Shown here: in pieces, positions 1-64,000 of the stretch | Layout: the number at the start of each line of letters is the position of its first letter | How positions within the stretch are numbered: the stretch's first letter is position 1 | Origin: an uncultured Prevotellaceae bacterium | GTDB lineage: Bacteria; Bacteroidota; Bacteroidia; Bacteroidales; Bacteroidaceae | Direction of reading: 5' to 3' | NCBI GenBank assembly: GCA_900321965.1 | Contig: ONYA01000016.1 | Location: 1-64,000, forward strand | DNA length: 64,000 nucleotides | The notes under the pieces: generated by a model | Told to the model about the DNA's origin: nothing | Database searches by the model: none | Seen by the model: only the letters and a program-made list of their open reading frames with translations | Translations under genes and position numbers: made by a program

Positions 1-41
1 TTCCTCAGGTTCACGAGGAAAGTAATCTCATTTCTTGCCAT
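1..41 (-). CDS. Possible 5' end of an unidentified leftward gene (partial)
   Basis: An ATG on the minus strand at 41 opens a frame that stays open to the window edge (it begins MARNEITFLVNLR). A good -7 box lies upstream at 122-130, and the leader between them contains a CGGCCA/TGGCCG hairpin. A competing ATG at 60 gives only a 10-residue peptide. Thirteen residues are too few to name a family, so this is only a plausible gene start. Confidence 0.3.
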   Translation of the reverse strand, partial: MARNEITFLVNLR

Positions 42-121
42 AATTGTAAGTGTTTTTCATGGTATTAGAAACTCTATCGGCCAACTACACCGGGTGGCCG
101 TTCCCGCTTTATTATTACCCT

Positions 122-130
122 ACAAAGGTA
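122..130 (-). promoter_or_regulatory. Bacteroidota -7 box for the leftward gene
   Basis: The minus strand reads TACCTTTGT, matching the Bacteroidota TAnnTTTG element. It faces left towards the partial gene at 1-41. The sequence from 131 to 245 is AT-rich and shows no gene. Confidence 0.55.
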
Positions 131-245
131 CAAAAAAATCCTGAGACCACCAAATATTTTGAAAGAAATTTTCAAAAATTATCTAAAAGAAATAATATGT
201 AGAATTAAAGATGTCTATGCAAAAAAATGAAGAAATATTTGGAGC

Positions 246-264
246 GTAACTAAATTTTAGTTAC
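246..264. promoter_or_regulatory. Perfect palindrome over the hicA promoter (probable HicB operator)
   Basis: GTAACTAAA and TTTAGTTAC form a perfect 9-bp inverted repeat around one central base. The right arm overlaps the start of the -7 box at 262-270. HicB antitoxins with ribbon-helix-helix C-termini usually repress their own promoter through such palindromes. The operator role is inferred from position and from the DNA-binding domain of the downstream hicB product. Confidence 0.6.
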
Positions 265-270
265 ATTTGC
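262..270 (+). promoter_or_regulatory. -7 box of the hicAB operon
   Basis: TACATTTGC matches TAnnTTTGC and lies 23 bp before the hicA ATG at 294. It makes the upstream TTG at 267 an unlikely start, because that codon lies inside the promoter. Confidence 0.65.
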
Positions 271-293
271 GGGCGAATTGCAATTCTGACGAT

Positions 294-551
294 ATGGGAA
301 CAAAAGAAAAACTGCGCGAGAGATTTCTGAAAATGCCTTCAGACTTTACGTTCGATGAGATGCAAAGGCTGTTGGAGGGCTATGGCTACGAACGCAGTAA
401 CAAAGGCCGGACGTCTGGTTCGCGGCTGATTTTCAAGAACGGCGACAAGCGCCCCATTATGTTGCACAAGCCGCATCCAGGCAACATCATGAAAGATTAT
501 GCTATGAAGCAAGTGCTGGAAGATTTACGTGAAGCAGGTTTTATTCAATAA
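294..551 (+). CDS. hicA: HicA toxin (mRNA interferase)
   Basis: This 85-residue protein fits the HicA fold, a small dsRBD-like RNase that cleaves mRNA without ribosomes. The catalytic histidine region is visible as IMLHKPHPG (H58 and H61), after the usual basic SGSRLIF strand. The ATG at 294 was chosen because the -7 box covers the upstream TTG. hicB follows 18 bp after the stop, in the typical toxin-first order. The pair probably acts in plasmid or island stabilisation or phage defence. The assignment rests on sequence pattern and gene order. Confidence 0.85.
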   Translation: MGTKEKLRERFLKMPSDFTFDEMQRLLEGYGYERSNKGRTSGSRLIFKNGDKRPIMLHKPHPGNIMKDYAMKQVLEDLREAGFIQ

Positions 552-569
552 GCATAGGAGGACAAGGAT

Positions 570-914
570 ATGAATACAATGACGTACAAAGGTTATTTAG
601 GGTCGGTGAACTACAGCGACAAGGATCAGGTGTTCTTCGGTAAGATTGAGGGCATCAATGGTTTGGTGAACTTCGAGGGTGAGAGCGTCAAGGAACTGAC
701 GGCAGCGTTCCACGAGGCCGTTGACGATTATTTGACCTATTGCGAGGACGAGGGCATCGAACCCGACAAGAGTTATACAGGTGTGCTGAACGTGCGGCTC
801 ACGCCGGCTATCCACCGTCAGATTGCCATGCTTGCCCTTCAAGAAGGCATCTCTATCAATGCCTTCATCAAGGACGCATTGGAAGAGAAGGTTGAGGAAG
901 CCGTGGCCGTGTAA
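570..914 (+). CDS. hicB: HicB antitoxin
   Basis: This 114-residue protein has the HicB N-terminal fold (GYLGSVNYSDKDQVFFGKIEGI) that caps HicA. Its C-terminus is a ribbon-helix-helix segment (VRLTPAIHRQIAMLALQEGISINAFIKD region) that would bind the operator at 246-264. An AGGAGG sequence at 556-561 sits 8 nt before the ATG. Strong Shine-Dalgarno sequences are unusual in Bacteroidota and would favour antitoxin translation. It forms an operon with hicA. Confidence 0.87.
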   Translation: MNTMTYKGYLGSVNYSDKDQVFFGKIEGINGLVNFEGESVKELTAAFHEAVDDYLTYCEDEGIEPDKSYTGVLNVRLTPAIHRQIAMLALQEGISINAFIKDALEEKVEEAVAV

Positions 915-990
915 TATACTATAGAGTACACCAAAGCTTTCCAATAAGAATAATATGCCGGAAAGATTTGGAAGTTTCGGAAATAGTTCG

Positions 991-999
991 TATATTTGC
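991..999 (+). promoter_or_regulatory. -7 box of mntA-hepT
   Basis: TATATTTGC lies 23 bp before the mntA start at 1023. A purine-rich GAGGAGAAGG stretch sits between the box and the start. Confidence 0.6.
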
Positions 1000-1022
1000 G
1001 GACGAAAAAGAGGAGAAGGCTT

Positions 1023-1322
1023 ATGAGCACACAAGTGATTACCCAGCAGATATCCGACTACTTCAAGACGCAACCCGTCCTGAAAGCATGGATTTTCGGC
1101 TCTTTCGCCCGTGGTGAACAGCGCGAGGACAGCGATGTGGACCTATTGGTAAAGCTTGACCGCAGTCTCCCCATCGGCCTGTTTGCCTTTGCACGTATGC
1201 ATCGCGAACTGGAAGAGAGACTTGGCCGCAAGGTTGATCTTGTGGAAGAAGGAACGCTGCGCCCGGCTGTACAGACGACTGCAAACCGCGACTTGAAAGT
1301 AATCTATGAGAGAAGCAATTAG
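1023..1322 (+). CDS. mntA: MntA-like minimal nucleotidyltransferase antitoxin
   Basis: This 99-residue nucleotidyltransferase-fold protein carries the GSx10DxD motif (GS at 26-27, DVD at 38-40). In studied MntA-HepT systems the antitoxin adenylylates a tyrosine next to the toxin's active site. The ATG at 1023 follows a promoter and an SD-like stretch, so the upstream in-frame start at 996 is rejected. The gene overlaps hepT by 17 bp, which implies coupled translation. Its role is inferred from family and pairing. Confidence 0.85.
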   Translation: MSTQVITQQISDYFKTQPVLKAWIFGSFARGEQREDSDVDLLVKLDRSLPIGLFAFARMHRELEERLGRKVDLVEEGTLRPAVQTTANRDLKVIYERSN

Positions 1323-1659
1323 AGACATCGACCGTCTTCGTCATATTGACGAGTGCATAGGGCATATTAATGACTACCTTAGCGGTAGGTCATTTGAAGA
1401 CATGAAGGCCGACATGATGTGTTATCATGCCGTCGTCTATAACATCATGATTATAGGCGAAGCTGCCAATCTTCTGACGAAGGACTTCAGGGACAGCCAT
1501 CCCGAAGTTCCCTGGCGTGACATCGTAGATATGCGCAATGCGCTGGTACATGGTTATATTACCACAAATCCCCAATTAGTGTGGGAGACGTACACCAGCG
1601 ACCTGCCTCTGTTGCAGAAGCAGATTGCACGATACATAGATGAATTGAATTATTGTTGA
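1306..1659 (+). CDS. hepT: HepT-like ribonuclease toxin (DUF86)
   Basis: This 117-residue all-helical HEPN protein contains the RX4HXY motif as RNALVHGY (R77, H82, Y84). R and H form the RNase site, and the tyrosine is the residue modified by MntA in characterised systems. It overlaps mntA. It is the second toxin-antitoxin pair within 1.4 kb, which fits a defence or stability island. Confidence 0.87.
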   Translation: MREAIRDIDRLRHIDECIGHINDYLSGRSFEDMKADMMCYHAVVYNIMIIGEAANLLTKDFRDSHPEVPWRDIVDMRNALVHGYITTNPQLVWETYTSDLPLLQKQIARYIDELNYC

Positions 1660-1736
1660 ACCCTAAAACTGAAGTGCGTATGGTGACATAACGACAGAAG
1701 ACAGACATATACGTTGAAGCGTCCGCTTTGATTCTT

Positions 1737-1853
1737 GTTCACTAAATTCGCCAAATTTCAGTAAAACCACAAGAGTAAAGTCGACGGTTCACGCCGCTGG
1801 CGTGGGCCTTTACTCGTTTAAGTGGTTTGGGTGTTTGGCGATACCTAGTGAAC
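1737..1853. repeat. 117-nt nested imperfect palindrome, possible MITE or structured RNA
   Basis: Five pairs of complementary blocks are nested in order: GTTCACTA (1737) with TAGTGAAC (1846); CGCCAAA (1749) with TTTGGCG (1834); AAACCAC (1764) with GTGGTTT (1822); GAGTAAAG (1773) with CTTTACTC (1808); and CACGCC (1790) with GGCGTG (1799) around a 3-nt loop. Unpaired stretches of 2-9 nt separate them. This fills most of the 286-bp gap after hepT, where no gene is visible. It could be a miniature inverted-repeat element or a folded RNA. I do not recognise a named family. Confidence 0.65.
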
Positions 1854-1945
1854 GTAAGCGAAGTAAACAGCTCACGTTTTCTTTTTGTGCCTAATTCAAA
1901 AATAAATATCAATTAGCCCTACGCATCACGGTCAAGCGGGAAACT

Positions 1946-2917
1946 ATGAAAAAAGTATTATTGGTCATTGTATGCCAATTGGCAATGCTGGAATTATTCT
2001 CCCAAGAAATAGTTGATGGCTCACTTGATTTTTTATGTGAAAGACCCTCTACCTCAATTAGTGTTGAATGGGATTTTAGTACTACATCATTTCCGGATAA
2101 TCAAGCTATCGAACAGGTCTTCAACCCGATTGAGCAATGGAAGAATGATATACTGCCAACAATCCTTGAGCGTTTCTTGATCAGTTTGAACAAAAAAGCA
2201 TCATTTAATAATATCAATTTTAATAAAAAGGAGGGTGATTATAAGATGATTATTGCTCCCGATATGATTAGTAAAAAAGCAAAGGGGACTGTACAATACA
2301 TTATTAAAAATAATACGTCTAAAACATTAGTTGTTATATATGATAAATTTAGGGGCGGAGTGTTTGGTTCTATGGAGAATCTTATGGGGGATGCTTTTGA
2401 GGAAGCAGGAAAAGATTTGGGGAATTATCTAAATGGGAAATTAAGGGATTACGCAACTGACAATCATACGATGAAAGGAGTAAGAGTCATCAATTATCGA
2501 TTTGATTTTTCAAAAATGACCATAGCCGAAATGGACGCAAAAGACTACATAGCAATAAAGGTCTATGATAGTCTTGATGATCCCGATCAATTATTCCTGA
2601 AATTTACCAAGAAAATGGAAATTCCATTTATTTCTGCTGCAAACAAAGAATCGCTTATTGATAAAGGATGTAAACTTGATAATAAAGAAAAACAACGATA
2701 TGAGGTGGTTATTTGTCCTGCAAATGTAGATGAAGACGGAGCACATGCTATCAACGCTATGATAGTAGACAAAAACGACGATCGTATTATTCGTAGGTTT
2801 AGAATAAGTGTAGGAGGAGGAAGGTTCAACGATTTCCAGACAAAGCTTTTTGAACAACTAAGAGAATCAGGTGAGAAATTTGGGGACAAATTGGCAGATG
2901 ACATATTGAATGATTAA
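1946..2917 (+). CDS. Secreted protein of unknown function
   Basis: This 323-residue protein starts with a signal peptide (MKKVLLVIVCQLAMLELFSQ, probable cleavage near FSQ). The mature part is mixed and charged, with no motif I can name. It is clearly AT-richer than the core genome, which suggests acquisition with the neighbouring defence genes. No clear -7 box was seen upstream. A strong terminator follows at 2961-3002. Confidence 0.7.
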   Translation: MKKVLLVIVCQLAMLELFSQEIVDGSLDFLCERPSTSISVEWDFSTTSFPDNQAIEQVFNPIEQWKNDILPTILERFLISLNKKASFNNINFNKKEGDYKMIIAPDMISKKAKGTVQYIIKNNTSKTLVVIYDKFRGGVFGSMENLMGDAFEEAGKDLGNYLNGKLRDYATDNHTMKGVRVINYRFDFSKMTIAEMDAKDYIAIKVYDSLDDPDQLFLKFTKKMEIPFISAANKESLIDKGCKLDNKEKQRYEVVICPANVDEDGAHAINAMIVDKNDDRIIRRFRISVGGGRFNDFQTKLFEQLRESGEKFGDKLADDILND

Positions 2918-2960
2918 ATACTAAGCTATTACACTCCATAACCGTCCCTATTGAGTACAA

Positions 2961-3002
2961 AAAGAAATCCTGAGACGCCGAAAGGTATCTCAGGATTTCT
3001 TT
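2961..3002 (+). terminator. Intrinsic terminator after the secreted protein gene
   Basis: A perfect 15-bp inverted repeat (arms 2961-2975 and 2988-3002) surrounds a 12-nt loop and ends in TTTCTTT. The A-rich left arm suggests it may work in both directions. Confidence 0.8.
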
Positions 3003-3198
3003 GTATGATGAGCATCTATTATCGCATGAGTATGCGATGGGTGTTGTGTTCGAAAGGAATGTAAAAAGCATCCCTTTTTGTACATTGATAGCAAGCATGT
3101 TTCCCGTTTTGGATTACTTTTCGATAGCGAAAAAACAAATAGTTATCCAAAATGGAAAACTTTTTGCGAAAAAGCTTTTTAGTATCACCATTATTTAT
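3003..3198. other. Intergenic region with stacked hairpins upstream of the metallopeptidase
   Basis: An open frame continues upstream of the ImmA/IrrE gene, but the promoter at 3199-3207 argues it is not translated. The stretch holds a nested hairpin (TTTTGGAT at 3107 with ATCCAAAA at 3145, enclosing TTTTCG-ATAG-CGAAAA) and a second hairpin, CTTTTT-GCG-AAAAAG, at 3160-3174 followed by CTTTTT. These could be operators or a terminator. Confidence 0.4.
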
Positions 3199-3207
3199 TA
3201 TCTTTGC
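3199..3207 (+). promoter_or_regulatory. -7 box of the ImmA/IrrE gene
   Basis: TATCTTTGC lies 12 bp before the ATG at 3220 and fixes that start. Confidence 0.65.
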
Positions 3208-3219
3208 AGTCAAAATAAT

Positions 3220-4794
3220 ATGGATAACAAAAACAATATGTTTAACACTGAAAATCTCAAATATTTCAATCAACCTAATGAGGCCGACAACTGGGTTTGG
3301 CGAATAGAAAATGGTGTGGGCGACTGGGTGAAAAAGCATAACAACAAGAGTTTTTGGTATATAGTTCTTTGGGAAAGTAAACGTGCCAGCATTCTAATAG
3401 AAGGCATTAATCGTGAAGAATTTGCCACGCTGTTAGTACAAGAATGCATGGAGGCACTGACTGAAGGCGATACTGTTGAAAAGATAGTCCATAGCATTGA
3501 GAAATTCCCATATAAACGCCATCTGAGAGAATTCGACAAACAGCCGGATTCAAGTTTCATACGCACATACGTTAGAGAGGTGTCGGATTTATTAACTCGT
3601 GACGTGCCAAACGAAATCAAAAACGAAGAATTTACCTTAGAGCAACGTATGCATGAATATTTAACAAACGCGATAGCGAAAGAGGCATATGCAAAAGTTT
3701 GTTTTCACCCAATTTATAATGGTAAGACGGCAACGATGTCAATCGAGAACTACGTATCCAAGAAATTTTGGGACGAGAACAGACCATCGCGTCGTGTTAT
3801 CTTTGAGTGTGTAGACGAGAGACTAACAGAAGAAAAAGTAGAAATGCTCTACGGTCGTTTCGGTTCTCTTTGCAACACAAAACTATTTATTGCCTCAACG
3901 CATACTTTCAGCGGTAACGTAAAGAAAGAAGCAGAGCGACACGACATCGGATTGGTTTTAGTCAATCCAAAACACGAAGTTGTTGAAGACAATTTTGTTC
4001 TGCCTCGTACACGTGGAAGTCAACTGTCTGATGAAAACCTATGGCACAATATGCTTTTAGGACAGGAGAAGATGACTGTGGCGATTCTTGCGTATGATTC
4101 GGGACGTATTGATGATTCCTTGTCGTTCATCCTCTATAAGCACGCTTCGTGTGATAAAAAAAATCTGTTTGTAGCTGCACCAATCCTGAGCGATGCCGAA
4201 ATAGAAGATGTCGCGCTTGGATTGGTTAAACCTCAAGTAGAGCGTTATGTTTCATTACTCAGTCGGTTGAACCTTTTTGACAAAGTTCCATCTTGTGAGA
4301 TTGATCCCTACCAAATTGCAAAAGAAATGGGACTGACTGTGAATAGAGGTAAGACTGGCAGAAGATTAGGCCATATCGACATTTGCCATAAAAAGGTGAC
4401 TTTGAGTAGCCGGGTGAAAGACAAAGACCCTGGCGACCGCTATTCGATGGCACATGAGATAGGACACAACGTCTTTCATCGCCGGATTAGCGAAAAAGCC
4501 GAAGACGGGTGTCACCATATCGTATCAAACACCAAGAAATGGCTAGAGCACCATGCCAACTATTTCGCCTCTTGCCTTTTAATGCCCGCGCCTGTGATAC
4601 GACAGCTTTACATCATCTATTGGAAAAAAGAATTCAAGAGTGAAAAGGTTACTCCACTACACATAAAGCAAACCTATTACAAAGACCCGATTTTTCAGCG
4701 CGTGGTATGCCCTGTTGCCCGCAAAATGAAAGTATCACCTAATGCTGTTTATATCCGTTTAAAGAAGATGGGGCTTCTGATTGACGAGACATAA
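3220..4794 (+). CDS. ImmA/IrrE-family metallopeptidase with a degenerate Mrr-like segment
   Basis: This 524-residue multidomain protein has a C-terminal ImmA/IrrE-type zinc peptidase signature, HEIGH at 412-416, followed by the usual downstream helix with a glutamate-type ligand region (WLEHHANYFASCLLMP). In the middle (about 190-255), RRVIFECVDERL and the following KLFIASTHTF and IGLVLV blocks resemble the Mrr restriction-endonuclease core. The expected ExK lysine appears to be replaced by valine (ECV), suggesting a sensor rather than a nuclease. ImmA/IrrE peptidases usually cleave repressors after a signal. No partner repressor gene is adjacent. The composition is AT-rich. The peptidase call is firm; the Mrr-like call is an inference. 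Confidence 0.75.
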   Translation: MDNKNNMFNTENLKYFNQPNEADNWVWRIENGVGDWVKKHNNKSFWYIVLWESKRASILIEGINREEFATLLVQECMEALTEGDTVEKIVHSIEKFPYKRHLREFDKQPDSSFIRTYVREVSDLLTRDVPNEIKNEEFTLEQRMHEYLTNAIAKEAYAKVCFHPIYNGKTATMSIENYVSKKFWDENRPSRRVIFECVDERLTEEKVEMLYGRFGSLCNTKLFIASTHTFSGNVKKEAERHDIGLVLVNPKHEVVEDNFVLPRTRGSQLSDENLWHNMLLGQEKMTVAILAYDSGRIDDSLSFILYKHASCDKKNLFVAAPILSDAEIEDVALGLVKPQVERYVSLLSRLNLFDKVPSCEIDPYQIAKEMGLTVNRGKTGRRLGHIDICHKKVTLSSRVKDKDPGDRYSMAHEIGHNVFHRRISEKAEDGCHHIVSNTKKWLEHHANYFASCLLMPAPVIRQLYIIYWKKEFKSEKVTPLHIKQTYYKDPIFQRVVCPVARKMKVSPNAVYIRLKKMGLLIDET

Positions 4795-4823
4795 TTTGCT
4801 ATTTTCTACAAATCGCTTTCCTG

Positions 4824-4858
4824 CGTTCCTTTCCTGTTTGGGGGAAGGAACGTTTTTT
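4824..4858 (+). terminator. Intrinsic terminator after the ImmA/IrrE gene
   Basis: The stem CGTTCC(T)TTCC / GGAAGGAACG is followed directly by a run of six T. Confidence 0.8.
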
Positions 4859-4905
4859 CTTATCCTGCCCCTTAAAAATTCCTTTTTTGTTTCAAAAAGA
4901 CTCCA

Positions 4906-4914
4906 TACCTTTGC
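4906..4914 (+). promoter_or_regulatory. -7 box of the primase-like operon
   Basis: TACCTTTGC lies upstream of a long leader of about 120 nt that runs to the ATG at 5039. The leader contains a small CGTT/AACG hairpin but no feature I can name. Confidence 0.65.
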
Positions 4915-5038
4915 GTCAGAATTCCGTACCTCGGGCAAAAACTGAGCACGGTTCCGGGGGAATGGCGGGAAGGTGAAATTTCTCTATGCCGAGACCCGTT
5001 AGTGCAACGAGAGTAAACCTCCAACTTAAAAATCTAAT

Positions 5039-5647
5039 ATGAGTATGGAAGGTATACAAAACAAAGTCGCCGAAGGCTGGAACCCAGCCGACGTGCGCAT
5101 GAGCTTCTTCAGGAAGCCCATCACCAACAAATGGCCGGTGAAGGAATCGGTCAGCCTGTTTCAGGTTTACTATTATGTACGCAGCCGCGAGGCGATGTCC
5201 GTAACCGAAGAACTCCAGAAGATTGCTGACCATGAAAAGGGAAGACAGTTCAAAGGAGCGAACTTCGACTACGTGACACCAAGCGGTGAGTTCACTTATT
5301 GTAGCGATTCGTCGCTGGTCAAGCATTCAGGAGTGCTGTGCATGGACTTGGACTATCTGGGCGACCGTGTGGAGGAACTGTTTCAGAAACTCGTTGACGA
5401 AAAGACGTTCAAGACGCTGTTGCTATTCCGTTCTCCTTCGGGCCAGGGTTTGAAGTGGTTTATCCACATCGACCTCTCTCGCTGCGACCATCGCACGTGG
5501 TTCACGGCTGTACGCCGCTACCTGATGGCCACCTATTCCTTAGATGAAAAGCAGGTGGACCCGATGTGTTCCAACCCTTCAAGGGCATGCTATTTAGGTT
5601 ATGACCCTGCTGCGTATCTGATGACTGAACTTATAGAATTCTTTTAA
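5039..5647 (+). CDS. BT4734/VirE_N-type primase-like protein
   Basis: This 202-residue protein matches the N-terminal domain found in Bacteroidales VirE/BT4734 proteins. Three blocks resemble archaeo-eukaryotic primase motifs: CMDLDYL (DxD) near residue 100, SPSGQGLKWFIHID near 140, and DPMCSNPSRACYLGYDP near 180. It sits 11 bp before the DUF3987 gene. In many Bacteroidales these parts are fused in one protein; here they are separate. A role in replication of a mobile element is inferred from the module and from the iteron-like repeats downstream. Confidence 0.7.
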   Translation: MSMEGIQNKVAEGWNPADVRMSFFRKPITNKWPVKESVSLFQVYYYVRSREAMSVTEELQKIADHEKGRQFKGANFDYVTPSGEFTYCSDSSLVKHSGVLCMDLDYLGDRVEELFQKLVDEKTFKTLLLFRSPSGQGLKWFIHIDLSRCDHRTWFTAVRRYLMATYSLDEKQVDPMCSNPSRACYLGYDPAAYLMTELIEFF

Positions 5648-5658
5648 TCTAAACTATC

Positions 5659-7590
5659 ATGGAAAATTTCATTGATTTCGATCCACTGGCGTGGGCCGGC
5701 CAACCTGAACAGCCCATATATAATAAAGAGGTGAAAGCCTCGAGTGTAGAACCAAATCCCGCCACAGCGGACACCTCCTCCGACGACCAAGAGAAAATCT
5801 TGGCCGTCGGCCAGGAGCTGCTGCGAATGGGGGCCAATATCGCTGAAAGCTATTCTGACTGGCTACGGTTAGGGTTCGCCTTGGCCGATGGTCTCGGTAG
5901 TGGGGGCCGAGAATTATACCACCAACTGTCGGCTATGAGCACGAAGTACAACGAGGCTCAGTGCGAGAAGAAATGGCAGCAATGCCTGGCCAGGGGCAAC
6001 GGTCGTACGACCGTGAAAACTTTTTACTTCATGGCACAGCAGGCCGGGGTCGACCTCAGCGAGATTGGCAGGAGGTTTCCCTCAAACCCTCACTTCCCTC
6101 AACCTGAGGGAGAAGAGTTGAAGTACATAGGAATAGTACTTTCCGAAGATTCCCTTAGTTTCCCTCAAAGTGAGGGTGTTGAGGGTTTGAGGGAAACTCA
6201 GGTTGAGGGCGCTGATGACCATACTGAATGTAATGGCGGGTTTTCAGAAACATTTTCTGACAAAATCAATCCTGACGACCTGCCGCAGTTCCTTGCCGAG
6301 ATCATCAAGATGCAGCCCGATGCTGTTGGTCGCGACAAGATGATTCTGGGCGTGCTGACAGAGTTGTCGTGCGCCACCCCTAACGTGTATGGCGTCTACG
6401 ACAACCGCCGCGTCTACGCACCGTTCTATGCTATCATCACCGCTCCGCCTGCTGCTGACAAGGGTCAGCTGACGGCCTGCCGCAGTCTGCTCATGCCTAT
6501 CCAGCGCGAATTGGACCAGCTGAACCAAAAGGCTCAGGACGATTATCAGCTGCAGATGGCCGAATACATGGCTCTCGACAAGGTGAAGCGCGCTGCCACG
6601 CCACAGCCCAAGGAGCCGCTCTACCGCTCGGCGTTCATCCCAGCTAACTCGTCGGCCACGGCCACCTATCAGGCGTTGTCGGACAATCAAGGCTGGGGTG
6701 TCATCTTCGAGACCGAGGCCGACACGATGACCCATGCCCTAAAGAGTGACTACGGCGACTACTCCGATGGCCTGCGTTGTGGATTCCACCACGAGCCCAT
6801 CTGTTACAACCGCCGCAAGGAGCAGGAGCGCGTCAGCATCTACACCCCGCGGCTGGCCGTTCTGCTGACCTGCACGCCAGGCCAGATACCGCTGCTGCTG
6901 CCGTCGTGCGAGAACGGCTTAGGGTCGCGCTTCATCTTCTACAACCTGCCGCGTCACCTCTTCTGGCGCAACGTGTTCGAACGTCATGACAAGACGCTCG
7001 ATGAACAGATGTCGGAACTTGGCAAGCGATACCTCCGGCTCTACCATGCCTTGGAGCAGCATCACGATCATCCTTTGGAGTTCCTTTTCAGCCAGGAGCA
7101 GCAGGTGGAGTTCAACCGCTTCTTCGAGGGGCTGCAGTTTGAGCAGGTGGGGCTTCACGGCGACGACCTCATCGCCTTCGTCCGCCGCCTGGGGCTGGTC
7201 TGCTTCCGACTGGCCATGATGCTCACGCTGTTGCGCCACGAGTCGCAGGAACCGATGTTCGACCCGCTGTCGCAGTCACTCGTCTGCTGTGACCAAGACT
7301 TCCAGACGGCCATGACCATTGCCAACTGTCTCATCAACCACACGGCCTACGTCTACGCCAACCTCGTGCCTCACGACGACGCAACGACGAATGGCTCGGC
7401 ACGAAGGCTGACCGCACAGGAGCAAAAGCTCTATGACGGCCTCGGCCCGGACTTCACCACCGCCGACGCCAAGCTGTTGGCCCAGAGTATGAACATACCG
7501 TGGAAAACCGCCGAGCGCTACATTGGCCGCTTCGTCAGTCACTACGGCATCGCCCGCCGCATTCGTAACGGCCAGTACCGCAAAAACTGA
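5659..7590 (+). CDS. DUF3987 helicase-like protein with a primase C-terminal domain
   Basis: This 643-residue protein has a PriCT-like helical domain (about 45-135, from SDWLRLGFALADG to FYFMAQQAGV). A repeat-rich linker follows (about 138-186). The DUF3987 ATPase-like domain runs from about 205 to 560 and begins with a degenerate P-loop, TAPPAADKGQL. A C-terminal winged-helix-like segment ends the protein. The linker is built from CCCTCAA/TTGAGGG heptamer-like units with long inverted repeats. It probably works with the upstream primase-like protein. Confidence 0.72.
   Translation: MENFIDFDPLAWAGQPEQPIYNKEVKASSVEPNPATADTSSDDQEKILAVGQELLRMGANIAESYSDWLRLGFALADGLGSGGRELYHQLSAMSTKYNEAQCEKKWQQCLARGNGRTTVKTFYFMAQQAGVDLSEIGRRFPSNPHFPQPEGEELKYIGIVLSEDSLSFPQSEGVEGLRETQVEGADDHTECNGGFSETFSDKINPDDLPQFLAEIIKMQPDAVGRDKMILGVLTELSCATPNVYGVYDNRRVYAPFYAIITAPPAADKGQLTACRSLLMPIQRELDQLNQKAQDDYQLQMAEYMALDKVKRAATPQPKEPLYRSAFIPANSSATATYQALSDNQGWGVIFETEADTMTHALKSDYGDYSDGLRCGFHHEPICYNRRKEQERVSIYTPRLAVLLTCTPGQIPLLLPSCENGLGSRFIFYNLPRHLFWRNVFERHDKTLDEQMSELGKRYLRLYHALEQHHDHPLEFLFSQEQQVEFNRFFEGLQFEQVGLHGDDLIAFVRRLGLVCFRLAMMLTLLRHESQEPMFDPLSQSLVCCDQDFQTAMTIANCLINHTAYVYANLVPHDDATTNGSARRLTAQEQKLYDGLGPDFTTADAKLLAQSMNIPWKTAERYIGRFVSHYGIARRIRNGQYRKN
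6075..6197. repeat. In-frame inverted-repeat tract in the DUF3987 linker
   Basis: A 17-bp sequence at 6075-6091 is repeated inverted and without mismatch at 6181-6197. A 13-bp pair (AGTTTCCCTCAAA with TTTGAGGGAAACT) is nested inside it. The tract is made of CCCTCAA-like units and codes a Pro/Glu/Ser-rich linker between two domains. Confidence 0.75.
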
Positions 7591-7596
7591 CGCCCC

Positions 7597-7659
7597 GACC
7601 TTTGCTTACGGCAAACCCGACCTTTGCTTACGGTAAACCTCGGGTTTGCTTACGGTAAA
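7597..7659. repeat. Three iteron-like direct repeats with 22-bp period
   Basis: TTTGCTTACGG followed by YAAA begins at 7601, 7623 and 7645, exactly 22 bp apart (two helical turns). The first two copies share 21 bp with one mismatch; the third keeps the core. They lie directly after the stop of the DUF3987 gene and are followed by a G-rich stretch and an A run. Spacing and position resemble replication-initiator iterons. They could instead be an operator array. Confidence 0.7.
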
Positions 7660-7711
7660 GGGTGGGGGTAAAAAAAGCGGGGAAAGGTTTGGCACTTTCG
7701 CAGGTTTTTGT

Positions 7712-7720
7712 TACCTTTGC
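7712..7720 (+). promoter_or_regulatory. -7 box of the glycosyltransferase operon
   Basis: TACCTTTGC lies 20 bp before the ATG at 7741. Confidence 0.65.
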
Positions 7721-7740
7721 AAAAGAAATAAGAGAGAGGT

Positions 7741-8577
7741 ATGAGAATCATCTGCGACGCGCCGGGACAGACGTGCAACCGTCTTTGGACTTACGTAGCC
7801 AGTGTCGCTCAGTGTATAGCTGAGCGTAAGCGGATGGTGATATTATTCTACGACTGGACCATCGAGGACTTCCCGGACCTGCTACACTGCCCCTTCATCT
7901 ACTATCCGCTCTACCATAAATGGTACTTGGAGCGGGGCAACGGCTGGAACAACTACAAGGGACTGACGTGGAAGGTGACACACAACCGCCGGTGGGACAG
8001 GATATTCAGGTTCCTGGGCTGCACGAAAGGGTGGGGCACGCGCACCGACACGCGCTATCTGACGCAGACGCTGCCCGAGCTGAAACGCATCTTCCGCCCG
8101 AAGGACGAGATCATGCAGAAGGCTGAACAGATGGTCGCCGAACTGCGACAGGAGAACGATATGGTCGTCGGCATACACATCCGCCGGGGCGACTATGCGA
8201 CGTGGAACGACGGCCGCTTCTTCTTCTCGTTAGAAGAGTACCGCCAGTTCATGCTGCGCATCCAGGCGCTGTACAGCGACAAGCGCGTAGGGTTCTTCAT
8301 CAGTTCGAACGAGGACTTCGGGGCCGACACGTTCGAGGGCTGCTGCTGCCGACGCTTCGGCAAGGAGCCTTCAGGCGCCATCCTCGACCTCTATACGCTG
8401 AGCCTCTGCGACCGTATTGCGGGCCCCGTCAGCAGCTTTTCGCGCTGGGCGTCGTTCATCGGCGAGGTGCCGCTCTGCTTCCTCGAAGATAAGGAACAGA
8501 CTTTTACCGACGAGAGCTTTTCGAAAATAGCAGACTTCTTCCACTTCGAGAACGGGAGGGAGATTTACGACTGGTAA
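7741..8577 (+). CDS. GT11-like fucosyltransferase family protein
   Basis: This 278-residue protein carries the HIRRGDY motif (146-152), diagnostic of alpha-1,2-fucosyltransferase-type GT11 enzymes, which bind GDP-fucose there. A later SSFSRWASF segment fits the family's second conserved block. No signal peptide or membrane segment is visible, so it is probably cytoplasmic or membrane-associated. It is co-transcribed with the GT4 gene 4 bp downstream, for surface glycan assembly. Donor and acceptor cannot be proven from sequence. Confidence 0.75.
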   Translation: MRIICDAPGQTCNRLWTYVASVAQCIAERKRMVILFYDWTIEDFPDLLHCPFIYYPLYHKWYLERGNGWNNYKGLTWKVTHNRRWDRIFRFLGCTKGWGTRTDTRYLTQTLPELKRIFRPKDEIMQKAEQMVAELRQENDMVVGIHIRRGDYATWNDGRFFFSLEEYRQFMLRIQALYSDKRVGFFISSNEDFGADTFEGCCCRRFGKEPSGAILDLYTLSLCDRIAGPVSSFSRWASFIGEVPLCFLEDKEQTFTDESFSKIADFFHFENGREIYDW

Positions 8578-8581
8578 CGAT

Positions 8582-9766
8582 ATGAGAATAGCCATCCTGA
8601 CATCGGGCATACTGCCAGTACCTGCCGTACAGGGAGGAGCCGTGGAGAACCTCGTTGACTTCTACCTGGAGTACAACGACCGCCACCGCCTGCACGACAT
8701 CACGGTCTACAGCATCTGGCACCCCGCCGTCAGACAGCACCCGGCCCTCGCGTCCGACGTCAACCACTATCGCTACATCAGCAGCAGCGGCCTTCTGGCA
8801 AAAATCAGGAAATACTGGCTTCGCCGCTCTGCCAACGGCTACTATAACTACACCATAGAGTATTACCTGAACGAAGCCATCCGGCGGTTGCGCCGTAAGC
8901 ACTACGACGTCGTCATCGTCGAGAACCGCCCGGCGTTCAGCCTGAAGCTCACGGGGGTCGTCGACTCAACGTACGTCCTGCACCTCCACAACGACTTCCT
9001 GAACACGGACACGAAGCAGGCCGACCTCATTTTCACCCCCTACAGCCGCATTATCAGCGTTTCCGACTACATCACCGGCAGGGTTCAGCAGATAGCGCCG
9101 ACTCTTCACAGGTGCGAAACCCTGCATAACGCCATCGACACCCACCGCTTCGCCGCCGCCAAGCCCGTCGACCGCGCCAGCATAGGTCTCGCCGCCGATG
9201 ATTTCGTCATCGTCTACAGCGGGCGGCTGAGAAAGGAAAAGGGCATATTGGAACTGGTACAGGCCGTCGGGCAGATGCACGACATCCCCCGGCTGAAGCT
9301 CCTCATTATTGGCGCCAGTTCCTACGGGAGCAACCAGATGCCGTCGCAGTTTGTAAGAAGACTGGAAGAGGCTGCCCGGCCAGTCAGCGACAAGGTGGTC
9401 TTCACCGGCTTCGTCGACTATGCCGACATCCCCTCGTATCTGAAGACGGGCGACGTTGCCGTCGTCCCCTCCCTATGGGAGGAACCCTTCGGACTGACGG
9501 TGCTTGAGGCTATGGCAGCAGGGCTGCCGCTCGTCACGACACGCAGCGGAGGCATTCCCGAAATCTGCGAAGGCGTGGCCACCATCGTCGGGCGCGACGG
9601 CATTGTCGACAACCTGAAAGACGCCATCACCGACCTCTACCACCATCCCGAGAAGCGCCGGCAGATGGCCGCAGCAGCCCTCGACCGCTCCAAGCACTTC
9701 GACAAGGACACCTACGCACGGCAGTTCTTCTCGGCCTTGGAGTCGTATTTCACACCAAACAGGTAA
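8582..9766 (+). CDS. Glycosyltransferase family 4 protein
   Basis: This 394-residue GT-B enzyme has the C-terminal EX7E signature EEPFGLTVLEAMAAGLP and the preceding SGRLRKEKGILELV nucleotide-sugar domain start. The N-terminus MRIAILTSGILPVPAVQGGAVENLV is the usual Rossmann opening. It is coupled to the GT11-like gene (4-bp gap). Its 3' end overlaps the converging acyltransferase gene by 55 bp, an unusually long convergent overlap. Confidence 0.85.
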   Translation: MRIAILTSGILPVPAVQGGAVENLVDFYLEYNDRHRLHDITVYSIWHPAVRQHPALASDVNHYRYISSSGLLAKIRKYWLRRSANGYYNYTIEYYLNEAIRRLRRKHYDVVIVENRPAFSLKLTGVVDSTYVLHLHNDFLNTDTKQADLIFTPYSRIISVSDYITGRVQQIAPTLHRCETLHNAIDTHRFAAAKPVDRASIGLAADDFVIVYSGRLRKEKGILELVQAVGQMHDIPRLKLLIIGASSYGSNQMPSQFVRRLEEAARPVSDKVVFTGFVDYADIPSYLKTGDVAVVPSLWEEPFGLTVLEAMAAGLPLVTTRSGGIPEICEGVATIVGRDGIVDNLKDAITDLYHHPEKRRQMAAAALDRSKHFDKDTYARQFFSALESYFTPNR

Positions 9767-10743
9767 TGGCCCAGGAACGGGCTGAGACGGATGACGTAGC
9801 TCACCGCGAGGCTGACGGCAAGCACCGCCAGCGCCACCACCATGATTGCTAAGAACTCCAGCGACTGCGAGCCGAAGGCCCTCAGCTGCTGACCGTACGC
9901 CATGAGGAAACGCGGCAGGAAAAAGTAGTGCAGCAGATAGATATCCAGCGTGCGGGTGCCTACATACTGCAGTCCGCGCCATAGTGCTCCGCCCTCCATG
10001 CGTGGCGACAACAGGCGGAAACAGGTGAAGACCATCACCATGCCCAGCACGCCGCCACAACTGAAACGCAGGAATTCGAGCCACGGCTCGGCAGGGTGCT
10101 GCGTCAGCGAGATGGCAAAGAAACCGGCGGCGACCGACGCCACCACCCACCAGCGGCTCGTCCACCTGACGAAGTCGTCGAAATGGCGTCGCACCCACGT
10201 ACCTATATAAAAGAATAGGTAGAAACGCCACAGTGCGACACTCAGCAGCCCCGCCCCGTCGAGCAGCCAGCCGTAGTGTCCGCCAACGCGCAGCTCGTGG
10301 CGCCAGGTGTCGTAGACGAAAGCCCCCACCGTGACGGCTAAGGCAAACAGCAACCCCCAGCGGCGGCAGCAGCGAACGCTGAACATATTCATCAGGAAAA
10401 ACTCGAAGAGCACGAAGGTAAACCAGTAGCCGCCCTTCAGCGTGCCCGTCTGATGGAAGAACTCCGGCGGCGGTGCCAACAGCAGCAGGAAGATGACCGT
10501 CGGCACTATCTGTACCATGAACTTCCGGCGCGTCACCTGCCAGAACGGGCGGCTGCTGACCGGCTCGAACAGCCAGCCGCTGATAAAGAAGAAGCACGGC
10601 AGGCGGAAGAGGTAGAAAATGCGGTTGAAACCCATCAGGGAGTCGCCCAGACAGAAATGGCAAACATGGGAATAGACGACGAGAATCATCGTCATTCCGC
10701 GCATCGCGTCGATATAGGATATGCGTCGTCCACTGCCCATCAT
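9712..10743 (-). CDS. Acyltransferase family 3 membrane protein
   Basis: This 343-residue polytopic protein opens with the typical RRISYIDAMRGMTMILVVYSH motif of acyltransferase-3 (OatA/NodX-type) enzymes, which acetylate exopolysaccharide or O-antigen sugars. Multiple hydrophobic helices follow. The ATG at 10743 was chosen because it overlaps the upstream GT4 stop as ATGA; the in-frame start at 10776 would lie inside that gene. Confidence 0.83.
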   Translation of the reverse strand: MMGSGRRISYIDAMRGMTMILVVYSHVCHFCLGDSLMGFNRIFYLFRLPCFFFISGWLFEPVSSRPFWQVTRRKFMVQIVPTVIFLLLLAPPPEFFHQTGTLKGGYWFTFVLFEFFLMNMFSVRCCRRWGLLFALAVTVGAFVYDTWRHELRVGGHYGWLLDGAGLLSVALWRFYLFFYIGTWVRRHFDDFVRWTSRWWVVASVAAGFFAISLTQHPAEPWLEFLRFSCGGVLGMVMVFTCFRLLSPRMEGGALWRGLQYVGTRTLDIYLLHYFFLPRFLMAYGQQLRAFGSQSLEFLAIMVVALAVLAVSLAVSYVIRLSPFLGHYLFGVKYDSKAEKNCRA

Positions 10744-11858
10744 GCCTCCGTCAGTTCCCCAAACAACGTTAACCACTGGGGCATCACCTCGTCGGCCGAG
10801 AAGCGGCGGGCACTGCCGACGGCAGCACAGCCCATACGCCGACAGAGCGCCTCGTCGTCCATCAGGCGGCTCATCCTGTCGGCAAAGCCCTGCATGTCGC
10901 CCTCTTCAACAAGAAACCCGTTACGCCCGTCCTCGACGATGGTCCGCGGCCCGTAGGGACAGTCGAAAGCCACCACCGGCAGACCGCACGACATAGCCTC
11001 GGCCATCACGAGGCCAAAGGGTTCGTAGAGCGACGTGAGTATCAGGAAGGCGCTGTCGCAGTAAGCCTCGAAGATGCTGGCCGTAGGCTTGTGGAGCGTC
11101 ACACCCTCAACCCCGCGGGCAGCCTCGGCCACCGCCTCCTGCCGTTCGCCGTCACCGTAGACGTGCAGCTGCCAGCCGGGATGGCGCGGTCCTACACGCT
11201 GCCACAGTTCGACAGCCATTTCAGCACGTTTCTGATAGTCGAAACGCCCCACGAAGATGACGCGTCGCGTCGCTGCATCACCCGTCCGTCCTGTCGGGTT
11301 CTGCTCCACCATATTGGGTATGCAGCGCACCTCGGGCGGCAGCCGTCGCCAGTCGCGGGCGTCGTCCTCGGTCAGCGTCACCACCATACGCGCCCGCTTC
11401 AGCTGCCGGCGCAGTCGCCAGTCGTTGTACGTCCCGCCAATGCCGCCCTGTCCGAACATCTGCCTGTAGATGGAGTGCGACTCCACCACCACCGGCACCC
11501 TGTCGCCGACGGCACGCAGCACCGTAGCGGCATAGCTCGTGGCCACGCAGACCACCACGTCGGCCTGTAGCTCCTCAATCTTCTGACGCAGCCGGTGCGC
11601 CAGCAGCCGCTCCAGCCGCCAGCGCTCCCACAGCCGCCGACAGCCGCCGTAGCGATACTGCCGGTGCAGCCGCACGTCCAGGTCGCAGAGCGTCACACCG
11701 TCGGCCAGCTCGTAAGGCACCTCGTGAGCACCCTGGTCGCAGGTCACGATGCTCACCTGGCAGCCCTCCTGACCTGCCAGCCATCCCGCCTTGTCGACGA
11801 TAATCCGCTCGATGCCGCCCCAGACGGCCAGCGACCTGAAGAAATAAACTATTCTCAT
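10740..11858 (-). CDS. Glycosyltransferase family 4 protein
   Basis: This 372-residue GT-B enzyme has the EX7E block EPFGLVMAEAMSCGLPVVAFD and a RIVYFFRSLAVWGGIERIIV N-terminus with the glycine-rich acceptor loop. The start at 11858 is preferred because the upstream in-frame TTG lies inside the -7 box at 11864-11872. That leaves only about a 3-nt leader. It forms a two-gene operon with the acyltransferase. Confidence 0.85.
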   Translation of the reverse strand: MRIVYFFRSLAVWGGIERIIVDKAGWLAGQEGCQVSIVTCDQGAHEVPYELADGVTLCDLDVRLHRQYRYGGCRRLWERWRLERLLAHRLRQKIEELQADVVVCVATSYAATVLRAVGDRVPVVVESHSIYRQMFGQGGIGGTYNDWRLRRQLKRARMVVTLTEDDARDWRRLPPEVRCIPNMVEQNPTGRTGDAATRRVIFVGRFDYQKRAEMAVELWQRVGPRHPGWQLHVYGDGERQEAVAEAARGVEGVTLHKPTASIFEAYCDSAFLILTSLYEPFGLVMAEAMSCGLPVVAFDCPYGPRTIVEDGRNGFLVEEGDMQGFADRMSRLMDDEALCRRMGCAAVGSARRFSADEVMPQWLTLFGELTEA

Positions 11859-11863
11859 TGGCT

Positions 11864-11872
11864 GCAAAGTTA
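11864..11872 (-). promoter_or_regulatory. -7 box of the leftward GT4 gene (near-leaderless)
   Basis: The minus strand reads TAACTTTGC and ends 5 nt before the ATG at 11858. The region 11873-12042 between this and the rightward rprX promoter is AT-rich and holds no gene. Confidence 0.65.
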
Positions 11873-12042
11873 CATAAAAAGCTTGTAAAAAGAAAGCGAT
11901 TTCATTTGTTTTTTACAAAGAACTATGGAAGTAACGAGGAAAATGGTTTTATATATGCAACTAATATTGTTAATAAGGTTAAATATTATGAAGTAACGGA
12001 AAATAATTAACTTAAATTCCTTTGGTTTTTTAAGATTTTACC

Positions 12043-12051
12043 TACCTTTGC
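12043..12051 (+). promoter_or_regulatory. -7 box of rprX (apparently leaderless)
   Basis: TACCTTTGC ends 3 nt before the ATG at 12055. With the usual Bacteroidota spacing, transcription would begin at or next to the start codon. Confidence 0.65.
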
Positions 12052-12054
12052 AGT

Positions 12055-13623
12055 ATGAAGAAAAGTACAATCTGGCTCATTGCCATCGTCATGGGGTTCT
12101 CGTTCCTCGGGTTGCTCTTCCTCCAGCTCTCGTATGTCGAGCAGATGGTGAAGATGAAGAAAGAGCAGTTCGACGAGTCGGTGAACCGCAGTCTGTACCA
12201 GGCTTCGCGCAATCTGGAGATGAACGAGACGCGCCGCTACCTCGAGAAAGACATCAACGAGACGGAGCGCCGCGCCTTCAGGCAGGACTCTATCATGGCG
12301 CGGTCGGGCCAGCTGAACGACGTCATCCAGCATACGCACCAGTACTCTGTCTCGGGCAAGGACGGCACGATCTACTCGTCGTTCGAGCTGAAGACCATCA
12401 CGACGAAGCCGTCGACCATTCCGAAGGCTATGATCCTGCGCTCCGACCGCAGCACCATCGACGAGGCGTCGAAGTCGCTTCAGGAGATTGTGCGCAACCG
12501 CTATGTCTACCAGAAGGCGCTGCTCGACGAGGTGGTCTACAAGATACTGTATGAGGCCAGCGAGCGTCCGCTGAAGGAGCGCGTCAACTTCAAGCTGCTC
12601 GACCAGGAAATACGCACGCAGCTGCTGAACAACGGCATCAACATTCCGTATCACTTCACGGTGTCGACGACCGACGGCCGCGAGGTCTACCGCTGTCCTG
12701 AGTATACGGACGACGGTCTGCAGTACAGCTACACGCAGGTGCTGTTCCAGAACGACCCGTCGTCGAAGATGGGCGTGGTGAAGATTCATTTCCCGGAGAT
12801 GAGCAACTACATCATGTCGAGTGTGCGCTTCGTCATCCCCGCGCTTATTTTCACCGTCGTGCTGCTCATCACGTTTGTCTTCACTATCGTAGTGATATTC
12901 CGCCAGAAGCGCTATACCGAAATCAAGAACGACTTCATCAACAACATGACGCACGAGCTGAAGACACCTATCTCGAGTATCTCGCTGGCGGCTCAGATGC
13001 TGAACGACGACTCCGTGTCGAAGAGCGCGCAGATGCAGAAACACCTGGGCAGCGTCATCGGCGACGAGTCGCGACGACTGCGCTTCCTCGTTGAGAAGGT
13101 GCTGCAGATGTCGATGTTCGACCGCAAGTCGGTGTCGTTCAAGAAGAAGGAGCTCGACCTGAACGAGCTGTTGGAGCAGATAGCGTCGACATTCTCGCTG
13201 CGCGTCGAGCATACCGGCGGCAAGATCTACATGGAGATTGAGGCTGTCGACTCGGCCATCTACGTCGACGAGGTACACTTCCAGAACGCTATCACCAACC
13301 TGATGGACAACGCCGTGAAGTACCGCAAGCCCGACGAGCCGCTCGACCTCTATCTGCGCACGTGGAACGAGAAGGACCGCCTGTGCTTCTCGATACGCGA
13401 CAACGGTCTGGGTATCAAGAAGGAGAACGTGAAGAAGATCTTCGACAAGTTCTACCGTGTGCATACGGGCAACGTCCACGACGTGAAGGGCTTCGGTCTC
13501 GGACTGGCCTACGTCAAGCGCATCATCGACCTGCACGACGGCGACATCAAGTGCGAGAGCGAACTGGGCAAGGGCACGAAGTTCACCGTCACGCTACCCA
13601 TCCTTCGGGAAGATGCCGAATAG
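12055..13623 (+). CDS. rprX: Sensor histidine kinase, RprX-like
   Basis: This 522-residue kinase has a membrane helix near 6-25, a periplasmic sensor region, and a second helix near 260-283. The HisKA box NNMTHELKTPISS contains the phosphorylated H300. N-, G1- and G2-box elements follow (NLMDNAVKY, IRDNGLGI, GFGLGLAYV). It is paired with the response regulator 67 bp downstream. The rprX name follows the resemblance of the pair to Bacteroides fragilis RprX/RprY. Confidence 0.85.
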   Translation: MKKSTIWLIAIVMGFSFLGLLFLQLSYVEQMVKMKKEQFDESVNRSLYQASRNLEMNETRRYLEKDINETERRAFRQDSIMARSGQLNDVIQHTHQYSVSGKDGTIYSSFELKTITTKPSTIPKAMILRSDRSTIDEASKSLQEIVRNRYVYQKALLDEVVYKILYEASERPLKERVNFKLLDQEIRTQLLNNGINIPYHFTVSTTDGREVYRCPEYTDDGLQYSYTQVLFQNDPSSKMGVVKIHFPEMSNYIMSSVRFVIPALIFTVVLLITFVFTIVVIFRQKRYTEIKNDFINNMTHELKTPISSISLAAQMLNDDSVSKSAQMQKHLGSVIGDESRRLRFLVEKVLQMSMFDRKSVSFKKKELDLNELLEQIASTFSLRVEHTGGKIYMEIEAVDSAIYVDEVHFQNAITNLMDNAVKYRKPDEPLDLYLRTWNEKDRLCFSIRDNGLGIKKENVKKIFDKFYRVHTGNVHDVKGFGLGLAYVKRIIDLHDGDIKCESELGKGTKFTVTLPILREDAE

Positions 13624-13633
13624 GAATTAATAC

Positions 13634-13668
13634 ATTAAACATTAAAGATTAAACATTAAACATTAAAA
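13634..13668. repeat. 7-bp tandem tract between rprX and rprY
   Basis: Five units of ATTAAAC or a variant (ATTAAAG, ATTAAAA) lie head to tail in the 67-bp gap between the kinase stop and the regulator start. Copy-number change would alter operon spacing. Confidence 0.75.
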
Positions 13669-13690
13669 TAAATCGTAAAATTGTAAATCT

Positions 13691-14389
13691 ATGGACGACA
13701 AACTGAAAATTCTTCTTTGTGAAGACGACGAGAACCTGGGAATGCTGCTTCGTGAATACCTGGCCGCCAAAGGCTATGAAGCAGAGTTGTGTGCTGACGG
13801 CGAAGCCGGCTTCAAGGCTTTCCTCAAGACGAAGTTCGACATCTGCGTCCTCGACGTGATGATGCCTAAGAAAGACGGTTTCACGCTGGCTCAGGAAATC
13901 CGCCAGGCGAATGCCGAAATCCCCATCATCTTCCTGACGGCAAAGACGTTGAAGGAAGACATCCTCGAAGGCTTCAAGCTCGGTGCCGACGACTACATCA
14001 CCAAGCCCTTCTCGATGGAGGAGCTCGTGTTCCGTATTGAGGCCATCCTGCGCCGCGTTCACGGCAAGAAGAGCAAGGAGTCGACACTCTACCGCATCGG
14101 CAACTTCACCTTCGACACGCAGAAGCAGCTGCTCTCTATCGGCAACAAGCAGACGAAGCTGACCACGAAGGAGAATGAACTGCTGTCGCTGCTCTGCTCG
14201 CACGCTAACGAGATTCTGCAGCGCGACTTCGCCCTGAAGACCATCTGGATTGACGACAACTACTTCAACGCCCGCTCGATGGACGTCTACATCACGAAGC
14301 TGCGCAAGCACCTGAAGGAAGACCCGCAGATTGAGATCATCAACATTCACGGCAAGGGCTACAAGCTCATCACGCCCGACGAGGATTAA
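13691..14389 (+). CDS. rprY: OmpR-family response regulator, RprY-like
   Basis: This 232-residue protein has a receiver domain with the acidic pocket LLCEDDEN, phosphoacceptor D55 in VLDVMMPKKDG, and the KPF lysine. A winged-helix DNA-binding domain follows (about 130-230, with LTTKENELLSLL and RSMDVYITKLRKHL). It is almost certainly phosphorylated by the upstream kinase. A strong terminator follows. Confidence 0.88.
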   Translation: MDDKLKILLCEDDENLGMLLREYLAAKGYEAELCADGEAGFKAFLKTKFDICVLDVMMPKKDGFTLAQEIRQANAEIPIIFLTAKTLKEDILEGFKLGADDYITKPFSMEELVFRIEAILRRVHGKKSKESTLYRIGNFTFDTQKQLLSIGNKQTKLTTKENELLSLLCSHANEILQRDFALKTIWIDDNYFNARSMDVYITKLRKHLKEDPQIEIINIHGKGYKLITPDED

Positions 14390-14403
14390 AGGCCTCCCTC
14401 TAA

Positions 14404-14429
14404 CCCCCTCCCAAGGAGGGGGCTTTTTT
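14404..14429 (+). terminator. Terminator of rprXY, built from a GC-rich palindrome
   Basis: CCCCCTCC and GGAGGGGG form an 8-bp stem around CAA, followed by C and six T. The arm sequence resembles the GC-rich palindromic element seen inside tamL and tamB. Confidence 0.8.
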
Positions 14430-14437
14430 AGCGAGAT

Positions 14438-14614
14438 ATGAACAGATACGCAAAATACTTGGGAATGGCACTGATAGTCATCGGTGTCATCCTTCTGATT
14501 GTCTGTAAACTGGCCGATTGGCAGTCGAACGCCGAGCTGCTTATCGGCCTGATATGCGTCGTTTTAGGCTACATTCTGCACCTCTGGCTGCAGAAATACG
14601 GTCAGAAGTACTAA
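14438..14614 (+). CDS. Small two-helix membrane protein
   Basis: A 58-residue ORF starts MNRYAKYLGMALIVIGVILL. It has two hydrophobic segments (about 8-23 and 34-50) separated by a short polar loop, and a basic tail. It follows the rprXY terminator and precedes the ribosomal operon promoter. The codon pattern looks coding. I do not recognise a family. Confidence 0.6.
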   Translation: MNRYAKYLGMALIVIGVILLIVCKLADWQSNAELLIGLICVVLGYILHLWLQKYGQKY

Positions 14615-14637
14615 ATACTGTTAAGAAATGGGCATTT

Positions 14638-14665
14638 CTCATTGCTCATTTCTTATTTCTCATTA
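14638..14665. repeat. 7-bp tandem tract upstream of the rpsF promoter
   Basis: Four units of CTCATTT or a variant (CTCATTG, CTTATTT, CTCATTA) end 8 bp before the -7 box of the ribosomal protein operon. Confidence 0.65.
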
Positions 14666-14673
14666 AAAATCAG

Positions 14674-14682
14674 TACCTTTGC
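14674..14682 (+). promoter_or_regulatory. -7 box of the rpsF-rpsR-rplI operon
   Basis: TACCTTTGC lies 47 bp before the rpsF ATG at 14730. Confidence 0.7.
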
Positions 14683-14729
14683 ACCCGCTTTAGAGCAAAC
14701 ATAACATTTTATTAATTATTTAACGTAGT

Positions 14730-15019
14730 ATGAATCAATACGAAACCGTTTTCATTTTAACTCCCGTTTTGTCTGATGATCAGATGAAGGAAACGGCCGC
14801 AAAATTCAAGAAGGTTCTCACCGATAAGGGTGCAGAGATTCTGAGCGAAGAGGCCTGGGGATTGAAGAAGATGGCTTATCAGAAGTGATTAAGACATTGG
14901 AGACTGCCTATCGTCGCGACGAGAAGGTCATCCGTTTCCAGACTGTTAAACTTGACAAGTATGCCGTCGAATACGCTGAGAAGCGTCGCGCCAAGCTTGG
15001 TAAAAAAGAGGAGGCTTAA
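14730..15019 (+). pseudogene. rpsF: Ribosomal protein S6, disrupted by an internal deletion and frameshift
   Basis: Codons 1-50 read as a normal Bacteroidales S6 N-terminus ([20 protein letters not shown] through LKKMAY), then QK and a TGA at 14886-14888. The S6 C-terminus resumes in another frame from 14885 ([20 protein letters not shown] to KKEEA, stop at 15017-15019). By comparison with S6 proteins, the central block of about 18-20 residues is missing, so about 55 nt were lost out of frame. Operon position, promoter and the flanking rpsR and rplI are intact. It could be a true mutation or an assembly defect. Confidence 0.85.
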
Positions 15020-15022
15020 ACT

Positions 15023-15289
15023 ATGGCAGAACAGAGTGAAATCCGCTACCTGAACGCTCCTTCTATCGACACGAAGAAGAAGAAGTATTGCCGCTTCAAG
15101 AAGAGTGGTATCAAGTACATCGACTACAAGGACCCCGAGTTCCTGAAGAAGTTCCTGAACGAGCAGGGTAAGATTCTTCCCCGCCGTATCACCGGCACCT
15201 CGCTGAAGTACCAGCGCCGCGTGGCTCAGGCCGTGAAGCGCGCCCGCCAGATTGCGCTGCTGCCTTACGTAACTGACATGATGAAGTAA
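15023..15289 (+). CDS. rpsR: 30S ribosomal protein S18
   Basis: This 88-residue basic protein has the S18 core ([28 protein letters not shown] and [20 protein letters not shown]). S18 binds 16S rRNA on the platform as a heterodimer with S6. The damage to rpsF just upstream therefore matters directly for this protein. It starts 3 bp after the remnant S6 stop. Confidence 0.96.
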
Positions 15290-15311
15290 ACTTGAAGGAG
15301 GACAACGCATT

Positions 15312-15893
15312 ATGGAAATTATACTGAAAGAAGATATTATCGGCTTAGGTTTTAAGAACGATATCGTAAACGTGAAGTCGGGCTACGGCCGTAACTACCT
15401 CATCCCCCAGGGTAAGGGTGTTATCGCTTCGCCGATGGCCAAGAAGATTCTCGCCGAGAACCTCAAGCAGCAGGCTCACAAGCTGGCTGCCCAGAAGGCT
15501 GCCGCCGAGGAGAAGGCTGCCCAGCTCGCTGGTGTGGCTCTCGAGATTGCCGCTAAGGTCAGTGTTACCGGTCAGCTCTACGGTTCTGTAGGTGCTGCTC
15601 AGGTGGCTGAGGAGCTGGCAAAGCTCGGCAAGGAAGTCGACCGTAAGATTGTCACCATGAAGGACGCCAAGAAGGTTGGCGACTACGTGGCTCTCGTGCA
15701 CTTCCACAAGGAGGTTATCGTCGAGATTCCCGTCAAGGTTGTGGCTGAGAACGCTGCCGAGCTGAAGGCTGCTGCCGAGGCTGAGGCTGCTCTGAAGGCT
15801 GCTCCCGTTGCTGAGGCCGCTGAGGAGGTTGCTGAGGAGGAGGTTGCCGCTGAGGAAGCTGCTGCCGAGGAGGAAGCACCCGCTGCAGAATAA
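15312..15893 (+). CDS. rplI: 50S ribosomal protein L9 with an acidic Ala/Glu tail
   Basis: Residues 1 to about 148 are a standard L9: the N-terminal MEIILKEDIIGLGFKNDIVNVKSGYGRNYLIP domain, the long helix, and the C-terminal domain. A tail of about 45 residues, made almost only of Ala and Glu, extends it to 193. The usual length is near 150. A GGAGG lies 11 nt before the ATG. A terminator follows. Confidence 0.95.
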   Translation: MEIILKEDIIGLGFKNDIVNVKSGYGRNYLIPQGKGVIASPMAKKILAENLKQQAHKLAAQKAAAEEKAAQLAGVALEIAAKVSVTGQLYGSVGAAQVAEELAKLGKEVDRKIVTMKDAKKVGDYVALVHFHKEVIVEIPVKVVAENAAELKAAAEAEAALKAAPVAEAAEEVAEEEVAAEEAAAEEEAPAAE

Positions 15894-15955
15894 ATCATAT
15901 CATTAACATTAAATAATTAACCCGCTGTAAGGCGATCATTATTTATTAGAACATT

Positions 15956-15988
15956 AAATCCCGGTGGTTTCCCCATCGGGATTTTTTT
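15956..15988 (+). terminator. Terminator of the ribosomal operon
   Basis: AAATCCCG / CGGGATTT arms with an inner GTGG/CCCA pairing are followed by a run of seven T. Confidence 0.8.
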
Positions 15989-15990
15989 AT

Positions 15991-16081
15991 AGGTAAAAGG
16001 TAAGAGGTAAAAGGTAAGAAGTAAAAGGCAAGAAGTAAGAGGTAAAAGGCAGGAAGTAAGAGGTAAAAGGCAAGAGGTGAG
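15991..16081. repeat. 13-unit 7-bp tandem tract (AGGTAAA type)
   Basis: Thirteen consecutive 7-bp units (AGGTAAA, AGGTAAG, AAGTAAG, AGGCAAG and similar) fill the space between two converging terminators. It is the longest intergenic tract of this kind in the window. Confidence 0.8.
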
Positions 16082-16092
16082 TGGGGTAGGAT

Positions 16093-16127
16093 ATAAAAAA
16101 AACCGCCGGACTCTCGTCCAGCGGCTT
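16093..16127 (-). terminator. Terminator of the small lipoprotein gene
   Basis: On the minus strand GCCGCTGGAC / GTCCGGCGG pairs around GAGA with one mismatch, followed by eight T. Confidence 0.75.
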
Positions 16128-16149
16128 TCTTTCTTTTGTTCGCTTCTGA

Positions 16150-16329
16150 TTACTCAGCAACTGTAGAGTCAGCAACAACGCTGTCAGCAACAACTGAATC
16201 CTCAACGACGCTGTCAACAACCTCCTCGATAGAGTCAGTGTCAACGGGAGCAGCCTGCTCGGTCTTGTTACCACATGCAGCGAATGAAACAGCTACAACA
16301 GCAGCGAATGCAAAAACTAATTTCTTCAT
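16150..16329 (-). CDS. Small acidic lipoprotein
   Basis: A 59-residue ORF on the minus strand starts MKKLVFAFAAVVAVSFAACG with a clear lipobox ending at C19. It continues as an acidic repetitive tail (DSVVEDSVVADSVVADSTVAE). It has its own -7 box (16380-16388) and terminator. The opposite strand also looks open, but as a Ser/Thr repeat that is the mirror of this gene. Small abundant lipoproteins of this kind are common in Prevotella; the function is unknown. Confidence 0.75.
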   Translation of the reverse strand: MKKLVFAFAAVVAVSFAACGNKTEQAAPVDTDSIEEVVDSVVEDSVVADSVVADSTVAE

Positions 16330-16379
16330 TTTTCTAAGCTTTTAAATCTGTAAAACAATCATTTGTTTATTAAAACGAT

Positions 16380-16388
16380 GCAAAGGTA
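16380..16388 (-). promoter_or_regulatory. -7 box of the small lipoprotein gene
   Basis: The minus strand reads TACCTTTGC, 50 bp before the ATG at 16329. Confidence 0.65.
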
Positions 16389-16556
16389 GGCATTTTTTCA
16401 ATACGACGTATCGATTTTTTTGTTTTTTTTTAGGTCTGTTTTGTAACTTTTTAGCAAAGGATTGAAAATCAAATACTTACGAAAAGTTAAAAAATGTAAT
16501 AAAATGGCGTTACGACGATTTTTTGTAAAAAAGGCCTAATTTTGAGAAAATAATAG

Positions 16557-16564
16557 TACCTTTG
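16557..16564 (+). promoter_or_regulatory. -7 box of mtaB
   Basis: TACCTTTG lies 41 bp before the ATG at 16606. The stretch 16389-16556 is AT-rich with no gene. Confidence 0.6.
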
Positions 16565-16605
16565 TGCACGAAAACAAATACACCTTATTATATATATAAA
16601 TATAG

Positions 16606-17979
16606 ATGATAGACTCCTCGGCCTTTCAAGGCAAGAAAGCAAAATATTTCACCTTAGGGTGCAAATTGAACTTCTCTGAGACATCGACCTTCGCCAAGAT
16701 GCTTCAGCAGTTGGGCGTCGTGACGGTGGAGCGTGGCGAGCAGGCCGACATCTGCCTGATCAACACCTGCTCGGTGACCGACGTTGCCGACCACAAATGC
16801 CGTCAGGCCATCCACCGGCTGGTGCGCGAGAATCCAGGCGCTCTTGTGGTTGTCACGGGGTGCTATGCCCAACTGTCGGCAGAAGCTGTCGGCAACATCG
16901 AGGGCGTCGACCTGGTTCTCGGCTCTGACGAGAAAGCGCGGCTGGTGCAGTATCTGTCAGAGGCTTTTGTGGCCCATGACTCCTATGAGTCCTATGAGAC
17001 CCATTTGTCCCATTTGTCCCATCCTCCTATCTTCCGCCAGAAGACGAAGGACATCCGCTCGTTTGCTCCCAGCTGTTCGCGCGGCAACCGCACCCGCTAC
17101 TTTCTGAAGGTGCAGGACGGTTGCGACTACTTCTGCACCTATTGCACCATTCCCTATGCCCGAGGGTTCAGCCGCAACCCCTCGATAGCGTCGTTAGTGG
17201 AACAGGCGCGCGAGGCCGGTGCCGAAGGGGGCAAGGAGATTGTGCTGACGGGTGTGAACATCGGCGACTTCGGCAAGACGACGGGCGAGCGGTTCATTGA
17301 CTTAGTAAAAGCCCTCGATGACGTTGAGGAGATTCAGCGCTACCGCATCAGTTCGTTAGAGCCCGACCTGCTGTCAGACGAGCTGATAGCCTACTGTGCC
17401 CAGAGCCGCGCCTTCATGCCCCACTTCCATATCCCCCTGCAGAGCGGCAGTGACACCGTCCTGCGACTGATGCACCGCCACTACGACCGCCAGCTTTTTG
17501 CTGACAAGATCCACAGGGTTAAGACGCTGATGCCCGACGCCTTCATCGGGGTCGACGTGATGGTGGGCTGTCGCGGTGAGACGCCCGAGTGTTTCGAAGA
17601 AACCTACGAGTTCCTCAATGGACTCGACGTCACACAGCTACACGTCTTCCCTTATAGCGAACGGCCGGGCACGCAGGCGCTGAAGATTGACTACACGGTC
17701 AGCGAGAAGGATAAGAAACAGCGCAGTCGTCGGCTCCTCGAATTGTCAGATGAGAAGACGGAGGCTTTTTACGCCCGCCATATCGGGCAGCAGGCTGAGG
17801 TGCTCTTCGAGAAAGCCACACGCGGCAAGGCGATGCACGGGTTCACCCGTAACTATGTCCGCGTGGAACTGTCGGCCAGCGAAGCACGCCCGGAGTTGGA
17901 CAACCAGTTGGTGACTGTGACGCTGGGCGGTTTCAATCATGATAAATCGGCATTGAAGATAGAAGGATGGAAAAAGTAG
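16606..17979 (+). CDS. mtaB: tRNA t6A37 methylthiotransferase MtaB
   Basis: This 457-residue radical-SAM methylthiotransferase has an N-terminal MTTase domain with three cysteines (TLGCKLN, NTCSVTD, TGCYAQ). The radical-SAM cluster motif is CDYFCTYCTIPYARG, and a C-terminal TRAM domain follows. It thiomethylates t6A at position 37 of ANN-decoding tRNAs. Residues about 126-142 (HDSYESYETHLSHLSHPP) are an in-frame 9-bp repeat insertion between the two domains. Its stop overlaps the following GT2 gene by 13 bp. Confidence 0.92.
   Translation: MIDSSAFQGKKAKYFTLGCKLNFSETSTFAKMLQQLGVVTVERGEQADICLINTCSVTDVADHKCRQAIHRLVRENPGALVVVTGCYAQLSAEAVGNIEGVDLVLGSDEKARLVQYLSEAFVAHDSYESYETHLSHLSHPPIFRQKTKDIRSFAPSCSRGNRTRYFLKVQDGCDYFCTYCTIPYARGFSRNPSIASLVEQAREAGAEGGKEIVLTGVNIGDFGKTTGERFIDLVKALDDVEEIQRYRISSLEPDLLSDELIAYCAQSRAFMPHFHIPLQSGSDTVLRLMHRHYDRQLFADKIHRVKTLMPDAFIGVDVMVGCRGETPECFEETYEFLNGLDVTQLHVFPYSERPGTQALKIDYTVSEKDKKQRSRRLLELSDEKTEAFYARHIGQQAEVLFEKATRGKAMHGFTRNYVRVELSASEARPELDNQLVTVTLGGFNHDKSALKIEGWKK
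16980..17024. repeat. In-frame 9-bp repeats in mtaB
   Basis: TCCTATGAG occurs twice in tandem, then CCCATTTGT twice plus a partial copy. They encode a SYESYE / HLSHLSH linker that is not part of the MtaB core. Confidence 0.65.
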
Positions 17980-18989
17980 CAATTGTCATACTTAACTGGA
18001 ATGGGGCCAAGATGCTCCGCCAATATCTGCCCGGCGTACTGCGCTATTCGTGCGACGAGGCGACGGTCTATGTGGCCGACAATGCGTCGACGGACGATTC
18101 GCTCGACCTGTTGCGCAGCGAGTTTCCCGAAGTGAAGCTCATTGTATTCGACAAGAACTGGGGCTTTGCCGACGGCTATAACAAGGCACTCCGTCAGATT
18201 GACGCCGAGTACTACCTGCTGCTAAACTCCGACATCGAGGTGACCCATCACTGGCTGACGCCGCTCATTGAACTGATGGACGCCCATCAGGACATTGCCG
18301 CCTGCCAGCCGAAGCTCCTCTCCATCTTCGACCGCGACCGGTTTGAGTATGCCGGAGCGAGTGGGGGATACCTCGACCGCTACGGATACCCGTTTTGTAG
18401 GGGACGTATCTTCGAAACCGTTGAGCGCGACAACGGACAGTATGACTACCAGGCCGATGTGTTGTGGGCAACAGGCGCGGCGCTGATGGTGCGCGCTGTA
18501 GACTATTGGGCCGTTGGTGGACTCGACGGACGCTTCTTCGCCCATAACGAAGAAATCGACCTCTGCTGGCGGCTGCGCATACGGGGACGGCGCATCGTCT
18601 GCCTGCCGGAGTCGCAGGTGTATCACGTCGGGGGAGGTACGCTCCCGAAGTCGAACCCGATGAAAACCTTCCTCAACTTCCGCAATAACCTGACGATGCT
18701 CTACAAGTGTCTGCCAGACGGCGAGCTCCAACACGTGATGCGCTGGCGCTGGGCACTCGACTACTTAGCCGCATGGGAGATGCTGATCCTGAAGCGCAAC
18801 TGGGGCGACTTCTGCGCCGTCTACCGGGCTCGCCGCGCTTTCCGCCGCTGGCGTCACGACTTCGATGCCGACCGCCGTCAGATACAGGACAGCCGCGTAG
18901 AAAAAGAAATACCAGAGCAGCGCCGATTCTCGTTGCTCTGGCAGTATTACGTCAAGGGGCGGAAGTACTTCAGTACTTTACCTGAATAG
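17967..18989 (+). CDS. Glycosyltransferase family 2 protein
   Basis: This 340-residue GT-A enzyme (rhamnosyltransferase-like group) begins VAIVILNWNGAKML. It has the metal-binding LLLNSDIEV (DxD-like) block near 75-85 and a later FAHNEEIDLCWRLRIRGRRI acceptor segment. It overlaps mtaB and is probably co-transcribed. Its 3' end overlaps the converging DUF4861 gene by 20 bp. Confidence 0.85.
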   Translation: MEKVAIVILNWNGAKMLRQYLPGVLRYSCDEATVYVADNASTDDSLDLLRSEFPEVKLIVFDKNWGFADGYNKALRQIDAEYYLLLNSDIEVTHHWLTPLIELMDAHQDIAACQPKLLSIFDRDRFEYAGASGGYLDRYGYPFCRGRIFETVERDNGQYDYQADVLWATGAALMVRAVDYWAVGGLDGRFFAHNEEIDLCWRLRIRGRRIVCLPESQVYHVGGGTLPKSNPMKTFLNFRNNLTMLYKCLPDGELQHVMRWRWALDYLAAWEMLILKRNWGDFCAVYRARRAFRRWRHDFDADRRQIQDSRVEKEIPEQRRFSLLWQYYVKGRKYFSTLPE

Positions 18990-20253
18990 GCTGCTCCACC
19001 TCGCGTTTCCATTCCTTCAAGAAGGCAAACCACTCCTGGGCGGAGTGATAGCCAAACTCCTCGTGGACTGAGGTGTAGATAACCTTGTAGTTCAGATGGG
19101 TAGCGTCGGTCTTGACTACGAAGGCGTAGTTGTCCTTGTTCGCTGGTTCCTCGCTGACAATATGCTTCTGAGGAATACAGATGCCCAGACCCACTGTCTC
19201 GCGGCTCCACTTCACGGTATCTGTCGACGGATAGTCTGTTCCCCAGCAGGCACGCAGGCCCTTCTTGTCGCTGAACTCCTCAGAACCTTTGACGTTGATG
19301 ATGCCCGTTGAAAAGCGGTAGTCTTTGACGTCTTTGTTAAAGAAGACGTCAACATCCGTATCGCGATGACCCGCATACTGGGTGTAGCGGATGGTCATGT
19401 TGAGTGTTGAGTGTTTAGTGTTGAGTGTTGAGTGTTTAGTGTTTAGTGTTGAGTGTTGAGTGTTGAGTGTTGAGTGTTGAGTGTTGAGGGGTGCCTGCCA
19501 GCCGCGGTCGACGAGTTCGACGATGGTGCGGAGGGGACCGTAGCTGATGATACGCTGAGTGCGCGAACGGACAGGATCTATCATCGTCGGCTCTTTGCCG
19601 TCCCAACCGCGGAAGGCACCTAAGCCGAAGGTGTTGCCCACCCACAGCACGTCGTCGCCGTAGCCTTCCTTCTTCTGTTCGGCTGACGTATAGAACTGCG
19701 TCTCCTGCAACTCTAAACGCTTCTTGAACTTGCCGTAAAGGTCCAGCGTCTGGCGCTTGTCGAAGTAGATGCGGATGCCGTTCAGCTCGCTCTCGAAGTC
19801 AACGCCGTGATGGTGCTGCAGGTTGTAGGAGTTGGCACAGTCGCCGCGCGCCGTGATGCTCTCAATGAAATTATTGTGGCGGTTCTTCTCCTTCACCTTG
19901 TCGTTGCGCATCAGCATCTCGGCATAGACACGGGCAGGGTAGGGACGGGGCTCGCCCTCATGCAGCAGCTGGACGGTGTAGCGTTTAGTCTCTTTCTTGT
20001 CGAGGGCGGCTAAGAAGCACAGCTCGTCGAACTGGTCGTCCTGGTCAAGGTCGTCTAACTGGCAGGGAATCTCCTGCCCCTCGCAAGTGACAATCGCAGA
20101 GCGCACGTCGCCGTAGGGCTGTAATGAGATGACTACAGGCTGGTCAGTACGTACCTGCTTCATCGGGTTGCTCACGCTGACTTGGATGGTCTCTTGTGCC
20201 GTTGCGGCAGCACTTATCAGGGCAAAGAGGCCCCACAAAATAGTTCGTTTCAT
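18970..20253 (-). CDS. Secreted DUF4861 protein with in-frame heptad repeats
   Basis: This 427-residue protein has a signal peptide (MKRTILWGLFALISAAATAQ) and the DUF4861 fold, a family often found with polysaccharide-degrading genes. Residues about 257-285 are LNTQHST/LNTKHST copies encoded by a 12-unit 7-bp tandem tract that interrupts the domain between APL and MTIRYTQYAGH. The unit length is not a multiple of three, so loss or gain of one unit would shift the frame. A paralogue lies at 36897-38072. The substrate is unknown. Confidence 0.8.
   Translation of the reverse strand: MKRTILWGLFALISAAATAQETIQVSVSNPMKQVRTDQPVVISLQPYGDVRSAIVTCEGQEIPCQLDDLDQDDQFDELCFLAALDKKETKRYTVQLLHEGEPRPYPARVYAEMLMRNDKVKEKNRHNNFIESITARGDCANSYNLQHHHGVDFESELNGIRIYFDKRQTLDLYGKFKKRLELQETQFYTSAEQKKEGYGDDVLWVGNTFGLGAFRGWDGKEPTMIDPVRSRTQRIISYGPLRTIVELVDRGWQAPLNTQHSTLNTQHSTLNTKHSTLNTKHSTLNMTIRYTQYAGHRDTDVDVFFNKDVKDYRFSTGIINVKGSEEFSDKKGLRACWGTDYPSTDTVKWSRETVGLGICIPQKHIVSEEPANKDNYAFVVKTDATHLNYKVIYTSVHEEFGYHSAQEWFAFLKEWKREVEQPIQVKY
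19401..19484. repeat. Twelve 7-bp units inside a coding sequence
   Basis: TGAGTGT (9 copies) and TTAGTGT (3 copies) run head to tail without interruption. On the coding strand they read ACACTCA/ACACTAA and stay open in the used frame, giving LNTQHST-type heptapeptides. Confidence 0.9.
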
Positions 20254-20277
20254 ATCTTTTTGATTGTTTAGTAGTAC

Positions 20278-20286
20278 GCAAAAGTA
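20278..20286 (-). promoter_or_regulatory. -7 box of the DUF4861 gene
   Basis: The minus strand reads TACTTTTGC, 24 bp before the ATG at 20253. Confidence 0.6.
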
Positions 20287-20349
20287 ATGATTTTCAAAGA
20301 ATTTTTTATCTTTTTTAGGTTAAAATTTGGATTTTAAAATATTATTTAG

Positions 20350-20358
20350 TAATTTTGC
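20350..20358 (+). promoter_or_regulatory. -7 box of the gldB-like gene
   Basis: TAATTTTGC lies 39 bp before the ATG at 20398. Confidence 0.6.
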
Positions 20359-20397
20359 AGCTGAATTTAAACAAAATTCACTGAAAAAGGCTGAAAG

Positions 20398-21201
20398 ATG
20401 CGAAAGATATATGTTCTGTTCACGACTGTGATGCTGGCTTGTATTGGCTGTCAGTGGCATCTCAGCTCTTCTGGCAACGAGTCGGAAGAAGACATAGCCG
20501 TGGAACGGTATGATCTCATCGAAAGTCTTTATCTGACTACTGGCGACTACTCAGCACTTCAGCAGATGAGCACCGAGTACCCTCAGCAGACACGTACGCT
20601 GATTGAAGACGTGCTGAGAATAGGGCGTGTCGACGACCCGGAAATCAATGTCAGATTCCTGAGTTTCTATCAGGACAGCACTCTGCAGACACTTATCGCC
20701 TCTGCCGAACAGGAATATGCCAATATGGACGATATCAATCAGAGTCTGACCGACGCTTTCAAGCACCTGAAGGAATTGCTTCCGGGAATCACCATTCCAA
20801 CCTTCTATGCCCAGATTGGTTCACTTGACCAGAGCATTATCGTAGGCAACGGTCTGCTCGGTATCTCGCTCGATAAGTATCTGGGCAGTAACTATCCCCT
20901 CTATCTTCGTGAGGATTATGGCTACACCGAGCACCAGCGGAAGGTGATGACCCGTCAGTATATTGTGCCAGACTGTGTTGGCTTCTATCTGCTGAGCCTC
21001 TATCCGATGCCCAACCGTACAATGAACCAGGTTGAGCGCGATACACATGTAGGCAAGGTGCAGTGGGTTGTCAACAAGGTAATGAAGCGTACGGTATTCA
21101 ATACGCTCTACACCCGTAGTGTCGGCCACTATATGAAGTCGAATCCCAATGTAACCGTCGAGCAATTGCTTCTGAACGACAATTACACTGAGATTCGATA
21201 A
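20398..21201 (+). CDS. GldB-like lipoprotein
   Basis: This 267-residue lipoprotein has a cysteine near residue 14 or 17 (MLACIGCQ). The middle matches the GldB family: the RYDLIESLY start, GLLGISLDKYLGSNYPLY, then a C-terminal helical part. In Flavobacterium GldB belongs to the gliding/T9SS apparatus. Bacteroidales homologues occur without gliding, so the role here is uncertain. Confidence 0.7.
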   Translation: MRKIYVLFTTVMLACIGCQWHLSSSGNESEEDIAVERYDLIESLYLTTGDYSALQQMSTEYPQQTRTLIEDVLRIGRVDDPEINVRFLSFYQDSTLQTLIASAEQEYANMDDINQSLTDAFKHLKELLPGITIPTFYAQIGSLDQSIIVGNGLLGISLDKYLGSNYPLYLREDYGYTEHQRKVMTRQYIVPDCVGFYLLSLYPMPNRTMNQVERDTHVGKVQWVVNKVMKRTVFNTLYTRSVGHYMKSNPNVTVEQLLLNDNYTEIR

Positions 21202-21206
21202 TAAGC

Positions 21207-22445
21207 TTATTCGATTTTCATCAGTTCGTACATGAACTCCTGAAGCTTCAGCAGACCATAGCTGCCGCTGACGCATGATACCTCGTCGTACTGCTGCACG
21301 TCGTCAGGCTCGATATTGCGATGCCAGATGATGAAGGGTACGGGCTGGCCGACGTGGATGCGCATCTCTACGGGGGTCAGATGGTCGGGGAGTACAGCAA
21401 TGCAGACGGGCTCGTCCCACGTGCATATCTCTTTATATATAGGAGCGATGAGGCGCTGGTCGAGGTATTCAATGGTCTTGAGCTTCAGTTCGAGGTCGCC
21501 GTCGTGGCCGGCTTCGTCGCTGGCTTCAACGTGAACGAAGACGAAGTCGTCGTTACGAAGGGCATCGATGGCGGCCTGTGCCTTACCTTCGTAGTTAGTG
21601 TCGGCAAGGCCTGTGGCACCTTCTACCTCGACAATCTTCAGACCGGCGTAGTGGCCGATGCCGCGGATAAGGTCGACGGCGGAGATGACGGTGCCGCTCT
21701 TGACTTGGGGGTACTGCTCCTGTAGGGTCTGCATGGAGGGACGGTAGCCGCCGCTCCAGGGCCAGATGCTGTTGGCTTGGCGCTCGCCGCGGGCGGCTTT
21801 GGCCTGGTTGTAGGGATGCTTAGCCAGCAGTTCCTGCGACTTCAGAATCAGGTCGTTTATCAGGTCGGCAGTTTCTTGTGCTGTCATACGGCCCGGCTCA
21901 ACGGGAGCGTTCTCCTTAGCCTTTACCAGGAGTGGGCGCCATAGTTCGTTAGGATGGTCGTGGGGTGGGGCACAGACGATGTGCTTGCTGCCGCCTTTGA
22001 TAACCAGCAGGTGACGGTATTGAATACCCGTGATGAAGTGGACGCGCTCGTTGCCCAAGTTCTCGTCAAGATACTTGATCAGCACGTCGCCGTCGTTGGT
22101 CTGCAGGTTACCGCCGTTGTGGGTGATGATCTTACCGTCCTCAAGCGTGATGATGTTACAGCGGATGGCGAAGTCGTCGTCGGCCATTTCGTAGCCGATG
22201 GAGGCGGCTTCCAAGGGTCCGCGGCCTTCATAGACTTTATTGAGGTCGTAGCCGAGGATGGCGGTGTTGGCAACTTCTGAACCAGGAGGGAATCCTTCGG
22301 GCACCGTCACCAAGCGACCGCAGCGGCCTTCCTTGGCCAACTGGTCCATCATGGGCTTATGGGCGTATTGCAGCAAGGTCTTCCCACCGAGTCGTTCCAC
22401 TGGCAGGTCGGCCATACCGTCGCCCAGAATGATGATATGTTTCAT
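21207..22445 (-). CDS. apgM: Cofactor-independent phosphoglycerate mutase family (ApgM), possible homoserine kinase
   Basis: This 412-residue alkaline-phosphatase-superfamily protein starts MKHIIILGDGMADLP (metal ligand D9). PGSEVANTAILGYD is the catalytic serine region, and EASDEAGHDGD and VLPDHLTPV provide further metal ligands. It follows thrA on the same strand. Bacteroidales often keep this gene in the threonine operon, where it has been proposed to act as the missing homoserine kinase. That role is more likely here than glycolysis, but sequence alone cannot decide. No thrC follows; the next gene converges. Confidence 0.82.
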   Translation of the reverse strand: MKHIIILGDGMADLPVERLGGKTLLQYAHKPMMDQLAKEGRCGRLVTVPEGFPPGSEVANTAILGYDLNKVYEGRGPLEAASIGYEMADDDFAIRCNIITLEDGKIITHNGGNLQTNDGDVLIKYLDENLGNERVHFITGIQYRHLLVIKGGSKHIVCAPPHDHPNELWRPLLVKAKENAPVEPGRMTAQETADLINDLILKSQELLAKHPYNQAKAARGERQANSIWPWSGGYRPSMQTLQEQYPQVKSGTVISAVDLIRGIGHYAGLKIVEVEGATGLADTNYEGKAQAAIDALRNDDFVFVHVEASDEAGHDGDLELKLKTIEYLDQRLIAPIYKEICTWDEPVCIAVLPDHLTPVEMRIHVGQPVPFIIWHRNIEPDDVQQYDEVSCVSGSYGLLKLQEFMYELMKIE

Positions 22446-22454
22446 AGGGGAGGG

Positions 22455-22487
22455 TGAAAAAGGGGCTGGACGGGGGAACCGTCCAGC
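22455..22487 (-). terminator. Hairpin with T-run between thrA and apgM
   Basis: GCTGGACGG (22465-22473) and CCGTCCAGC (22479-22487) form a perfect 9-bp stem with a 5-nt loop. On the minus strand CCC and five T follow. It lies in the 48-bp gap after thrA and could reduce read-through into apgM. Confidence 0.65.
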
Positions 22488-22493
22488 ACACTA

Positions 22494-24956
22494 TTAGATA
22501 TTTGCGATTGACATGATGTTGGCGAAGACACCGGCGGCCGTAACGGCGGCGCCAGCACCGTAGCCCTGGATGAGCATGGGGTACTCCTTGTAGCGCTCGG
22601 TGGTGAGTAGCACGATGTTGTTGGAACCCTCAAGCGGATAGAACGGGTGCGTTGACGGCACCTCCTTCAGGGCGACGCTGGTCTTGAACGACGATGGGTT
22701 CTGCTCGTCGGCTTCCATCGTAGCGACGAAACGCCAGCGCTTGCCTTCGGCCTCGAGTACCTTGCGGCGAGCCTCGAAGTCGGCATCCAGCTCCGGCAGA
22801 CGACGCCAGAAGTCGTCGAGACTGCCCTCGAAGTAGTCATTGGGCACGAACAGATGCTTCTCGACGTCGTCCTGCTCCACCTTGTAGCCTGCCTCGCGGG
22901 TGAGGATGACCAGCTTGCGGATGACGTCGGTGCCGCTGAGGTCGATGCGCGGGTCAGGCTCAGAGTAGCGCTGCTCCTTGGCGCGGCGTACGGTCTCAGA
23001 GAAGGGCACGTCGGCAGCAATCTCGTTGAAGATGAAGTTCAGCGTACCGCTGAGAATAGCCTCAATCTTCAGAATCTTATCGCCCGAGTTGCACAGGTCG
23101 TTAATGGTGCCGATGATGGGCAGACCAGCGCCTACGTTCGTCTCGTAGCGGAACCAGACGCCGCGGTCGCGAGCTGTCTGCTTCAGCTTCAGGTAGCTGT
23201 CGTAGTCGCTTGAAGCAGCAATCTTGTTGGCGGCGACGACGCTGATGTTATGTTCTAAGAATGTCTGGTAGAGCTGTGCTATCTGACGGCTGGCCGTACA
23301 GTCGACAAAGACGCTGTTGAAGATGTTCATCTTCACGATTTCGTCGCGCATGTGCTCCGTGTTGGCAGGATAGCCTGCACGCAGGATCTTCTCGTAGTTG
23401 TCGAGGTCGATACCGTCGCGGTCGAGCACGAAGTTGTCTACATCGCTGATGCCGACAACGTTCAGCTTCAGGCGGCGCGACTGCATGAGGAACTGCTGCT
23501 GTGTACGGATCTGTTCGAGTAGCATACCGCCCACAGTACCGATGCCGCAGATGAAGAGGTTGAGCACCTTGTATTCTGACAGGAAGAACGAGTCGTGGAG
23601 CACGTTGAGCGACTTGCGCAGGAAACGGCCGTCGACGACGAACGAGATGTTCGTCTCAGAAGCACCCTGTGCGCAGGCAATGACCGAGATACCAGAGCGT
23701 CCCAGTGTGCCGAAAAGCTTTCCAGCGATGCCCGGCGTGTGCTTCATGTTCTCGCCCACGATGGCGATAGTTGCCAGTCCGCTCTCTGCCTGCATAGGGA
23801 ACATGGCGCCCGTCTCAATCTCCTTGGCAAACTCCTCGTTGAGTACCTCGACGGCAGCGTTGGCATCCTCGTCGCGCACACCGATAGAGGTGGAGTTCTC
23901 TGACGATGCCTGGCTGACCATGAAGACAGAGATGCCGCGGTCGGCCAGCGTGGTGAAGATACGGCGGTTGACGCCGATGACACCCACCATCGAGAGTCCG
24001 GTGACGGTAATCAGCGTGGTACCCTTGATGCTGGAGATGCCCTTGATGGGCTTCATGTCGTCGTCGATCTTGTCCTTGATGAGGGTTCCCGGGTGTTCGG
24101 GGTTGAAGGTGTTCTTTACCTTAATAGGTATATTCTTGATGCAGACGGGATAGATGGTCGGCGGGTAGATGACCTTTGCGCCGAAGTTGCAAAGCTCCAT
24201 CGCCTCTACATACGATAGTTCGTTGATGGTGTAAGCCGACTTGATGACCTTCGGGTCAGCGGTCATGAAGCCGTCGACGTCAGTCCAGATCTCAAGTACC
24301 TCGGCATCCATAGCAGCAGCAATGATGGCTGCCGTGTAGTCGGAGCCACCGCGGCCCAGGTTGGTGGTCTCGTGGCTGTCGCGGTCGCGGGCAATGAAGC
24401 CCGGAACTACGGCGATGGTCTTGTCGCTCAGGTTCTTGAACGACTCTTTCACCAGCTGGTTGGTCAGTTCCGTGTCGAGCACGTGTTTACCCTGCTTATT
24501 CTCTGTACGGATGAAGTCGCGGGAGTTCATGCGCACGCCGTTCTTGAACATAGCAGAGACGATGTGCGAACTGAGGCGCTCACCATAGCTGATAATGGTG
24601 TCTTGCGTCTTTGCACTCAGGTCGTGAATCAGGTACACGCCGTAGTAGATGCTCCTCAACTGGTCGAAGAGCTGGTCTACATTATTGAATAAGTCTATGC
24701 GTTTTTTGTCGTCCTGAATGATGGCATCGATCATCTGGTGATGACGTGTGACCATTGCCTCGAATTCCTCGCGGTAATGGCTGTCGCCGTTCTTGGCCAT
24801 TTCCGACGTGGCAATCAGCTTGTCGGTGATGCCGCTCAGGGCGCTAACTACAACTACGACAGGCCCCCGTCCGGCTTCTGCCTCTACAATTTGCTTTAAG
24901 CTCAAAATGCTCTTCACGGAACCTACGGACGTTCCGCCAAATTTCATTACTTTCAT
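22494..24956 (-). CDS. thrA: Bifunctional aspartokinase / homoserine dehydrogenase ThrA
   Basis: This 820-residue fusion has an N-terminal aspartokinase (KFGGTSVG at 5-12, then GRGGSDYTA), two regulatory ACT domains (about 310-460), and a homoserine dehydrogenase domain (LFICGIGTVGGMLLEQI NAD-binding loop near 465, ending with the GAGAAVTAAGV block). It commits aspartate to threonine and methionine. The ATG at 24956 starts exactly at the conserved MKVMKFGG; the upstream in-frame extension runs into the leader and promoter. Confidence 0.95.
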   Translation of the reverse strand: MKVMKFGGTSVGSVKSILSLKQIVEAEAGRGPVVVVVSALSGITDKLIATSEMAKNGDSHYREEFEAMVTRHHQMIDAIIQDDKKRIDLFNNVDQLFDQLRSIYYGVYLIHDLSAKTQDTIISYGERLSSHIVSAMFKNGVRMNSRDFIRTENKQGKHVLDTELTNQLVKESFKNLSDKTIAVVPGFIARDRDSHETTNLGRGGSDYTAAIIAAAMDAEVLEIWTDVDGFMTADPKVIKSAYTINELSYVEAMELCNFGAKVIYPPTIYPVCIKNIPIKVKNTFNPEHPGTLIKDKIDDDMKPIKGISSIKGTTLITVTGLSMVGVIGVNRRIFTTLADRGISVFMVSQASSENSTSIGVRDEDANAAVEVLNEEFAKEIETGAMFPMQAESGLATIAIVGENMKHTPGIAGKLFGTLGRSGISVIACAQGASETNISFVVDGRFLRKSLNVLHDSFFLSEYKVLNLFICGIGTVGGMLLEQIRTQQQFLMQSRRLKLNVVGISDVDNFVLDRDGIDLDNYEKILRAGYPANTEHMRDEIVKMNIFNSVFVDCTASRQIAQLYQTFLEHNISVVAANKIAASSDYDSYLKLKQTARDRGVWFRYETNVGAGLPIIGTINDLCNSGDKILKIEAILSGTLNFIFNEIAADVPFSETVRRAKEQRYSEPDPRIDLSGTDVIRKLVILTREAGYKVEQDDVEKHLFVPNDYFEGSLDDFWRRLPELDADFEARRKVLEAEGKRWRFVATMEADEQNPSSFKTSVALKEVPSTHPFYPLEGSNNIVLLTTERYKEYPMLIQGYGAGAAVTAAGVFANIMSIANI

Positions 24957-24972
24957 ATTTCTATGCAATTTA

Positions 24973-25030
24973 TCTTGCCGCCGGTACGCCTTTAACAAGC
25001 GGCGCTTTCTCCAACGGCGGTGCAAAGGTA
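24973..25030 (-). promoter_or_regulatory. thrA promoter and leader hairpin
   Basis: The minus strand has TACCTTTGC at 25022-25030, then a leader of about 65 nt. In the leader CCGCCG pairs with CGGCGG and encloses a GCGCC/GGCGT stem. No Thr/Ile-rich leader peptide was recognised, so attenuation is only a possibility. Confidence 0.5.
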
Positions 25031-25067
25031 TATAAAAGTTGGGAGTAAGGAGAAAAGTGTCAGGATT

Positions 25068-25724
25068 TCATCCTTCTTTTTTGCTTTTTTTAACTTCCAA
25101 ACCGCTGTATTGCTCGTCGTACTTCTGTCGTAGCAGGGTAGGGTTGGCTATCACGCTGCGCAGTTCGTTCAGCCGTTGTTCATTGGGTGATCCGGGAATC
25201 CAGAGGCGTATGTAGCCGTGAGCAGAATATTTCTCGTCCATGTGCTGGCGGAACCGTTCCCACTGTTGTTCGTGGTCCAATTCAGGATAGTTAGCCAGGC
25301 CAAACTCGATGGTGCGGCGTATGACGACCTCTGGGACTATGTCGCGGTCGGCCTCGGCAATGATTTTCCCGTAGAGCGAACGGGGTGTGTGGCTGGCCGA
25401 AGCGCGGTGGTCTTCGACGGCCTCTTTCATGATTTTAATCTGCTCAGGCGAGAACCAACGTTTCAGCCTTGCGTCGGCAGCCAGGATTTTCCCGCCCGTG
25501 ATGTGGTGGATGGCACGAGGCCCCGACATGCCTAAGTCGTGGTAGGCGGCAATGACGTAGACCATGTCGATGTCGGCACCTGTGGTGCGCACCAGGTCAA
25601 GGGCATTTCGGATGACACGTGTGACGTGTTCCAGGTTGTGGGCACGGTCGAATTGTGCATACTGCGGCAGGATGTTTGTCTCGACAAACTCTACTAAATC
25701 GAGGCTGGGTCTACGGGTTATCAT
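25068..25724 (-). CDS. HD-domain phosphohydrolase
   Basis: This 218-residue HD-superfamily protein has H29 in AHNLEHV, the HD pair in AAYHDLGM, and a later HRA/EADRDIV region that completes the metal site. The family includes nucleotide and phosphate-ester hydrolases; the substrate is not evident. It is transcribed divergently from menA, with a -7 box (TATATTTGC) at 25746-25754 on the minus strand. Confidence 0.75.
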   Translation of the reverse strand: MITRRPSLDLVEFVETNILPQYAQFDRAHNLEHVTRVIRNALDLVRTTGADIDMVYVIAAYHDLGMSGPRAIHHITGGKILAADARLKRWFSPEQIKIMKEAVEDHRASASHTPRSLYGKIIAEADRDIVPEVVIRRTIEFGLANYPELDHEQQWERFRQHMDEKYSAHGYIRLWIPGSPNEQRLNELRSVIANPTLLRQKYDEQYSGLEVKKSKKEG

Positions 25725-25745
25725 ATAAAAACTGTGAATATTTTT

Positions 25746-25775
25746 GCAAATATACGAAAAACTGCTTACTTTTGC
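25746..25775. promoter_or_regulatory. Divergent promoters of the HD gene and menA
   Basis: Minus strand TATATTTGC at 25746-25754 serves the HD gene. Plus strand TACTTTTGC at 25767-25775 lies 19 bp before the menA ATG. The two boxes are only 12 bp apart. Confidence 0.6.
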
Positions 25776-25794
25776 AAGGAAAAAGCGTAAAAAA

Positions 25795-26709
25795 ATGAAC
25801 GAGACAACAAATATTAAGACCGATAGCCTGAAGGCGTGGCTGTTGGCAGCCCGTCCGAAGACGCTCTCGGGTGCTGCTGTTCCGGTGATGATTGGCCTGG
25901 CACTGGCCTATGTCGATGCACAAGAATATATGTCAGGAACTTTCAGTTGGACGGCAGCCGTGCTGTGTCTGCTTTTTGCTTTTCTGATGCAGATTGATGC
26001 AAACTTCGTCAACGATTTTTTCGACTATGCTAACGGTTCCGACGATGCTGAGACCCGCTTGGGACCGAGACGGGCTTGTGCGCAGGGATGGGTGAAACTC
26101 GACTCTATGAAGCGTGCCATAGCGTTGACAACCTGTTTGGCTTGTCTTGTGGGATTGCCTTTAGTATGGTACGGCGGTTTGGAGATGGTGCTTATCGGTT
26201 TGATCTGTGTGGTGTTCTGTTTCCTCTATACAACCCACTTCTCGTATATGGGATTAGGCGACGTGTTGGTATTGGTGTTTTTTGGCATCGTGCCGGTATG
26301 TATCACGTATTATGTGCAGTTGCACACCTGCACGTGGCAGGTGTTGCTGGCTTCGCTGGCTTGCGGACTGGTTATTGACGGTCTGCTGATTGTAAACAAC
26401 TTCCGCGACCGTGAAGGCGACCGTGCTGTGGGTAAGAATACGCTGGTGGTGAAGGTGGGTGCCGAGGCAAGCCTTGTGCTGTATCTTGCCGTTGGCGTCG
26501 TAGCTTGCCTGACGGGATTGGTCTTCTGGCTTAACGGTCATGTGCTGGCCTTTGTGTTGCCGCTGCTATATTTGGTACTGCACTTTTTCACCTATTTGAA
26601 AATCAAGCGTATTAATAAAGGAAAAGCGTTGAATCTCTGCTTGGGAGAAACAGCGCGTAATATCTTTGTCTATGGCTTGATGGTTGTAATCGGCCTGTTG
26701 TTCAGTTAA
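25795..26709 (+). CDS. menA: 1,4-dihydroxy-2-naphthoate octaprenyltransferase MenA
   Basis: This 304-residue UbiA-superfamily membrane prenyltransferase has eight to nine hydrophobic segments. Its two aspartate-rich motifs are NDFFDYANGSDD and NNFRDREGD. It attaches the isoprenoid tail in menaquinone synthesis. The ATG at 25795 is used because the upstream in-frame codons lie in the promoter. Its 3' end overlaps the converging lipoprotein gene by 4 bp. Confidence 0.93.
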   Translation: MNETTNIKTDSLKAWLLAARPKTLSGAAVPVMIGLALAYVDAQEYMSGTFSWTAAVLCLLFAFLMQIDANFVNDFFDYANGSDDAETRLGPRRACAQGWVKLDSMKRAIALTTCLACLVGLPLVWYGGLEMVLIGLICVVFCFLYTTHFSYMGLGDVLVLVFFGIVPVCITYYVQLHTCTWQVLLASLACGLVIDGLLIVNNFRDREGDRAVGKNTLVVKVGAEASLVLYLAVGVVACLTGLVFWLNGHVLAFVLPLLYLVLHFFTYLKIKRINKGKALNLCLGETARNIFVYGLMVVIGLLFS

Positions 26710-27530
26710 TTTTCCTGACGCAGTATGTTGACCTGAGTGACGTTGAGGCGCAGTCCGTTGACGAACGCTCCCTTTTCGCTCAGAGAGACGATGTCGTGGA
26801 CGGTGAGAGGAATTCTGTATACCGTAGACCGGCGACCCACAGGGGCACATCCCCACCTGTTCAGAGCCGTCTCATTTCCTTGAAGCGTTGAGTCTGTGGC
26901 ATTATAAATGGTTTTGATAAGCCAGTTGTCGACAGTAGGATCGCTCGTGTCGGTAGTGTAGACAAATTCAAGCTTGTCGCCCTTGCGTATATCGGCATTC
27001 TTGAAGATCTCAGGGCTGAGAACGAAGCCGTCCTTCCAGTCACCGAAATGACAGTCCAGCGTTCTCAGCGGGATGGTCTTCCATGAGCCTGAGACAGGTG
27101 TCAGTACAATGTCCTTAATGATAAGGACGGTGGAGTCCTCTGTTTGTAGTGTTACTTCGTCAATAGAGGTCACGTCCTGTCCGTCAAAGTTGCACGTCAA
27201 CTGTGTGATACCAATCTTGCCGTAGGATTTGTATTTGTTTGATACCAGAAGCTGTGTCTCTACCTTTGTCGGTTCGGTAAATATAAAGGTGATTGCCTCG
27301 TAGGCCGACCAGTCAACGGGGAGGTTATGCTCCTTGACAGTGCCTATCAGACCGCCCCAGGACACCGACTTGTAGGTGATAGTCCCGTCGCTATTACGCT
27401 CAATCTTCTCATGGATATTCAAGGTGCTGTTGAACCTTGCCATAAGCGGGTTGTCATTTGAATTATCTCCTGACGAACAGCCGTAGGCCATTATCAGGAG
27501 TGCAGACATCAACGGTAGTAGTTTTTTCAT
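26706..27530 (-). CDS. Lipoprotein of unknown function
   Basis: This 274-residue protein has a lipobox (MKKLLPLMSALLIMAYGCSSG, cysteine at 18) followed by a Ser/Asn-rich spacer. The body looks beta-rich and has no motif I can name. It lies 13 bp after the porin gene on the same strand and is probably in its operon. Confidence 0.7.
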   Translation of the reverse strand: MKKLLPLMSALLIMAYGCSSGDNSNDNPLMARFNSTLNIHEKIERNSDGTITYKSVSWGGLIGTVKEHNLPVDWSAYEAITFIFTEPTKVETQLLVSNKYKSYGKIGITQLTCNFDGQDVTSIDEVTLQTEDSTVLIIKDIVLTPVSGSWKTIPLRTLDCHFGDWKDGFVLSPEIFKNADIRKGDKLEFVYTTDTSDPTVDNWLIKTIYNATDSTLQGNETALNRWGCAPVGRRSTVYRIPLTVHDIVSLSEKGAFVNGLRLNVTQVNILRQEN

Positions 27531-27543
27531 ATTAGTAAGGCTT

Positions 27544-29862
27544 TTAGTTAAAGAAATTCCAGGAAACGCCCATTCGCAGTACGGAGCTGTCGGTGGGGTA
27601 GTGAGGGGTCAGGAACGCCCGTCGGTTGAACGAGCTGCTGGCGGCATTCGTCATCATGACGAAGAAACGAGCACGCTTCAGGTGCAGGTTGGCGTAGACG
27701 TCGATGAAGGGGAAATTGCCGAGTGTGATACGGCTGTCGTCGTTCTGCTGGATGGCAAACTGGTTTAGCTGCGGGCAGAAATCGGGGGCTTCATACTCCG
27801 TGAAGTAGGTAGCGTCGGCACCTAATTCCACAGACAACACTTTGGCAATCTTGAATCCTAAGTAGAGGTTTGTGAAGACGTTGAGCATCGGCACCGGCAG
27901 CACGCTCTGGTTGCTGCTGTTCTGATAGGTGATGACGTTCTCCCAGTTAATCGGTCCGAGCTTGAAGTCCTGCTTCAGCTGGGCTGTCAGCAGGTTGATG
28001 TTTCCTCCATGTTGGTAAGGACTGGCTGTCAAGTACTTACGGTCTGAATTGGAGTAGACGTAGCTCATGCCGATATAGGTATAGTTTTGTATTTCCTCGA
28101 TAGCCACGCGGAGACTCGTCTTTGTCTTCTGATAGCTGAACAGACCTTCGATGCGTGTGTGTGTCTCCTTGTCCAGGTTGTCGTTGTCCCACCACAGGTG
28201 CTTCGAGTGGTAGTGCCGTTGGTAGTAGGTGGGATTCAGACGGTAGAAGTGAGCGTGTGCCGCCAGTGTGACGGTGTCACCGAAAACAGGGAAGTTAAGG
28301 TCGGTATTGAAGCTGGCTTTCAACTGGCCGGCATCTTCGCCGACGGTCCACAACTCTGCCTGGGCGTTGTAGTGGAACGTCTTGCCCAGACTTTTTATCA
28401 GCTGTCCGCCAATGCTGATGTTGTGTTCTGTCACCTTCTCCAAAACGGGAATCGTGTCCTGCAACTGGTCCATCTTGAAGTTGCGCACTTCGTGAGTGGC
28501 AAAAATCTTCAAGCCCGTCTTCACCCATTTGTTGAACCCCTCAAGCAGTGCCAGAGCAACGGTGTTCTTGAGTTGCAGGTGTTGCGTTTCATCGTAGATG
28601 GAGTCGTTGGCACCGGCCTTGCTCTTGTTATAATAGGTGTTGGCATAGTAGTCCGTGGGAGAACCGTAAGTCATGAAGATACGCTCGTATTGGCCAAGTT
28701 CTGCCGTATGGATGAAACTTGTGACGGGGACGAACTCTTTCTTCATCGTCGAGTCTTCCCGTTCTTTGTCCTCTTTTTTCTCAGCCAGCAACAAGCTGTC
28801 CATCACTTCCTGTGAGTCCACCTTGATGCGTGTCGTGTCGGGTCGTGCTATTTCCTCGCGTTCGGGTTCCTTGCCTGCGATGATTGCATCCTTCGGACGA
28901 CCGCTGAATGTGGGCTCCGGCTCCTGGTTGGCTTTATTGTCCTTCGTGGCCAGTTTTTTCTTGTTCTCTTTTTTCGAGGCCTGGGCAAACTGGCGCGCTT
29001 TTATCTCCTCTTCTGTCATCTTCACCTTACGGTAGAAACCAATGTTGTAACGGTGAGTCAGGAAGACGTGCATATTGTTGTTACGGTTCCATGTTCTTGA
29101 AAGGATGGTTGGGATTTCGTTCTCGGAGAACGTTTGTTCGATAGACTCCGGGTGTACGATGTACTCATCGTTGGTGATGCCGCCGTTCTCAGAAACTTTC
29201 TGGTGATAGGTAGAGAATATCAAGTGCAGGTTGTACTGGTCGCCTAAATACGAGCCGTAGAACGTGCCGCCGAAGTGCGATGCTGCCTGATTGCTGAAAT
29301 AGCCACGTGCATAGGCGTAGTTCAGGTTAAAACCCAAGCCGATGCGCTTGCCGGCATTGACAGCGAACTTTGCCTGTAAGTGGTCTTCGCCGTCTGTCTT
29401 GCTGCCGCAGTTGTCGTACGACAAGTTGGTCAGCGGCGACAGTGTGTTGGTGAAGTGCAGTTGGTCAGGCGTCTTGTTGATGTAGCCGTAGGTCTCGGTG
29501 AACATAAACTGCTGAGGCTCAGGTCGGTCGATGTATATACGGTTTAATCGGGCCGTGTAGTTGTTGCCCGTCGTGTTATACTCGCCGTAGACGCCCGTAT
29601 TGAGTGTTGTGTTCATGTAGAGGTGCGGCATCGTATCGACTTGTGTAGGGCGTATGTCGCCGAATTTTCTGTCGACGGTCCAAACATGAATGCCGCGTGG
29701 AATCTCCTTGTTTTTCTTGGTCGTGTCGTTGTTGTGAGGGTTGAAGTTCTGGTTGTTCTGGTCGTACTGGTTGACGTTGCCCATCTCGTCAATCTGGTTT
29801 AGAACCTGACTGTGAGCGGGCAGCACCGCGAGAAACAACAGCGCGAATAAGTATCTCTTCAT
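27544..29862 (-). CDS. Putative outer-membrane porin (PF14121-like)
   Basis: This 772-residue protein has a signal peptide (MKRYLFALLFLAVLPAHSQ), an Asn/Gln-rich linker, and then many amphipathic beta strands with aromatic girdles that end in a C-terminal phenylalanine region (MGVSWNFFN), typical of outer-membrane barrels. A charged Lys/Glu-rich insert (about 300-380) probably forms a surface or periplasmic loop. The ATG at 29862 follows the upstream 68-residue gene by 1 bp. Confidence 0.8.
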   Translation of the reverse strand: MKRYLFALLFLAVLPAHSQVLNQIDEMGNVNQYDQNNQNFNPHNNDTTKKNKEIPRGIHVWTVDRKFGDIRPTQVDTMPHLYMNTTLNTGVYGEYNTTGNNYTARLNRIYIDRPEPQQFMFTETYGYINKTPDQLHFTNTLSPLTNLSYDNCGSKTDGEDHLQAKFAVNAGKRIGLGFNLNYAYARGYFSNQAASHFGGTFYGSYLGDQYNLHLIFSTYHQKVSENGGITNDEYIVHPESIEQTFSENEIPTILSRTWNRNNNMHVFLTHRYNIGFYRKVKMTEEEIKARQFAQASKKENKKKLATKDNKANQEPEPTFSGRPKDAIIAGKEPEREEIARPDTTRIKVDSQEVMDSLLLAEKKEDKEREDSTMKKEFVPVTSFIHTAELGQYERIFMTYGSPTDYYANTYYNKSKAGANDSIYDETQHLQLKNTVALALLEGFNKWVKTGLKIFATHEVRNFKMDQLQDTIPVLEKVTEHNISIGGQLIKSLGKTFHYNAQAELWTVGEDAGQLKASFNTDLNFPVFGDTVTLAAHAHFYRLNPTYYQRHYHSKHLWWDNDNLDKETHTRIEGLFSYQKTKTSLRVAIEEIQNYTYIGMSYVYSNSDRKYLTASPYQHGGNINLLTAQLKQDFKLGPINWENVITYQNSSNQSVLPVPMLNVFTNLYLGFKIAKVLSVELGADATYFTEYEAPDFCPQLNQFAIQQNDDSRITLGNFPFIDVYANLHLKRARFFVMMTNAASSSFNRRAFLTPHYPTDSSVLRMGVSWNFFN

Positions 29863-29863
29863 C

Positions 29864-30070
29864 CTACAGTTTGGCAATTCTTAATGTCAACTCAATAAAC
29901 TTAAAGACGACGGCAGCTATCATAATATACACCGCCGTGTCATGATCTGCAACCATATACCACACCATACCGACAATGGCTCCTATCATAAAGATGATGT
30001 TCAACCATTGTCGCAGACTGCGCAGACGTCCTCCGTCCTCAATGGGCTGTAAATGGTGGTACTTGCTCAT
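29864..30070 (-). CDS. Small two-helix membrane protein
   Basis: This 68-residue protein has a polar N-terminus and two hydrophobic helices (about 23-41 and 46-62). Its start overlaps the stop of the DUF4468 gene (ATGA) and it is followed at once by the porin gene. Tight coupling supports it as real. The function is unknown. Confidence 0.75.
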   Translation of the reverse strand: MSKYHHLQPIEDGGRLRSLRQWLNIIFMIGAIVGMVWYMVADHDTAVYIMIAAVVFKFIELTLRIAKL

Positions 30071-30666
30071 TTCAGCAGCTCGGCAAACTTATTGAACAGG
30101 AAGTCCTTGCGGTCGATGGTCTTGCGGCGGAACTTTCCCGATATGCGGGCCAGCTTGTTCTGCTTCTTGTTCAGTCCCTCCTTGTCAGTAATCCACTCTT
30201 CGGCATTGTACGTCTGCGGCTGGCGCTCCTCGTCATAGAGGTAGCGTATGTGCGTCATCGTGATGTCGGCCTTGCCGTCGTAGCAGTCCACGATGAGGTT
30301 GTACATCAGACGGGTGCGGTCCAGGACGAGGGCTGTCGACTTGAAAACGAGCCACTCCTGATAGTAACCGGCCACCTCGTGCTTCTCCGGGTCGTCCAGT
30401 ACGATACGGCTCTGCTCAAACTGGTTGGCCTCTTTGGTCATCTTCTGCATGTATTCTCTGACGATGTCCTGAACCTGTGCGGCACTCTTGCCCGGGGCGT
30501 CGATGACGGTGTGGAACACCACTCGCCCGTTAACCTCTGGCACGGCACCGGCCAGGTATTTCTGGTCAGGGTTAACACCTGAGTTCTGTTCGGGCATTTC
30601 CCACGTATTTTGTGCCGACAATCCCAAGGGCAGGCACAGCATCATTGCAATGAAAAGCTTTTTCAT
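30067..30666 (-). CDS. Secreted DUF4468 protein
   Basis: This 199-residue protein has a signal peptide (MKKLFIAMMLCLPLGLSAQ). The body resembles DUF4468 (GRVVFHTVIDAPGKSAAQVQDIV, then a YDGKADITMTHIRYLYD strand pair), a TBP-like-fold family in Bacteroidota envelopes. An ATG nine bases upstream (30675) is also possible. It is the first gene of a four-gene operon with the small membrane protein, porin and lipoprotein. Confidence 0.75.
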   Translation of the reverse strand: MKKLFIAMMLCLPLGLSAQNTWEMPEQNSGVNPDQKYLAGAVPEVNGRVVFHTVIDAPGKSAAQVQDIVREYMQKMTKEANQFEQSRIVLDDPEKHEVAGYYQEWLVFKSTALVLDRTRLMYNLIVDCYDGKADITMTHIRYLYDEERQPQTYNAEEWITDKEGLNKKQNKLARISGKFRRKTIDRKDFLFNKFAELLK

Positions 30667-30703
30667 ATTTGACATTTTTTGTTTTGTTTCGTCGTTTAAC
30701 CGG

Positions 30704-30712
30704 GCAAAATTA
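30704..30712 (-). promoter_or_regulatory. -7 box of the DUF4468-porin operon
   Basis: The minus strand reads TAATTTTGC, 37 bp before the ATG at 30666. Confidence 0.6.
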
Positions 30713-30722
30713 CAAAATAATC

Positions 30723-30750
30723 ATTGAACATTGAACGTTGAACATTGAAC
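30723..30750. repeat. 7-bp tandem tract (ATTGAAC)
   Basis: Four units (ATTGAAC three times, GTTGAAC once) lie upstream of the DUF4468 promoter. Confidence 0.75.
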
Positions 30751-30829
30751 ATTATTTTTTTTTAACCCTTCACCTTTTATTTCAATTCTTCCGCTCGGCG
30801 CTTGCGACGCTTTGCTTGCAAAGAATTTT

Positions 30830-32857
30830 TCAATTCTTCAATTCCAGCTCCTGTTGCATCCGCAGAATCTCGTCGCGATACTGAGCAGCCTGCAAGAAGT
30901 CGAGCTGGCGTGCAGCCTCCTTCATCAGTCTCGTCGTGTTCTCGATGCTCTTCTCTAACTGCTGGCGCGTCATGCGCTCCACAATCGGGTCGGCAGCCAT
31001 ACCGATGGACGTGTCGGCAGATGCGGCACGCTTCAGCTCCTTGATGTCCGACCGGTCGTCGCGGTGCAATGCTGTCTGTTTCAGCGTCCTGACGATTTGT
31101 GTCGGCGTAATGCCGTGCTCCTCGTTGTAGCGCAGCTGTTTGGTACGTCGACGGTTCGTCTCGTCGATGGTGAGCTGCATAGAGGCGGTGATGGTGTCGG
31201 CATACATGATGACCTTGCCGTTGACGTTACGGGCAGCACGTCCTGCCGTCTGTGTCAGCGAACGGTGCGACCGCAGGAAACCCTCCTTGTCGGCATCGAG
31301 GATGGCCACGAGCGACACCTCGGGCAGGTCGAGGCCTTCGCGCAGCAGGTTGACGCCGACGAGGACGTCGTAGACACCGCTGCGCAGGTCTTCCAGAATC
31401 TTTACGCGGTCGAGCGTGGCTACGTCGCTGTGGATATAGGCCGTCTGCACACCGTGGTTCATCAGGTATTCTGTCAGTTCCTCGGCCATGCGTTTCGTCA
31501 GCGTTGTCACTAACGTGCGCTCCTTGCGCTCCGTCCGCTGGCGTATCTCCTCCATCAGGTCGTCTATCTGGTTCTCCGTGGGCCGCACCTCTATCTCGGG
31601 GTCTAACAGTCCTGTGGGACGTATCACTTGTTCGACGACGACGCCTTCAGCCTCGCTGAGCTCATAGTCGGCAGGCGTGGCACTGACGTAGATGACCTGA
31701 TGGACCATCTGTTGGAACTCGTCGAACGTCAGCGGACGGTTGTCGAAGGCGGCTGGCAGACGGAAACCGTATTCCACAAGGTTCTGCTTGCGTGAGCGGT
31801 CGCCGCCGTACATGGCGCTGATTTGCGGAACGGAGACGTGGCTCTCGTCGACCACCAACAGGAAATCGTCGGGGAAGAAGTCGAGGAGGCAGTAGGGGCG
31901 CTCGCCCGCCTGGCGCCCGTCGAAGTAGCGCGAGTAGTTCTCGATGCCCGAGCAATGCCCCAGCTCCTTAATCATCTCCATGTCGTATTCTACGCGTTCC
32001 TTAATGCGCTGTGCCTTAATGCCGTCGCCCAGTTCGTTAAAGAATTCCACCTGCTTCATCAGGTCGTCCTGAATCTGCCGGATGGCGATGTTCGTCTGTT
32101 CCTCCGACGTGGTGAAAAGGTTGGCGGGATAGAGCTTGTATTCGTCGAAGGTGGCCATACGTTGTAACGTCACGGCGTCGACCTCTTCTATCTGGTCTAT
32201 CTCGTCGTCCCAGAAGGTCACGCGAAGCACCACCTCGCTGTAGGCCATGAAAATGTCGACGGTGTCGCCCTTCACCCGGAAGTTGCCGCGCCCGAGGTCC
32301 AGGTCGTTTCTGGTGTACAGGGCCGACACCAAACGGCGCAGCAGGGCGTTGCGGTCGAGAATCTGGCCGCGGTGCAGTTCGATGACATTCTCCTGTAGTG
32401 CCACGGGACTGCCCATACCGTAGATGCAGCTGACGCTCGACACGACGATGACGTCGTTGCGCCCTGACAAGAGGTTCGACACGGCCGACAGCCTCAGACG
32501 GTCTATCTCGTCGTTGATGGCCAGGTCTTTCTCAATATAGGTATCGCTGCTGGGCAGGTAGGCCTCCGGCTGGTAGTAGTCGTAGTAGCTGACGTAGTAT
32601 TCCACGGCGTTGTCAGGGAAGAATCCCTTCATCTCTTCATACAGCTGGGCGGCCAGCGTCTTGTTGTGGCTGAGGATGAGTGTCGGCTTGTTGATATTCG
32701 CAATGACGTTGGCCACGGTGAACGTCTTGCCCGAGCCGGTGACACCTAACAGCACCTGCGACCGGTCGCCACGGTTCAGTCCGTCCGTCAACTGGCGGAT
32801 GGCTTCCGGCTGGTCGCCTGTCGGTTTGTATTTCGATATCAGCTTGAATTCTTTCAT
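30830..32857 (-). CDS. uvrB: UvrABC system protein B
   Basis: This 675-residue helicase-like repair protein has Walker A GVTGSGKTF, the beta-hairpin region (YYQPEAYLPSSDTYIEKD), DEAH-like DESH and the C-terminal UVR motif. It loads UvrC at lesions in nucleotide excision repair. The ATG at 32857 lies 9 bp after the -7 box, so the leader is about 6 nt. Its stop codon lies in a short TTCAATTC-type repeat. Confidence 0.97.
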   Translation of the reverse strand: MKEFKLISKYKPTGDQPEAIRQLTDGLNRGDRSQVLLGVTGSGKTFTVANVIANINKPTLILSHNKTLAAQLYEEMKGFFPDNAVEYYVSYYDYYQPEAYLPSSDTYIEKDLAINDEIDRLRLSAVSNLLSGRNDVIVVSSVSCIYGMGSPVALQENVIELHRGQILDRNALLRRLVSALYTRNDLDLGRGNFRVKGDTVDIFMAYSEVVLRVTFWDDEIDQIEEVDAVTLQRMATFDEYKLYPANLFTTSEEQTNIAIRQIQDDLMKQVEFFNELGDGIKAQRIKERVEYDMEMIKELGHCSGIENYSRYFDGRQAGERPYCLLDFFPDDFLLVVDESHVSVPQISAMYGGDRSRKQNLVEYGFRLPAAFDNRPLTFDEFQQMVHQVIYVSATPADYELSEAEGVVVEQVIRPTGLLDPEIEVRPTENQIDDLMEEIRQRTERKERTLVTTLTKRMAEELTEYLMNHGVQTAYIHSDVATLDRVKILEDLRSGVYDVLVGVNLLREGLDLPEVSLVAILDADKEGFLRSHRSLTQTAGRAARNVNGKVIMYADTITASMQLTIDETNRRRTKQLRYNEEHGITPTQIVRTLKQTALHRDDRSDIKELKRAASADTSIGMAADPIVERMTRQQLEKSIENTTRLMKEAARQLDFLQAAQYRDEILRMQQELELKN

Positions 32858-32865
32858 AACAAAGT

Positions 32866-32874
32866 GCAAAGATA
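32866..32874 (-). promoter_or_regulatory. -7 box of uvrB (very short leader)
   Basis: The minus strand reads TATCTTTGC and ends 9 nt before the ATG at 32857. Confidence 0.6.
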
Positions 32875-32970
32875 CTCAATTTTTTGTTCGGAACGGGCTG
32901 ATTAACACAGATTATTATTAATTTTTTGAAAAAAAGCGTGTCAGACGTCTCGTGCGTGCCTTATTTTTAT

Positions 32971-32979
32971 TAACTTTGC
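32971..32979 (+). promoter_or_regulatory. -7 box of bamD (very short leader)
   Basis: TAACTTTGC ends 8 nt before the ATG at 32988. The upstream in-frame start at 32952 would precede the transcript. Confidence 0.6.
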
Positions 32980-32987
32980 ACCTCGAA

Positions 32988-33815
32988 ATGAAGAAAAGAT
33001 TATTTTTCGTGTCTTGCATAGCGCTCTTTTTGAGCAGTTGTGCCGGTGAATTCACCAAGGTTCTCAAGTCGCCCGACAGCGACTACCGCTATGAGTATGC
33101 CAAGCAGTGCTTTGCCGAAGGCAAGTATAGTCGTGCCGTCGTTCTTCTGCAGGATGTCGTAACCGTGATGAAGGGTGGCGACAATGCTCAGGAGAGTCTC
33201 TATATGTTGGGTATGGCTCAGTATATGAGCAAGGACTTTGAAAGTGCTTCTGAGACATTCAAGAAGTATGGGACGTCCTATCCCAAGGGCGTGTATGCTG
33301 AGAAAGCCTGCTTCTATGTCGGCGAGTCGCTCTACGAGAGTGCCCCTGAGCCGCGTCTCGACCAGACGCCAACCATAGGCGCCATCAATGCCTATCAGCG
33401 ATTCCTCGACCTCTTTCCCGACTCCAAACTGTTGGGCGTGGCGCAGGATAAACTGTTTGAGCTGCAAGACAAGCTGATCATGAAGGAGTATCTGTCGGCC
33501 AAGCTCTATTACAACTTAGGTGGATACTATGGCAATATCAATGCCAACAATGAGAGCAACTACTCGGCCTGCATCATTACGGCTGAGAATGCCCTGAAGA
33601 CTTACCCGTTCACCAAGCTGCGTGAGGATTTCATGTTGCTGGTCATGAAGAGCAAGTTCCAACTGGCTGAGAACAGCAGCGAGGAGAAGCGGCTCGACCG
33701 CTATCGCGACGCCGAAGACGAGTGCTATGGCTTCATCAACGAGTTCCCCGACTCCCGTGAGCGCTCTACCGCTGAGCGTTACATCGCCAAGTGTAAGAAA
33801 ATAACCAAGGATTAA
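32988..33815 (+). CDS. bamD: Outer-membrane assembly lipoprotein BamD
   Basis: This 275-residue TPR lipoprotein has a lipobox ending at C18 (FLSSCAGE) and several TPR helices (YEYAKQCFAEGKYSRAV, ESLYMLGMAQYMSKDFESASETF). It is the essential lipoprotein partner of BamA. It is followed by a repeat tract and then rpoZ. Confidence 0.9.
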   Translation: MKKRLFFVSCIALFLSSCAGEFTKVLKSPDSDYRYEYAKQCFAEGKYSRAVVLLQDVVTVMKGGDNAQESLYMLGMAQYMSKDFESASETFKKYGTSYPKGVYAEKACFYVGESLYESAPEPRLDQTPTIGAINAYQRFLDLFPDSKLLGVAQDKLFELQDKLIMKEYLSAKLYYNLGGYYGNINANNESNYSACIITAENALKTYPFTKLREDFMLLVMKSKFQLAENSSEEKRLDRYRDAEDECYGFINEFPDSRERSTAERYIAKCKKITKD

Positions 33816-33835
33816 ATAGTAAATAAATAGTAAAT

Positions 33836-33909
33836 TGTAAATCGTCAAATAGTAAATAATTGTAAATCGTCAAATAGTAAATAATTGTAAATCGTCAAAT
33901 TGTAAATAA
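33836..33909. repeat. Three 25-bp direct repeats between bamD and rpoZ
   Basis: A 25-bp unit beginning TTGTAAATCGTCAAA starts at 33836, 33861 and 33886, the third copy slightly diverged. The unit itself contains TAGTAAATA-type sub-repeats. The tract ends 5 bp before the rpoZ ATG. Confidence 0.85.
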
Positions 33910-33914
33910 CAAAT

Positions 33915-34265
33915 ATGGATTACAAGAAATCAAAAGCTCCGGTAAACACCGTTACCCGCAACGTTATGGATCTCTGTAAGGACACAGGGAATATCTATGA
34001 GAGTGTAGCAATCATCGCCAAGCGCGCCAACCAGATCTCTATTCAGATTAAGGAAGACCTCAGCAAAAAGTTGGCCGAGTTTGCCAGCTATAACGATTCG
34101 TTGGAAGAGGTGTTCGAGAATCGTGAGCAGATAGAAATCTCTCGCTACTACGAGAAGCTGCCGAAGCCCACACTGTTGGCAACGCAGGAGTTCATCGAAA
34201 ATCAGGTGTACTGGCGCGACCCTCAGAAGGACCAGCAGAGAGAGTTTGAACTGACTGAGGCGTAA
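33915..34265 (+). CDS. rpoZ: RNA polymerase omega subunit family protein
   Basis: This 116-residue protein has the omega/Rpb6-like core (NIYESVAIIAKRANQISIQIKEDL) followed by a Bacteroidota-specific C-terminal extension. Omega stabilises beta'. The gene sits between bamD and the DUF4293 gene, a common Bacteroidales order. Confidence 0.82.
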   Translation: MDYKKSKAPVNTVTRNVMDLCKDTGNIYESVAIIAKRANQISIQIKEDLSKKLAEFASYNDSLEEVFENREQIEISRYYEKLPKPTLLATQEFIENQVYWRDPQKDQQREFELTEA

Positions 34266-34269
34266 TGTT

Positions 34270-34608
34270 ATGATACAACGTAAGCAGACTGTTTTCCTCT
34301 TGCTTGCCTGCATCTTGGCTGTCGTCTGCTTTGCCATGCGGCTCCAATGGATTGACGCTTTGCAGGTGTTGTCGGCAGTATTGTCGGCCTATACCATCTT
34401 TCAGTATCGTCGCCGCATCTTCCAAGCGCGGCTTTGCCTGGTAGGCATATTCGTCGTCTTTGCCTGGTATATCGGCGTGGCCGTGTTAGAGGCCAAAGTA
34501 GGAATGATTGAGGCTTTACCGATGGTGAACGCCATTCTCATCTTTATGGCCCGCAAAGGAGTCCTGGACGACGAGAAGTTGGTCAGGGCCGCCGACAGAA
34601 TCAGATAG
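34270..34608 (+). CDS. DUF4293 membrane protein
   Basis: This 112-residue protein has about four hydrophobic segments and the MIQRKQTVFLLLA start typical of DUF4293. It starts 4 bp after rpoZ, so it is in the same transcript. The function is unknown. Confidence 0.75.
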   Translation: MIQRKQTVFLLLACILAVVCFAMRLQWIDALQVLSAVLSAYTIFQYRRRIFQARLCLVGIFVVFAWYIGVAVLEAKVGMIEALPMVNAILIFMARKGVLDDEKLVRAADRIR

Positions 34609-34624
34609 CATCAAAAAACAAAGT

Positions 34625-34656
34625 GAAGGCCTTCCCGCAAGAGAAGGCCTTTTAAT
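34625..34656 (+). terminator. Terminator of bamD-rpoZ-DUF4293
   Basis: AAGGCCTTC and GAAGGCCTT arms surround a short CCGCAAGA-type loop and are followed by TTAATTTT. Confidence 0.75.
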
Positions 34657-34679
34657 TTTCAGAGAAAAAAAACAAGATT

Positions 34680-36893
34680 ATGAAGAAGTTTATATTATTC
34701 TGTGCGTTGTTAACGGTTTCCGCAGTGGTTACGGCGGGCGAGAAGCTGAACCTGAAGGCTATCACGGCCGGCGAGTTCCGTGCTGAGAGCCTGAACGAGG
34801 TGACGCCCCTTGCCGATGGTGAGACCTATGCACAGATAAGTGCCGACGGCCAGCGTATTGTGGCCTATTCCTTCCGCACCGGCAAGCAGACGGCTGTGCT
34901 CTTCGATGCAGCCACTGCCCGCGGTCCGAAGGTGAATCAGGTCGACGGCTATATCGTCAGCCCCGACGGTAAGCGTCTGCTCATCCAGACGCAGACGAAG
35001 CGCATCTACCGCCGCTCGTTCACCGCCACCTATTATATATATAGCATTCAGAACAACAAGCTGGAGCCTCTCAGCGACGGCGGTCAGCAGCAGACGCCCG
35101 TCTTCTCGCCCGACGGCAATGTCATTGCCTTCGTCCGCGACAACAACGTCCACCTCGTCAAGCTGCTCTACGACAATGCCGAGAGCCAGATAACCACCGA
35201 CGGTAAGCGTAACGAGGTCATCAACGGCATCCCCGACTGGGTGTACGAGGAGGAGTTCAGCTACAACTCGGCGCTGGTCTTCACCGCCAATTCCGAGCAG
35301 GTGGTGTGGGTGCGCTTCGACGAGAGTCAGGTGAAGCAGTACTCTATGCAGCTGTTCAAGGGTATGGCTCCCGAGCGTGAGGAGTATCGTGAGTATCCAG
35401 GCTTCTATACCTATAAGTACCCCGTGCCCGGTGGTCAGAATTCAAAGGTTTGCGTCATGAGCTACGACATCAAGAGCCACAAGGCGCGTAAGCTTGATCT
35501 GCCGTTGGAGGCCGACGGCTATATTCCCCGTATCCTGCCGACGCAAGACCCCACGAAGGTGGCTGTCGTCACGATGAACCGCCATCAGGACCAGTTGCGC
35601 ATCTATATGTGCAACCCGCTGTCGACCCTCTGCCAGCTTGTTGTCGAGGACAAGGCAGACAAATACATCAAGGAAGAGGTGCTCGGCGGACTTCGGATCA
35701 CCAGCAGTCATATCCTGCTGCCCAGCGAGCGCGACGGCTACAACCACCTGTATCTCTACAACCTCAACGGACAGCTGATGCGCCAGATAGGCAACGGACA
35801 GACCGTCGTCACCGATGTCTATGGCTACGACGAGCTGACGGGCGATGTCTACTACGCAGCCCTCACCGACAGTCCTACCGATCAGAAGGTCTATGTCTCG
35901 CATAAGAGCGGCAAGACCGACTGTCTGACGCCGAAGGCCGGCTGGAACACGGCCATCTTTGCGTCCGATTTCAAGAACTTCGTGCTGACCTGGAGCGATA
36001 TCAACAATCCTGCCGTCTACTCGCTCTGCACAGGGCAGGGCAAGACACTCGCCACGCTCATCGACAACAAGGCACTGGCCGCAATGTACGCCTCCTACGA
36101 TATGGGACAGAAAGAGTTCTTCACCTTCACCACGGGCGAAGGCGTGAAGCTTAACGGCTGGCTCGTCAAGCCCAAGGACTTCAACCCGCAGAAGAAGTAT
36201 CCTGTCATCATGTACCAGTACGGCGGCCCCGGCAGCCAGCAGGTGCGTAACGCCTGGAATATCGGTATGTGTGGCAGCGGTGCCGTCCTCGAACAGCTGA
36301 TGGCGCAGCAGGGCTACATCGTGGCTTGTGTCGACGGTCGCGGTACGGGCGGCCGTGGTGCCGACTTCGAGAAGTGTATCTATCTCAGGTTAGGCGAACT
36401 CGAGGCCCGCGACCAGGTGGAGACCGCTCTGTGGCTCGGTCAGCAGCCCTACGTCGACAAGGAGCGCATTGCTATCTGGGGCTGGTCGTACGGTGGCTGG
36501 AACACGCTGATGTCGATGTCCGAGGGCCGTCCCGTCTTCCGTTGCGGCATCGCTATCGCACCGCCCACCAACTGGCGCTTCTACGACACCGTCTATACCG
36601 AGCGCTATATGCGCACACCGAACGAGAACCAGCGCGGCTACGACGATGTGAACCCCATTGCACGCGCAGGAAAACTGCACGGAGCGTTGCTGCTCTGTCA
36701 CGGGTTGGCCGACGACAACGTCCACTACCGTAATACGGCCGAATACGTTGAGGCGCTGGTGCAGGCTGACAAGGACTTCCGTCAGCTCGTCTACACCAAC
36801 CGCAACCACAGCATCTTTGGCGGTAACACCCGCAACCACCTGTTCCGGCAGTGCCTGAACTTCTTCGATAGTGAACTCCGTTCTAAAGAATAG
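34680..36893 (+). CDS. Dipeptidyl peptidase IV (S9B prolyl peptidase)
   Basis: This 737-residue secreted serine peptidase has a signal peptide, an N-terminal beta-propeller (DPPIV_N) with YEEEFSYN near 187 (the double-Glu substrate clamp), and a C-terminal alpha/beta hydrolase domain. The catalytic triad is S603 in GWSYGGW, D678 or D679 in GLADDNVH, and H710 in NRNHSIFGG. It releases Xaa-Pro dipeptides from peptides in the periplasm or outside. The DUF4861 gene follows within a few bases. Confidence 0.93.
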   Translation: MKKFILFCALLTVSAVVTAGEKLNLKAITAGEFRAESLNEVTPLADGETYAQISADGQRIVAYSFRTGKQTAVLFDAATARGPKVNQVDGYIVSPDGKRLLIQTQTKRIYRRSFTATYYIYSIQNNKLEPLSDGGQQQTPVFSPDGNVIAFVRDNNVHLVKLLYDNAESQITTDGKRNEVINGIPDWVYEEEFSYNSALVFTANSEQVVWVRFDESQVKQYSMQLFKGMAPEREEYREYPGFYTYKYPVPGGQNSKVCVMSYDIKSHKARKLDLPLEADGYIPRILPTQDPTKVAVVTMNRHQDQLRIYMCNPLSTLCQLVVEDKADKYIKEEVLGGLRITSSHILLPSERDGYNHLYLYNLNGQLMRQIGNGQTVVTDVYGYDELTGDVYYAALTDSPTDQKVYVSHKSGKTDCLTPKAGWNTAIFASDFKNFVLTWSDINNPAVYSLCTGQGKTLATLIDNKALAAMYASYDMGQKEFFTFTTGEGVKLNGWLVKPKDFNPQKKYPVIMYQYGGPGSQQVRNAWNIGMCGSGAVLEQLMAQQGYIVACVDGRGTGGRGADFEKCIYLRLGELEARDQVETALWLGQQPYVDKERIAIWGWSYGGWNTLMSMSEGRPVFRCGIAIAPPTNWRFYDTVYTERYMRTPNENQRGYDDVNPIARAGKLHGALLLCHGLADDNVHYRNTAEYVEALVQADKDFRQLVYTNRNHSIFGGNTRNHLFRQCLNFFDSELRSKE

Positions 36894-36896
36894 TTG

Positions 36897-38072
36897 ATGA
36901 TGCGGTCATTGTTTTTCTTACTTTTCTCCATGTTGTTGAGTCCCGCAGGGGCTCAGTCGCTGACCGTAGAGGTGAAAAACCCCACGGCCGACTTCCGCCA
37001 TGAGGTCGTCGCTGTCAGTGCCGACAGCGTCAGGGCGAGGGTGGGGGACAGCTTCCGTGTGCTCGAAGCGGCTGGGCTCGACGTTCCTTTCCAGCTGTCG
37101 TACGACGGGAAGCTGCTTCTCGAGGCTGCCGTCCGTCCGCACGATACTGCCCGCTTCACCATCGTCGCCGGTCAGGCCCCAAAGTTCCCAACTGTTTGTC
37201 ACGGTGCCCTGCATCCTGAGCGTAAGGACGACTTCGCCTGGGAGAACGACCGTGGCTGCTACCGCGTCTACGGTCCGGCACTGGGACGTACCGGCGAACG
37301 CTCCTACGGCATCGACGTCTGGACGAAGAACACGCCCGATCTCGTTGTCGACGACCGTTATTACATTGAGGATGTCGTGATGATGCCGCGTGTCGATTCC
37401 TTGCGGCGTGTAGACCGTCATCGTGGCGACTCTCTCTACCGCCTGAACAGCTATCACCACGACCACGGACGGGGCCTCGACCCCTACAGAGTGGGGGCCA
37501 CCTTAGGTTGCGGCGCTCCCGCCCTGATGCTTGGCGACAGCATCATCATGCCCTATGTCTTCCGCGACTATGAGGTACTCGACGAAGGCCCCCTGCGTCT
37601 CACCGTCCGTTTCACCCAGACACCTCTCGTCGTCGAGGGCGACACCGTCACCGAACAGCGTATCATACAGCTTGACAAGCAGTCGAATTTCAACCGCATC
37701 ACCGTCTCCTACGAGGGGCTGCGCCATGCTGTCAGCTTCTGCTCCGGTGTCGTCATCCAGCGCGAAGACCCTGAGCCGGTCGTCCTCGGCCCTGATTATG
37801 TCAGCTACACCGACCCTACCGACCAGCCGCGAGTCCATCAGGCGCCCCTCTATGTGGCAGTCCTTTTCCCTGACGGGCAGGTAGAAACCCGCCGTCATCG
37901 TGGCCATGCTCTTGGCATCCTGCCACGTTATGACGGCAGTCCCTACACCTACTATGCCGGCTCGGCATGGTCGAAGTACGATGTCCGTACCCCTGACGAG
38001 TGGGCATCGCGCATCCGTTGGTTCCTAAACAGTCAGCGCCAGCCGCTGCAGGTGTCGCTGGGCTGGCGCTGA
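36897..38072 (+). CDS. Secreted DUF4861 protein
   Basis: This protein of about 391 residues has a signal peptide (MMRSLFFLLFSMLLSPAGAQ) and the DUF4861 layout: an N-terminal TVEVKNPTADFRHEVV strand, the central NSYHHDHGRGLDPYRVGATLGCG block, and a C-terminal AWSKYDVRTPDEW segment. It is a paralogue of the 18970-20253 gene but lacks its repeat tract. ATG at 36897 or 36900 are both possible. It is probably co-transcribed with the dipeptidyl peptidase gene. Confidence 0.78.
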   Translation: MMRSLFFLLFSMLLSPAGAQSLTVEVKNPTADFRHEVVAVSADSVRARVGDSFRVLEAAGLDVPFQLSYDGKLLLEAAVRPHDTARFTIVAGQAPKFPTVCHGALHPERKDDFAWENDRGCYRVYGPALGRTGERSYGIDVWTKNTPDLVVDDRYYIEDVVMMPRVDSLRRVDRHRGDSLYRLNSYHHDHGRGLDPYRVGATLGCGAPALMLGDSIIMPYVFRDYEVLDEGPLRLTVRFTQTPLVVEGDTVTEQRIIQLDKQSNFNRITVSYEGLRHAVSFCSGVVIQREDPEPVVLGPDYVSYTDPTDQPRVHQAPLYVAVLFPDGQVETRRHRGHALGILPRYDGSPYTYYAGSAWSKYDVRTPDEWASRIRWFLNSQRQPLQVSLGWR

Positions 38073-38092
38073 AAATCGTAGGAACTCCGACG

Positions 38093-39073
38093 TTAGAACA
38101 GCTTGTTGGGATAGACGCCCTCGTCCACCAGCTTCTGGATGCGCTCTACGGTAGCCTGACGGTCGGCGGCGTAGGTGACGCCGAACCACTTCGAGGTGGT
38201 GTCGAGCACCTCGCAGGTAGCCGTGCCCTCGGTGATGAGCTTGTTCACCATCAGCGGGATGAAGAATTCAGCTTTCAGGTTCTCCATGTTCTTCGGGTCG
38301 CTGAGGAACTCCTTGAAGTAAGCCTCCGAGTAGTCGAAGTAGTCGGGGGTGAAGCCCCACATGTTCATCGACACGGGCACGTTCTCCTCCAGCGGCTGCC
38401 ATTCGCCCTGTTCGTCCTTGAAGCAGATAGGAAGCAACCCCTCCTCATTCCCCCCGAGGGGGGGTGCCGCAGCGGAAAGCCTCCCCTCGGGGAGGTTGGT
38501 GGGGGTCGTTCTCATGATCTCGGTGCGCTCAACGACGTCCGTCAGGTGGCGCTTGTCGTTATAGGCACACACGCCACGGGCCACGGAGCCGTTCTCGCTG
38601 AGGGTGTTGCAGCAGCGGAAGCCTACCATCGCATACTGGTTCTTAGACCCCTCGGGCAGTCCGGCCAGGAACTTGCCTATCTGCATGAAGGCGTCGCGGC
38701 CGTAGAAGTCGTCGCAGTTGATGACGCAGAACGGCTCACGGATGACGTCCTTGCCCATCAGCACGGCGTGGTTCGTGCCCCAGGGCTTCTGGCGGCCTTC
38801 AGGAACGGTGAACCCCTCGGGCAGGGCGTCGAGAGCCTGGAAACAGAGTTCGCAGGGCACCTGTCCCTCGTATTTTGCGAGTATCTGTGTGCGGAACTGC
38901 TCCTCGAAATCCTTGCGGATGACCCACACGATTTTTCCGAAGCCGGCCTGTATGGCGTCGTAGATAGAATAATCCATGATGGTTTCGCCGTTGGGACCCA
39001 GTCCGTCGAGCTGTTTCAGTCCGCCGTAGCGGCTACCCATACCGGCAGCGAGTAAGAAAAGAGTTGGTTTCAT
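38093..39073 (-). CDS. Nucleotidyltransferase family protein (sugar-nucleotide type)
   Basis: This 326-residue protein starts MKPTLFLLAAGMGSRYGGLKQ, the glycine-rich signature of NTP-transferases such as glucose-1-phosphate thymidylyl/uridylyltransferases. VINCDDFYGRDA carries the metal-binding aspartates. Residues about 190-215 (RTTPTNLPEGRLSAAAPPLG) are an in-frame insertion of a GC-rich palindromic element. An ATG at 39079 is an alternative start. The sugar substrate is not evident. Confidence 0.8.
   Translation of the reverse strand: MKPTLFLLAAGMGSRYGGLKQLDGLGPNGETIMDYSIYDAIQAGFGKIVWVIRKDFEEQFRTQILAKYEGQVPCELCFQALDALPEGFTVPEGRQKPWGTNHAVLMGKDVIREPFCVINCDDFYGRDAFMQIGKFLAGLPEGSKNQYAMVGFRCCNTLSENGSVARGVCAYNDKRHLTDVVERTEIMRTTPTNLPEGRLSAAAPPLGGNEEGLLPICFKDEQGEWQPLEENVPVSMNMWGFTPDYFDYSEAYFKEFLSDPKNMENLKAEFFIPLMVNKLITEGTATCEVLDTTSKWFGVTYAADRQATVERIQKLVDEGVYPNKLF
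38440..38512. repeat. GC-rich double-palindrome element inside the nucleotidyltransferase gene
   Basis: CCCCCC-GA-GGGGGG (38450-38463) and CCTCCCC-TC-GGGGAGG (38480-38495) form two strong hairpins about 16 bp apart. The element is in frame and codes a Pro/Gly-rich loop. Confidence 0.75.
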
Positions 39074-39107
39074 AATCATTATTTTTAGTAGGTTATAATA
39101 AGTGACG

Positions 39108-39116
39108 GCAAAGGTA
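39108..39116 (-). promoter_or_regulatory. -7 box of the nucleotidyltransferase gene
   Basis: The minus strand reads TACCTTTGC, 34 bp before the ATG at 39073. This excludes the upstream in-frame codons to 39172. Confidence 0.65.
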
Positions 39117-39194
39117 CAGAAAAAAAAAAAGAATGAAGAAATTTTTGAATTAAAAAACTTAAAAGCGCCCATATAAAGTCAGGCGTCCGCCCCG

Positions 39195-41714
39195 TTAGAA
39201 CGGATAGCCGACGGCGAAGTGCAGGGCTTGGGCATCGCGGAAGCTGTCGACGTTGAAGTAGCCTGAGCGGTTGGTCTTGTAGGGCATGTGCAGGGCGAGT
39301 CCCCAGTCGATGCGGATGACGAGGAACCCGAGGTCGTAGCGCAAGCCGACGCCCGTGCCGAGGGCTATCTGGTCGAAGATGGTAGAGAATCGTGGCGTCC
39401 ATCCCGAGAACCAGTCGTTCATATAGTCAACGATTTTCTGTCTTTCATCGTCATTAAGCTGGCTATACTCTTCGTCTGTGACCAGCTCTTTGAGGTCGTC
39501 TGAAGTGAACACCGGGTCGTTCCACCGCCAGACGTTGCCGGCATCGAGGAAGATGGCGCCGCCGAGGTTGCCGAAGAGCCGTGTGCGGTATTCGAGGTTG
39601 GCAACGAACTTGATGTCGCCGTTCTGAACGACGTAGTTGAATTGGCGCTGTTTAGCGACGATGCCGTCCTTTGTGCCGTTGAAAGAGCCGGGGCCTATGC
39701 CGCGAACGTTGAAGGCACGTATGCTGTTGGCACCGCCCACATAGAAGAGTTCGCTGAAGGGTGCGTCGTCAATCCCGGTGTTGCCATAGCAGCGCATGAT
39801 GCCGGCATTGACGTGCCCTACGAGCTGTGCGGTGGCCGAGGTCTGCCAGGTCTTGGTGAAGTCGGTCTCCAAACGGACGAACTGGGCGTAGGGGTTCCTG
39901 AAGAATGTCTTGCCGGTGGTGCTCCAGTTGTGGCCTTGTAAGAGCACGTCGTAGAGCGCCATGCCGTTGCCGGCCTCGGCCACTGTGGTTTCCCAGCGGA
40001 TGGGGTGGCGCTGTTCGGTAGGGCTTGTGTAGGTATAGGTGTAGCGCATCTTGGGAATGAACTGGTCCTCCATTGCCGTGGCCTGGAAAACGTTCTGCGC
40101 CATGATGGCGCTGAAGGCTTCGGTCGAGCTGTTGATACGCTGGTATTTCAGTGTCAGTGGCGAGAACTCATGGCGGCTCTGCTCGGTAGGCTGCCAGCGG
40201 TAAGTCCACTCACCGGCGGCAATGTGCATACGGTAGTAGTCGGGACGGTTGACGATGTCGAATGACAGCTTTGCCAGCGTGGTGGGCGTCGAGAAGTGGC
40301 GTCGCGGGCGCGCCCGTCCGTCCTTGCTGAGCCGGCGGCGGTAGCTGTCGTAGAAGGGTGCGATGAGTCGTGGGAACTCTATGGAGGCGTCGACACCATA
40401 CTGGTAGGTGTTCATGTTGCCGCCGCCCGAGTTCTTCTGCCATTCGTAGTTGCCGTGCAGGTTGACGTCGAGGTTCTCGCCGCCGTGGAAGGCGTTACGC
40501 TTGGTGAAACCCACCTTCACCTCGGGACCGTAGCGGCCGATGGTGCGGGCGTTGAGGTTGGTCTCGAAATAGAAGTCGTAGGGCTTGTCGAAGGTGCAGT
40601 TCAGCCTGAGGTCGAGTGTGTCGGCATCGCGTGGTGTAAACTGGAAGTCGACCGACGAGAAGACGCCCGTGGCGTTGATGTTGGCTGCCGTTTCCTGGTA
40701 TTTCTCGTAGCTGAAGAGCCGTCGTGGGAAGAGCCGCATATCCTTCAGCAGCACGCGTGGGCGGATGGGCGATTTCTCGCCGCTGAAGTGTATGTTCAGA
40801 TGGCCGCGTTGTAGCGAGTCGGTCAGCTTGTCGGCATACGAGCGGCGCAGGTTGATGTCGATGTTGCCGATATACCACTGGCGCTGCGCTTCGTCGGGCA
40901 GGTCGCCGGTAGGTTGTATGCGCATCTGGACACGGTTCCTGACGTTGACGGTGTCGGCCAGGAAGTTGGTGTAGTTGCTGTTGTAATAATAGTAGCCGTT
41001 GTTGCGCAGCAGGGCGCTGAGGCGCGAACGTTCGGCCTCAAGCGTATTCACGCTGAAAGGCAGGCCGCGCCTGATATAGGCACCGTCGGTGGTCGAGTCG
41101 ATGAGCTGTTTTTGCTTCTCGTGGAATCCTATGTAGGCGACGCTGTCGTAGGTGAACAGCGTGTCGAGGCATACGTGGTAGGCAATCTTGCCCTTCTTGG
41201 GATTCTTCTGTGTGACGTGTTCATAGGTGACGCTGCCACGGAAGTAGCCGCCCGAGCGCAGCACCGACTGAGCCACCGAGGCGCGCAGGGCAGGGTTCAC
41301 CTTGCTCATCAGCACGGGCGGTTTGCCGAACGACTTCATCATCCACTTGGCAAACTTCGACTCCTTGCCGCTGAAGCGGTTGTAGACCCATAGCCGCCAG
41401 GAGAAGGGCGCATGGTAGTAGCTGCTGCCGAAGATGGCACCGTTGGGCATCGTGGCCAGCGCTGCCTCCACCTCGGCCTTGATGTCGTCCTCGTGATGAG
41501 GGGCGAGGGGCGAGGGGCGCGACGGCAGTGTGTCGGTGTCGTAGCTTATTTTCTTCAGGCCGGTGAACAGCTGGTCGCCGTCGGGCACACTCTCTGTGGA
41601 GATGCAGGAGGTGAGGAGGAAAAGGAAGAGGCCCACCCCAAAGCCCACCCCCAGCCCCTCCCGAAGGGAGGGGAGTTTAAAATGTTGTTTGATAGAATAT
41701 AGAACTCTCTTCAT
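39195..41714 (-). CDS. tamL: Translocation and assembly module lipoprotein TamL
   Basis: This 839-residue Omp85-superfamily protein has POTRA-like domains after the N-terminus and a C-terminal 16-strand barrel with the RGIGPGSF-type motif (VRGIGPGSFNGTKDG) and a terminal F (HFAVGYPF). Unlike TamA, it is a lipoprotein: the lipobox LFLFLLTSC ends at C37. Residues about 14-29 (LPSLREGLGVGFGVG) are an in-frame GC-rich palindromic element placed between the basic start and the hydrophobic core of the signal peptide. It starts 5 bp after tamB. Confidence 0.88.
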   Translation of the reverse strand: MKRVLYSIKQHFKLPSLREGLGVGFGVGLFLFLLTSCISTESVPDGDQLFTGLKKISYDTDTLPSRPSPLAPHHEDDIKAEVEAALATMPNGAIFGSSYYHAPFSWRLWVYNRFSGKESKFAKWMMKSFGKPPVLMSKVNPALRASVAQSVLRSGGYFRGSVTYEHVTQKNPKKGKIAYHVCLDTLFTYDSVAYIGFHEKQKQLIDSTTDGAYIRRGLPFSVNTLEAERSRLSALLRNNGYYYYNSNYTNFLADTVNVRNRVQMRIQPTGDLPDEAQRQWYIGNIDINLRRSYADKLTDSLQRGHLNIHFSGEKSPIRPRVLLKDMRLFPRRLFSYEKYQETAANINATGVFSSVDFQFTPRDADTLDLRLNCTFDKPYDFYFETNLNARTIGRYGPEVKVGFTKRNAFHGGENLDVNLHGNYEWQKNSGGGNMNTYQYGVDASIEFPRLIAPFYDSYRRRLSKDGRARPRRHFSTPTTLAKLSFDIVNRPDYYRMHIAAGEWTYRWQPTEQSRHEFSPLTLKYQRINSSTEAFSAIMAQNVFQATAMEDQFIPKMRYTYTYTSPTEQRHPIRWETTVAEAGNGMALYDVLLQGHNWSTTGKTFFRNPYAQFVRLETDFTKTWQTSATAQLVGHVNAGIMRCYGNTGIDDAPFSELFYVGGANSIRAFNVRGIGPGSFNGTKDGIVAKQRQFNYVVQNGDIKFVANLEYRTRLFGNLGGAIFLDAGNVWRWNDPVFTSDDLKELVTDEEYSQLNDDERQKIVDYMNDWFSGWTPRFSTIFDQIALGTGVGLRYDLGFLVIRIDWGLALHMPYKTNRSGYFNVDSFRDAQALHFAVGYPF
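41628..41678. repeat. GC-rich palindromic element in the tamL signal peptide
   Basis: CCCCTCCC-GAA-GGGAGGGG (41655-41673) is flanked by GGGGTGGG-type repeats. The minus strand reads LPSLREGLGVGFGVG. It is the same element as at 41845-41900, in the opposite orientation. Confidence 0.8.
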
Positions 41715-41719
41715 TACAT

Positions 41720-44700
41720 TTACTCCTTATTAATACTTAGACTATCCCGACGCTCCTCCCTTTTGGTTGGGGTAGACTTCTCCCCTCCTTCGGAAAGGCT
41801 ACGGGTAGGCGAGCTTTGCTCGGGAATGGGGTCGGGGGAGGCTTCTCTCCCCTCCCTTTGGGAGGGGTTGGGGGTGGGCCTTGTGTTGGGGGTGGGCTTT
41901 TCTTTGCTGAAAATCTTGAAGACATCCCAGAGAGAATCCATCTTCCTGCGCCATGTGAAACCGCCGCCGTAGAGACCGGTGTAGCCGTCGAGCCAGTCGT
42001 AGACGTTCTGCTGGTAGAACAGCTTGACGCTCTTCGTGGAGTTCTGGTCGAGGCGGTATTCCATCGTGACGTTGTCGAAGAACGACTGCTTCTGTCCGCC
42101 CATGTCGTTGTCGCCGCTCGACACTTTGCCGCCGAGCTGTATCTTCAGCCGGTTGTCGAAGAGACGTTTCGAGAACTTGAACGAGTAGTCAGTGTGCGAC
42201 TGGCCGGAGGCGTCGGTGGTGTTGTCGAGTCCTACACTCAGGTCGAGTGTCTTCAGTGCCGACCCGGTGATGTTGTTAATCTCGCTCTGCAGGAATGAGC
42301 TGAGAGCAGAGTTCATGGAGAAACCGCTGGTGTTGCCGTCGGTAAGGAACATTCCCGTGGTGAGCATCGTGACGGCAATCTTGCCGCGCTCCTCGGTCGA
42401 CATGGCCTGCAGCTCGCTGTTGATGGTGTTGTCCTCGGGGGCTGAGATGATGAACTGCAGCCCCATGTCGGCCAGCGTCTTGGTGATGACCACGCCGCAG
42501 TCGAACACCACCGAGCGGGCCTGTGAGTCATCGCCACTGCCACTGACGGTAGCCTTGGTGCGCTCCGTGGCAGTGATGTTCAGTCGCGGGTTTGCGGGTT
42601 CGCCCGTAAACTCCACGTAGCTGCCGTTCTGGATGGTGAAGGTCTTCAGCGGTATGATGGGCAGTGAGTATTTCATTTCGCCGTTGGCCAGGGTGTAGCG
42701 GCCGTTCAGCGTCAGTCCGTCGCGGCCGTAGCGCATACGCAGGTCGCCGCCGCCCATCAGGTCGACGTAGTTGGTCTGCTCCTGATTGAGGTTGCAGGTG
42801 AAGTGAGCGCCCTGAGCTATGCTCAGCGTCAGGTCCATATCCATGCCCGATGGCGTGGGACGTTTTACGTTGACCACCTCGACGGTGTCGTTGAAGTCGG
42901 TGAACTTCACCAGTTCGTCCAGCCGGTTGTCGGTAGACAGAGGTGAGTCGAGCAGCATATAGGTCAGGTCGGTGGACCCCAGCACGTTGAGGCGTCCGCG
43001 CATCTTGAGGGCATCCAAAGGTCCGTTGAGGTTGGCAAAGAAGTTGACGAAAGCCTTGCCGAAAGCCACCGACTTGGCTTCCTGGCGGGCATTGATAAGT
43101 TGCAGGTTTTGGGCTCTCATTCGCATATCCATCCGGATGTGGTCAAGGTTGGAGAAGTTGATGTCGCCCTGAAGGTTCAGAGGCTCATCATTGTAGGCGT
43201 AGAGTCCGAAGTTCTCGAGCAGCAGGTGTGAGCCGACGATGCGTACGGGGTCGTTGTCGAAGCGCATACGGACACCGTAGGGTATACTGACTAAATAGGC
43301 TGAGTCTAAGTAAACTTCGCCGTCGACAACGGGTGCTGAGGTTGTGCCCTTAATGGTGAGTTCGCCCTCGCCGAAGCCTTCGAGACCGATAATCTGGTCG
43401 GTGACGAATCCGTTGGCTATCGACAGTGGGAAACGCGTCATCTTGAATGTTGCGTCGATGTCGGTCTTTGCCTTGTTGGGCGTGAGATGGCCCTGCAGCA
43501 GTCCGAACTCCTCGTCGTCGAGCATCAGACGGGCCTCGACGGCGTGGCCGTCGTCCTCGCGCTGCATGTAGACAAGCTCGGTGCTGAGGTTGCCGATGTG
43601 CGACCCCTCGAAGGCCATGTCGCTGATGGCCATGTCGGACACGACGCTGATGTGCTCGTTGCGGTCTATCACGATATGGTAGTCGCCGTCGAGCTTGCCC
43701 GCAAGCTTCGGCAGGTAGGGCAGCACCGATGTCACCTCAGCCAGGTCGATGCGGTGGAGCGTGACGGTGAGGTCTTGCAGGTAGTCGTTAGAGTCGCCGG
43801 AGTCCTCGGTATAGATCTTGACGCCGGTCTTGTCGTCGGCAATGAGGTCGATCTTGGCCTGCAGACGTCCCGACTTAGGCAGCAGCAGGTAGTTGTCGCT
43901 GTTCAGGTTGAACTCCTTGTAGCCGATTGTCGGGCGCTCGGGCATCAGCTGTAGGCGCAGCCCCTCGTCGACCATCGAGGCTGTGGCGCCGAGGCGCACA
44001 CCCAGGCGGTCGTGGTCGTCGTAGAAGCGCAGGCCCGCTAAGACGCCGTGCTCATGGACGTGGCCGTCGATGAGGGCGTTGAACACGTACTGCGGGTTCC
44101 TCCTGTTGTTGCGCACCTGTCCCTGATATGTCATGCGGTCGCCCTTCTGCGTCAGGTTCAGCTTGATGGTGTCTATGCGTGTCGAGTCGTAGTTGAGCGA
44201 GAAGAGGTGCATCTGGCCGTTGACGCCCGTCTCGGGCGAGGTGCTGAGGTCGGCATACAGCTCCTTGAAGTCGATGGCCTTCGAGCGCAGCAGGTTGGCA
44301 ACGGGGTTGTTGCGCTTCGATTCGACGTGCAGCTTCATGGTGGGCAGCAGCCGCTTGATGGCCGGCTGGTCGATGACCTTGTTGTTATACTGCGCCGTGA
44401 TGGAGTCGAGTAGGGTGGTGCCCTGCTTGATCAGCCGTTCGTAGCCGCTGTTGGCATCGAGCTTCACGATGAAGTCGCCGCTCTGTATGCGGGCCAGCGT
44501 CGTGTCGCGGGTGGTGCGCACGAACAGTCCGATATCCTCAGGATGATAGGTCTTCGTGGAGTCTTTCAGGCTGAGGCTGCCCAGTCGTCCTTTCAGCTCG
44601 TGGTTGTGTTTCAGGTCGGAGTTGATGGTGACGGCACCGTCCATACCCACCGTCAGCGGTGTGTCCCAGAGGTGAAGACCGTAGAGGTCGGCCTTCTGCA

Positions 44701-46357
44701 GACGGGGCTTGACGGTGGCTTCCACGCGCTTGGTGCTCAGCAGGGCGTCGATGTCTACCGTACCGTCGAACAGGGCATTATGCCCCGTGATGGTGCCTAC
44801 GGCGCGACCGTTGCGCAGGGTGGCCTCGGCTGTCATGTCGGCTGTATAGGCGTAGCGGGAGTCGCCGCTCAGGAAGTGGCTCAAGTCCATCTGGCTCATC
44901 TTGATGTCGGCCGTATAGGTGGTGATGTCCTCTGGCTTGCGCGTCGACACGATAGCCTTCACCGTGCCTCTGCCTTCATGCAGGGTCAGGTTGGCGTCGT
45001 AGCGCTGGCCGTCGGCTGTCACCTTGCCGTCGAGGGTCATGCCCTTCGGCAGTCGTACGCCCTTGGGCAGCATGGGGCTGACGAAGCTGAGGTCGTGGGT
45101 CTCGGCTTTGAGGTCTATCTGTCCGCGCAACTGCTCGGGCTTGTCCACGTGATAGGCCACGCCGTCGGCCTTGACGTGGAGTGCCGTCGGCAGACTGACG
45201 TCGAGACCCGTGAACTCCAAACGCTGTAGGTTGCCGTTGACGGAACCCTTGACCGATAGCGGGTGGTTGGGGTATTGGCGCACGACCGACTGCGGCAGTG
45301 AACCGCCAAAACGCATGATGTCCTGCTTGCCTAACTGGGCGTTGAGCCTGACTTTCATCTTGCCCGGATTCTGTGCGTCGGCCACGTTGAAATCTACGTT
45401 GGCCTCGGCCTCAATGTCTGAGTCTGGCGTGCGCAGCGTCAGGTGTGGCACGTCGATGTGGGTGAACGCCGTATCGAGACGGACGCCGCCGCACAGTTCC
45501 GTGATGGCCAGTCCGCTCTTCTCCTTCAACGCCGTCTCGCGTATATATAAAGAGGTGCCTTGAGGGCCGTAGTAGATAGAGTCGACGCCTAAGCGTATGT
45601 CGCTGACGCCGATATGGTTGTAGTCTAATCCTTCAGTCGGTTGTTCGTTGCTGTTGTCGTAGGTGAGCCGTCCGTCAATCCAGTCAAAACTGCCCACGCG
45701 GTAGGTACCCGTGCCGAGGTCGATGTCGGCGTCGCGGGCTACGGTGTGCCCCATATAGGCCGTCACGCCAAGTGTGTCGCCCGGCAGGTGCAGAGCCACT
45801 GCCGTGCGGCTGATGCTCAGCGAGTCGGCATTGATGCGCCAGCGTGCTTCAGAGGTGGTCGTGTCGACAGCCGCCGTGTCGCTCAGGGCAATGTCGAGGT
45901 CGGCGTCTGCCAGGCGGGCACCGTTCACCTCGACCGTCTCACGGTCTAAGTCGATACCGTTGGAACGGAGCCATAACTCTCCCACGTGGCCTTTCACCCG
46001 CAGGTCGCTGATGAAGCCGTTGGTGTTCAGCTTGGCGCGTTCGACAGACAGCTCGTTGATGACCACGCGCTTGTCGAACAGCGGACGCAGCTGGACGTCC
46101 ACCGACAGGTGGCCAACGTCGGCCAGGGTGTCGCCCTCGTGGATGGCGCGGAACTCGTCGATGCCTAAGTCCAAGGGCCACTCCAACCTCACGGTGCCCA
46201 CGCTGATGTCCATCCCCGTCTTCTCGGAGGCAATAGCCGCCACCTTGTCTACCACCCAGTTCTGTACGGGCGGCAGGTAGAGCAGCGCTGCCAATATGAG
46301 GAAGAGTAGGACGGGCGTCAGCAGCAAGCCCACCAACCACTTGAGAGCTTTCTTCAT
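41720..46357 (-). CDS. tamB: Translocation and assembly module protein TamB
   Basis: This protein of about 1545 residues has an N-terminal membrane anchor (MKKALKWLVGLLLTPVLLFLILAALLYL), a very long beta-helical AsmA-like body, and the C-terminal DUF490/TamB domain (LDLSVGLDNTTDASGQSH and KRLFDNRLKIQLGGKVSSG). With TamL it spans the periplasm for outer-membrane assembly and lipid transport. The last 60 or so residues after WDVFKIFSKEKP are translated palindromic element (PTPNPSQREGREAS and similar). The ATG overlaps the upstream RluA-family stop as ATGA. Confidence 0.9.
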   Translation of the reverse strand: MKKALKWLVGLLLTPVLLFLILAALLYLPPVQNWVVDKVAAIASEKTGMDISVGTVRLEWPLDLGIDEFRAIHEGDTLADVGHLSVDVQLRPLFDKRVVINELSVERAKLNTNGFISDLRVKGHVGELWLRSNGIDLDRETVEVNGARLADADLDIALSDTAAVDTTTSEARWRINADSLSISRTAVALHLPGDTLGVTAYMGHTVARDADIDLGTGTYRVGSFDWIDGRLTYDNSNEQPTEGLDYNHIGVSDIRLGVDSIYYGPQGTSLYIRETALKEKSGLAITELCGGVRLDTAFTHIDVPHLTLRTPDSDIEAEANVDFNVADAQNPGKMKVRLNAQLGKQDIMRFGGSLPQSVVRQYPNHPLSVKGSVNGNLQRLEFTGLDVSLPTALHVKADGVAYHVDKPEQLRGQIDLKAETHDLSFVSPMLPKGVRLPKGMTLDGKVTADGQRYDANLTLHEGRGTVKAIVSTRKPEDITTYTADIKMSQMDLSHFLSGDSRYAYTADMTAEATLRNGRAVGTITGHNALFDGTVDIDALLSTKRVEATVKPRLQKADLYGLHLWDTPLTVGMDGAVTINSDLKHNHELKGRLGSLSLKDSTKTYHPEDIGLFVRTTRDTTLARIQSGDFIVKLDANSGYERLIKQGTTLLDSITAQYNNKVIDQPAIKRLLPTMKLHVESKRNNPVANLLRSKAIDFKELYADLSTSPETGVNGQMHLFSLNYDSTRIDTIKLNLTQKGDRMTYQGQVRNNRRNPQYVFNALIDGHVHEHGVLAGLRFYDDHDRLGVRLGATASMVDEGLRLQLMPERPTIGYKEFNLNSDNYLLLPKSGRLQAKIDLIADDKTGVKIYTEDSGDSNDYLQDLTVTLHRIDLAEVTSVLPYLPKLAGKLDGDYHIVIDRNEHISVVSDMAISDMAFEGSHIGNLSTELVYMQREDDGHAVEARLMLDDEEFGLLQGHLTPNKAKTDIDATFKMTRFPLSIANGFVTDQIIGLEGFGEGELTIKGTTSAPVVDGEVYLDSAYLVSIPYGVRMRFDNDPVRIVGSHLLLENFGLYAYNDEPLNLQGDINFSNLDHIRMDMRMRAQNLQLINARQEAKSVAFGKAFVNFFANLNGPLDALKMRGRLNVLGSTDLTYMLLDSPLSTDNRLDELVKFTDFNDTVEVVNVKRPTPSGMDMDLTLSIAQGAHFTCNLNQEQTNYVDLMGGGDLRMRYGRDGLTLNGRYTLANGEMKYSLPIIPLKTFTIQNGSYVEFTGEPANPRLNITATERTKATVSGSGDDSQARSVVFDCGVVITKTLADMGLQFIISAPEDNTINSELQAMSTEERGKIAVTMLTTGMFLTDGNTSGFSMNSALSSFLQSEINNITGSALKTLDLSVGLDNTTDASGQSHTDYSFKFSKRLFDNRLKIQLGGKVSSGDNDMGGQKQSFFDNVTMEYRLDQNSTKSVKLFYQQNVYDWLDGYTGLYGGGFTWRRKMDSLWDVFKIFSKEKPTPNTRPTPNPSQREGREASPDPIPEQSSPTRSLSEGGEKSTPTKREERRDSLSINKE
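41775..41905. repeat. GC-rich palindromic elements in the tamB 3' end
   Basis: CCCCTCCC-TTT-GGGAGGGG (41849-41867) is followed by two GGGGGTGGG copies. Upstream, TCCCCTCCTTCGGAAAGG and a GGTAGGCGAGCTTTGCTCGGG hairpin form a second unit. The minus strand stays open and gives the Pro/Ser/Arg-rich tail of TamB. Confidence 0.75.
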
Positions 46358-47052
46358 GGGTCTTGGGGTTTCAGCGCTTTCCAAAGGTTATCGTCAGGCA
46401 GAGGTGCCTCGACGACAATCTGTTCCTTCGAGACGGGGTGAATGAACTCCACACGGCGGGAGAGCAGCGAGATAGAGCCGTCGGGGTTGCTGCGCGGTGC
46501 ACCGTACTTCAGGTCGCCCTTGATGGGACGCCCCATCTTGGCCAACTGACAGCGAATCTGGTGGTGACGCCCGGTAAGCAGTTGTATCTCTAACAGGTCG
46601 TAGCGGTCGCCCTGGCTAATAACCCGATAGCGCAGCTGGGCTTTCTTGGAATGGGGCACCTCGCGGTCGTAAGCGTACGACTTGTTCTGCTTCTCGTTGC
46701 GCACGAGGTAATGGGTTAAGAGAATACTCTCATTGGACGGAGGGGCGCCATTACCTCGGGGAAGGGTCTCTACAATAGCCCAGTAGGTCTTGTGTACCTC
46801 GCCCTCGGCAAACATACGGTTCAGCCGTGCAAGCGCTTTCGACGTGCGGGCAAAGACAACGAGGCCAGAAACCGGACGGTCCAGGCGATGCACCACGCCG
46901 AGGAACACCTCGCCGGGCTTCTGGTACTTCTCCTTGATATACTGCTTCACCAGTTCCGACAGCGGCGTGTCGCCCGTCTTGTCGCCCTGCACAATCTCGC
47001 CGCTCGTCTTGGCCACGATGATGATGTGGTTGTCTTCGTAGATGACTTTCAT
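46354..47052 (-). CDS. RluA-family pseudouridine synthase
   Basis: This 232-residue protein has the RluA-type catalytic block HRLDRPVSGLVVFART, with the active aspartate in RLD, and the later RYRVISQGDRYDLLEIQLLTGRHHQIR signature. It has no S4 domain. It isomerises uridine in rRNA or tRNA; the exact site is not predictable. It is the first gene of the operon leading to tamB and tamL, with a -7 box (TACCTTTGC) at 47086-47094. Confidence 0.87.
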   Translation of the reverse strand: MKVIYEDNHIIIVAKTSGEIVQGDKTGDTPLSELVKQYIKEKYQKPGEVFLGVVHRLDRPVSGLVVFARTSKALARLNRMFAEGEVHKTYWAIVETLPRGNGAPPSNESILLTHYLVRNEKQNKSYAYDREVPHSKKAQLRYRVISQGDRYDLLEIQLLTGRHHQIRCQLAKMGRPIKGDLKYGAPRSNPDGSISLLSRRVEFIHPVSKEQIVVEAPLPDDNLWKALKPQDP

Positions 47053-47085
47053 CCTTCTTTTCAAATCAGGTTTACTGACTTGGCT

Positions 47086-47094
47086 GCAAAGGTA
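47086..47094 (-). promoter_or_regulatory. -7 box of the RluA-tamB-tamL operon
   Basis: The minus strand reads TACCTTTGC, 33 bp before the ATG at 47052. Confidence 0.65.
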
Positions 47095-47179
47095 CGAAGA
47101 AATGATTGAAGAACCAAATTTCTTTAATCATTTATTTCCGCGTCTACCTCGTGACGTCCTAACGGTAAAGGGAAAATAC

Positions 47180-47207
47180 AAAAAAGAGAGGTGTAATACC
47201 TCTCTTT
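47180..47207 (-). terminator. Terminator of tRNA-Arg
   Basis: On the minus strand AAAGAGAGGT and ACCTCTCTTTT pair around a short ATTAC loop and end in a T-run just after the tRNA. Confidence 0.75.
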
Positions 47208-47208
47208 G

Positions 47209-47282
47209 TGATTCCGGCGGGATTCAAACCCACAACCTTCTGATCCGTAGTCAGATGCTCTATTCAGTTGAGCTACGGAACC
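47209..47282 (-). tRNA. tRNA-Arg (anticodon ACG)
   Basis: The minus strand folds into a cloverleaf. The acceptor stem GGTTCCG pairs with CGGAATC and is followed by an A discriminator base. The anticodon stem CTGA/TCAG holds the loop CTACGGA (anticodon ACG). The T-stem GTGGG/CCCGC holds TTTGAAT. The A34 would be edited to inosine. CCA is not encoded. A -7 box lies upstream at 47345-47353. Confidence 0.93.
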
Positions 47283-47344
47283 CTATTTTTTGTTTGATTG
47301 GCGAAGCCAACCTGCAAAAGATTCCTCATTTCTGATTTGCGGGT

Positions 47345-47353
47345 GCAAAGGTA
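47345..47353 (-). promoter_or_regulatory. -7 box of tRNA-Arg
   Basis: The minus strand reads TACCTTTGC, 62 bp before the mature tRNA. Confidence 0.6.
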
Positions 47354-47478
47354 CGCACTTTTTTGGAACTGGCCAAATTTTTCGGCAACTTTTTTTCAAA
47401 AAAATCTTTTTATTCGAAGAAATGATGATATAAGATAAGTTTTCGTGAGAAAAGTTTGTCTGTATCGATTCTTTTAGC

Positions 47479-47487
47479 TACCTTTGC
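47479..47487 (+). promoter_or_regulatory. -7 box of the DUF4923 gene
   Basis: TACCTTTGC lies 31 bp before the ATG at 47519. This rejects the upstream in-frame start at 47456. Confidence 0.6.
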
Positions 47488-47518
47488 CCATGATTTACAT
47501 TTTAATATCCATAGCATT

Positions 47519-48142
47519 ATGAAGAAAACTGCTTTGACGCTTTTCACAGCTACGACTCTGATGATGTCGAGCTGTATGACAACGGGAGTTGGAACAACAT
47601 CTACCGGCAATTCAACCGGCGACGTACTGACGAGCGTGCTTGGCGCCGTATTGGGACAAGTGCTGTTAGGAGGAACGACGTATGACCAGTCGGGTATTCT
47701 TGGCAATTGGAACTATTACGCTCCAGGTGCCGCCTTTACTACCCAGCAGGCCCTGACCAAGGCTGGAGGTACTGCTACGATTAACAACATGGCCTCGTCG
47801 TTGGCAAGCAACTATGGCAACATCGGTATTAATCGTAGCAACACGTCTTTCTCGTTCCTTGCTGGTAACAAGTTCTCGGCTAAGGTAAATGGCATCCCGT
47901 TCAGCGGAACCTATACCTATAATGCCCAGAACGGCGAAATCGCACTCAAGACGGCTACCGAGACCATTAAGGGTAACGTCACAAAGACCGAGAAGGGAAT
48001 GGGTCTGATGTTTGACGCCACGCAGATGACTAACCTCCTTCGGAAAGAAGGCAAAGTAAGTAACGCTGCTGCTGTTCAGGCCGTCAGCAAGCTCGCCAAG
48101 AGTACCAACGGTGCACGTGTAGGCTTTGAGCTTACAAAATAA
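47519..48142 (+). CDS. DUF4923 lipoprotein
   Basis: This 207-residue protein has a lipobox (TLMMSSCMTTG) and a Thr/Gly-rich segment. The DUF4923 core includes ILGNWNYYAPGAAFTT and a C-terminal helix (NAAAVQAVSKLAKSTNGARVGFELTK). It is an outer-membrane-associated Bacteroidota family of unknown role. Confidence 0.8.
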   Translation: MKKTALTLFTATTLMMSSCMTTGVGTTSTGNSTGDVLTSVLGAVLGQVLLGGTTYDQSGILGNWNYYAPGAAFTTQQALTKAGGTATINNMASSLASNYGNIGINRSNTSFSFLAGNKFSAKVNGIPFSGTYTYNAQNGEIALKTATETIKGNVTKTEKGMGLMFDATQMTNLLRKEGKVSNAAAVQAVSKLAKSTNGARVGFELTK

Positions 48143-48184
48143 AAGTCCGGCTTTAGGACAACACGCCAAGGGCTCGCACGCCGT

Positions 48185-49399
48185 ATGAAGAAAGTTCTCT
48201 TATTCGTTCTTACCATAGCTGCCATAGCTGTGGGAGCGAGTACGCATGTGGATGACGAGCTGAAGTACTACTTCGACCGCCACAACGTGCAGGACGAAGG
48301 CTACGAAATGGTGGCCAACTATGCACAGTATGGCGACACGCTGCTGACGAGACTGCCAGAGGCGCCACTGTCGCTGTTCAACGTCGGACGGTGGCGGGGC
48401 ATCAGTCGGCAAGGAACGGGAATAGAGCGCGACACTACTGGCCGCATCATCGTGGGACACTACGAGGCCGACACGCTGACATCGGGCATACGGCTCGACT
48501 CGGCTGAAGTCTATGCCGGCGACTTCAGCGGCACACAGGCTCATGGTCACGGCTGCTGTCTGACCGACGACGGCACTTACTACGAGGGACAATGGGTGAA
48601 CGACCGGCGACAGGGCTTCGGCTTCGCCATATCGCCGACGACTCACCTGCGCGTGGGGCAATGGAACAACGACCGCTATTTGGGCGAGCGTATGCACTAC
48701 ACCAGCGAGCGCATCTACGGCATCGACATCTCGCGCTACCAGCACGGTCACGGGCGTAAGAAATACCCCATTCTGTGGAACCAGCTGCGCATCTCGTACT
48801 TAGGCAACAAGAACCAGAAGAACGCCAAGGGAACGGTCAACTACCCCGTCTCGTTCGTGTTCATCAAGTCGACAGAGAGCACCAACATACGCAACCCCTT
48901 CTATGCTCAGGACTACGTGAAAGCCCGTCAGCAGGGCATTCCCATTGGCGCCTATCACTTCTTCTCGTGCAAGGTGTCGGGTAGCGCACAGGCCAGCCAC
49001 TTCCTGATGAACACGCTCTTCCGTAGCGGCGACCTGCCACCCGTGCTCGACTTGGAGCCTTCTTCCAGTCAGATAGCTGCGATGGGCGGCCCGCAGGTGC
49101 TGTTCAAGCATGTGCGCCAATGGTTGCAGGCTGTCGAGCGACGTACGCAGGTGAAGCCCATCCTGTATGTCAGCCAGAATTTCGTGAACAAATATCTGCA
49201 GGAGGCTCCCGACTTGAAACGCGACTATCAGGTGTGGATAGCACGCTACGGTGAGTACAAACCCGATGTGAAGCTGGCCGTCTGGCAGTTGACGCCCAAC
49301 GGACGTGTCGCCGGTATTCACGGCGAGGTAGACATCAACGTGTTCAACGGCTACCAGACGCAATGGGAGGATTTCCTCAAGGAGATGACCATCAAATAG
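48185..49399 (+). CDS. GH25 lysozyme with N-terminal MORN repeats
   Basis: This 404-residue secreted protein has a signal peptide (MKKVLLFVLTIAAIAVGAS). MORN-like repeats (YAGDFSGTQAHGHG, YYEGQWVNDRRQGFG, VGQWNNDRYLGE) fill about 85-175. From about 179 a GH25 domain starts with YGIDISRYQ (catalytic Asp), continues with FVFIKSTEST and PPVLDLEPS, and ends VDINVFNGY. GH25 enzymes cleave the MurNAc-GlcNAc bond. The MORN part may position the enzyme at membrane or wall, which is inference. rlmH follows in the same direction. Confidence 0.87.
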   Translation: MKKVLLFVLTIAAIAVGASTHVDDELKYYFDRHNVQDEGYEMVANYAQYGDTLLTRLPEAPLSLFNVGRWRGISRQGTGIERDTTGRIIVGHYEADTLTSGIRLDSAEVYAGDFSGTQAHGHGCCLTDDGTYYEGQWVNDRRQGFGFAISPTTHLRVGQWNNDRYLGERMHYTSERIYGIDISRYQHGHGRKKYPILWNQLRISYLGNKNQKNAKGTVNYPVSFVFIKSTESTNIRNPFYAQDYVKARQQGIPIGAYHFFSCKVSGSAQASHFLMNTLFRSGDLPPVLDLEPSSSQIAAMGGPQVLFKHVRQWLQAVERRTQVKPILYVSQNFVNKYLQEAPDLKRDYQVWIARYGEYKPDVKLAVWQLTPNGRVAGIHGEVDINVFNGYQTQWEDFLKEMTIK

Positions 49400-49407
49400 A
49401 CGAGAAG

Positions 49408-49878
49408 ATGAAGACACTACTGATACTCGTCGGGAAGACCACCGACAAGCACTTTCAGGCGGGCATTGCCGACTACGTGGAGCGCATAGGCCACTACATG
49501 CCCTTCGAGCTGGTGACCATTCCCGAACTGAAGAACACCAAGAACCTGACGGAGGAGCAGCAGAAAACGGCCGAGGGCGACCTGATACTGCGTCAGCTGC
49601 AGCCGTCGGACACGGTGGTGCTGTTAGACGAGCACGGACGCGAATACCGCAGCCTTGAGTTTGCCCGCTGGATGGAGCAGAAACGAAACACGGCCCGCCG
49701 ACTGGTGTTTGTTATCGGCGGACCGTATGGGTTTTCTAAAGAGGCATATGCGCGCGCGAACGAACAACTGTCGTTGTCGAAGATGACGTTTTCGCATCAG
49801 ATGATACGCCTGGTATTCACCGAACAGATTTATCGCGCGTGTACTATAATAAAAGGTGAGCCTTACCACCACGAGTAA
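49408..49878 (+). CDS. rlmH: 23S rRNA (pseudouridine1915-N3)-methyltransferase RlmH
   Basis: This 156-residue SPOUT methyltransferase has the knot region VIGGPYGFSKEAYARA and the conserved C-terminal TFSHQMIRLVFTEQIYRACTIIKGEPYHHE. It methylates pseudouridine 1915 in helix 69. The ATG at 49408 was chosen for the MKTLLILVGKT start; the earlier in-frame codons lie in the GH25 gene. The terminator overlaps its last codons. Confidence 0.95.
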   Translation: MKTLLILVGKTTDKHFQAGIADYVERIGHYMPFELVTIPELKNTKNLTEEQQKTAEGDLILRQLQPSDTVVLLDEHGREYRSLEFARWMEQKRNTARRLVFVIGGPYGFSKEAYARANEQLSLSKMTFSHQMIRLVFTEQIYRACTIIKGEPYHHE

Positions 49879-49891
49879 GCCTCACCTTTTT
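49851..49891 (+). terminator. Terminator overlapping the rlmH 3' end
   Basis: AAAAGGTGAGCCTTAC and GTAAGCCTCACCTTTT form a 16-bp stem with one mismatch. The left arm is inside the rlmH coding sequence. Confidence 0.75.
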
Positions 49892-49892
49892 A

Positions 49893-49924
49893 ATTCTTCA
49901 ATTTTTCAATTTTTCAATTCTTAC
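49893..49924. repeat. 8-bp tandem tract over the metallopeptidase stop codon
   Basis: Four units of ATTTTTCA or a variant (ATTCTTCA, ATTCTTAC) run into the stop codon of the leftward metallopeptidase gene. Confidence 0.6.
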
Positions 49925-50799
49925 AGGTCGTTATAGTTCTGCACGCTGAAGGTCGACGTACGCATGTCGCCCGTCTCGTAGCCACGACGCAGCCAGCGCT
50001 TACGTTGGTCGCTGGTGCCGTGAGTAAACGACTCCGGCGTAGCGCGGCCCTGAGCCTTCTTCTGGAGCCAGTCGTCGCCGATGGCCTTTGCCAGTTCCAA
50101 GCCCTTCTCTAAGTCGCCGTACTCCATTGAGTGGTTCATGGCGTCTTCGTAATGTGCCCAGACGCCAGCATAGTAGTCGGCCAATAGTTCCAGACGGACG
50201 CTCAGCTGGTTGGCCGTCACCTTGTCTGTCTGATTCATGGCCGAGTGGGCCTTGTTGAGCGTTCCCGTCAGATACTCCACGTGGTGTCCAATCTCGTGGG
50301 CAATGACGTAAGCGTAGGCAAAGGTGTTACCCTCGACGCCCAACTGGCGCTTCATCTGCGTGAAGAACGAGAGGTCTACATACAACTTCTGGTCGCCAGA
50401 GCAATAGAAAGGACCTACGGCTGCTGTAGCCGAACCACAGGCAGAATTAACCTGATTGGTGAACAGCACCAGCGTGGGGTACTGATACTCGCCCCAGCCG
50501 TTCTCCTGGAACACCTTCGTCCACACTTCCTCCGTCGAGGCCAGAATCTGCTTGCACTCAGTAGCCAACTGCTGCTCTTCCTCGGTGAAACTTTCCTCAC
50601 CGACGGTCTCAGTCGGAGCTTGCATCTGCTGCTGAACGACGTTCTGAACAACGTCACCCAGATTACCACCCTGCATAAACGTCATCAAGGCAATAATCAG
50701 AATACCGCCAATACCGCCACCGATGCCTAACTTGGCACCACCGCTCATTCCGCGACGATCTTCCACGTTTGAGCTCTCTCTTCTTCCTGATAATTTCAT
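49921..50799 (-). CDS. Neutral zinc metallopeptidase (YpfJ/PF04228 family)
   Basis: This 292-residue protein starts with a family-typical MKLSGRRESSNVEDRRG and a glycine-rich membrane helix (about 27-45). The zinc motif HEIGHH is near residue 170, within AYVIAHEIGHHVEYLTG. The substrate is unknown. Its -7 box (TAACTTTGC) is at 50832-50840 on the minus strand. Confidence 0.87.
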   Translation of the reverse strand: MKLSGRRESSNVEDRRGMSGGAKLGIGGGIGGILIIALMTFMQGGNLGDVVQNVVQQQMQAPTETVGEESFTEEEQQLATECKQILASTEEVWTKVFQENGWGEYQYPTLVLFTNQVNSACGSATAAVGPFYCSGDQKLYVDLSFFTQMKRQLGVEGNTFAYAYVIAHEIGHHVEYLTGTLNKAHSAMNQTDKVTANQLSVRLELLADYYAGVWAHYEDAMNHSMEYGDLEKGLELAKAIGDDWLQKKAQGRATPESFTHGTSDQRKRWLRRGYETGDMRTSTFSVQNYNDL

Positions 50800-50831
50800 T
50801 GTTTCAAATTAGTTTTATTGGTTATTTGCTT

Positions 50832-50911
50832 GCAAAGTTAACAAAAAAATAGTAAAACAACAATTTCGAGAGCATTTTCTTTGCCATTCGCGTGGTTTTT
50901 TGTACTTTTGC
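50832..50911. promoter_or_regulatory. Divergent promoters of the metallopeptidase gene and serS
   Basis: Minus strand TAACTTTGC at 50832-50840 faces the metallopeptidase gene. Plus strand TACTTTTGC at 50903-50911 lies 39 bp before the serS ATG. Confidence 0.6.
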
Positions 50912-50950
50912 ACACAATTTTGAATATTCACTAAAAACGTATACGTAGTT

Positions 50951-52270
50951 ATGTTAACACTGAAACTCATTAATGAGGAGACAGAACGTGTGATTCGTGG
51001 TCTCGAAAAGAAGCACTTCAAAGGTGCGCGTGAGGCCATTGACCAGGTACTTGCCGTCGACAAGAAACGCCGTGAAGCCCAGCAGGAACTGGACCAGAAC
51101 CTGAATGAAGCCAAGAAACTGGCAGCACAGATTGGGGCGCTCATGAAGGAGGGCAAGAAAGACGAGGCCAACGCCATCAAAGAGAAAGTCTCGACGATGA
51201 AGGAGACCAACAAGCAGTTGGAGGAAACGATGAACAAGGCTCAGGAGGAGATGACCACCCTGCTCTGCCAGATTCCCAACATTCCCTATGACGAAGTGCC
51301 CGAGGGGGCTGCCGCCGAGGACAACCACGTGGTGAAGTCGAACCTGAAGGAGTGCGACGGAACCGACACCGTCGGCAACTGGAACGTCAACCCGAAGTTA
51401 GGCATCGAGAATCCCCTGCCTCACTGGGAACTGGCTAAGAAGTACAACCTCATCGATTTCGACCTGGGCGTGAAGATTACGGGAGCTGGTTTCCCTGTCT
51501 ATATAGGTAAAGGTGCACAGCTGCAGCGCGCACTCATCAACTTCTTCCTGGCCGAGGCCTCGAAGAGCGGCTACACCGAGATTATGCCGCCGACGGTGGT
51601 CAACGCAGCCTCTGGCTACGGTACTGGCCAGCTGCCTGACAAGGAGGGCCAGATGTACCACTGCGAGGTTGACGACTTCTACCTCATCCCCACAGCCGAG
51701 GTGCCCGTGACCAACATCTATCGCGACGTTATTCTCGACGAGGCTCAGCTGCCCATCAAGAACTGCGCTTACACAGAGTGCTTCCGCCGCGAAGCTGGCT
51801 CGTATGGCAAGGACGTGCGCGGACTGAACCGTCTGCACGAATTCTCGAAGATTGAGATTGTACGTATCGACAAGCCTGAGCACTCGAAGGAGAGCCACAA
51901 GGAGATGCTGGAGCACGTAGAGGGGCTGCTGAAGAAGTTAGAGCTTCCCTACCGCATTTTGCTGTTATGTGGTGGCGACCAGAGTTTTACGAGTTCTATC
52001 TGCTACGACTTTGAGGTTTACTCTGAGGCTCAGGGCCGCTGGTTAGAGGTATCGTCAGTTTCTAACTTCGACACCTATCAGGCCAACCGTCTGAAGTGCC
52101 GTTATCGTCGTGCCGACAACAAGAAGACCGAACTCTGCCACACGCTGAATGGTTCGGCGCTGGCTCTGCCCCGTATTGTGGCCGCCCTTTTGGAGAATAA
52201 TCAAACTGAAAACGGCATCAAGATTCCCGCAGCATTGGTACCATATACCGGCTTCGACATGATCGACTAA
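50951..52270 (+). CDS. serS: Seryl-tRNA synthetase
   Basis: This 439-residue class II synthetase has the N-terminal coiled-coil arm (about 30-105) that binds the long variable arm of tRNA-Ser. Motif 2 is FRREAGSYGKDVRGLNRLHEF and motif 3 NGSALALPRIVAALLENNQ. It is slightly longer than the usual 425 or so residues. Confidence 0.97.
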   Translation: MLTLKLINEETERVIRGLEKKHFKGAREAIDQVLAVDKKRREAQQELDQNLNEAKKLAAQIGALMKEGKKDEANAIKEKVSTMKETNKQLEETMNKAQEEMTTLLCQIPNIPYDEVPEGAAAEDNHVVKSNLKECDGTDTVGNWNVNPKLGIENPLPHWELAKKYNLIDFDLGVKITGAGFPVYIGKGAQLQRALINFFLAEASKSGYTEIMPPTVVNAASGYGTGQLPDKEGQMYHCEVDDFYLIPTAEVPVTNIYRDVILDEAQLPIKNCAYTECFRREAGSYGKDVRGLNRLHEFSKIEIVRIDKPEHSKESHKEMLEHVEGLLKKLELPYRILLLCGGDQSFTSSICYDFEVYSEAQGRWLEVSSVSNFDTYQANRLKCRYRRADNKKTELCHTLNGSALALPRIVAALLENNQTENGIKIPAALVPYTGFDMID

Positions 52271-52294
52271 AATTATATCAAACACAAAACGTAT

Positions 52295-54652
52295 ATGAAC
52301 AAGATTGTAAAGAAGGAGCAATTCTCTGAGAAGGTTTTCCTCTTCGAGATTGAGGCTCCGCTGATAGCCAAAAGCCGCAAGGCTGGCAACTTCGTCATTG
52401 TACGCGTAGACAAGAAGGGTGAGCGTATGCCGCTGACCATTGCCGGCGCCGACATCGAACGCGGTACTATCACGCTGGTGGTACAGATGGTGGGATTGTC
52501 GTCGAAGAAACTGTGCGCGCTGAACGAAGGCGAGTACGTGGCCGATGTGGTTGGTCCCTTGGGTAACCCTACTCACATTGAGAAATACGGCACTGTGGTA
52601 TGTGCCGGTGGCGGATTGGGCGTTGCCCCGATGCTGCCCATCATCCAGGCCCTGAAGAAGGCTGGAAACCGTGTGCTTTCGGTAATGGCCGGACGTTCTA
52701 AGGATTTAATTATATTAGAAGATAAGGTGCGCGAGAGTTCCGACGAGGTCATCATCATGACCGATGACGGCTCGTACGGCGAGAAAGGCGTTGTCACCGT
52801 TGGTATCGAGAAGTTCATTGAGCAGGAGCACGTCGACAAAGTGTTTGCCATTGGCCCTCCCATCATGATGAAATTCTCGAACCTCACGGCTCAAAAGCAC
52901 AACATCCCCTGTGAAGTCAGCCTGAACACCATCATGGTCGACGGTACGGGTATGTGTGGTGCCTGCCGACTGACCATTGGCGGCAAGACGAAGTTCGTCT
53001 GTATCGATGGTCCCGAGTTCGACGGAGCATTGGTCGACTGGGACGAGATGTTCAAACGCATGGGCACCTTCAAGCGCGCCGAGCAGGAAGAGTTGGAGCA
53101 CTACGAAGAGCACCTCACGAGCGCCACGACTGTGTCCGACGGTTCCCCCGTCGGAAAGACCACCGATGTCATCATGGACGACGATCCCACCAACGACACC
53201 ATCGAGGTGTTGACCGACAAGAAAGCCGCATGGCGTCAGGAACTCCGCACATCGATGAAGCCTAAGGACCGTATGGCTATTGAGCGCGTCGTGATGCCCG
53301 AACTGGATCCCGAATATCGTGCCACCACGCGTACTGAGGAGGTGAATATCGGCCTGACGAAGGAGATGGCTATGCAGGAGGCAAAACGCTGTCTCGACTG
53401 TCCGAAACCTTCTTGTGTCGAAGGTTGTCCTGTCAACATCGATATACCGTCGTTCGTCAAGAACATCGAGCGCGGCCAGTTCTTAGCTGCTGCCAAGGTG
53501 CTGAAGAACACATCGGCACTGCCCGCCGTCTGCGGCCGTGTCTGTCCGCAGGAGAAACAGTGCGAGAGCAAGTGCGTCCACCTGAAGAGTGGCGGCAAGG
53601 CTGTAGCCATCGGCTATCTGGAGCGTTTCGCTGCCGACTACGAGCGCGAGAGTGGCAACATCAGTCTGCCGGAGATTGCTCCTTCGAACGGTATCAAAGT
53701 GGCCGTCGTGGGTTCTGGTCCTGCCGGATTATCGTTTGCTGGCGATATGGTGAAGAAGGGCTACGACGTCTATGTCTTCGAGGCGCTGCACGAGATTGGC
53801 GGTGTGCTGAAATATGGTATTCCTGAGTTCCGTCTGCCCAACAAGATTGTGGACGTGGAAATCGAGAATCTTGCCAAGATGGGTGTCCACTTCCAAACCG
53901 ACGTCATCGTTGGCAAGACCATCAGCGTCGAACAATTAGAGAAGGAAGGCTTCAAGGGTATCTTCGTCGGTTCTGGCGCCGGTCTGCCTAACTTCATGAA
54001 CATTCCTGGCGAGAACGCCATCAACATCATGTCGTCAAACGAATACCTGACGCGTGTGAACCTGATGGATGCTGCCAACCCCACTACCGATACGCCGATT
54101 AACTTCGGCAAGAACGTACTTGTCGTGGGTGGTGGTAACACGGCTATGGACTCATGCCGTACGGCTAAGCGACTGGGCGGCAACGTCACGCTGGTCTACC
54201 GCCGTTCGGAGCAGGAGATGCCGGCCCGACTGGAAGAGGTGAAGCACGCCAAGGAGGAGGGTATCAACTTCCTGACGCTCCACAACCCTATCGAGTACAT
54301 TGCCGACGAGCAGGGTGCTGTCAAGCAGGCTGTGCTACAGGTGATGGAACTGGGTGAGCCCGACGCCTCTGGCCGTCGCAGCCCGGTGCCCGTAGAGGGC
54401 AAGACCGTTACACTCGACGTCGACCAGGTGATCGTAGCCGTTGGTGTCAGCCCTAACCCGCTGGTGCCCAAGAGCATCGAGGGACTGGAGCTTGGCCGTA
54501 AGAACACCATCGCCGTCAACGAGGGTATGCAGTCGAGCCGACTGGAGATTTTTGCCGGCGGCGACATTGTCCGTGGTGGTGCTACCGTCATTCTCGCTAT
54601 GGGCGACGGTCGTCGCGCCGCACAAAACATGCACGAATACCTGCAGAAATAA
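52295..54652 (+). CDS. Nfn-like fusion: NAD(P)/FAD oxidoreductase plus glutamate-synthase-type subunit
   Basis: This 785-residue protein joins two usually separate subunits. Residues 1 to about 280 are a ferredoxin-NADP reductase/PyrK-like part with GGGLGVAPM and a [2Fe-2S] site (GMCGACRLTIGGKTKFVC). After a linker, about 330-785 are the NfnB/GltD-like part with two [4Fe-4S] cysteine clusters (CLDCPKPSCVEGC and CGRVCPQEKQCESKC) and two nucleotide-binding folds (VVGSGPAGLSFAGD, VVGGGNTAMDS). NADH-dependent reduced ferredoxin:NADP oxidoreductase (electron bifurcation) is the likely activity. Similar fusions are common in Bacteroidales. Confidence 0.85.
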   Translation: MNKIVKKEQFSEKVFLFEIEAPLIAKSRKAGNFVIVRVDKKGERMPLTIAGADIERGTITLVVQMVGLSSKKLCALNEGEYVADVVGPLGNPTHIEKYGTVVCAGGGLGVAPMLPIIQALKKAGNRVLSVMAGRSKDLIILEDKVRESSDEVIIMTDDGSYGEKGVVTVGIEKFIEQEHVDKVFAIGPPIMMKFSNLTAQKHNIPCEVSLNTIMVDGTGMCGACRLTIGGKTKFVCIDGPEFDGALVDWDEMFKRMGTFKRAEQEELEHYEEHLTSATTVSDGSPVGKTTDVIMDDDPTNDTIEVLTDKKAAWRQELRTSMKPKDRMAIERVVMPELDPEYRATTRTEEVNIGLTKEMAMQEAKRCLDCPKPSCVEGCPVNIDIPSFVKNIERGQFLAAAKVLKNTSALPAVCGRVCPQEKQCESKCVHLKSGGKAVAIGYLERFAADYERESGNISLPEIAPSNGIKVAVVGSGPAGLSFAGDMVKKGYDVYVFEALHEIGGVLKYGIPEFRLPNKIVDVEIENLAKMGVHFQTDVIVGKTISVEQLEKEGFKGIFVGSGAGLPNFMNIPGENAINIMSSNEYLTRVNLMDAANPTTDTPINFGKNVLVVGGGNTAMDSCRTAKRLGGNVTLVYRRSEQEMPARLEEVKHAKEEGINFLTLHNPIEYIADEQGAVKQAVLQVMELGEPDASGRRSPVPVEGKTVTLDVDQVIVAVGVSPNPLVPKSIEGLELGRKNTIAVNEGMQSSRLEIFAGGDIVRGGATVILAMGDGRRAAQNMHEYLQK

Positions 54653-54716
54653 TAGTGTGCTTTGCGGTTCACCCGCAAAAAGTAATAAGTAGTGTGCTTT
54701 GCGGTTCTCCCGCAAA
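54653..54716. repeat. Two 27-bp hairpin-bearing direct repeats
   Basis: A 27-bp sequence beginning TAGTGTGCTTTGCGGTTC occurs at 54653-54679 and 54690-54716 (37-bp period) with a single mismatch. Each holds a TTTGCGG/CCGCAAA hairpin; the mismatch lies in the loop. They fill the gap between the Nfn-like gene and the DUF486 gene. Confidence 0.85.
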
Positions 54717-54724
54717 GAATAATT

Positions 54725-55093
54725 ATGAACGGACTATATACCATCATTTTGCTCATACTAAGCAACGTCTTCATGACGTTGGCTTGGTATGGGCATCTTA
54801 AATTATCGGAGTCAGGCGTCAGTTCAAACTGGCCCTTGCTGGGTGTCATCGTATTCTCGTGGGGCATCGCCTTCTTCGAGTACTGTTGTCAAGTGCCTGC
54901 CAACCGTCTGGGCTTTATTGAGAACGGCGGTCCCTTTAACCTGATTCAGCTGAAGGTCATTCAGGAGTGTATCTCGCTGGCCGTTTTCTGCGTCATCGCC
55001 AACATCATGTTTCAGGGCACTCACCTGCACTGGAACCACATCCTGGCCTTCGTACTCATCATCTGTGCCGTCTATCTGGTCTTTATGAAGTGA
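54725..55093 (+). CDS. DMT-type small membrane protein (DUF486)
   Basis: This 122-residue protein has four hydrophobic helices and the DUF486 landmarks (FMTLAWYGHLK, AFFEYCCQVPANRLG, QLKVIQECISL). It is probably a small transporter-like protein of unknown substrate. The ATG at 54725 avoids the repeat upstream. The ttcA-like gene starts directly after the stop. Confidence 0.8.
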   Translation: MNGLYTIILLILSNVFMTLAWYGHLKLSESGVSSNWPLLGVIVFSWGIAFFEYCCQVPANRLGFIENGGPFNLIQLKVIQECISLAVFCVIANIMFQGTHLHWNHILAFVLIICAVYLVFMK

Positions 55094-55870
55094 ATGAAGA
55101 CAGAACGGGAACTGCTCTTCAAGCGTCTTAACGAGCGCTTTGTACGGGCTTTTGTCACATACAGCCTGTTAGCCGACGGCGACCATGTACTCATCGGGCT
55201 GTCGGGCGGCAAAGATTCGTTACTACTTACAGAACTGCTGGCAAAGCGTGCGCGCATCAATCACCCTGCGTTCCGCGTCGATGCCGTTCATGTCAGGATG
55301 GAAAACGTCAGCTACGAAACGTCCACAGACTACCTGCAACAGTTTTGCGACAGCCTCGGCGTACCCCTGCACATCGTTACCACCTCTTTCTCGTCCGACC
55401 CTTCACCCATCACCCCTCACCCTTCACCCTTCACCCCTCACCCTTCACCCAAAGAAAAGCCCCCTTGCTTCCTCTGTTCCTGGTATCGCCGCAAGGAGCT
55501 TTTCAATCTGGCTCAGGAACTTGGCTGCAACAAAATTGCTCTCGGACATCATCGTGACGACATCATCCACACGACGCTGATGAACCTGACGTTTCAAGGA
55601 CGATTCGGCACGATGCCTGCTCTGCTCCGTATGCGAAAAATGCCACTGACCATCATTCGCCCGCTTTGTCTGATAGACGAGGCTGACATCCGCCATTATG
55701 CCACACTCGCCGACTATCAGAAACTACAGAAGCTGTGTCCTTACGAGCATGAGACCAATCGCACGGAGATAGCAAAACTCTACGCCGCAATGGAAAAAAT
55801 CAACCCAGAAGCTCGCTATTCCATCTGGAAAGCACTCGAAGCAGAAGGAAAATTGACTGAAGAGTATTAA
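55094..55870 (+). CDS. TtcA-like tRNA thiolation PP-loop ATPase
   Basis: This 258-residue PP-loop protein has the ATP-pyrophosphatase motif GLSGGKDSLLLTELL, a CxxC pair in PPCFLCSWYRRKELF, and a later cysteine in KLCPYEHE, the three cysteines expected for the TtcA iron-sulfur site. It probably makes 2-thiocytidine 32 in tRNA. Residues about 102-119 (DPSPITPHPSPFTPHPSP) come from an in-frame 7-bp tandem tract placed just before the CxxC. Confidence 0.83.
   Translation: MKTERELLFKRLNERFVRAFVTYSLLADGDHVLIGLSGGKDSLLLTELLAKRARINHPAFRVDAVHVRMENVSYETSTDYLQQFCDSLGVPLHIVTTSFSSDPSPITPHPSPFTPHPSPKEKPPCFLCSWYRRKELFNLAQELGCNKIALGHHRDDIIHTTLMNLTFQGRFGTMPALLRMRKMPLTIIRPLCLIDEADIRHYATLADYQKLQKLCPYEHETNRTEIAKLYAAMEKINPEARYSIWKALEAEGKLTEEY
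55399..55447. repeat. Seven 7-bp units inside the ttcA-like gene
   Basis: CCCTTCA, CCCATCA and CCCCTCA units run head to tail seven times (49 bp), followed by CCC. They encode a Pro/Ser/His/Thr loop absent from the conserved core. Confidence 0.88.
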
Positions 55871-55919
55871 AAACATATAATTATTGGCTTCAGATATGCC
55901 ATCATTTGATTTTTTTCTG

Positions 55920-55927
55920 TATCTTTG
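55920..55927 (+). promoter_or_regulatory. -7 box of the PD40-like gene
   Basis: TATCTTTG lies 21 bp before the ATG at 55949, which is preferred over the in-frame start at 55925. Confidence 0.55.
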
Positions 55928-55948
55928 TCAGACGAATATCACCTTATT

Positions 55949-57088
55949 ATGAGAAAGAGCTGTTTATCTATCATACTGGTTATTGCAATCATTGCACTAC
56001 CAAGCTATGCACAAAAGAAGAGCACTGTCAAGAAAAAGAGACCTGTAGTAGAAGTACCACAGGAGATAACGAAGTTTGACGAGATGCTGGATGCTACCCA
56101 ACAGGTAGTCATCGTCGACAGTGTCGTTGTCAGCAAGCAGACGTTTCTGAGCGTTTACAATATCGGTGCTGAGTCGGGGTCTATCTCCACCTACAACCAG
56201 TTTTTCAGGACCGACGACCAGCCCTACGCCACCGTATGTGTCAACCAATTAGGCAACAAGTGCTGGTTCTCAAACGATGGAAGGCTCTATACCATCGACA
56301 AGTTGGGAGTACAGTGGAGCGAGCCTGTACAATTAGAAGGTCTTGGTCGCTACCAGAGAACGAACTACCCTTTCGTGCTGTCTGACGGCACCACGCTCTA
56401 CTTCGCCGCCATCAGCGACGAAGGATTGGGCGGACTGGATATCTATGTGTCGCGTTACGACTCAGAGACGGGAAAATATCTGCTGGCTGAAAATATCGGA
56501 CTGCCTTTTAACTCGGAAGCCAATGACTATATGTATGTTGTTGACGAGTTAAACAACATCGGCTATTTTGCCACCGACCGTCGACAGCCTGACGGCAGCG
56601 TCTGCATCTATACATTCATTCCTAACGAGAAGCGACTCACCTATCATGCTGATGAACTGAGTGAAGAACAGATTCGTAGCAGGGCAAGAATCGACTGCAT
56701 TGCTGATACGTGGGGCGACGGTAATGCTCGCCAGGAGGCTCTCAGCCGTCTACAGGCAATGATGACCACCACGAAGAGAGCCGAGAAACAGGATTTCGTT
56801 TTTGTCGTCAATGATGATGTCACATACACCAGCTTGGCCGATTTCCGTAATGCTGACAACCGCGACCGCTACAATGAACTCAGCCAGATGCAGAAACGCT
56901 ACGAACAGCTTGGCACGGAAATGGATAAGGCACGCCAGTATTATGCCACCAAAGCTGCAGCTATCGAAAAGAAAGGATTAAGGACTGAGATTCTCGAATA
57001 CGAACAGGAATACTATCAGTTAGAGACAAATATCCGACAATTAGAGAAAATCATCCGCAACTCAGAAATTAAACATCTAAAACCATAA
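55949..57088 (+). CDS. Secreted PD40/WD40-like repeat protein
   Basis: This 379-residue protein has a signal peptide (MRKSCLSIILVIAIIALPSYAQ) and a basic stretch. It contains beta-propeller-like repeats (WFSNDGRLYTID, LSDGTTLYFAAISDEGLGGLDIYVSR, IGYFATDRRQPDGSVCIYTF), as in OmpA-associated PD40 proteins. A C-terminal coiled coil (about 310-379) follows. There is no OmpA domain. The role is unknown, perhaps envelope scaffolding. Confidence 0.72.
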   Translation: MRKSCLSIILVIAIIALPSYAQKKSTVKKKRPVVEVPQEITKFDEMLDATQQVVIVDSVVVSKQTFLSVYNIGAESGSISTYNQFFRTDDQPYATVCVNQLGNKCWFSNDGRLYTIDKLGVQWSEPVQLEGLGRYQRTNYPFVLSDGTTLYFAAISDEGLGGLDIYVSRYDSETGKYLLAENIGLPFNSEANDYMYVVDELNNIGYFATDRRQPDGSVCIYTFIPNEKRLTYHADELSEEQIRSRARIDCIADTWGDGNARQEALSRLQAMMTTTKRAEKQDFVFVVNDDVTYTSLADFRNADNRDRYNELSQMQKRYEQLGTEMDKARQYYATKAAAIEKKGLRTEILEYEQEYYQLETNIRQLEKIIRNSEIKHLKP

Positions 57089-57092
57089 AACT

Positions 57093-57971
57093 ATGAAAAC
57101 AGAGAGAACTTTCCCAGAATCCGAGCTGATTATCAATGCTGACGGATCGTGCTTCCACCTTCATCTTAAGCCAGAGCAATTGGCAGACCGTGTCATCCTC
57201 GTCGGTGACCCTGCCCGTGTGGACACCGTGGCCGCCCACTTCGACACCAAGGAGTGTGAGGTCTCAAGTCGTGAATTCCATACCATCACTGGTACCTACA
57301 AAGGCAAACGCATTACCTGCCAGTCACACGGCATCGGATGCGACAATATCGATATCGTTGCCAACGAACTCGACACGTTGGCCAACATTGACTATAGCAC
57401 CCGTACCGAACGTGAAGAGCATCGCACGCTGACGATGGTGCGCATCGGCACTTGCGGTGGTCTGCAACCGTTTACGCCTACTGGCTGTTTCGTGGCCAGC
57501 GTCAAGAGCATCGGCTTCGACGGCCTCCTAAACTACTATGCCGGACGCAATGTCGTCTGCGACATTGAGATGGAAAAGGCCTTCAAGGAACACATGCAGT
57601 GGGATCCCATCAAGGGCGCACCCTACGTTGCTGTGGCCAACGAAGAACTGATCAACCAGATAGCACAAGACGACATGGTACGTGGCTACACCGTTGCCTG
57701 CGGTGGTTTCTACGGCCCCCAGGGACGCCAACTTCGTGCCGATATTGCCGACCCGGACCAGAACAAGAAGATTGAGTCGTTTGAGTATGAAGGAATGAAG
57801 ATTTGCAACTTCGAAATGGAATCGTCAGCTCTTGCCGGTCTCGCCTCTCTGCTCGGTCATCGCGCTATGACTTGTTGCATGGTCATCGCCAACCGCTATG
57901 CCAAGGAGATGAACACCGAGTACAAGAACTCCATCGACACACTCATTGAGAAAGTGCTTGATCGCATCTAA
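57093..57971 (+). CDS. Nucleoside phosphorylase (uridine phosphorylase-like)
   Basis: This 292-residue protein has the NP-I fold landmarks: VILVGDPARVDTVAAHF, phosphate-binding RIGTCGG and the nucleoside-binding FEMESSALAGLASLLGH. It cleaves nucleosides with phosphate for salvage. It lies 4 bp after the PD40-like gene. Confidence 0.87.
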   Translation: MKTERTFPESELIINADGSCFHLHLKPEQLADRVILVGDPARVDTVAAHFDTKECEVSSREFHTITGTYKGKRITCQSHGIGCDNIDIVANELDTLANIDYSTRTEREEHRTLTMVRIGTCGGLQPFTPTGCFVASVKSIGFDGLLNYYAGRNVVCDIEMEKAFKEHMQWDPIKGAPYVAVANEELINQIAQDDMVRGYTVACGGFYGPQGRQLRADIADPDQNKKIESFEYEGMKICNFEMESSALAGLASLLGHRAMTCCMVIANRYAKEMNTEYKNSIDTLIEKVLDRI

Positions 57972-57992
57972 TCAACCAAACCTAAAAACAAT

Positions 57993-59483
57993 ATGGACCC
58001 AACAACACTTTACATGCTCATCGCAGTAGTCGTGGTACTACTGGTGTTATTTGTCTTTATATCCTACGTCAAGGCACCACCCTCGTTTGCCTTCATTATC
58101 TCTGGTCTCTCGAAGGAACCTCGTGTGCTGATAGGCTCCGGCGGTTTCCGTATTCCTTTCTTGGAACGTCTTGACAAGGTGTATCTCGGACAGATTACCG
58201 TTGATATCAAGACCGAAGAGAGCGTACCTACCAACGACTTTATCAACGTCGATGTGGACGCTGTAGCTAAGATTCGCGTCACGCCCAACTCTGAGGGAAC
58301 CCGTCTGGCTGCCAAGAACTTCCTGAACATGGAGCCTACGGAGATTGCCAACCAGCTGCAGGACTCATTACAGGGTAATATGCGTGAAATCATCGGTACG
58401 CTCGACCTCCGCTCGCTGAATACTGACCGCGACGGTTTCTCTGACCAAGTGATGCAGAAGGCTCAGCCCGATATGGCCAAGCTGGGTATCGAGATTATCT
58501 CGTGCAACATCCAGAACGTCACCGACCGCGAAGGGCTCATCAAGGACCTCGGTGCCGACAATACGGCCAAAATCAAGAAAGACGCCGCCATCAATCGTGC
58601 CGTTGCTGAGCGCGACGTGAAGATTGAGGTGTCGAAGGCTGACAAAGAGGCCAACGATGCCCGCGTAGATGCCGATACTGCCATTGCCGTCAAGAACAAC
58701 GACCTGGCCTTGAAGCGTGCCGCCCTGAAGCGTGAGGCTGATACGGCCCAGGCTGATGCCGATGCCGCCTACGCCATTCAGCAGCAGGAACAGCAGAAGA
58801 CCATCAACATCAAGACCGTCGAGGCTGAAATTGAGAAGACCAAGCGCGAGCAGATTCTCTCGAAGGAGCAGATTGAAATCAAGATGAACCAACTGGCTGC
58901 TGAGGTTGAGAAGAAGGCTGATGCAGACAAATATAAGGTGGAAATCGACGCTCAGGCCGACCTCGAACAGCGCAAGCGCGTGGCCGAGGCTCAGAAATAC
59001 GAGGCCGAACAGCGTGCTCTGGCTCAGAATGCCGAGTCTGATGCCGCCCGTTACCGCTTAGAGCAGGAGGCCATCGGTATCAAGGCCAAGGGTGAGGCTG
59101 AGGCTTACGCCATCCAGAAGAAGGGTGAGGCCGAAGCATTGGCAATGGACAAGAAGGCCGAGGCCTATAAGAAGTACAACAACGCCGCTATCGCCCAGAT
59201 GATGATTGAGATCCTGCCGCAGATTGTCGAGAACGTCGCTAAGCCCATCTCGGCCATCAAGGACGTCAACATCTACAGCGCCGACGGTGGTGGCGTCAGT
59301 TCACTCAGCGGCAACGTGCCCGTAGCCATCAAGCAAGCCTTCGACGTACTCAAGTCAGCCACCGGCGTTGATATGGCCGACATCATGAAGGCTGGCAGCA
59401 TCGAGGCCGTCACCACGCGTAACGTCAACCTCAACGACAAGGCTGCCGACGCCCTCGGCAACATCGTCAAAGACAAGAAGTAA
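57993..59483 (+). CDS. Flotillin-like SPFH protein
   Basis: This 496-residue protein has an N-terminal membrane segment (about 6-27), an SPFH domain (about 30-200) and a long Ala/Glu/Lys-rich coiled-coil tail (about 195-400). A Gly/Ser segment and a short C-terminal domain follow. It matches bacterial flotillins that organise membrane microdomains. No nfeD gene is adjacent. mnmE starts at the next base after its stop. Confidence 0.88.
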   Translation: MDPTTLYMLIAVVVVLLVLFVFISYVKAPPSFAFIISGLSKEPRVLIGSGGFRIPFLERLDKVYLGQITVDIKTEESVPTNDFINVDVDAVAKIRVTPNSEGTRLAAKNFLNMEPTEIANQLQDSLQGNMREIIGTLDLRSLNTDRDGFSDQVMQKAQPDMAKLGIEIISCNIQNVTDREGLIKDLGADNTAKIKKDAAINRAVAERDVKIEVSKADKEANDARVDADTAIAVKNNDLALKRAALKREADTAQADADAAYAIQQQEQQKTINIKTVEAEIEKTKREQILSKEQIEIKMNQLAAEVEKKADADKYKVEIDAQADLEQRKRVAEAQKYEAEQRALAQNAESDAARYRLEQEAIGIKAKGEAEAYAIQKKGEAEALAMDKKAEAYKKYNNAAIAQMMIEILPQIVENVAKPISAIKDVNIYSADGGGVSSLSGNVPVAIKQAFDVLKSATGVDMADIMKAGSIEAVTTRNVNLNDKAADALGNIVKDKK

Positions 59484-60863
59484 ATGACAAATCCCGTCAC
59501 CACTCACCACTCACCATTCACGAGTGAAGACATTGTCACTTCACCATTAACGAGTGAAGACACTATCTGCGCCCCCGCCACAGCCGTCGGGGGCGCAATT
59601 GCCGTTATCCGCGTCTCTGGTCCCGCTGCCTTCTCCAGCGTCAGCACCCTCTGTTCGCTATGCTGCGGTGCTGCCGCAGCCAACACGGTTCACTTCACCC
59701 GCCTCACGGCCCCTTCACAGTGCGATGCGGTTTCCCCGCATCGAGAATTCATCGACGAAGCCCTCGTCACCGTCTTCCGCGCCCCCCACAGCTACACTGG
59801 CGAGGACTCCGTGGAAATCTCCTGTCACGGCTCCACCTACATCGTCCGCCGCATCCTCGACCTCCTTGTCCAGCAAGGTTGCCGCATGGCTCGCCCCGGC
59901 GAGTTCACCATGCGCGCCTACCTCAACGGCAAGCTCGACCTCAGTCAGGCTGAGGCCGTCGCCGACCTCATCGCCTCCACCAACAAGGCCACCCACGACA
60001 TCGCCATGAGTCAGCTGCGCGGACATTTCTCCTCCAAACTCAAGACCCTCCGCGACCAGCTCCTCAAGCTCACCTCCCTCCTTGAACTCGAACTCGACTT
60101 CTCCGATCACGAAGACCTCGAGTTTGCCGACCGTTCCGAACTTCTCGCACTTGCCCAGAAGATTGATGTTCATATTACCCGTCTTGCCGACTCCTTCGAC
60201 ACTGGCAACGCCATCAAAAACGGTATTCCCGTGGCCATCGTCGGTGCTCCTAACGTTGGCAAGTCAACACTCCTCAACGCGCTCCTTGGAGAAGAACGCG
60301 CCATCGTCAGCGACATACAAGGTACCACCCGCGATGCCATCGAAGACACCATCCAACTTGGCGGCATCACCTTCCGCTTCATCGACACCGCCGGCATCCG
60401 CCACACCAACGACCAAATAGAACTCATGGGCATCGACCGATCCATTGCAGCCGCCCAGCGTGCGCGCATCATCCTGATGATGACCGAACCAGGCGTTTCC
60501 TACCCCGACATCCCCGTTCGCGACGACCAGACCGTCATTCGAATCGAAAACAAGACCGATACATTCCAGGCCAAGTTCGGTATCGGCCTTGAAAACCTGC
60601 GCCAGCGCCTGATTGATGCCGCTCCAAAAACTACCGACAACGACGTCATCATAACTAACGCCCGCCATTACGAGGCCCTCACCAATGCCCATACCCACCT
60701 TCAGCGCGTCCTCGACGGTCTCAGCATCAACTTATCTGGCGACCTCCTTTCCGAAGACCTCCGCCTCGTCCTCGCCGACCTCTCCGAAATAACTGGCGAA
60801 GGACAGATAACCCCCCAAGAAACCCTCAACAACATCTTCTCCCATTTTTGCGTCGGAAAGTAG
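59484..60863 (+). CDS. mnmE: tRNA modification GTPase MnmE
   Basis: This 459-residue GTPase has the N-terminal tetrahydrofolate-binding domain (TICAPATAVGGAIAVIRVSG), a helical domain, and a G domain with GAPNVGKSTLLNALLG, DTAGI and NKTD. It ends with the essential C-terminal FCVGK motif. With MnmG it modifies wobble U34. Residues about 5-30, before TICAPA, are an in-frame repeat insertion. The FCVGK-stop sequence is repeated directly downstream (see the attachment-site feature). Confidence 0.96.
   Translation: MTNPVTTHHSPFTSEDIVTSPLTSEDTICAPATAVGGAIAVIRVSGPAAFSSVSTLCSLCCGAAAANTVHFTRLTAPSQCDAVSPHREFIDEALVTVFRAPHSYTGEDSVEISCHGSTYIVRRILDLLVQQGCRMARPGEFTMRAYLNGKLDLSQAEAVADLIASTNKATHDIAMSQLRGHFSSKLKTLRDQLLKLTSLLELELDFSDHEDLEFADRSELLALAQKIDVHITRLADSFDTGNAIKNGIPVAIVGAPNVGKSTLLNALLGEERAIVSDIQGTTRDAIEDTIQLGGITFRFIDTAGIRHTNDQIELMGIDRSIAAAQRARIILMMTEPGVSYPDIPVRDDQTVIRIENKTDTFQAKFGIGLENLRQRLIDAAPKTTDNDVIITNARHYEALTNAHTHLQRVLDGLSINLSGDLLSEDLRLVLADLSEITGEGQITPQETLNNIFSHFCVGK
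59500..59562. repeat. In-frame repeats at the mnmE N-terminus
   Basis: Two CCACTCA units and one CCATTCA unit lie in tandem at 59500-59520. CGAGTGAAGACA then occurs at 59521 and 59551 (30-bp period). They encode HHSPFTSEDIVTSPLTSEDT ahead of the conserved start of the MnmE fold. Confidence 0.75.
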
Positions 60864-60882
60864 ATTTTGCGTGGGTAAATAG
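60846..60882. mobile_element. Tandem duplicated mnmE 3' end: putative integrase attachment site
   Basis: The last 18 bp of mnmE (60846-60863, coding FCVGK-stop) are followed after one base by an 18-bp copy at 60865-60882 that also codes FCVGK-stop. They match at 15 of 18 positions, and all three differences are synonymous third-codon positions. Integration into the 3' end of a gene with regeneration of its terminus is typical of tyrosine-recombinase islands. The SGI1 family uses the same 18-bp position of mnmE/trmE. The matching far end was not found in this window. Confidence 0.7.
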
Positions 60883-61158
60883 GTTGTAACGTGCCGATTA
60901 TTAGATAGTTACAATGCTTTATTAGAGTATTTTAACAAATACAATAACTATCTAATTATCAGCTATTTGCAAAAATCTGCAAATAAAAATTATCACATCC
61001 TGCGGTAGAAAGTACGAAAAATAGGGGTAAAAATCTGCAAATATCCGATACTCATTTTGAGGGTAGTTGTCACCTGATATTTGCAGATTTTTGTAGATGT
61101 TTGCATTGCGCCGATTTCATTATATTATCATGCCTGCACAAAAGCAGGTTTTGATAAT
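60883..61158. promoter_or_regulatory. Recombination/regulatory region with repeated 15-bp sites
   Basis: No gene is visible. A perfect 12-bp inverted repeat (ATTAGATAGTTA at 60900, TAACTATCTAAT at 60945) has a 33-bp spacer. The 15-bp AAAAATCTGCAAATA occurs at 60971-60985 and 61029-61043, and inverted at 61078-61092. The first copy lies in a TATTTGCA/TGCAAATA palindrome. Such clusters fit integrase arm sites or excisionase operators between an att core and an int gene. Confidence 0.6.
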
Positions 61159-61764
61159 ATGATATACAATAATAAGAAACACTTCTACGATCCTTACGAT
61201 AGTTTGGACGCAGAATGGAAAGCAAGACTCTCTCATGAGATGCTTTCCGTAAGAGAAGCGGCTCGCCTTTCTGGATTCAGCCGCCAGTACATCAACAAAC
61301 TTATTGCAAACGGCGTCATTGACGCTAAAAAGAACAACGATGGGAACTATGTGATTGCTTGGAAAAAGTTCGTCAGATGGTTCTCGGCTCTTCCAATTAC
61401 ACTAACCTCCCCTATCGGTTATGCCAGTTACTCTTTGAAAGAGCTGATGCGCTACACGGGCATGAGCAGATGCTGGGTACTTAAGTTTGCAACACGTAAT
61501 TCCATCCCTTCATACTATGTTGGTATGTATCGACGTTTCTGCAAGTATGCTTGTGAAGAAGCCTGGAAGCGTGAGTCTATTGCTTTGAAACGATGGCTGA
61601 CCATTGAAGAAGCATGTACCCTCTTCGATGTTGACGCAGAAGTTATCTTTGCTCTTGCAGCCCTTCATAGGACACGGGTGAAAAGGCAGAACAAAAGCCT
61701 ATTCTATAACAAGGCAGATATACTGTCCGTCGTTAAGAAAGGAGGTACATTATGTCACGAGTGA
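61159..61764 (+). CDS. Excisionase-like helix-turn-helix protein
   Basis: This 201-residue protein has a MerR/excisionase-type HTH near 32-60 (LSVREAARLSGFSRQYINKLIANGVI). A second similar segment lies near 93-120 (YSLKELMRYTGMSRCWVLKF) and a third near 148-165 (LTIEEACTLFDVDAEVIF), so three HTH-like units in a row. It overlaps the recombinase gene by 13 bp. A role in controlling or directing the recombinase is inferred from position. The ATG at 61159 is used; upstream codons overlap the repeats. Confidence 0.7.
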   Translation: MIYNNKKHFYDPYDSLDAEWKARLSHEMLSVREAARLSGFSRQYINKLIANGVIDAKKNNDGNYVIAWKKFVRWFSALPITLTSPIGYASYSLKELMRYTGMSRCWVLKFATRNSIPSYYVGMYRRFCKYACEEAWKRESIALKRWLTIEEACTLFDVDAEVIFALAALHRTRVKRQNKSLFYNKADILSVVKKGGTLCHE

Positions 61765-62849
61765 TTCTAAAGTACAGGAACATTGCACAGGGTAAAATGA
61801 AATCCATCTACCTGGAGTTCAATCCTGCGATTCATGACATCAAGGGCAATAGCGTGAGGTACGAATGCTTGAACTTGGAGATATACACTAACCCAGAAAA
61901 TAGTCAGCAACTCAAACATAACAGAGCTGTGGAAGAGATAGCAGAGACGATTAGATGTGAAAGGTATCTGCAGCTGGTCCGTCACGACTACAGTTTCTTG
62001 GCTAAGGCCAGGCTTGACGAAGATTTCTTGGAATATTTCAGAATGAACGGTGATTGTCATGGTGCAAAATACCAAAGCAGCCGACTTCATTTTGAGAGGT
62101 TTTGTAAGGGACAATGCAAGTTCAAGGATATAAACGCCAGTCTCTGCGAGCGATTCCGGCTTTACCTGCTTCATGCCAAGGGGCTGCAGCACACCAAGAA
62201 AAAGCTATCCAAGAACTCTGCAAGTGCATATTTCAATGCATTCCTTAGCATTGTCCATTTTGCTTATAGAGATAATATTCTTTCTGAAGACTACACAACA
62301 TGCGTGGAAAAGATAAAATGGAGCCATGACATTCCTAAGGAATACTTATCGAGTGCGGAAATCAAGCAGTTGGCAAGTACACCATATGATGATAATCCAG
62401 ATGTGTACAGAGCGGGCATGTTTTCTATCTATACAGGATTAAGACGGAGTGACATCCTTGCTCTCAGATGGGAAAATATACATCATGACCGTGGAAGAAA
62501 AGCGTATATCAGGTTCCGTATCAAGAAAACGGGCACTTTGATTCAATTGCCCTTGTCTCTTCCAGCCATCAGAGTGTTAGGTGAATCGAAATCAGAAGGA
62601 AAGATATTCCCCATGATTACAGAAAGCATTCTTGTAACTCATGTTGATCGATGGATTAGCAAGGCAAAAATCCGCAAGCACATCACCTTCCACTGTTTCC
62701 GCCATACCTTTGCTATGCAGTTGCTGGATAAGGGGGTTGACATTTACACCATTGCTGCACTACTCGGACATCGACAGGTATCAAGCACTCAGAACTATGC
62801 CAAGATGTCTTCGAAGAAAATGATTGAAGCCATAGTGAAAATGGAATAA
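61752..62849 (+). CDS. Tyrosine recombinase / integrase
   Basis: This 365-residue Bacteroidota-type integrase has an N-terminal arm-binding segment, a SAM-like core-binding domain (about 95-185) and the catalytic domain. Visible active-site residues are R in TGLRRSDI, HCFRHTF (HxxR), H in LLGHRQVSSTQNY, and the nucleophile Y in that last block. Located less than 1 kb from the duplicated mnmE 3' end, it is the likely enzyme for that site. It could alternatively serve local DNA inversion. Confidence 0.9.
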   Translation: MSRVILKYRNIAQGKMKSIYLEFNPAIHDIKGNSVRYECLNLEIYTNPENSQQLKHNRAVEEIAETIRCERYLQLVRHDYSFLAKARLDEDFLEYFRMNGDCHGAKYQSSRLHFERFCKGQCKFKDINASLCERFRLYLLHAKGLQHTKKKLSKNSASAYFNAFLSIVHFAYRDNILSEDYTTCVEKIKWSHDIPKEYLSSAEIKQLASTPYDDNPDVYRAGMFSIYTGLRRSDILALRWENIHHDRGRKAYIRFRIKKTGTLIQLPLSLPAIRVLGESKSEGKIFPMITESILVTHVDRWISKAKIRKHITFHCFRHTFAMQLLDKGVDIYTIAALLGHRQVSSTQNYAKMSSKKMIEAIVKME

Positions 62850-62898
62850 TAGCGTTTTTTACAACTAGGATAACAGACAACAGATCCTAACATAATAA

Positions 62899-62936
62899 GA
62901 GGTCTCCATCAACTGATGAGGACCTCTAATTTTTGC
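62899..62936 (+). terminator. Terminator of the integrase operon
   Basis: AGAGGTC and GACCTCT arms enclose an inner TCATCAGTT-like hairpin and are followed by AATTTTT. Confidence 0.65.
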
Positions 62937-62983
62937 ATCGAACGTTTTGTTTTATATAGAGACTATCATATAGCAACAACAAA

Positions 62984-63699
62984 TCACATTCTCTTATATA
63001 GGAAGAACGGAAGATTTTTATTGATGATTGCGAGAATATGCCAACGCCGAGTAACGTAAGCTTTGGATTTCTTCTTCCGAATGGCCGCAATGATTTGACT
63101 GGCAACTTTATCAACTGTCATTACCCAAAACAATCCTTCTCCTTTTGCCATAGCTGTATCAACAAGACCTGGACGAATATCTGTAACAATTATATGCCCT
63201 CCGTTTTTGAAAGCCTTTTCTTACGCAGGGCTTCCATATAGTTGATTTGATAGGCTTTAGTTGCACTATAGGCAGGTGCCATAGGTTCACCCCGCAGGCC
63301 ACCTGCAGAAGTAATGGCAACAAGATAGCCGCAGCCTTGTCGTTCGAAAATGTGGTAGAGCATGTCAATGACAAATGTCCAACCTACGACATTAGTATCA
63401 ATAGTTGGACGCTCCACGGCATAGTCAAGAGTGGCGTTAATCTCACCAGTACCAGCACACGCGATAGCAAGATCAATGTGCCCTAACGTTTCATGGAGAG
63501 TACAAATGGCTTGCCCAATCTCTTCCAAGTTGGTAATGTCAGCTTTAGCAGGAATGGCCTTGGATGGATATTTATGATACAATTCGTCAACCAAATGTGC
63601 TCGTCGTCCAATAATGCCGATTCTATTGTTCTCATTTGCATATTTCTCGAAAAGAGCTTTACCAATACCCGAGGTGGCTCCGATGATAACGATATTCAT
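62984..63699 (-). pseudogene. Short-chain dehydrogenase/reductase gene with a frameshift
   Basis: The first part (from 63699) is a classical SDR: MNIVIIGATSGIGKALFEKY cofactor loop, the ACAG block, and the SAGGLRGEPMAPAYSATK catalytic Ser-Tyr-Lys set. It ends early after LRKKRLSKTEGI. The expected rest (KAFKNGGHIIVTDIRPGLVDTAM and onward to KRM) continues in another frame to 62984. One missing base in the run of four A on the coding strand (63216-63219) explains the shift. Restored length is about 238 residues, normal for SDRs. It could be a true pseudogene or a homopolymer sequencing error. Confidence 0.8.
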
Positions 63700-63715
63700 A
63701 TTGTGCTTTTTGTGT

Positions 63716-63724
63716 ACAAAAGTA
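63716..63724 (-). promoter_or_regulatory. -7 box of the SDR gene
   Basis: The minus strand reads TACTTTTGT, 17 bp before the ATG at 63699. Confidence 0.55.
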
Positions 63725-63783
63725 ATAGTTTATTTGTAAGCCTAAGCACAATTGAAAGTAAAAGAAACGTCATTAGGGCAAAC

Positions 63784-63801
63784 TCTCAAAACATTTTGAG
63801 A
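63784..63801 (-). terminator. Hairpin after the Crp/Fnr-type gene
   Basis: TCTCAAAA-CA-TTTTGAGA is a perfect 8-bp stem directly after the stop codon at 63804-63806. The T-run is weak. Confidence 0.5.
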
Positions 63802-63803
63802 AT

Positions 63804-64000
63804 TTACAGACCAAATGTTATCTCTCTGCGAATGTTGCTGATAGTTGTAGGTGTAACTTTTAGATAAGAGGCTATGTCTTTTAGGTTGATACTTTGTACT
63901 ATTTCAGGACAACGAAGGAGTAAACGCTTATACCGTTCTCTGGTTGTCATTCGATATGTATCAAGGTATTGTGTATAGACCTGAGAAAAGAGGTTGTCGG
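63804..64000 (-). CDS. C-terminal part of a Crp/Fnr-type regulator (partial)
   Basis: The minus strand is open from the window edge to the stop at 63804-63806 and gives about 64 residues. It contains RYKRLLLRCPEIVQSINLKDIASYLKVTPTTISNIRREI, the HTH of Crp/Fnr-family regulators. The sensor domain lies outside the window. It is upstream of the SDR gene in the same direction. Confidence 0.72.
   Translation of the reverse strand, partial: DNLFSQVYTQYLDTYRMTTRERYKRLLLRCPEIVQSINLKDIASYLKVTPTTISNIRREITFGL

What the first reader, a model, noticed from the sequence alone, without database searches (positions are those of the whole stretch)
60846..62849. Duplicated FCVGK-stop end of mnmE next to a tyrosine recombinase: an SGI1-like attachment site in a Bacteroidales genome
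Seen: two adjacent 18-bp copies of the mnmE 3' end, both coding FCVGK-stop, with only synonymous differences, then an excisionase-like gene and an integrase. Known: SGI1-family islands of Proteobacteria integrate at the same 18 bp of mnmE/trmE. Inferred: a Bacteroidota integrase independently targets this conserved 3' end. The synonymous differences suggest that the second copy came from another lineage's mnmE. The tandem layout suggests either serial insertions or loss of one element.
Basis: partly seen in the sequence, partly recalled or inferred. Interest (0 to 1): 0.8.

Follow-up and report, generated by a model that had tools for sequence, protein, structure and literature searches.

The report
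Element-borne doubled mnmE landing site
In rumen and gut Bacteroidales, mobile DNA elements, several with predicted phage-defence genes, sit stacked behind the tRNA-modification gene mnmE and bring their own copy of its last 18 bases, which likely lets the integrase recombine in either of two registers.

Summary
In detail: window 60846-60863 and 60865-60882 are two 18-bp copies of the mnmE 3' end (FCVGK-stop), one base apart, before an excisionase-like gene and a tyrosine recombinase. Four insertions of this element type share sequence from copy 2 onward, so copy 2 belongs to the element; in G142 it alone ends mnmE. Element right ends carry a near-invariant copy (c1), then A, then a second copy. 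Position profiles put the crossover between bases 9 and 12. Best reading: an attP with two adjacent cores (R-c1-A-c2-L) that recombines at either; the window is the left junction of a c1 event. G166 (one copy left, two right) against empty G079 (one copy) fits, apart from 27 extra bases. Tandem copies also occur without integrase, beside integrase-less islands and as apparent scars. Outside the tandem-pattern sample only 9 of 54 mnmE ends have two or more copies, so pairs are common but not the rule. Target as in SGI1, kinship not shown. 'Copy from another lineage' is not supported; serial insertion or loss remains a rival. attR and a circle were not seen.

The parts
59484..60863 (+). mnmE (trmE/thdF), 459 aa, open to its stop; host gene whose 3' end is the target
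   Evidence: Pfam TrmE_N, MMR_HSR1, MnmE_helical; TIGR00450 above its cut-off
60846..60863 (+). copy 1 (x): last 18 bp of mnmE; inferred hybrid, 5' part host, 3' part (GTCGGAAAGTAG) as in the element's c1
   Evidence: sequence; position profiles
60864..60864 (+). single spacer base A; A in 136 of 145 gaps between copies
60865..60882 (+). copy 2 (c2): outermost part of the element's left end
   Evidence: the stretch common to four insertions starts here
60896..60960 (.). inverted repeat, arms 60896-60911 and 60945-60960, 15 of 16 bases complementary
   Evidence: region aligned with L223, L215, L099
60975..60984 (-). predicted arm-type integrase site ATTTGCAGAT
   Evidence: exact match; left ends of this class average 3.08 per 350 bp against 0.05 in base-shuffled controls, n=12 related sequences
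61033..61042 (-). predicted arm-type integrase site ATTTGCAGAT
61079..61088 (+). predicted arm-type integrase site ATTTGCAGAT
61159..61764 (+). HTH_17 / excisionase-like gene, 201 aa, predicted recombination directionality factor
   Evidence: PF12728 E 2.5e-11, TIGR01764 E 2.5e-10
61752..62849 (+). tyrosine recombinase (integrase), 365 aa
   Evidence: PF00589 and PF13102; relatives 94-97% identical lie 0.9 kb beyond a core in G142, G184, L055 and L077
63190..63699 (-). short-chain dehydrogenase-like ORF, possible cargo (a similar ORF lies in an island of G019, L220)
   Evidence: PF00106; L220 ORF start read by eye

Best explanation
The tandem FCVGK-stop repeat is the left junction of a mobile element that the adjacent tyrosine recombinase likely inserted into the 3' end of mnmE, and the second copy is the element's own end. 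Shown: four insertions of the same element type share sequence from copy 2 onward, in three different settings (mnmE with a first copy, mnmE without one, the right end of another element). Inferred: the circular element (attP) carries two 18-bp cores in tandem, R-c1-A-c2-L, with arm-type integrase sites ATTTGCAGAT on both sides, and the host site (attB) has one core. A crossover between bases 9 and 12 of the 18-mer in c1 gives mnmE-x-A-c2-L (two copies left, one right: the window); a crossover in c2 gives one copy left and two right (as in G166, and on the left side in G142). Recombination in the other register on the way out would leave one element core behind as a scar (L045, L076). Either way mnmE keeps an FC[VI]GK-stop end, and each junction still holds one or two cores, so that further elements, including ones without an integrase of their own, can likely be stacked in the same place.
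For: (1) Left ends of window, G142, G184 and L099 align from TTYTGCGTGGGWAAATAG onward. (2) In G142 the same element (integrase 94%) has only this copy, and it is the end of mnmE. (3) In 55 right-end arrays the first copy is near invariant at wobble positions though it codes for nothing there (C3 53/55, C9 49/55, A12 52/55, G15 53/55, G18 53/55). (4) First copies of mnmE-linked arrays with 2 or 3 copies are element-like at bases 12, 15 and 18 against single-copy mnmE ends (A12 54/67 vs 20/49, p 1.4e-5; G15 62/67 vs 26/49, p 1.4e-6; G18 61/67 vs 16/49, p 3e-11), not at 7 (p 1), and weakly at 3 and 9 (p 0.05, 0.04). Second copies at two-copy right ends are fixed at 7 and 9 (44/46 each) and vary at 12, 15, 17, 18. 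The p-values ignore relatedness. (5) G079 has one copy, then DNA that in G166 (98.5% over 872 bp) follows a two-copy right junction; the left junction of G166, 88 kb away, has one copy: 1+2 = 1 host + 2 element. G054 and G116 also show 1+2. (6) The middle copy in 8 of 11 three-copy arrays is exactly TTYTGCGTGGGAAAGTAG, the c2-left/c1-right hybrid that stacking predicts. (7) ATTTGCAGAT, up to one mismatch, averages 3.08 (n=12) and 2.79 (n=28) per 350 bp in left ends of classes 1 and 0 against 0.05 and 0.03 in base-shuffled controls.
Against: No right junction of the window's element was found; the contig runs on 9 kb beyond the window and ends in an ORF with a weak transposase match (DDE_Tnp_1, E 1.8e-4, below Pfam's cut-off). 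No circle was seen; viral contigs gave nothing for right-end and left-end patterns. Outside the tandem scan 45 of 54 mnmE ends have a single copy; these include empty sites and ends next to other integrases, some of which may have one-core attPs. Copy accounting is not always two per element: G080 sums to three and the G184 stack to nine for four elements if a cut-off last copy is counted. In the G166/G079 pair 27 more bases stand before the shared DNA in G166 than in G079, and L132 is offset by 19 bases the other way. Two near relatives of the integrase (85-87%) in G019 have no copy with fewer than 5 mismatches in the 700 bp before the excisionase gene. Right-end arrays were defined by the arm motif, so conservation of that stretch is selected; the 18-mer's wobble bases are not.
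Confidence: 0.65

Rival explanations
1. Serial accretion and loss (first reader, CIME-type): two elements inserted one after the other at mnmE and the first was deleted, leaving two cores side by side; the attP itself has one core.
For: Accretion at one site, with decay to cis-mobilizable remnants, is a known process (PMC5704250, passages). Stacks are real here: G184 has cores at C1 850234, 945160, 955206, 960106 and 975042. Scar-like pairs exist without an element (L045, L076). Most mnmE ends outside the tandem scan have one copy.
Against: Needs repeated precise deletion with the same spacer base A in 124 of 132 first gaps. Pairs recur at right ends as well (52 of 55 have 2 or 3 copies, though most were found with a tandem pattern), and c1 and c2 have distinct conserved signatures.
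Confidence: 0.2
2. Three-core attP: R-c1-A-m-A-c2-L with the middle core recombining, so that every junction gets two copies.
For: Many left and right junctions have two copies; three-copy arrays have the predicted middle copy in 8 of 11 cases; G080 sums to three.
Against: G166, G054 and G116 have one copy left and two right, and G142 one copy left. Three-copy arrays are explained as well by stacking in a two-core system.
Confidence: 0.1
3. Local duplication: the 19-bp repeat is a replication-slippage duplication of the mnmE end, unrelated to the integrase.
For: Period is constant; copies are adjacent.
Against: The same second copy recurs with the same left end in different genomes and settings, and pairs also occur kilobases from mnmE at element right ends.
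Confidence: 0.03

Closest known systems
SGI1 family (Salmonella genomic island 1) and other trmE/mnmE islands of Gammaproteobacteria
   Same: Integrates into the last 18 bp of mnmE (trmE, thdF) and can form tandem arrays; a 7-bp central overlap was proposed (PMC2297512, passages).
   Different: Bacteroidota; integrase with Phage_int_SAM_5 and no model of SGI1 integrase among its Pfam and NCBIfam matches; two cores inferred in the element, where the passages describe one 18-bp attP site. No SGI1 integrase or backbone gene was compared.
CTnDOT / NBU1-type integrases of Bacteroides
   Same: Same phylum. The window's integrase and two class relatives have Phage_int_SAM_5; the relatives also have Arm-DNA-bind_5. 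CTnDOT and NBU1 are said to have 7 bp between cleavage sites (PMC2297512), compatible with the crossover window found here.
   Different: Targets differ (CTnDOT several sites, NBU1 a tRNA-Leu gene; recalled). I recall no tandem cores in them. No CTnDOT or NBU1 sequence was compared.
CIME / ICE / IME accretion at one attachment site
   Same: Stacked elements sharing one site, with integrase-less members (PMC5704250, passages).
   Different: Each element seems to add an extra complete core, so that junctions hold two or three.
Integron gene cassettes
   Same: Small integrase-less units with one to a few genes stacked at one site, perhaps moved in trans.
   Different: attC sites and integron integrase were not looked for; the units are 1.6 kb and up and lie at a host gene end. 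Resemblance only (recalled).

Membership tests
SGI1 family | integration in the last 18 bp of mnmE/trmE | tested here: met
SGI1 family | single 18-bp core in attP | tested here: inconclusive
   junction counts and an empty/filled pair indicate two cores; no circle seen
SGI1 family | SGI1-type integrase | not tested
   no SGI1 integrase was compared; only domain matches are known
SGI1 family | mobilisation by IncC plasmids, SGI1 backbone | not tested
   not searched
Bacteroidota tyrosine recombinase (Phage_int_SAM_5 type) | Phage_int_SAM_5 plus Phage_integrase domains | tested here: met
   E 2.4e-14 and 7.8e-22
CTnDOT-like ICE | conjugation genes in the same element | tested here: inconclusive
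   Pfam on 5 proteins of C51 63-71 kb and on the last ORF showed none, but the element's right end is missing
CIME (cis-mobilizable element) | both att sites kept, integrase and transfer genes lost | tested here: inconclusive
   for other members, not the window: 12 of 19 segments bounded on both sides have no integrase by an HMM from 7 integrases; transfer genes were not searched
Integron cassette | attC site and IntI | not tested
   not searched

The most novel reading that the evidence does not exclude
mnmE in Bacteroidales is a cassette platform built on two-core attachment sites: each element brings a spare landing core, so insertion never uses up the site, integrase-less defence cassettes can be added and removed in trans in either register, and mnmE's end is rewritten each time without loss of function.
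Probability: 0.35. Interest if true: 0.75.

Novelty: new variant of a known kind. Interest (0 to 1): 0.5.

Why it matters
As far as I recall, an integrative element carries one core in its attP. A two-core site, if confirmed, would explain how islands pile up behind one housekeeping gene without spoiling either the gene or the site, gives an easily scanned signature (R end, c1, A, c2) for island boundaries in Bacteroidales drafts, and marks mnmE as a place to look for phage-defence genes in this order (TmtA, AbiE, GmrSD and nucleases were found at or near these sites).

Tried and rejected
Third copy to the right of the window: none in C51 60001-73073 or in the own draft genome. Right end of the window's element: a 27-base motif with up to 8 mismatches found nothing in L005 or the window. 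Three-core attP as the general rule: set back after single-copy left junctions and the 1+2 counts. Viral carriage: one tandem pair in viral contigs (L154), none with the right-end or the window-type left-end pattern; relatives of the integrase in the plasmid and phage collections (22 and 16 records at E 1e-20) are all below 60% identity. Solved structures: 9 distinct sequences, mostly XerD/XerC-like and integrase chains, best E 1.2e-9. RteC as neighbour of the class-0 integrase: guessed from the sequence, no Pfam match. Literature on mnmE/trmE elements in Bacteroidota: nothing among the papers listed (0 papers; 2; 2; 1; 10 of 63; 15 of 109); listings and abstract starts only, apart from the passages; the library lacks most subscription papers.
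Full report
WHAT IS THERE. The window holds mnmE (59484-60863), whose last 18 bases TTTTGCGTCGGAAAGTAG are followed by one A and a second copy, TTTTGCGTGGGTAAATAG (60865-60882). An excisionase-like gene (61159-61764, HTH_17) and a tyrosine recombinase (61752-62849, Phage_int_SAM_5 + Phage_integrase) follow. The own genome is a draft (92 contigs, 78.7% complete); no further copy was found in it with up to one mismatch.

HOW COMMON. Because of the limit nothing can be said about absence elsewhere. In 200 genomes of the same genus the single-copy pattern hit 159, and the window's integrase found relatives at E 1e-40 or better in 62. A strict right-end pattern (arm, c1, A, start of c2) hit 20 of 398 genomes of the genus.

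WHO OWNS WHICH COPY. I collected 194 distinct arrays from the loci fetched up to (arrays with less than 40 bp on either side and identical contexts were dropped). Their left neighbour is mnmE in 116 (49 with one copy, 63 with two, 4 with three), an element right end in 55 (3, 46, 6) and other in 23. Of the 116, 62 come from the tandem scan (4, 55, 3) and 54 do not (45, 8, 1), so pairs are over-represented. Gaps between copies are A in 136 of 145. Left ends of the window's element type in window, G142, G184 and L099 align from copy 2 onward. Upstream, the window and L099 have mnmE with a first copy, G142 has mnmE directly, G184 has another right end. So copy 2 belongs to the element; in G142 it is itself the end of mnmE.

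WHERE THE CROSSOVER LIES. In first copies of mnmE-linked arrays base 7 varies as in single-copy mnmE genes (p 1), bases 3 and 9 differ slightly (p 0.05 and 0.04), and bases 12, 15 and 18 are element-like (A12 54/67 vs 20/49; G15 62/67 vs 26/49; G18 61/67 vs 16/49). In second copies at two-copy right ends bases 7 and 9 are fixed (44/46) and 12, 15, 17, 18 vary. The switch therefore falls between 9 and 12. Sequences are related, so the p-values are too small. The right-end copy c1 is nearly invariant at wobble positions although it codes for nothing there.

TWO CORES. Take attP = R-c1-A-c2-L and attB with one core. A crossover at c1 gives left 2, right 1; at c2 left 1, right 2. G166 (C1 137303; 225343 and 225362), G054 and G116 show 1+2. 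After the right junction of G166 comes DNA 98.5% identical over 872 bp to what follows the single copy of mnmE in G079 (L114 and L182; L114 and G166:C1 have the same length and context); it starts 27 bases further on in G166, while L132 joins 19 bases further on in G079's sequence, so the pair is not perfectly clean. Three-copy arrays arise when a c2-type insertion lands in a c1-type left junction, and the predicted middle copy TTYTGCGTGGGAAAGTAG is found in 8 of 11. Two-copy mnmE ends followed by DNA without an integrase in view (L045, L076; similar DNA, 82-91%, follows a right end in L070 and an unclassified flank in L058) fit excision in the other register. G032 (empty, with a decayed second copy) against L113 and G080 gives a further set. 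G080 sums to three element copies, and the G184 stack to nine for four elements, so two cores cannot be the whole story everywhere.

ARMS. ATTTGCAGAT (up to one mismatch, both strands) occurs 3.08 times per 350 bp in left ends of the window's class (n=12) and 2.79 in class 0 (n=28), against 0.05 and 0.03 in base-shuffled controls, but not in classes 2, 5, 9, 10 and 18, and at 0.14 and 0.40 in classes 3 and 4. Class members are related. The window has three exact copies. Right ends have the motif by the way they were picked.

INTEGRASES. An HMM from 7 integrases found 122 ORFs in all loci. After removing duplicates, ORFs outside 330-450 aa and weak matches, 67 were left; 8 could not be judged. 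Of the 59 on the tree, 21 lie within 2.3 kb downstream of a core and 38 do not. The label is clustered (7 changes against 17 in shuffles) but needs at least 6 changes, so several lineages use mnmE or some have left it. Two rows are doubtful: L275 has an mnmE end 2 kb upstream that the pattern misses, and L243 pairs with an mnmE-linked near-copy.

CARGO. On C51 beyond the window there are a TmtA match (PADLOC E 1.2e-220; Tiamat is the recalled system name), an AbiEii match (E 2.3e-85), an HNH nuclease and a cNMP-binding protein; the contig ends in an ORF with a weak transposase match. Whether all of this belongs to the element is unknown, as no right end was found. A relative of 6.4 kb bounded on both sides (L055) carries AbiEi, AbiEii and a PD-(D/E)XK nuclease. 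In G184, taken as Segatella baroniae B14 from its contig length and context, cores at 850234, 945160, 955206, 960106 and 975042 delimit a stack of about 125 kb (most of the first 95 kb was not read); the second member has AbiEi, AbiEii, an AbiP-like protein and two GmrSD proteins. I looked at 19 segments bounded by cores on both sides: 14, plus 235-250 kb of G019:C32, the elements of G166, G080 and G126, and the first of G184. Twelve have no integrase by the HMM and 7 do; short gaps in L096 and L115 were left out, and other recombinase types would be missed. One of the 7 (L099) has the integrase in two ORFs. Cargo without integrase includes AbiE, Fic, REase-like, PAD_porph and GH42-like proteins. 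Among class-0 left ends with at least 2.5 kb in view, 5 have an integrase 244-473 bp in and 5 do not; 25 are too short to judge.

KNOWN OR NEW. The target equals that of SGI1 (PMC2297512, passages); stacking with decayed members is known as CIME accretion (PMC5704250, passages). What I did not find described is the doubled, element-borne core; the searches covered a partial library and only the listed papers. Verdict: a new variant of a known kind.

Noticed in passing
L005 6998-10285 (G000:C51 66998-70285): TmtA defence-protein match, PADLOC E 1.2e-220, 1095 aa, just beyond the window.
   Followed up: partly
L005 10340-11137: AbiEii-like ORF of 265 aa that begins later than relatives of 305-306 aa in L055 and L215, so its start is missing or out of frame.
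   Followed up: no
63190-63699: SDR-like ORF is short (169 aa); a similar ORF lies in an island of G019 (L220 3-548).
   Followed up: no
L099: Window-type integrase reads as two ORFs; probably a decayed element.
   Followed up: no
L128, L082, L219, L056, L215: A recurring protein start (TLDANMN..RFEQIAKMLFE..YFYNKNHRDIITHPRVSK) in several islands; no Pfam match for the L128 copy, while in L219 it is part of an ORF with a PAD_porph domain.
   Followed up: partly
G019:C27 and G019:C28 (L221, L222): Two integrases 85-87% identical to the window's on short contigs with no mnmE core found near by; their target is unknown.
   Followed up: partly
L154 (IMGVR_UViG_3300031867_000856): The only viral-collection contig with a tandem pair; its right flank matches the one seen in G184 and L056.
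   Followed up: no
G000:C42 73406-73444: A 39-bp stretch 87% identical to part of window 60800-64000 lies in another integrase-like gene (32% identical protein) of the same genome.
   Followed up: no
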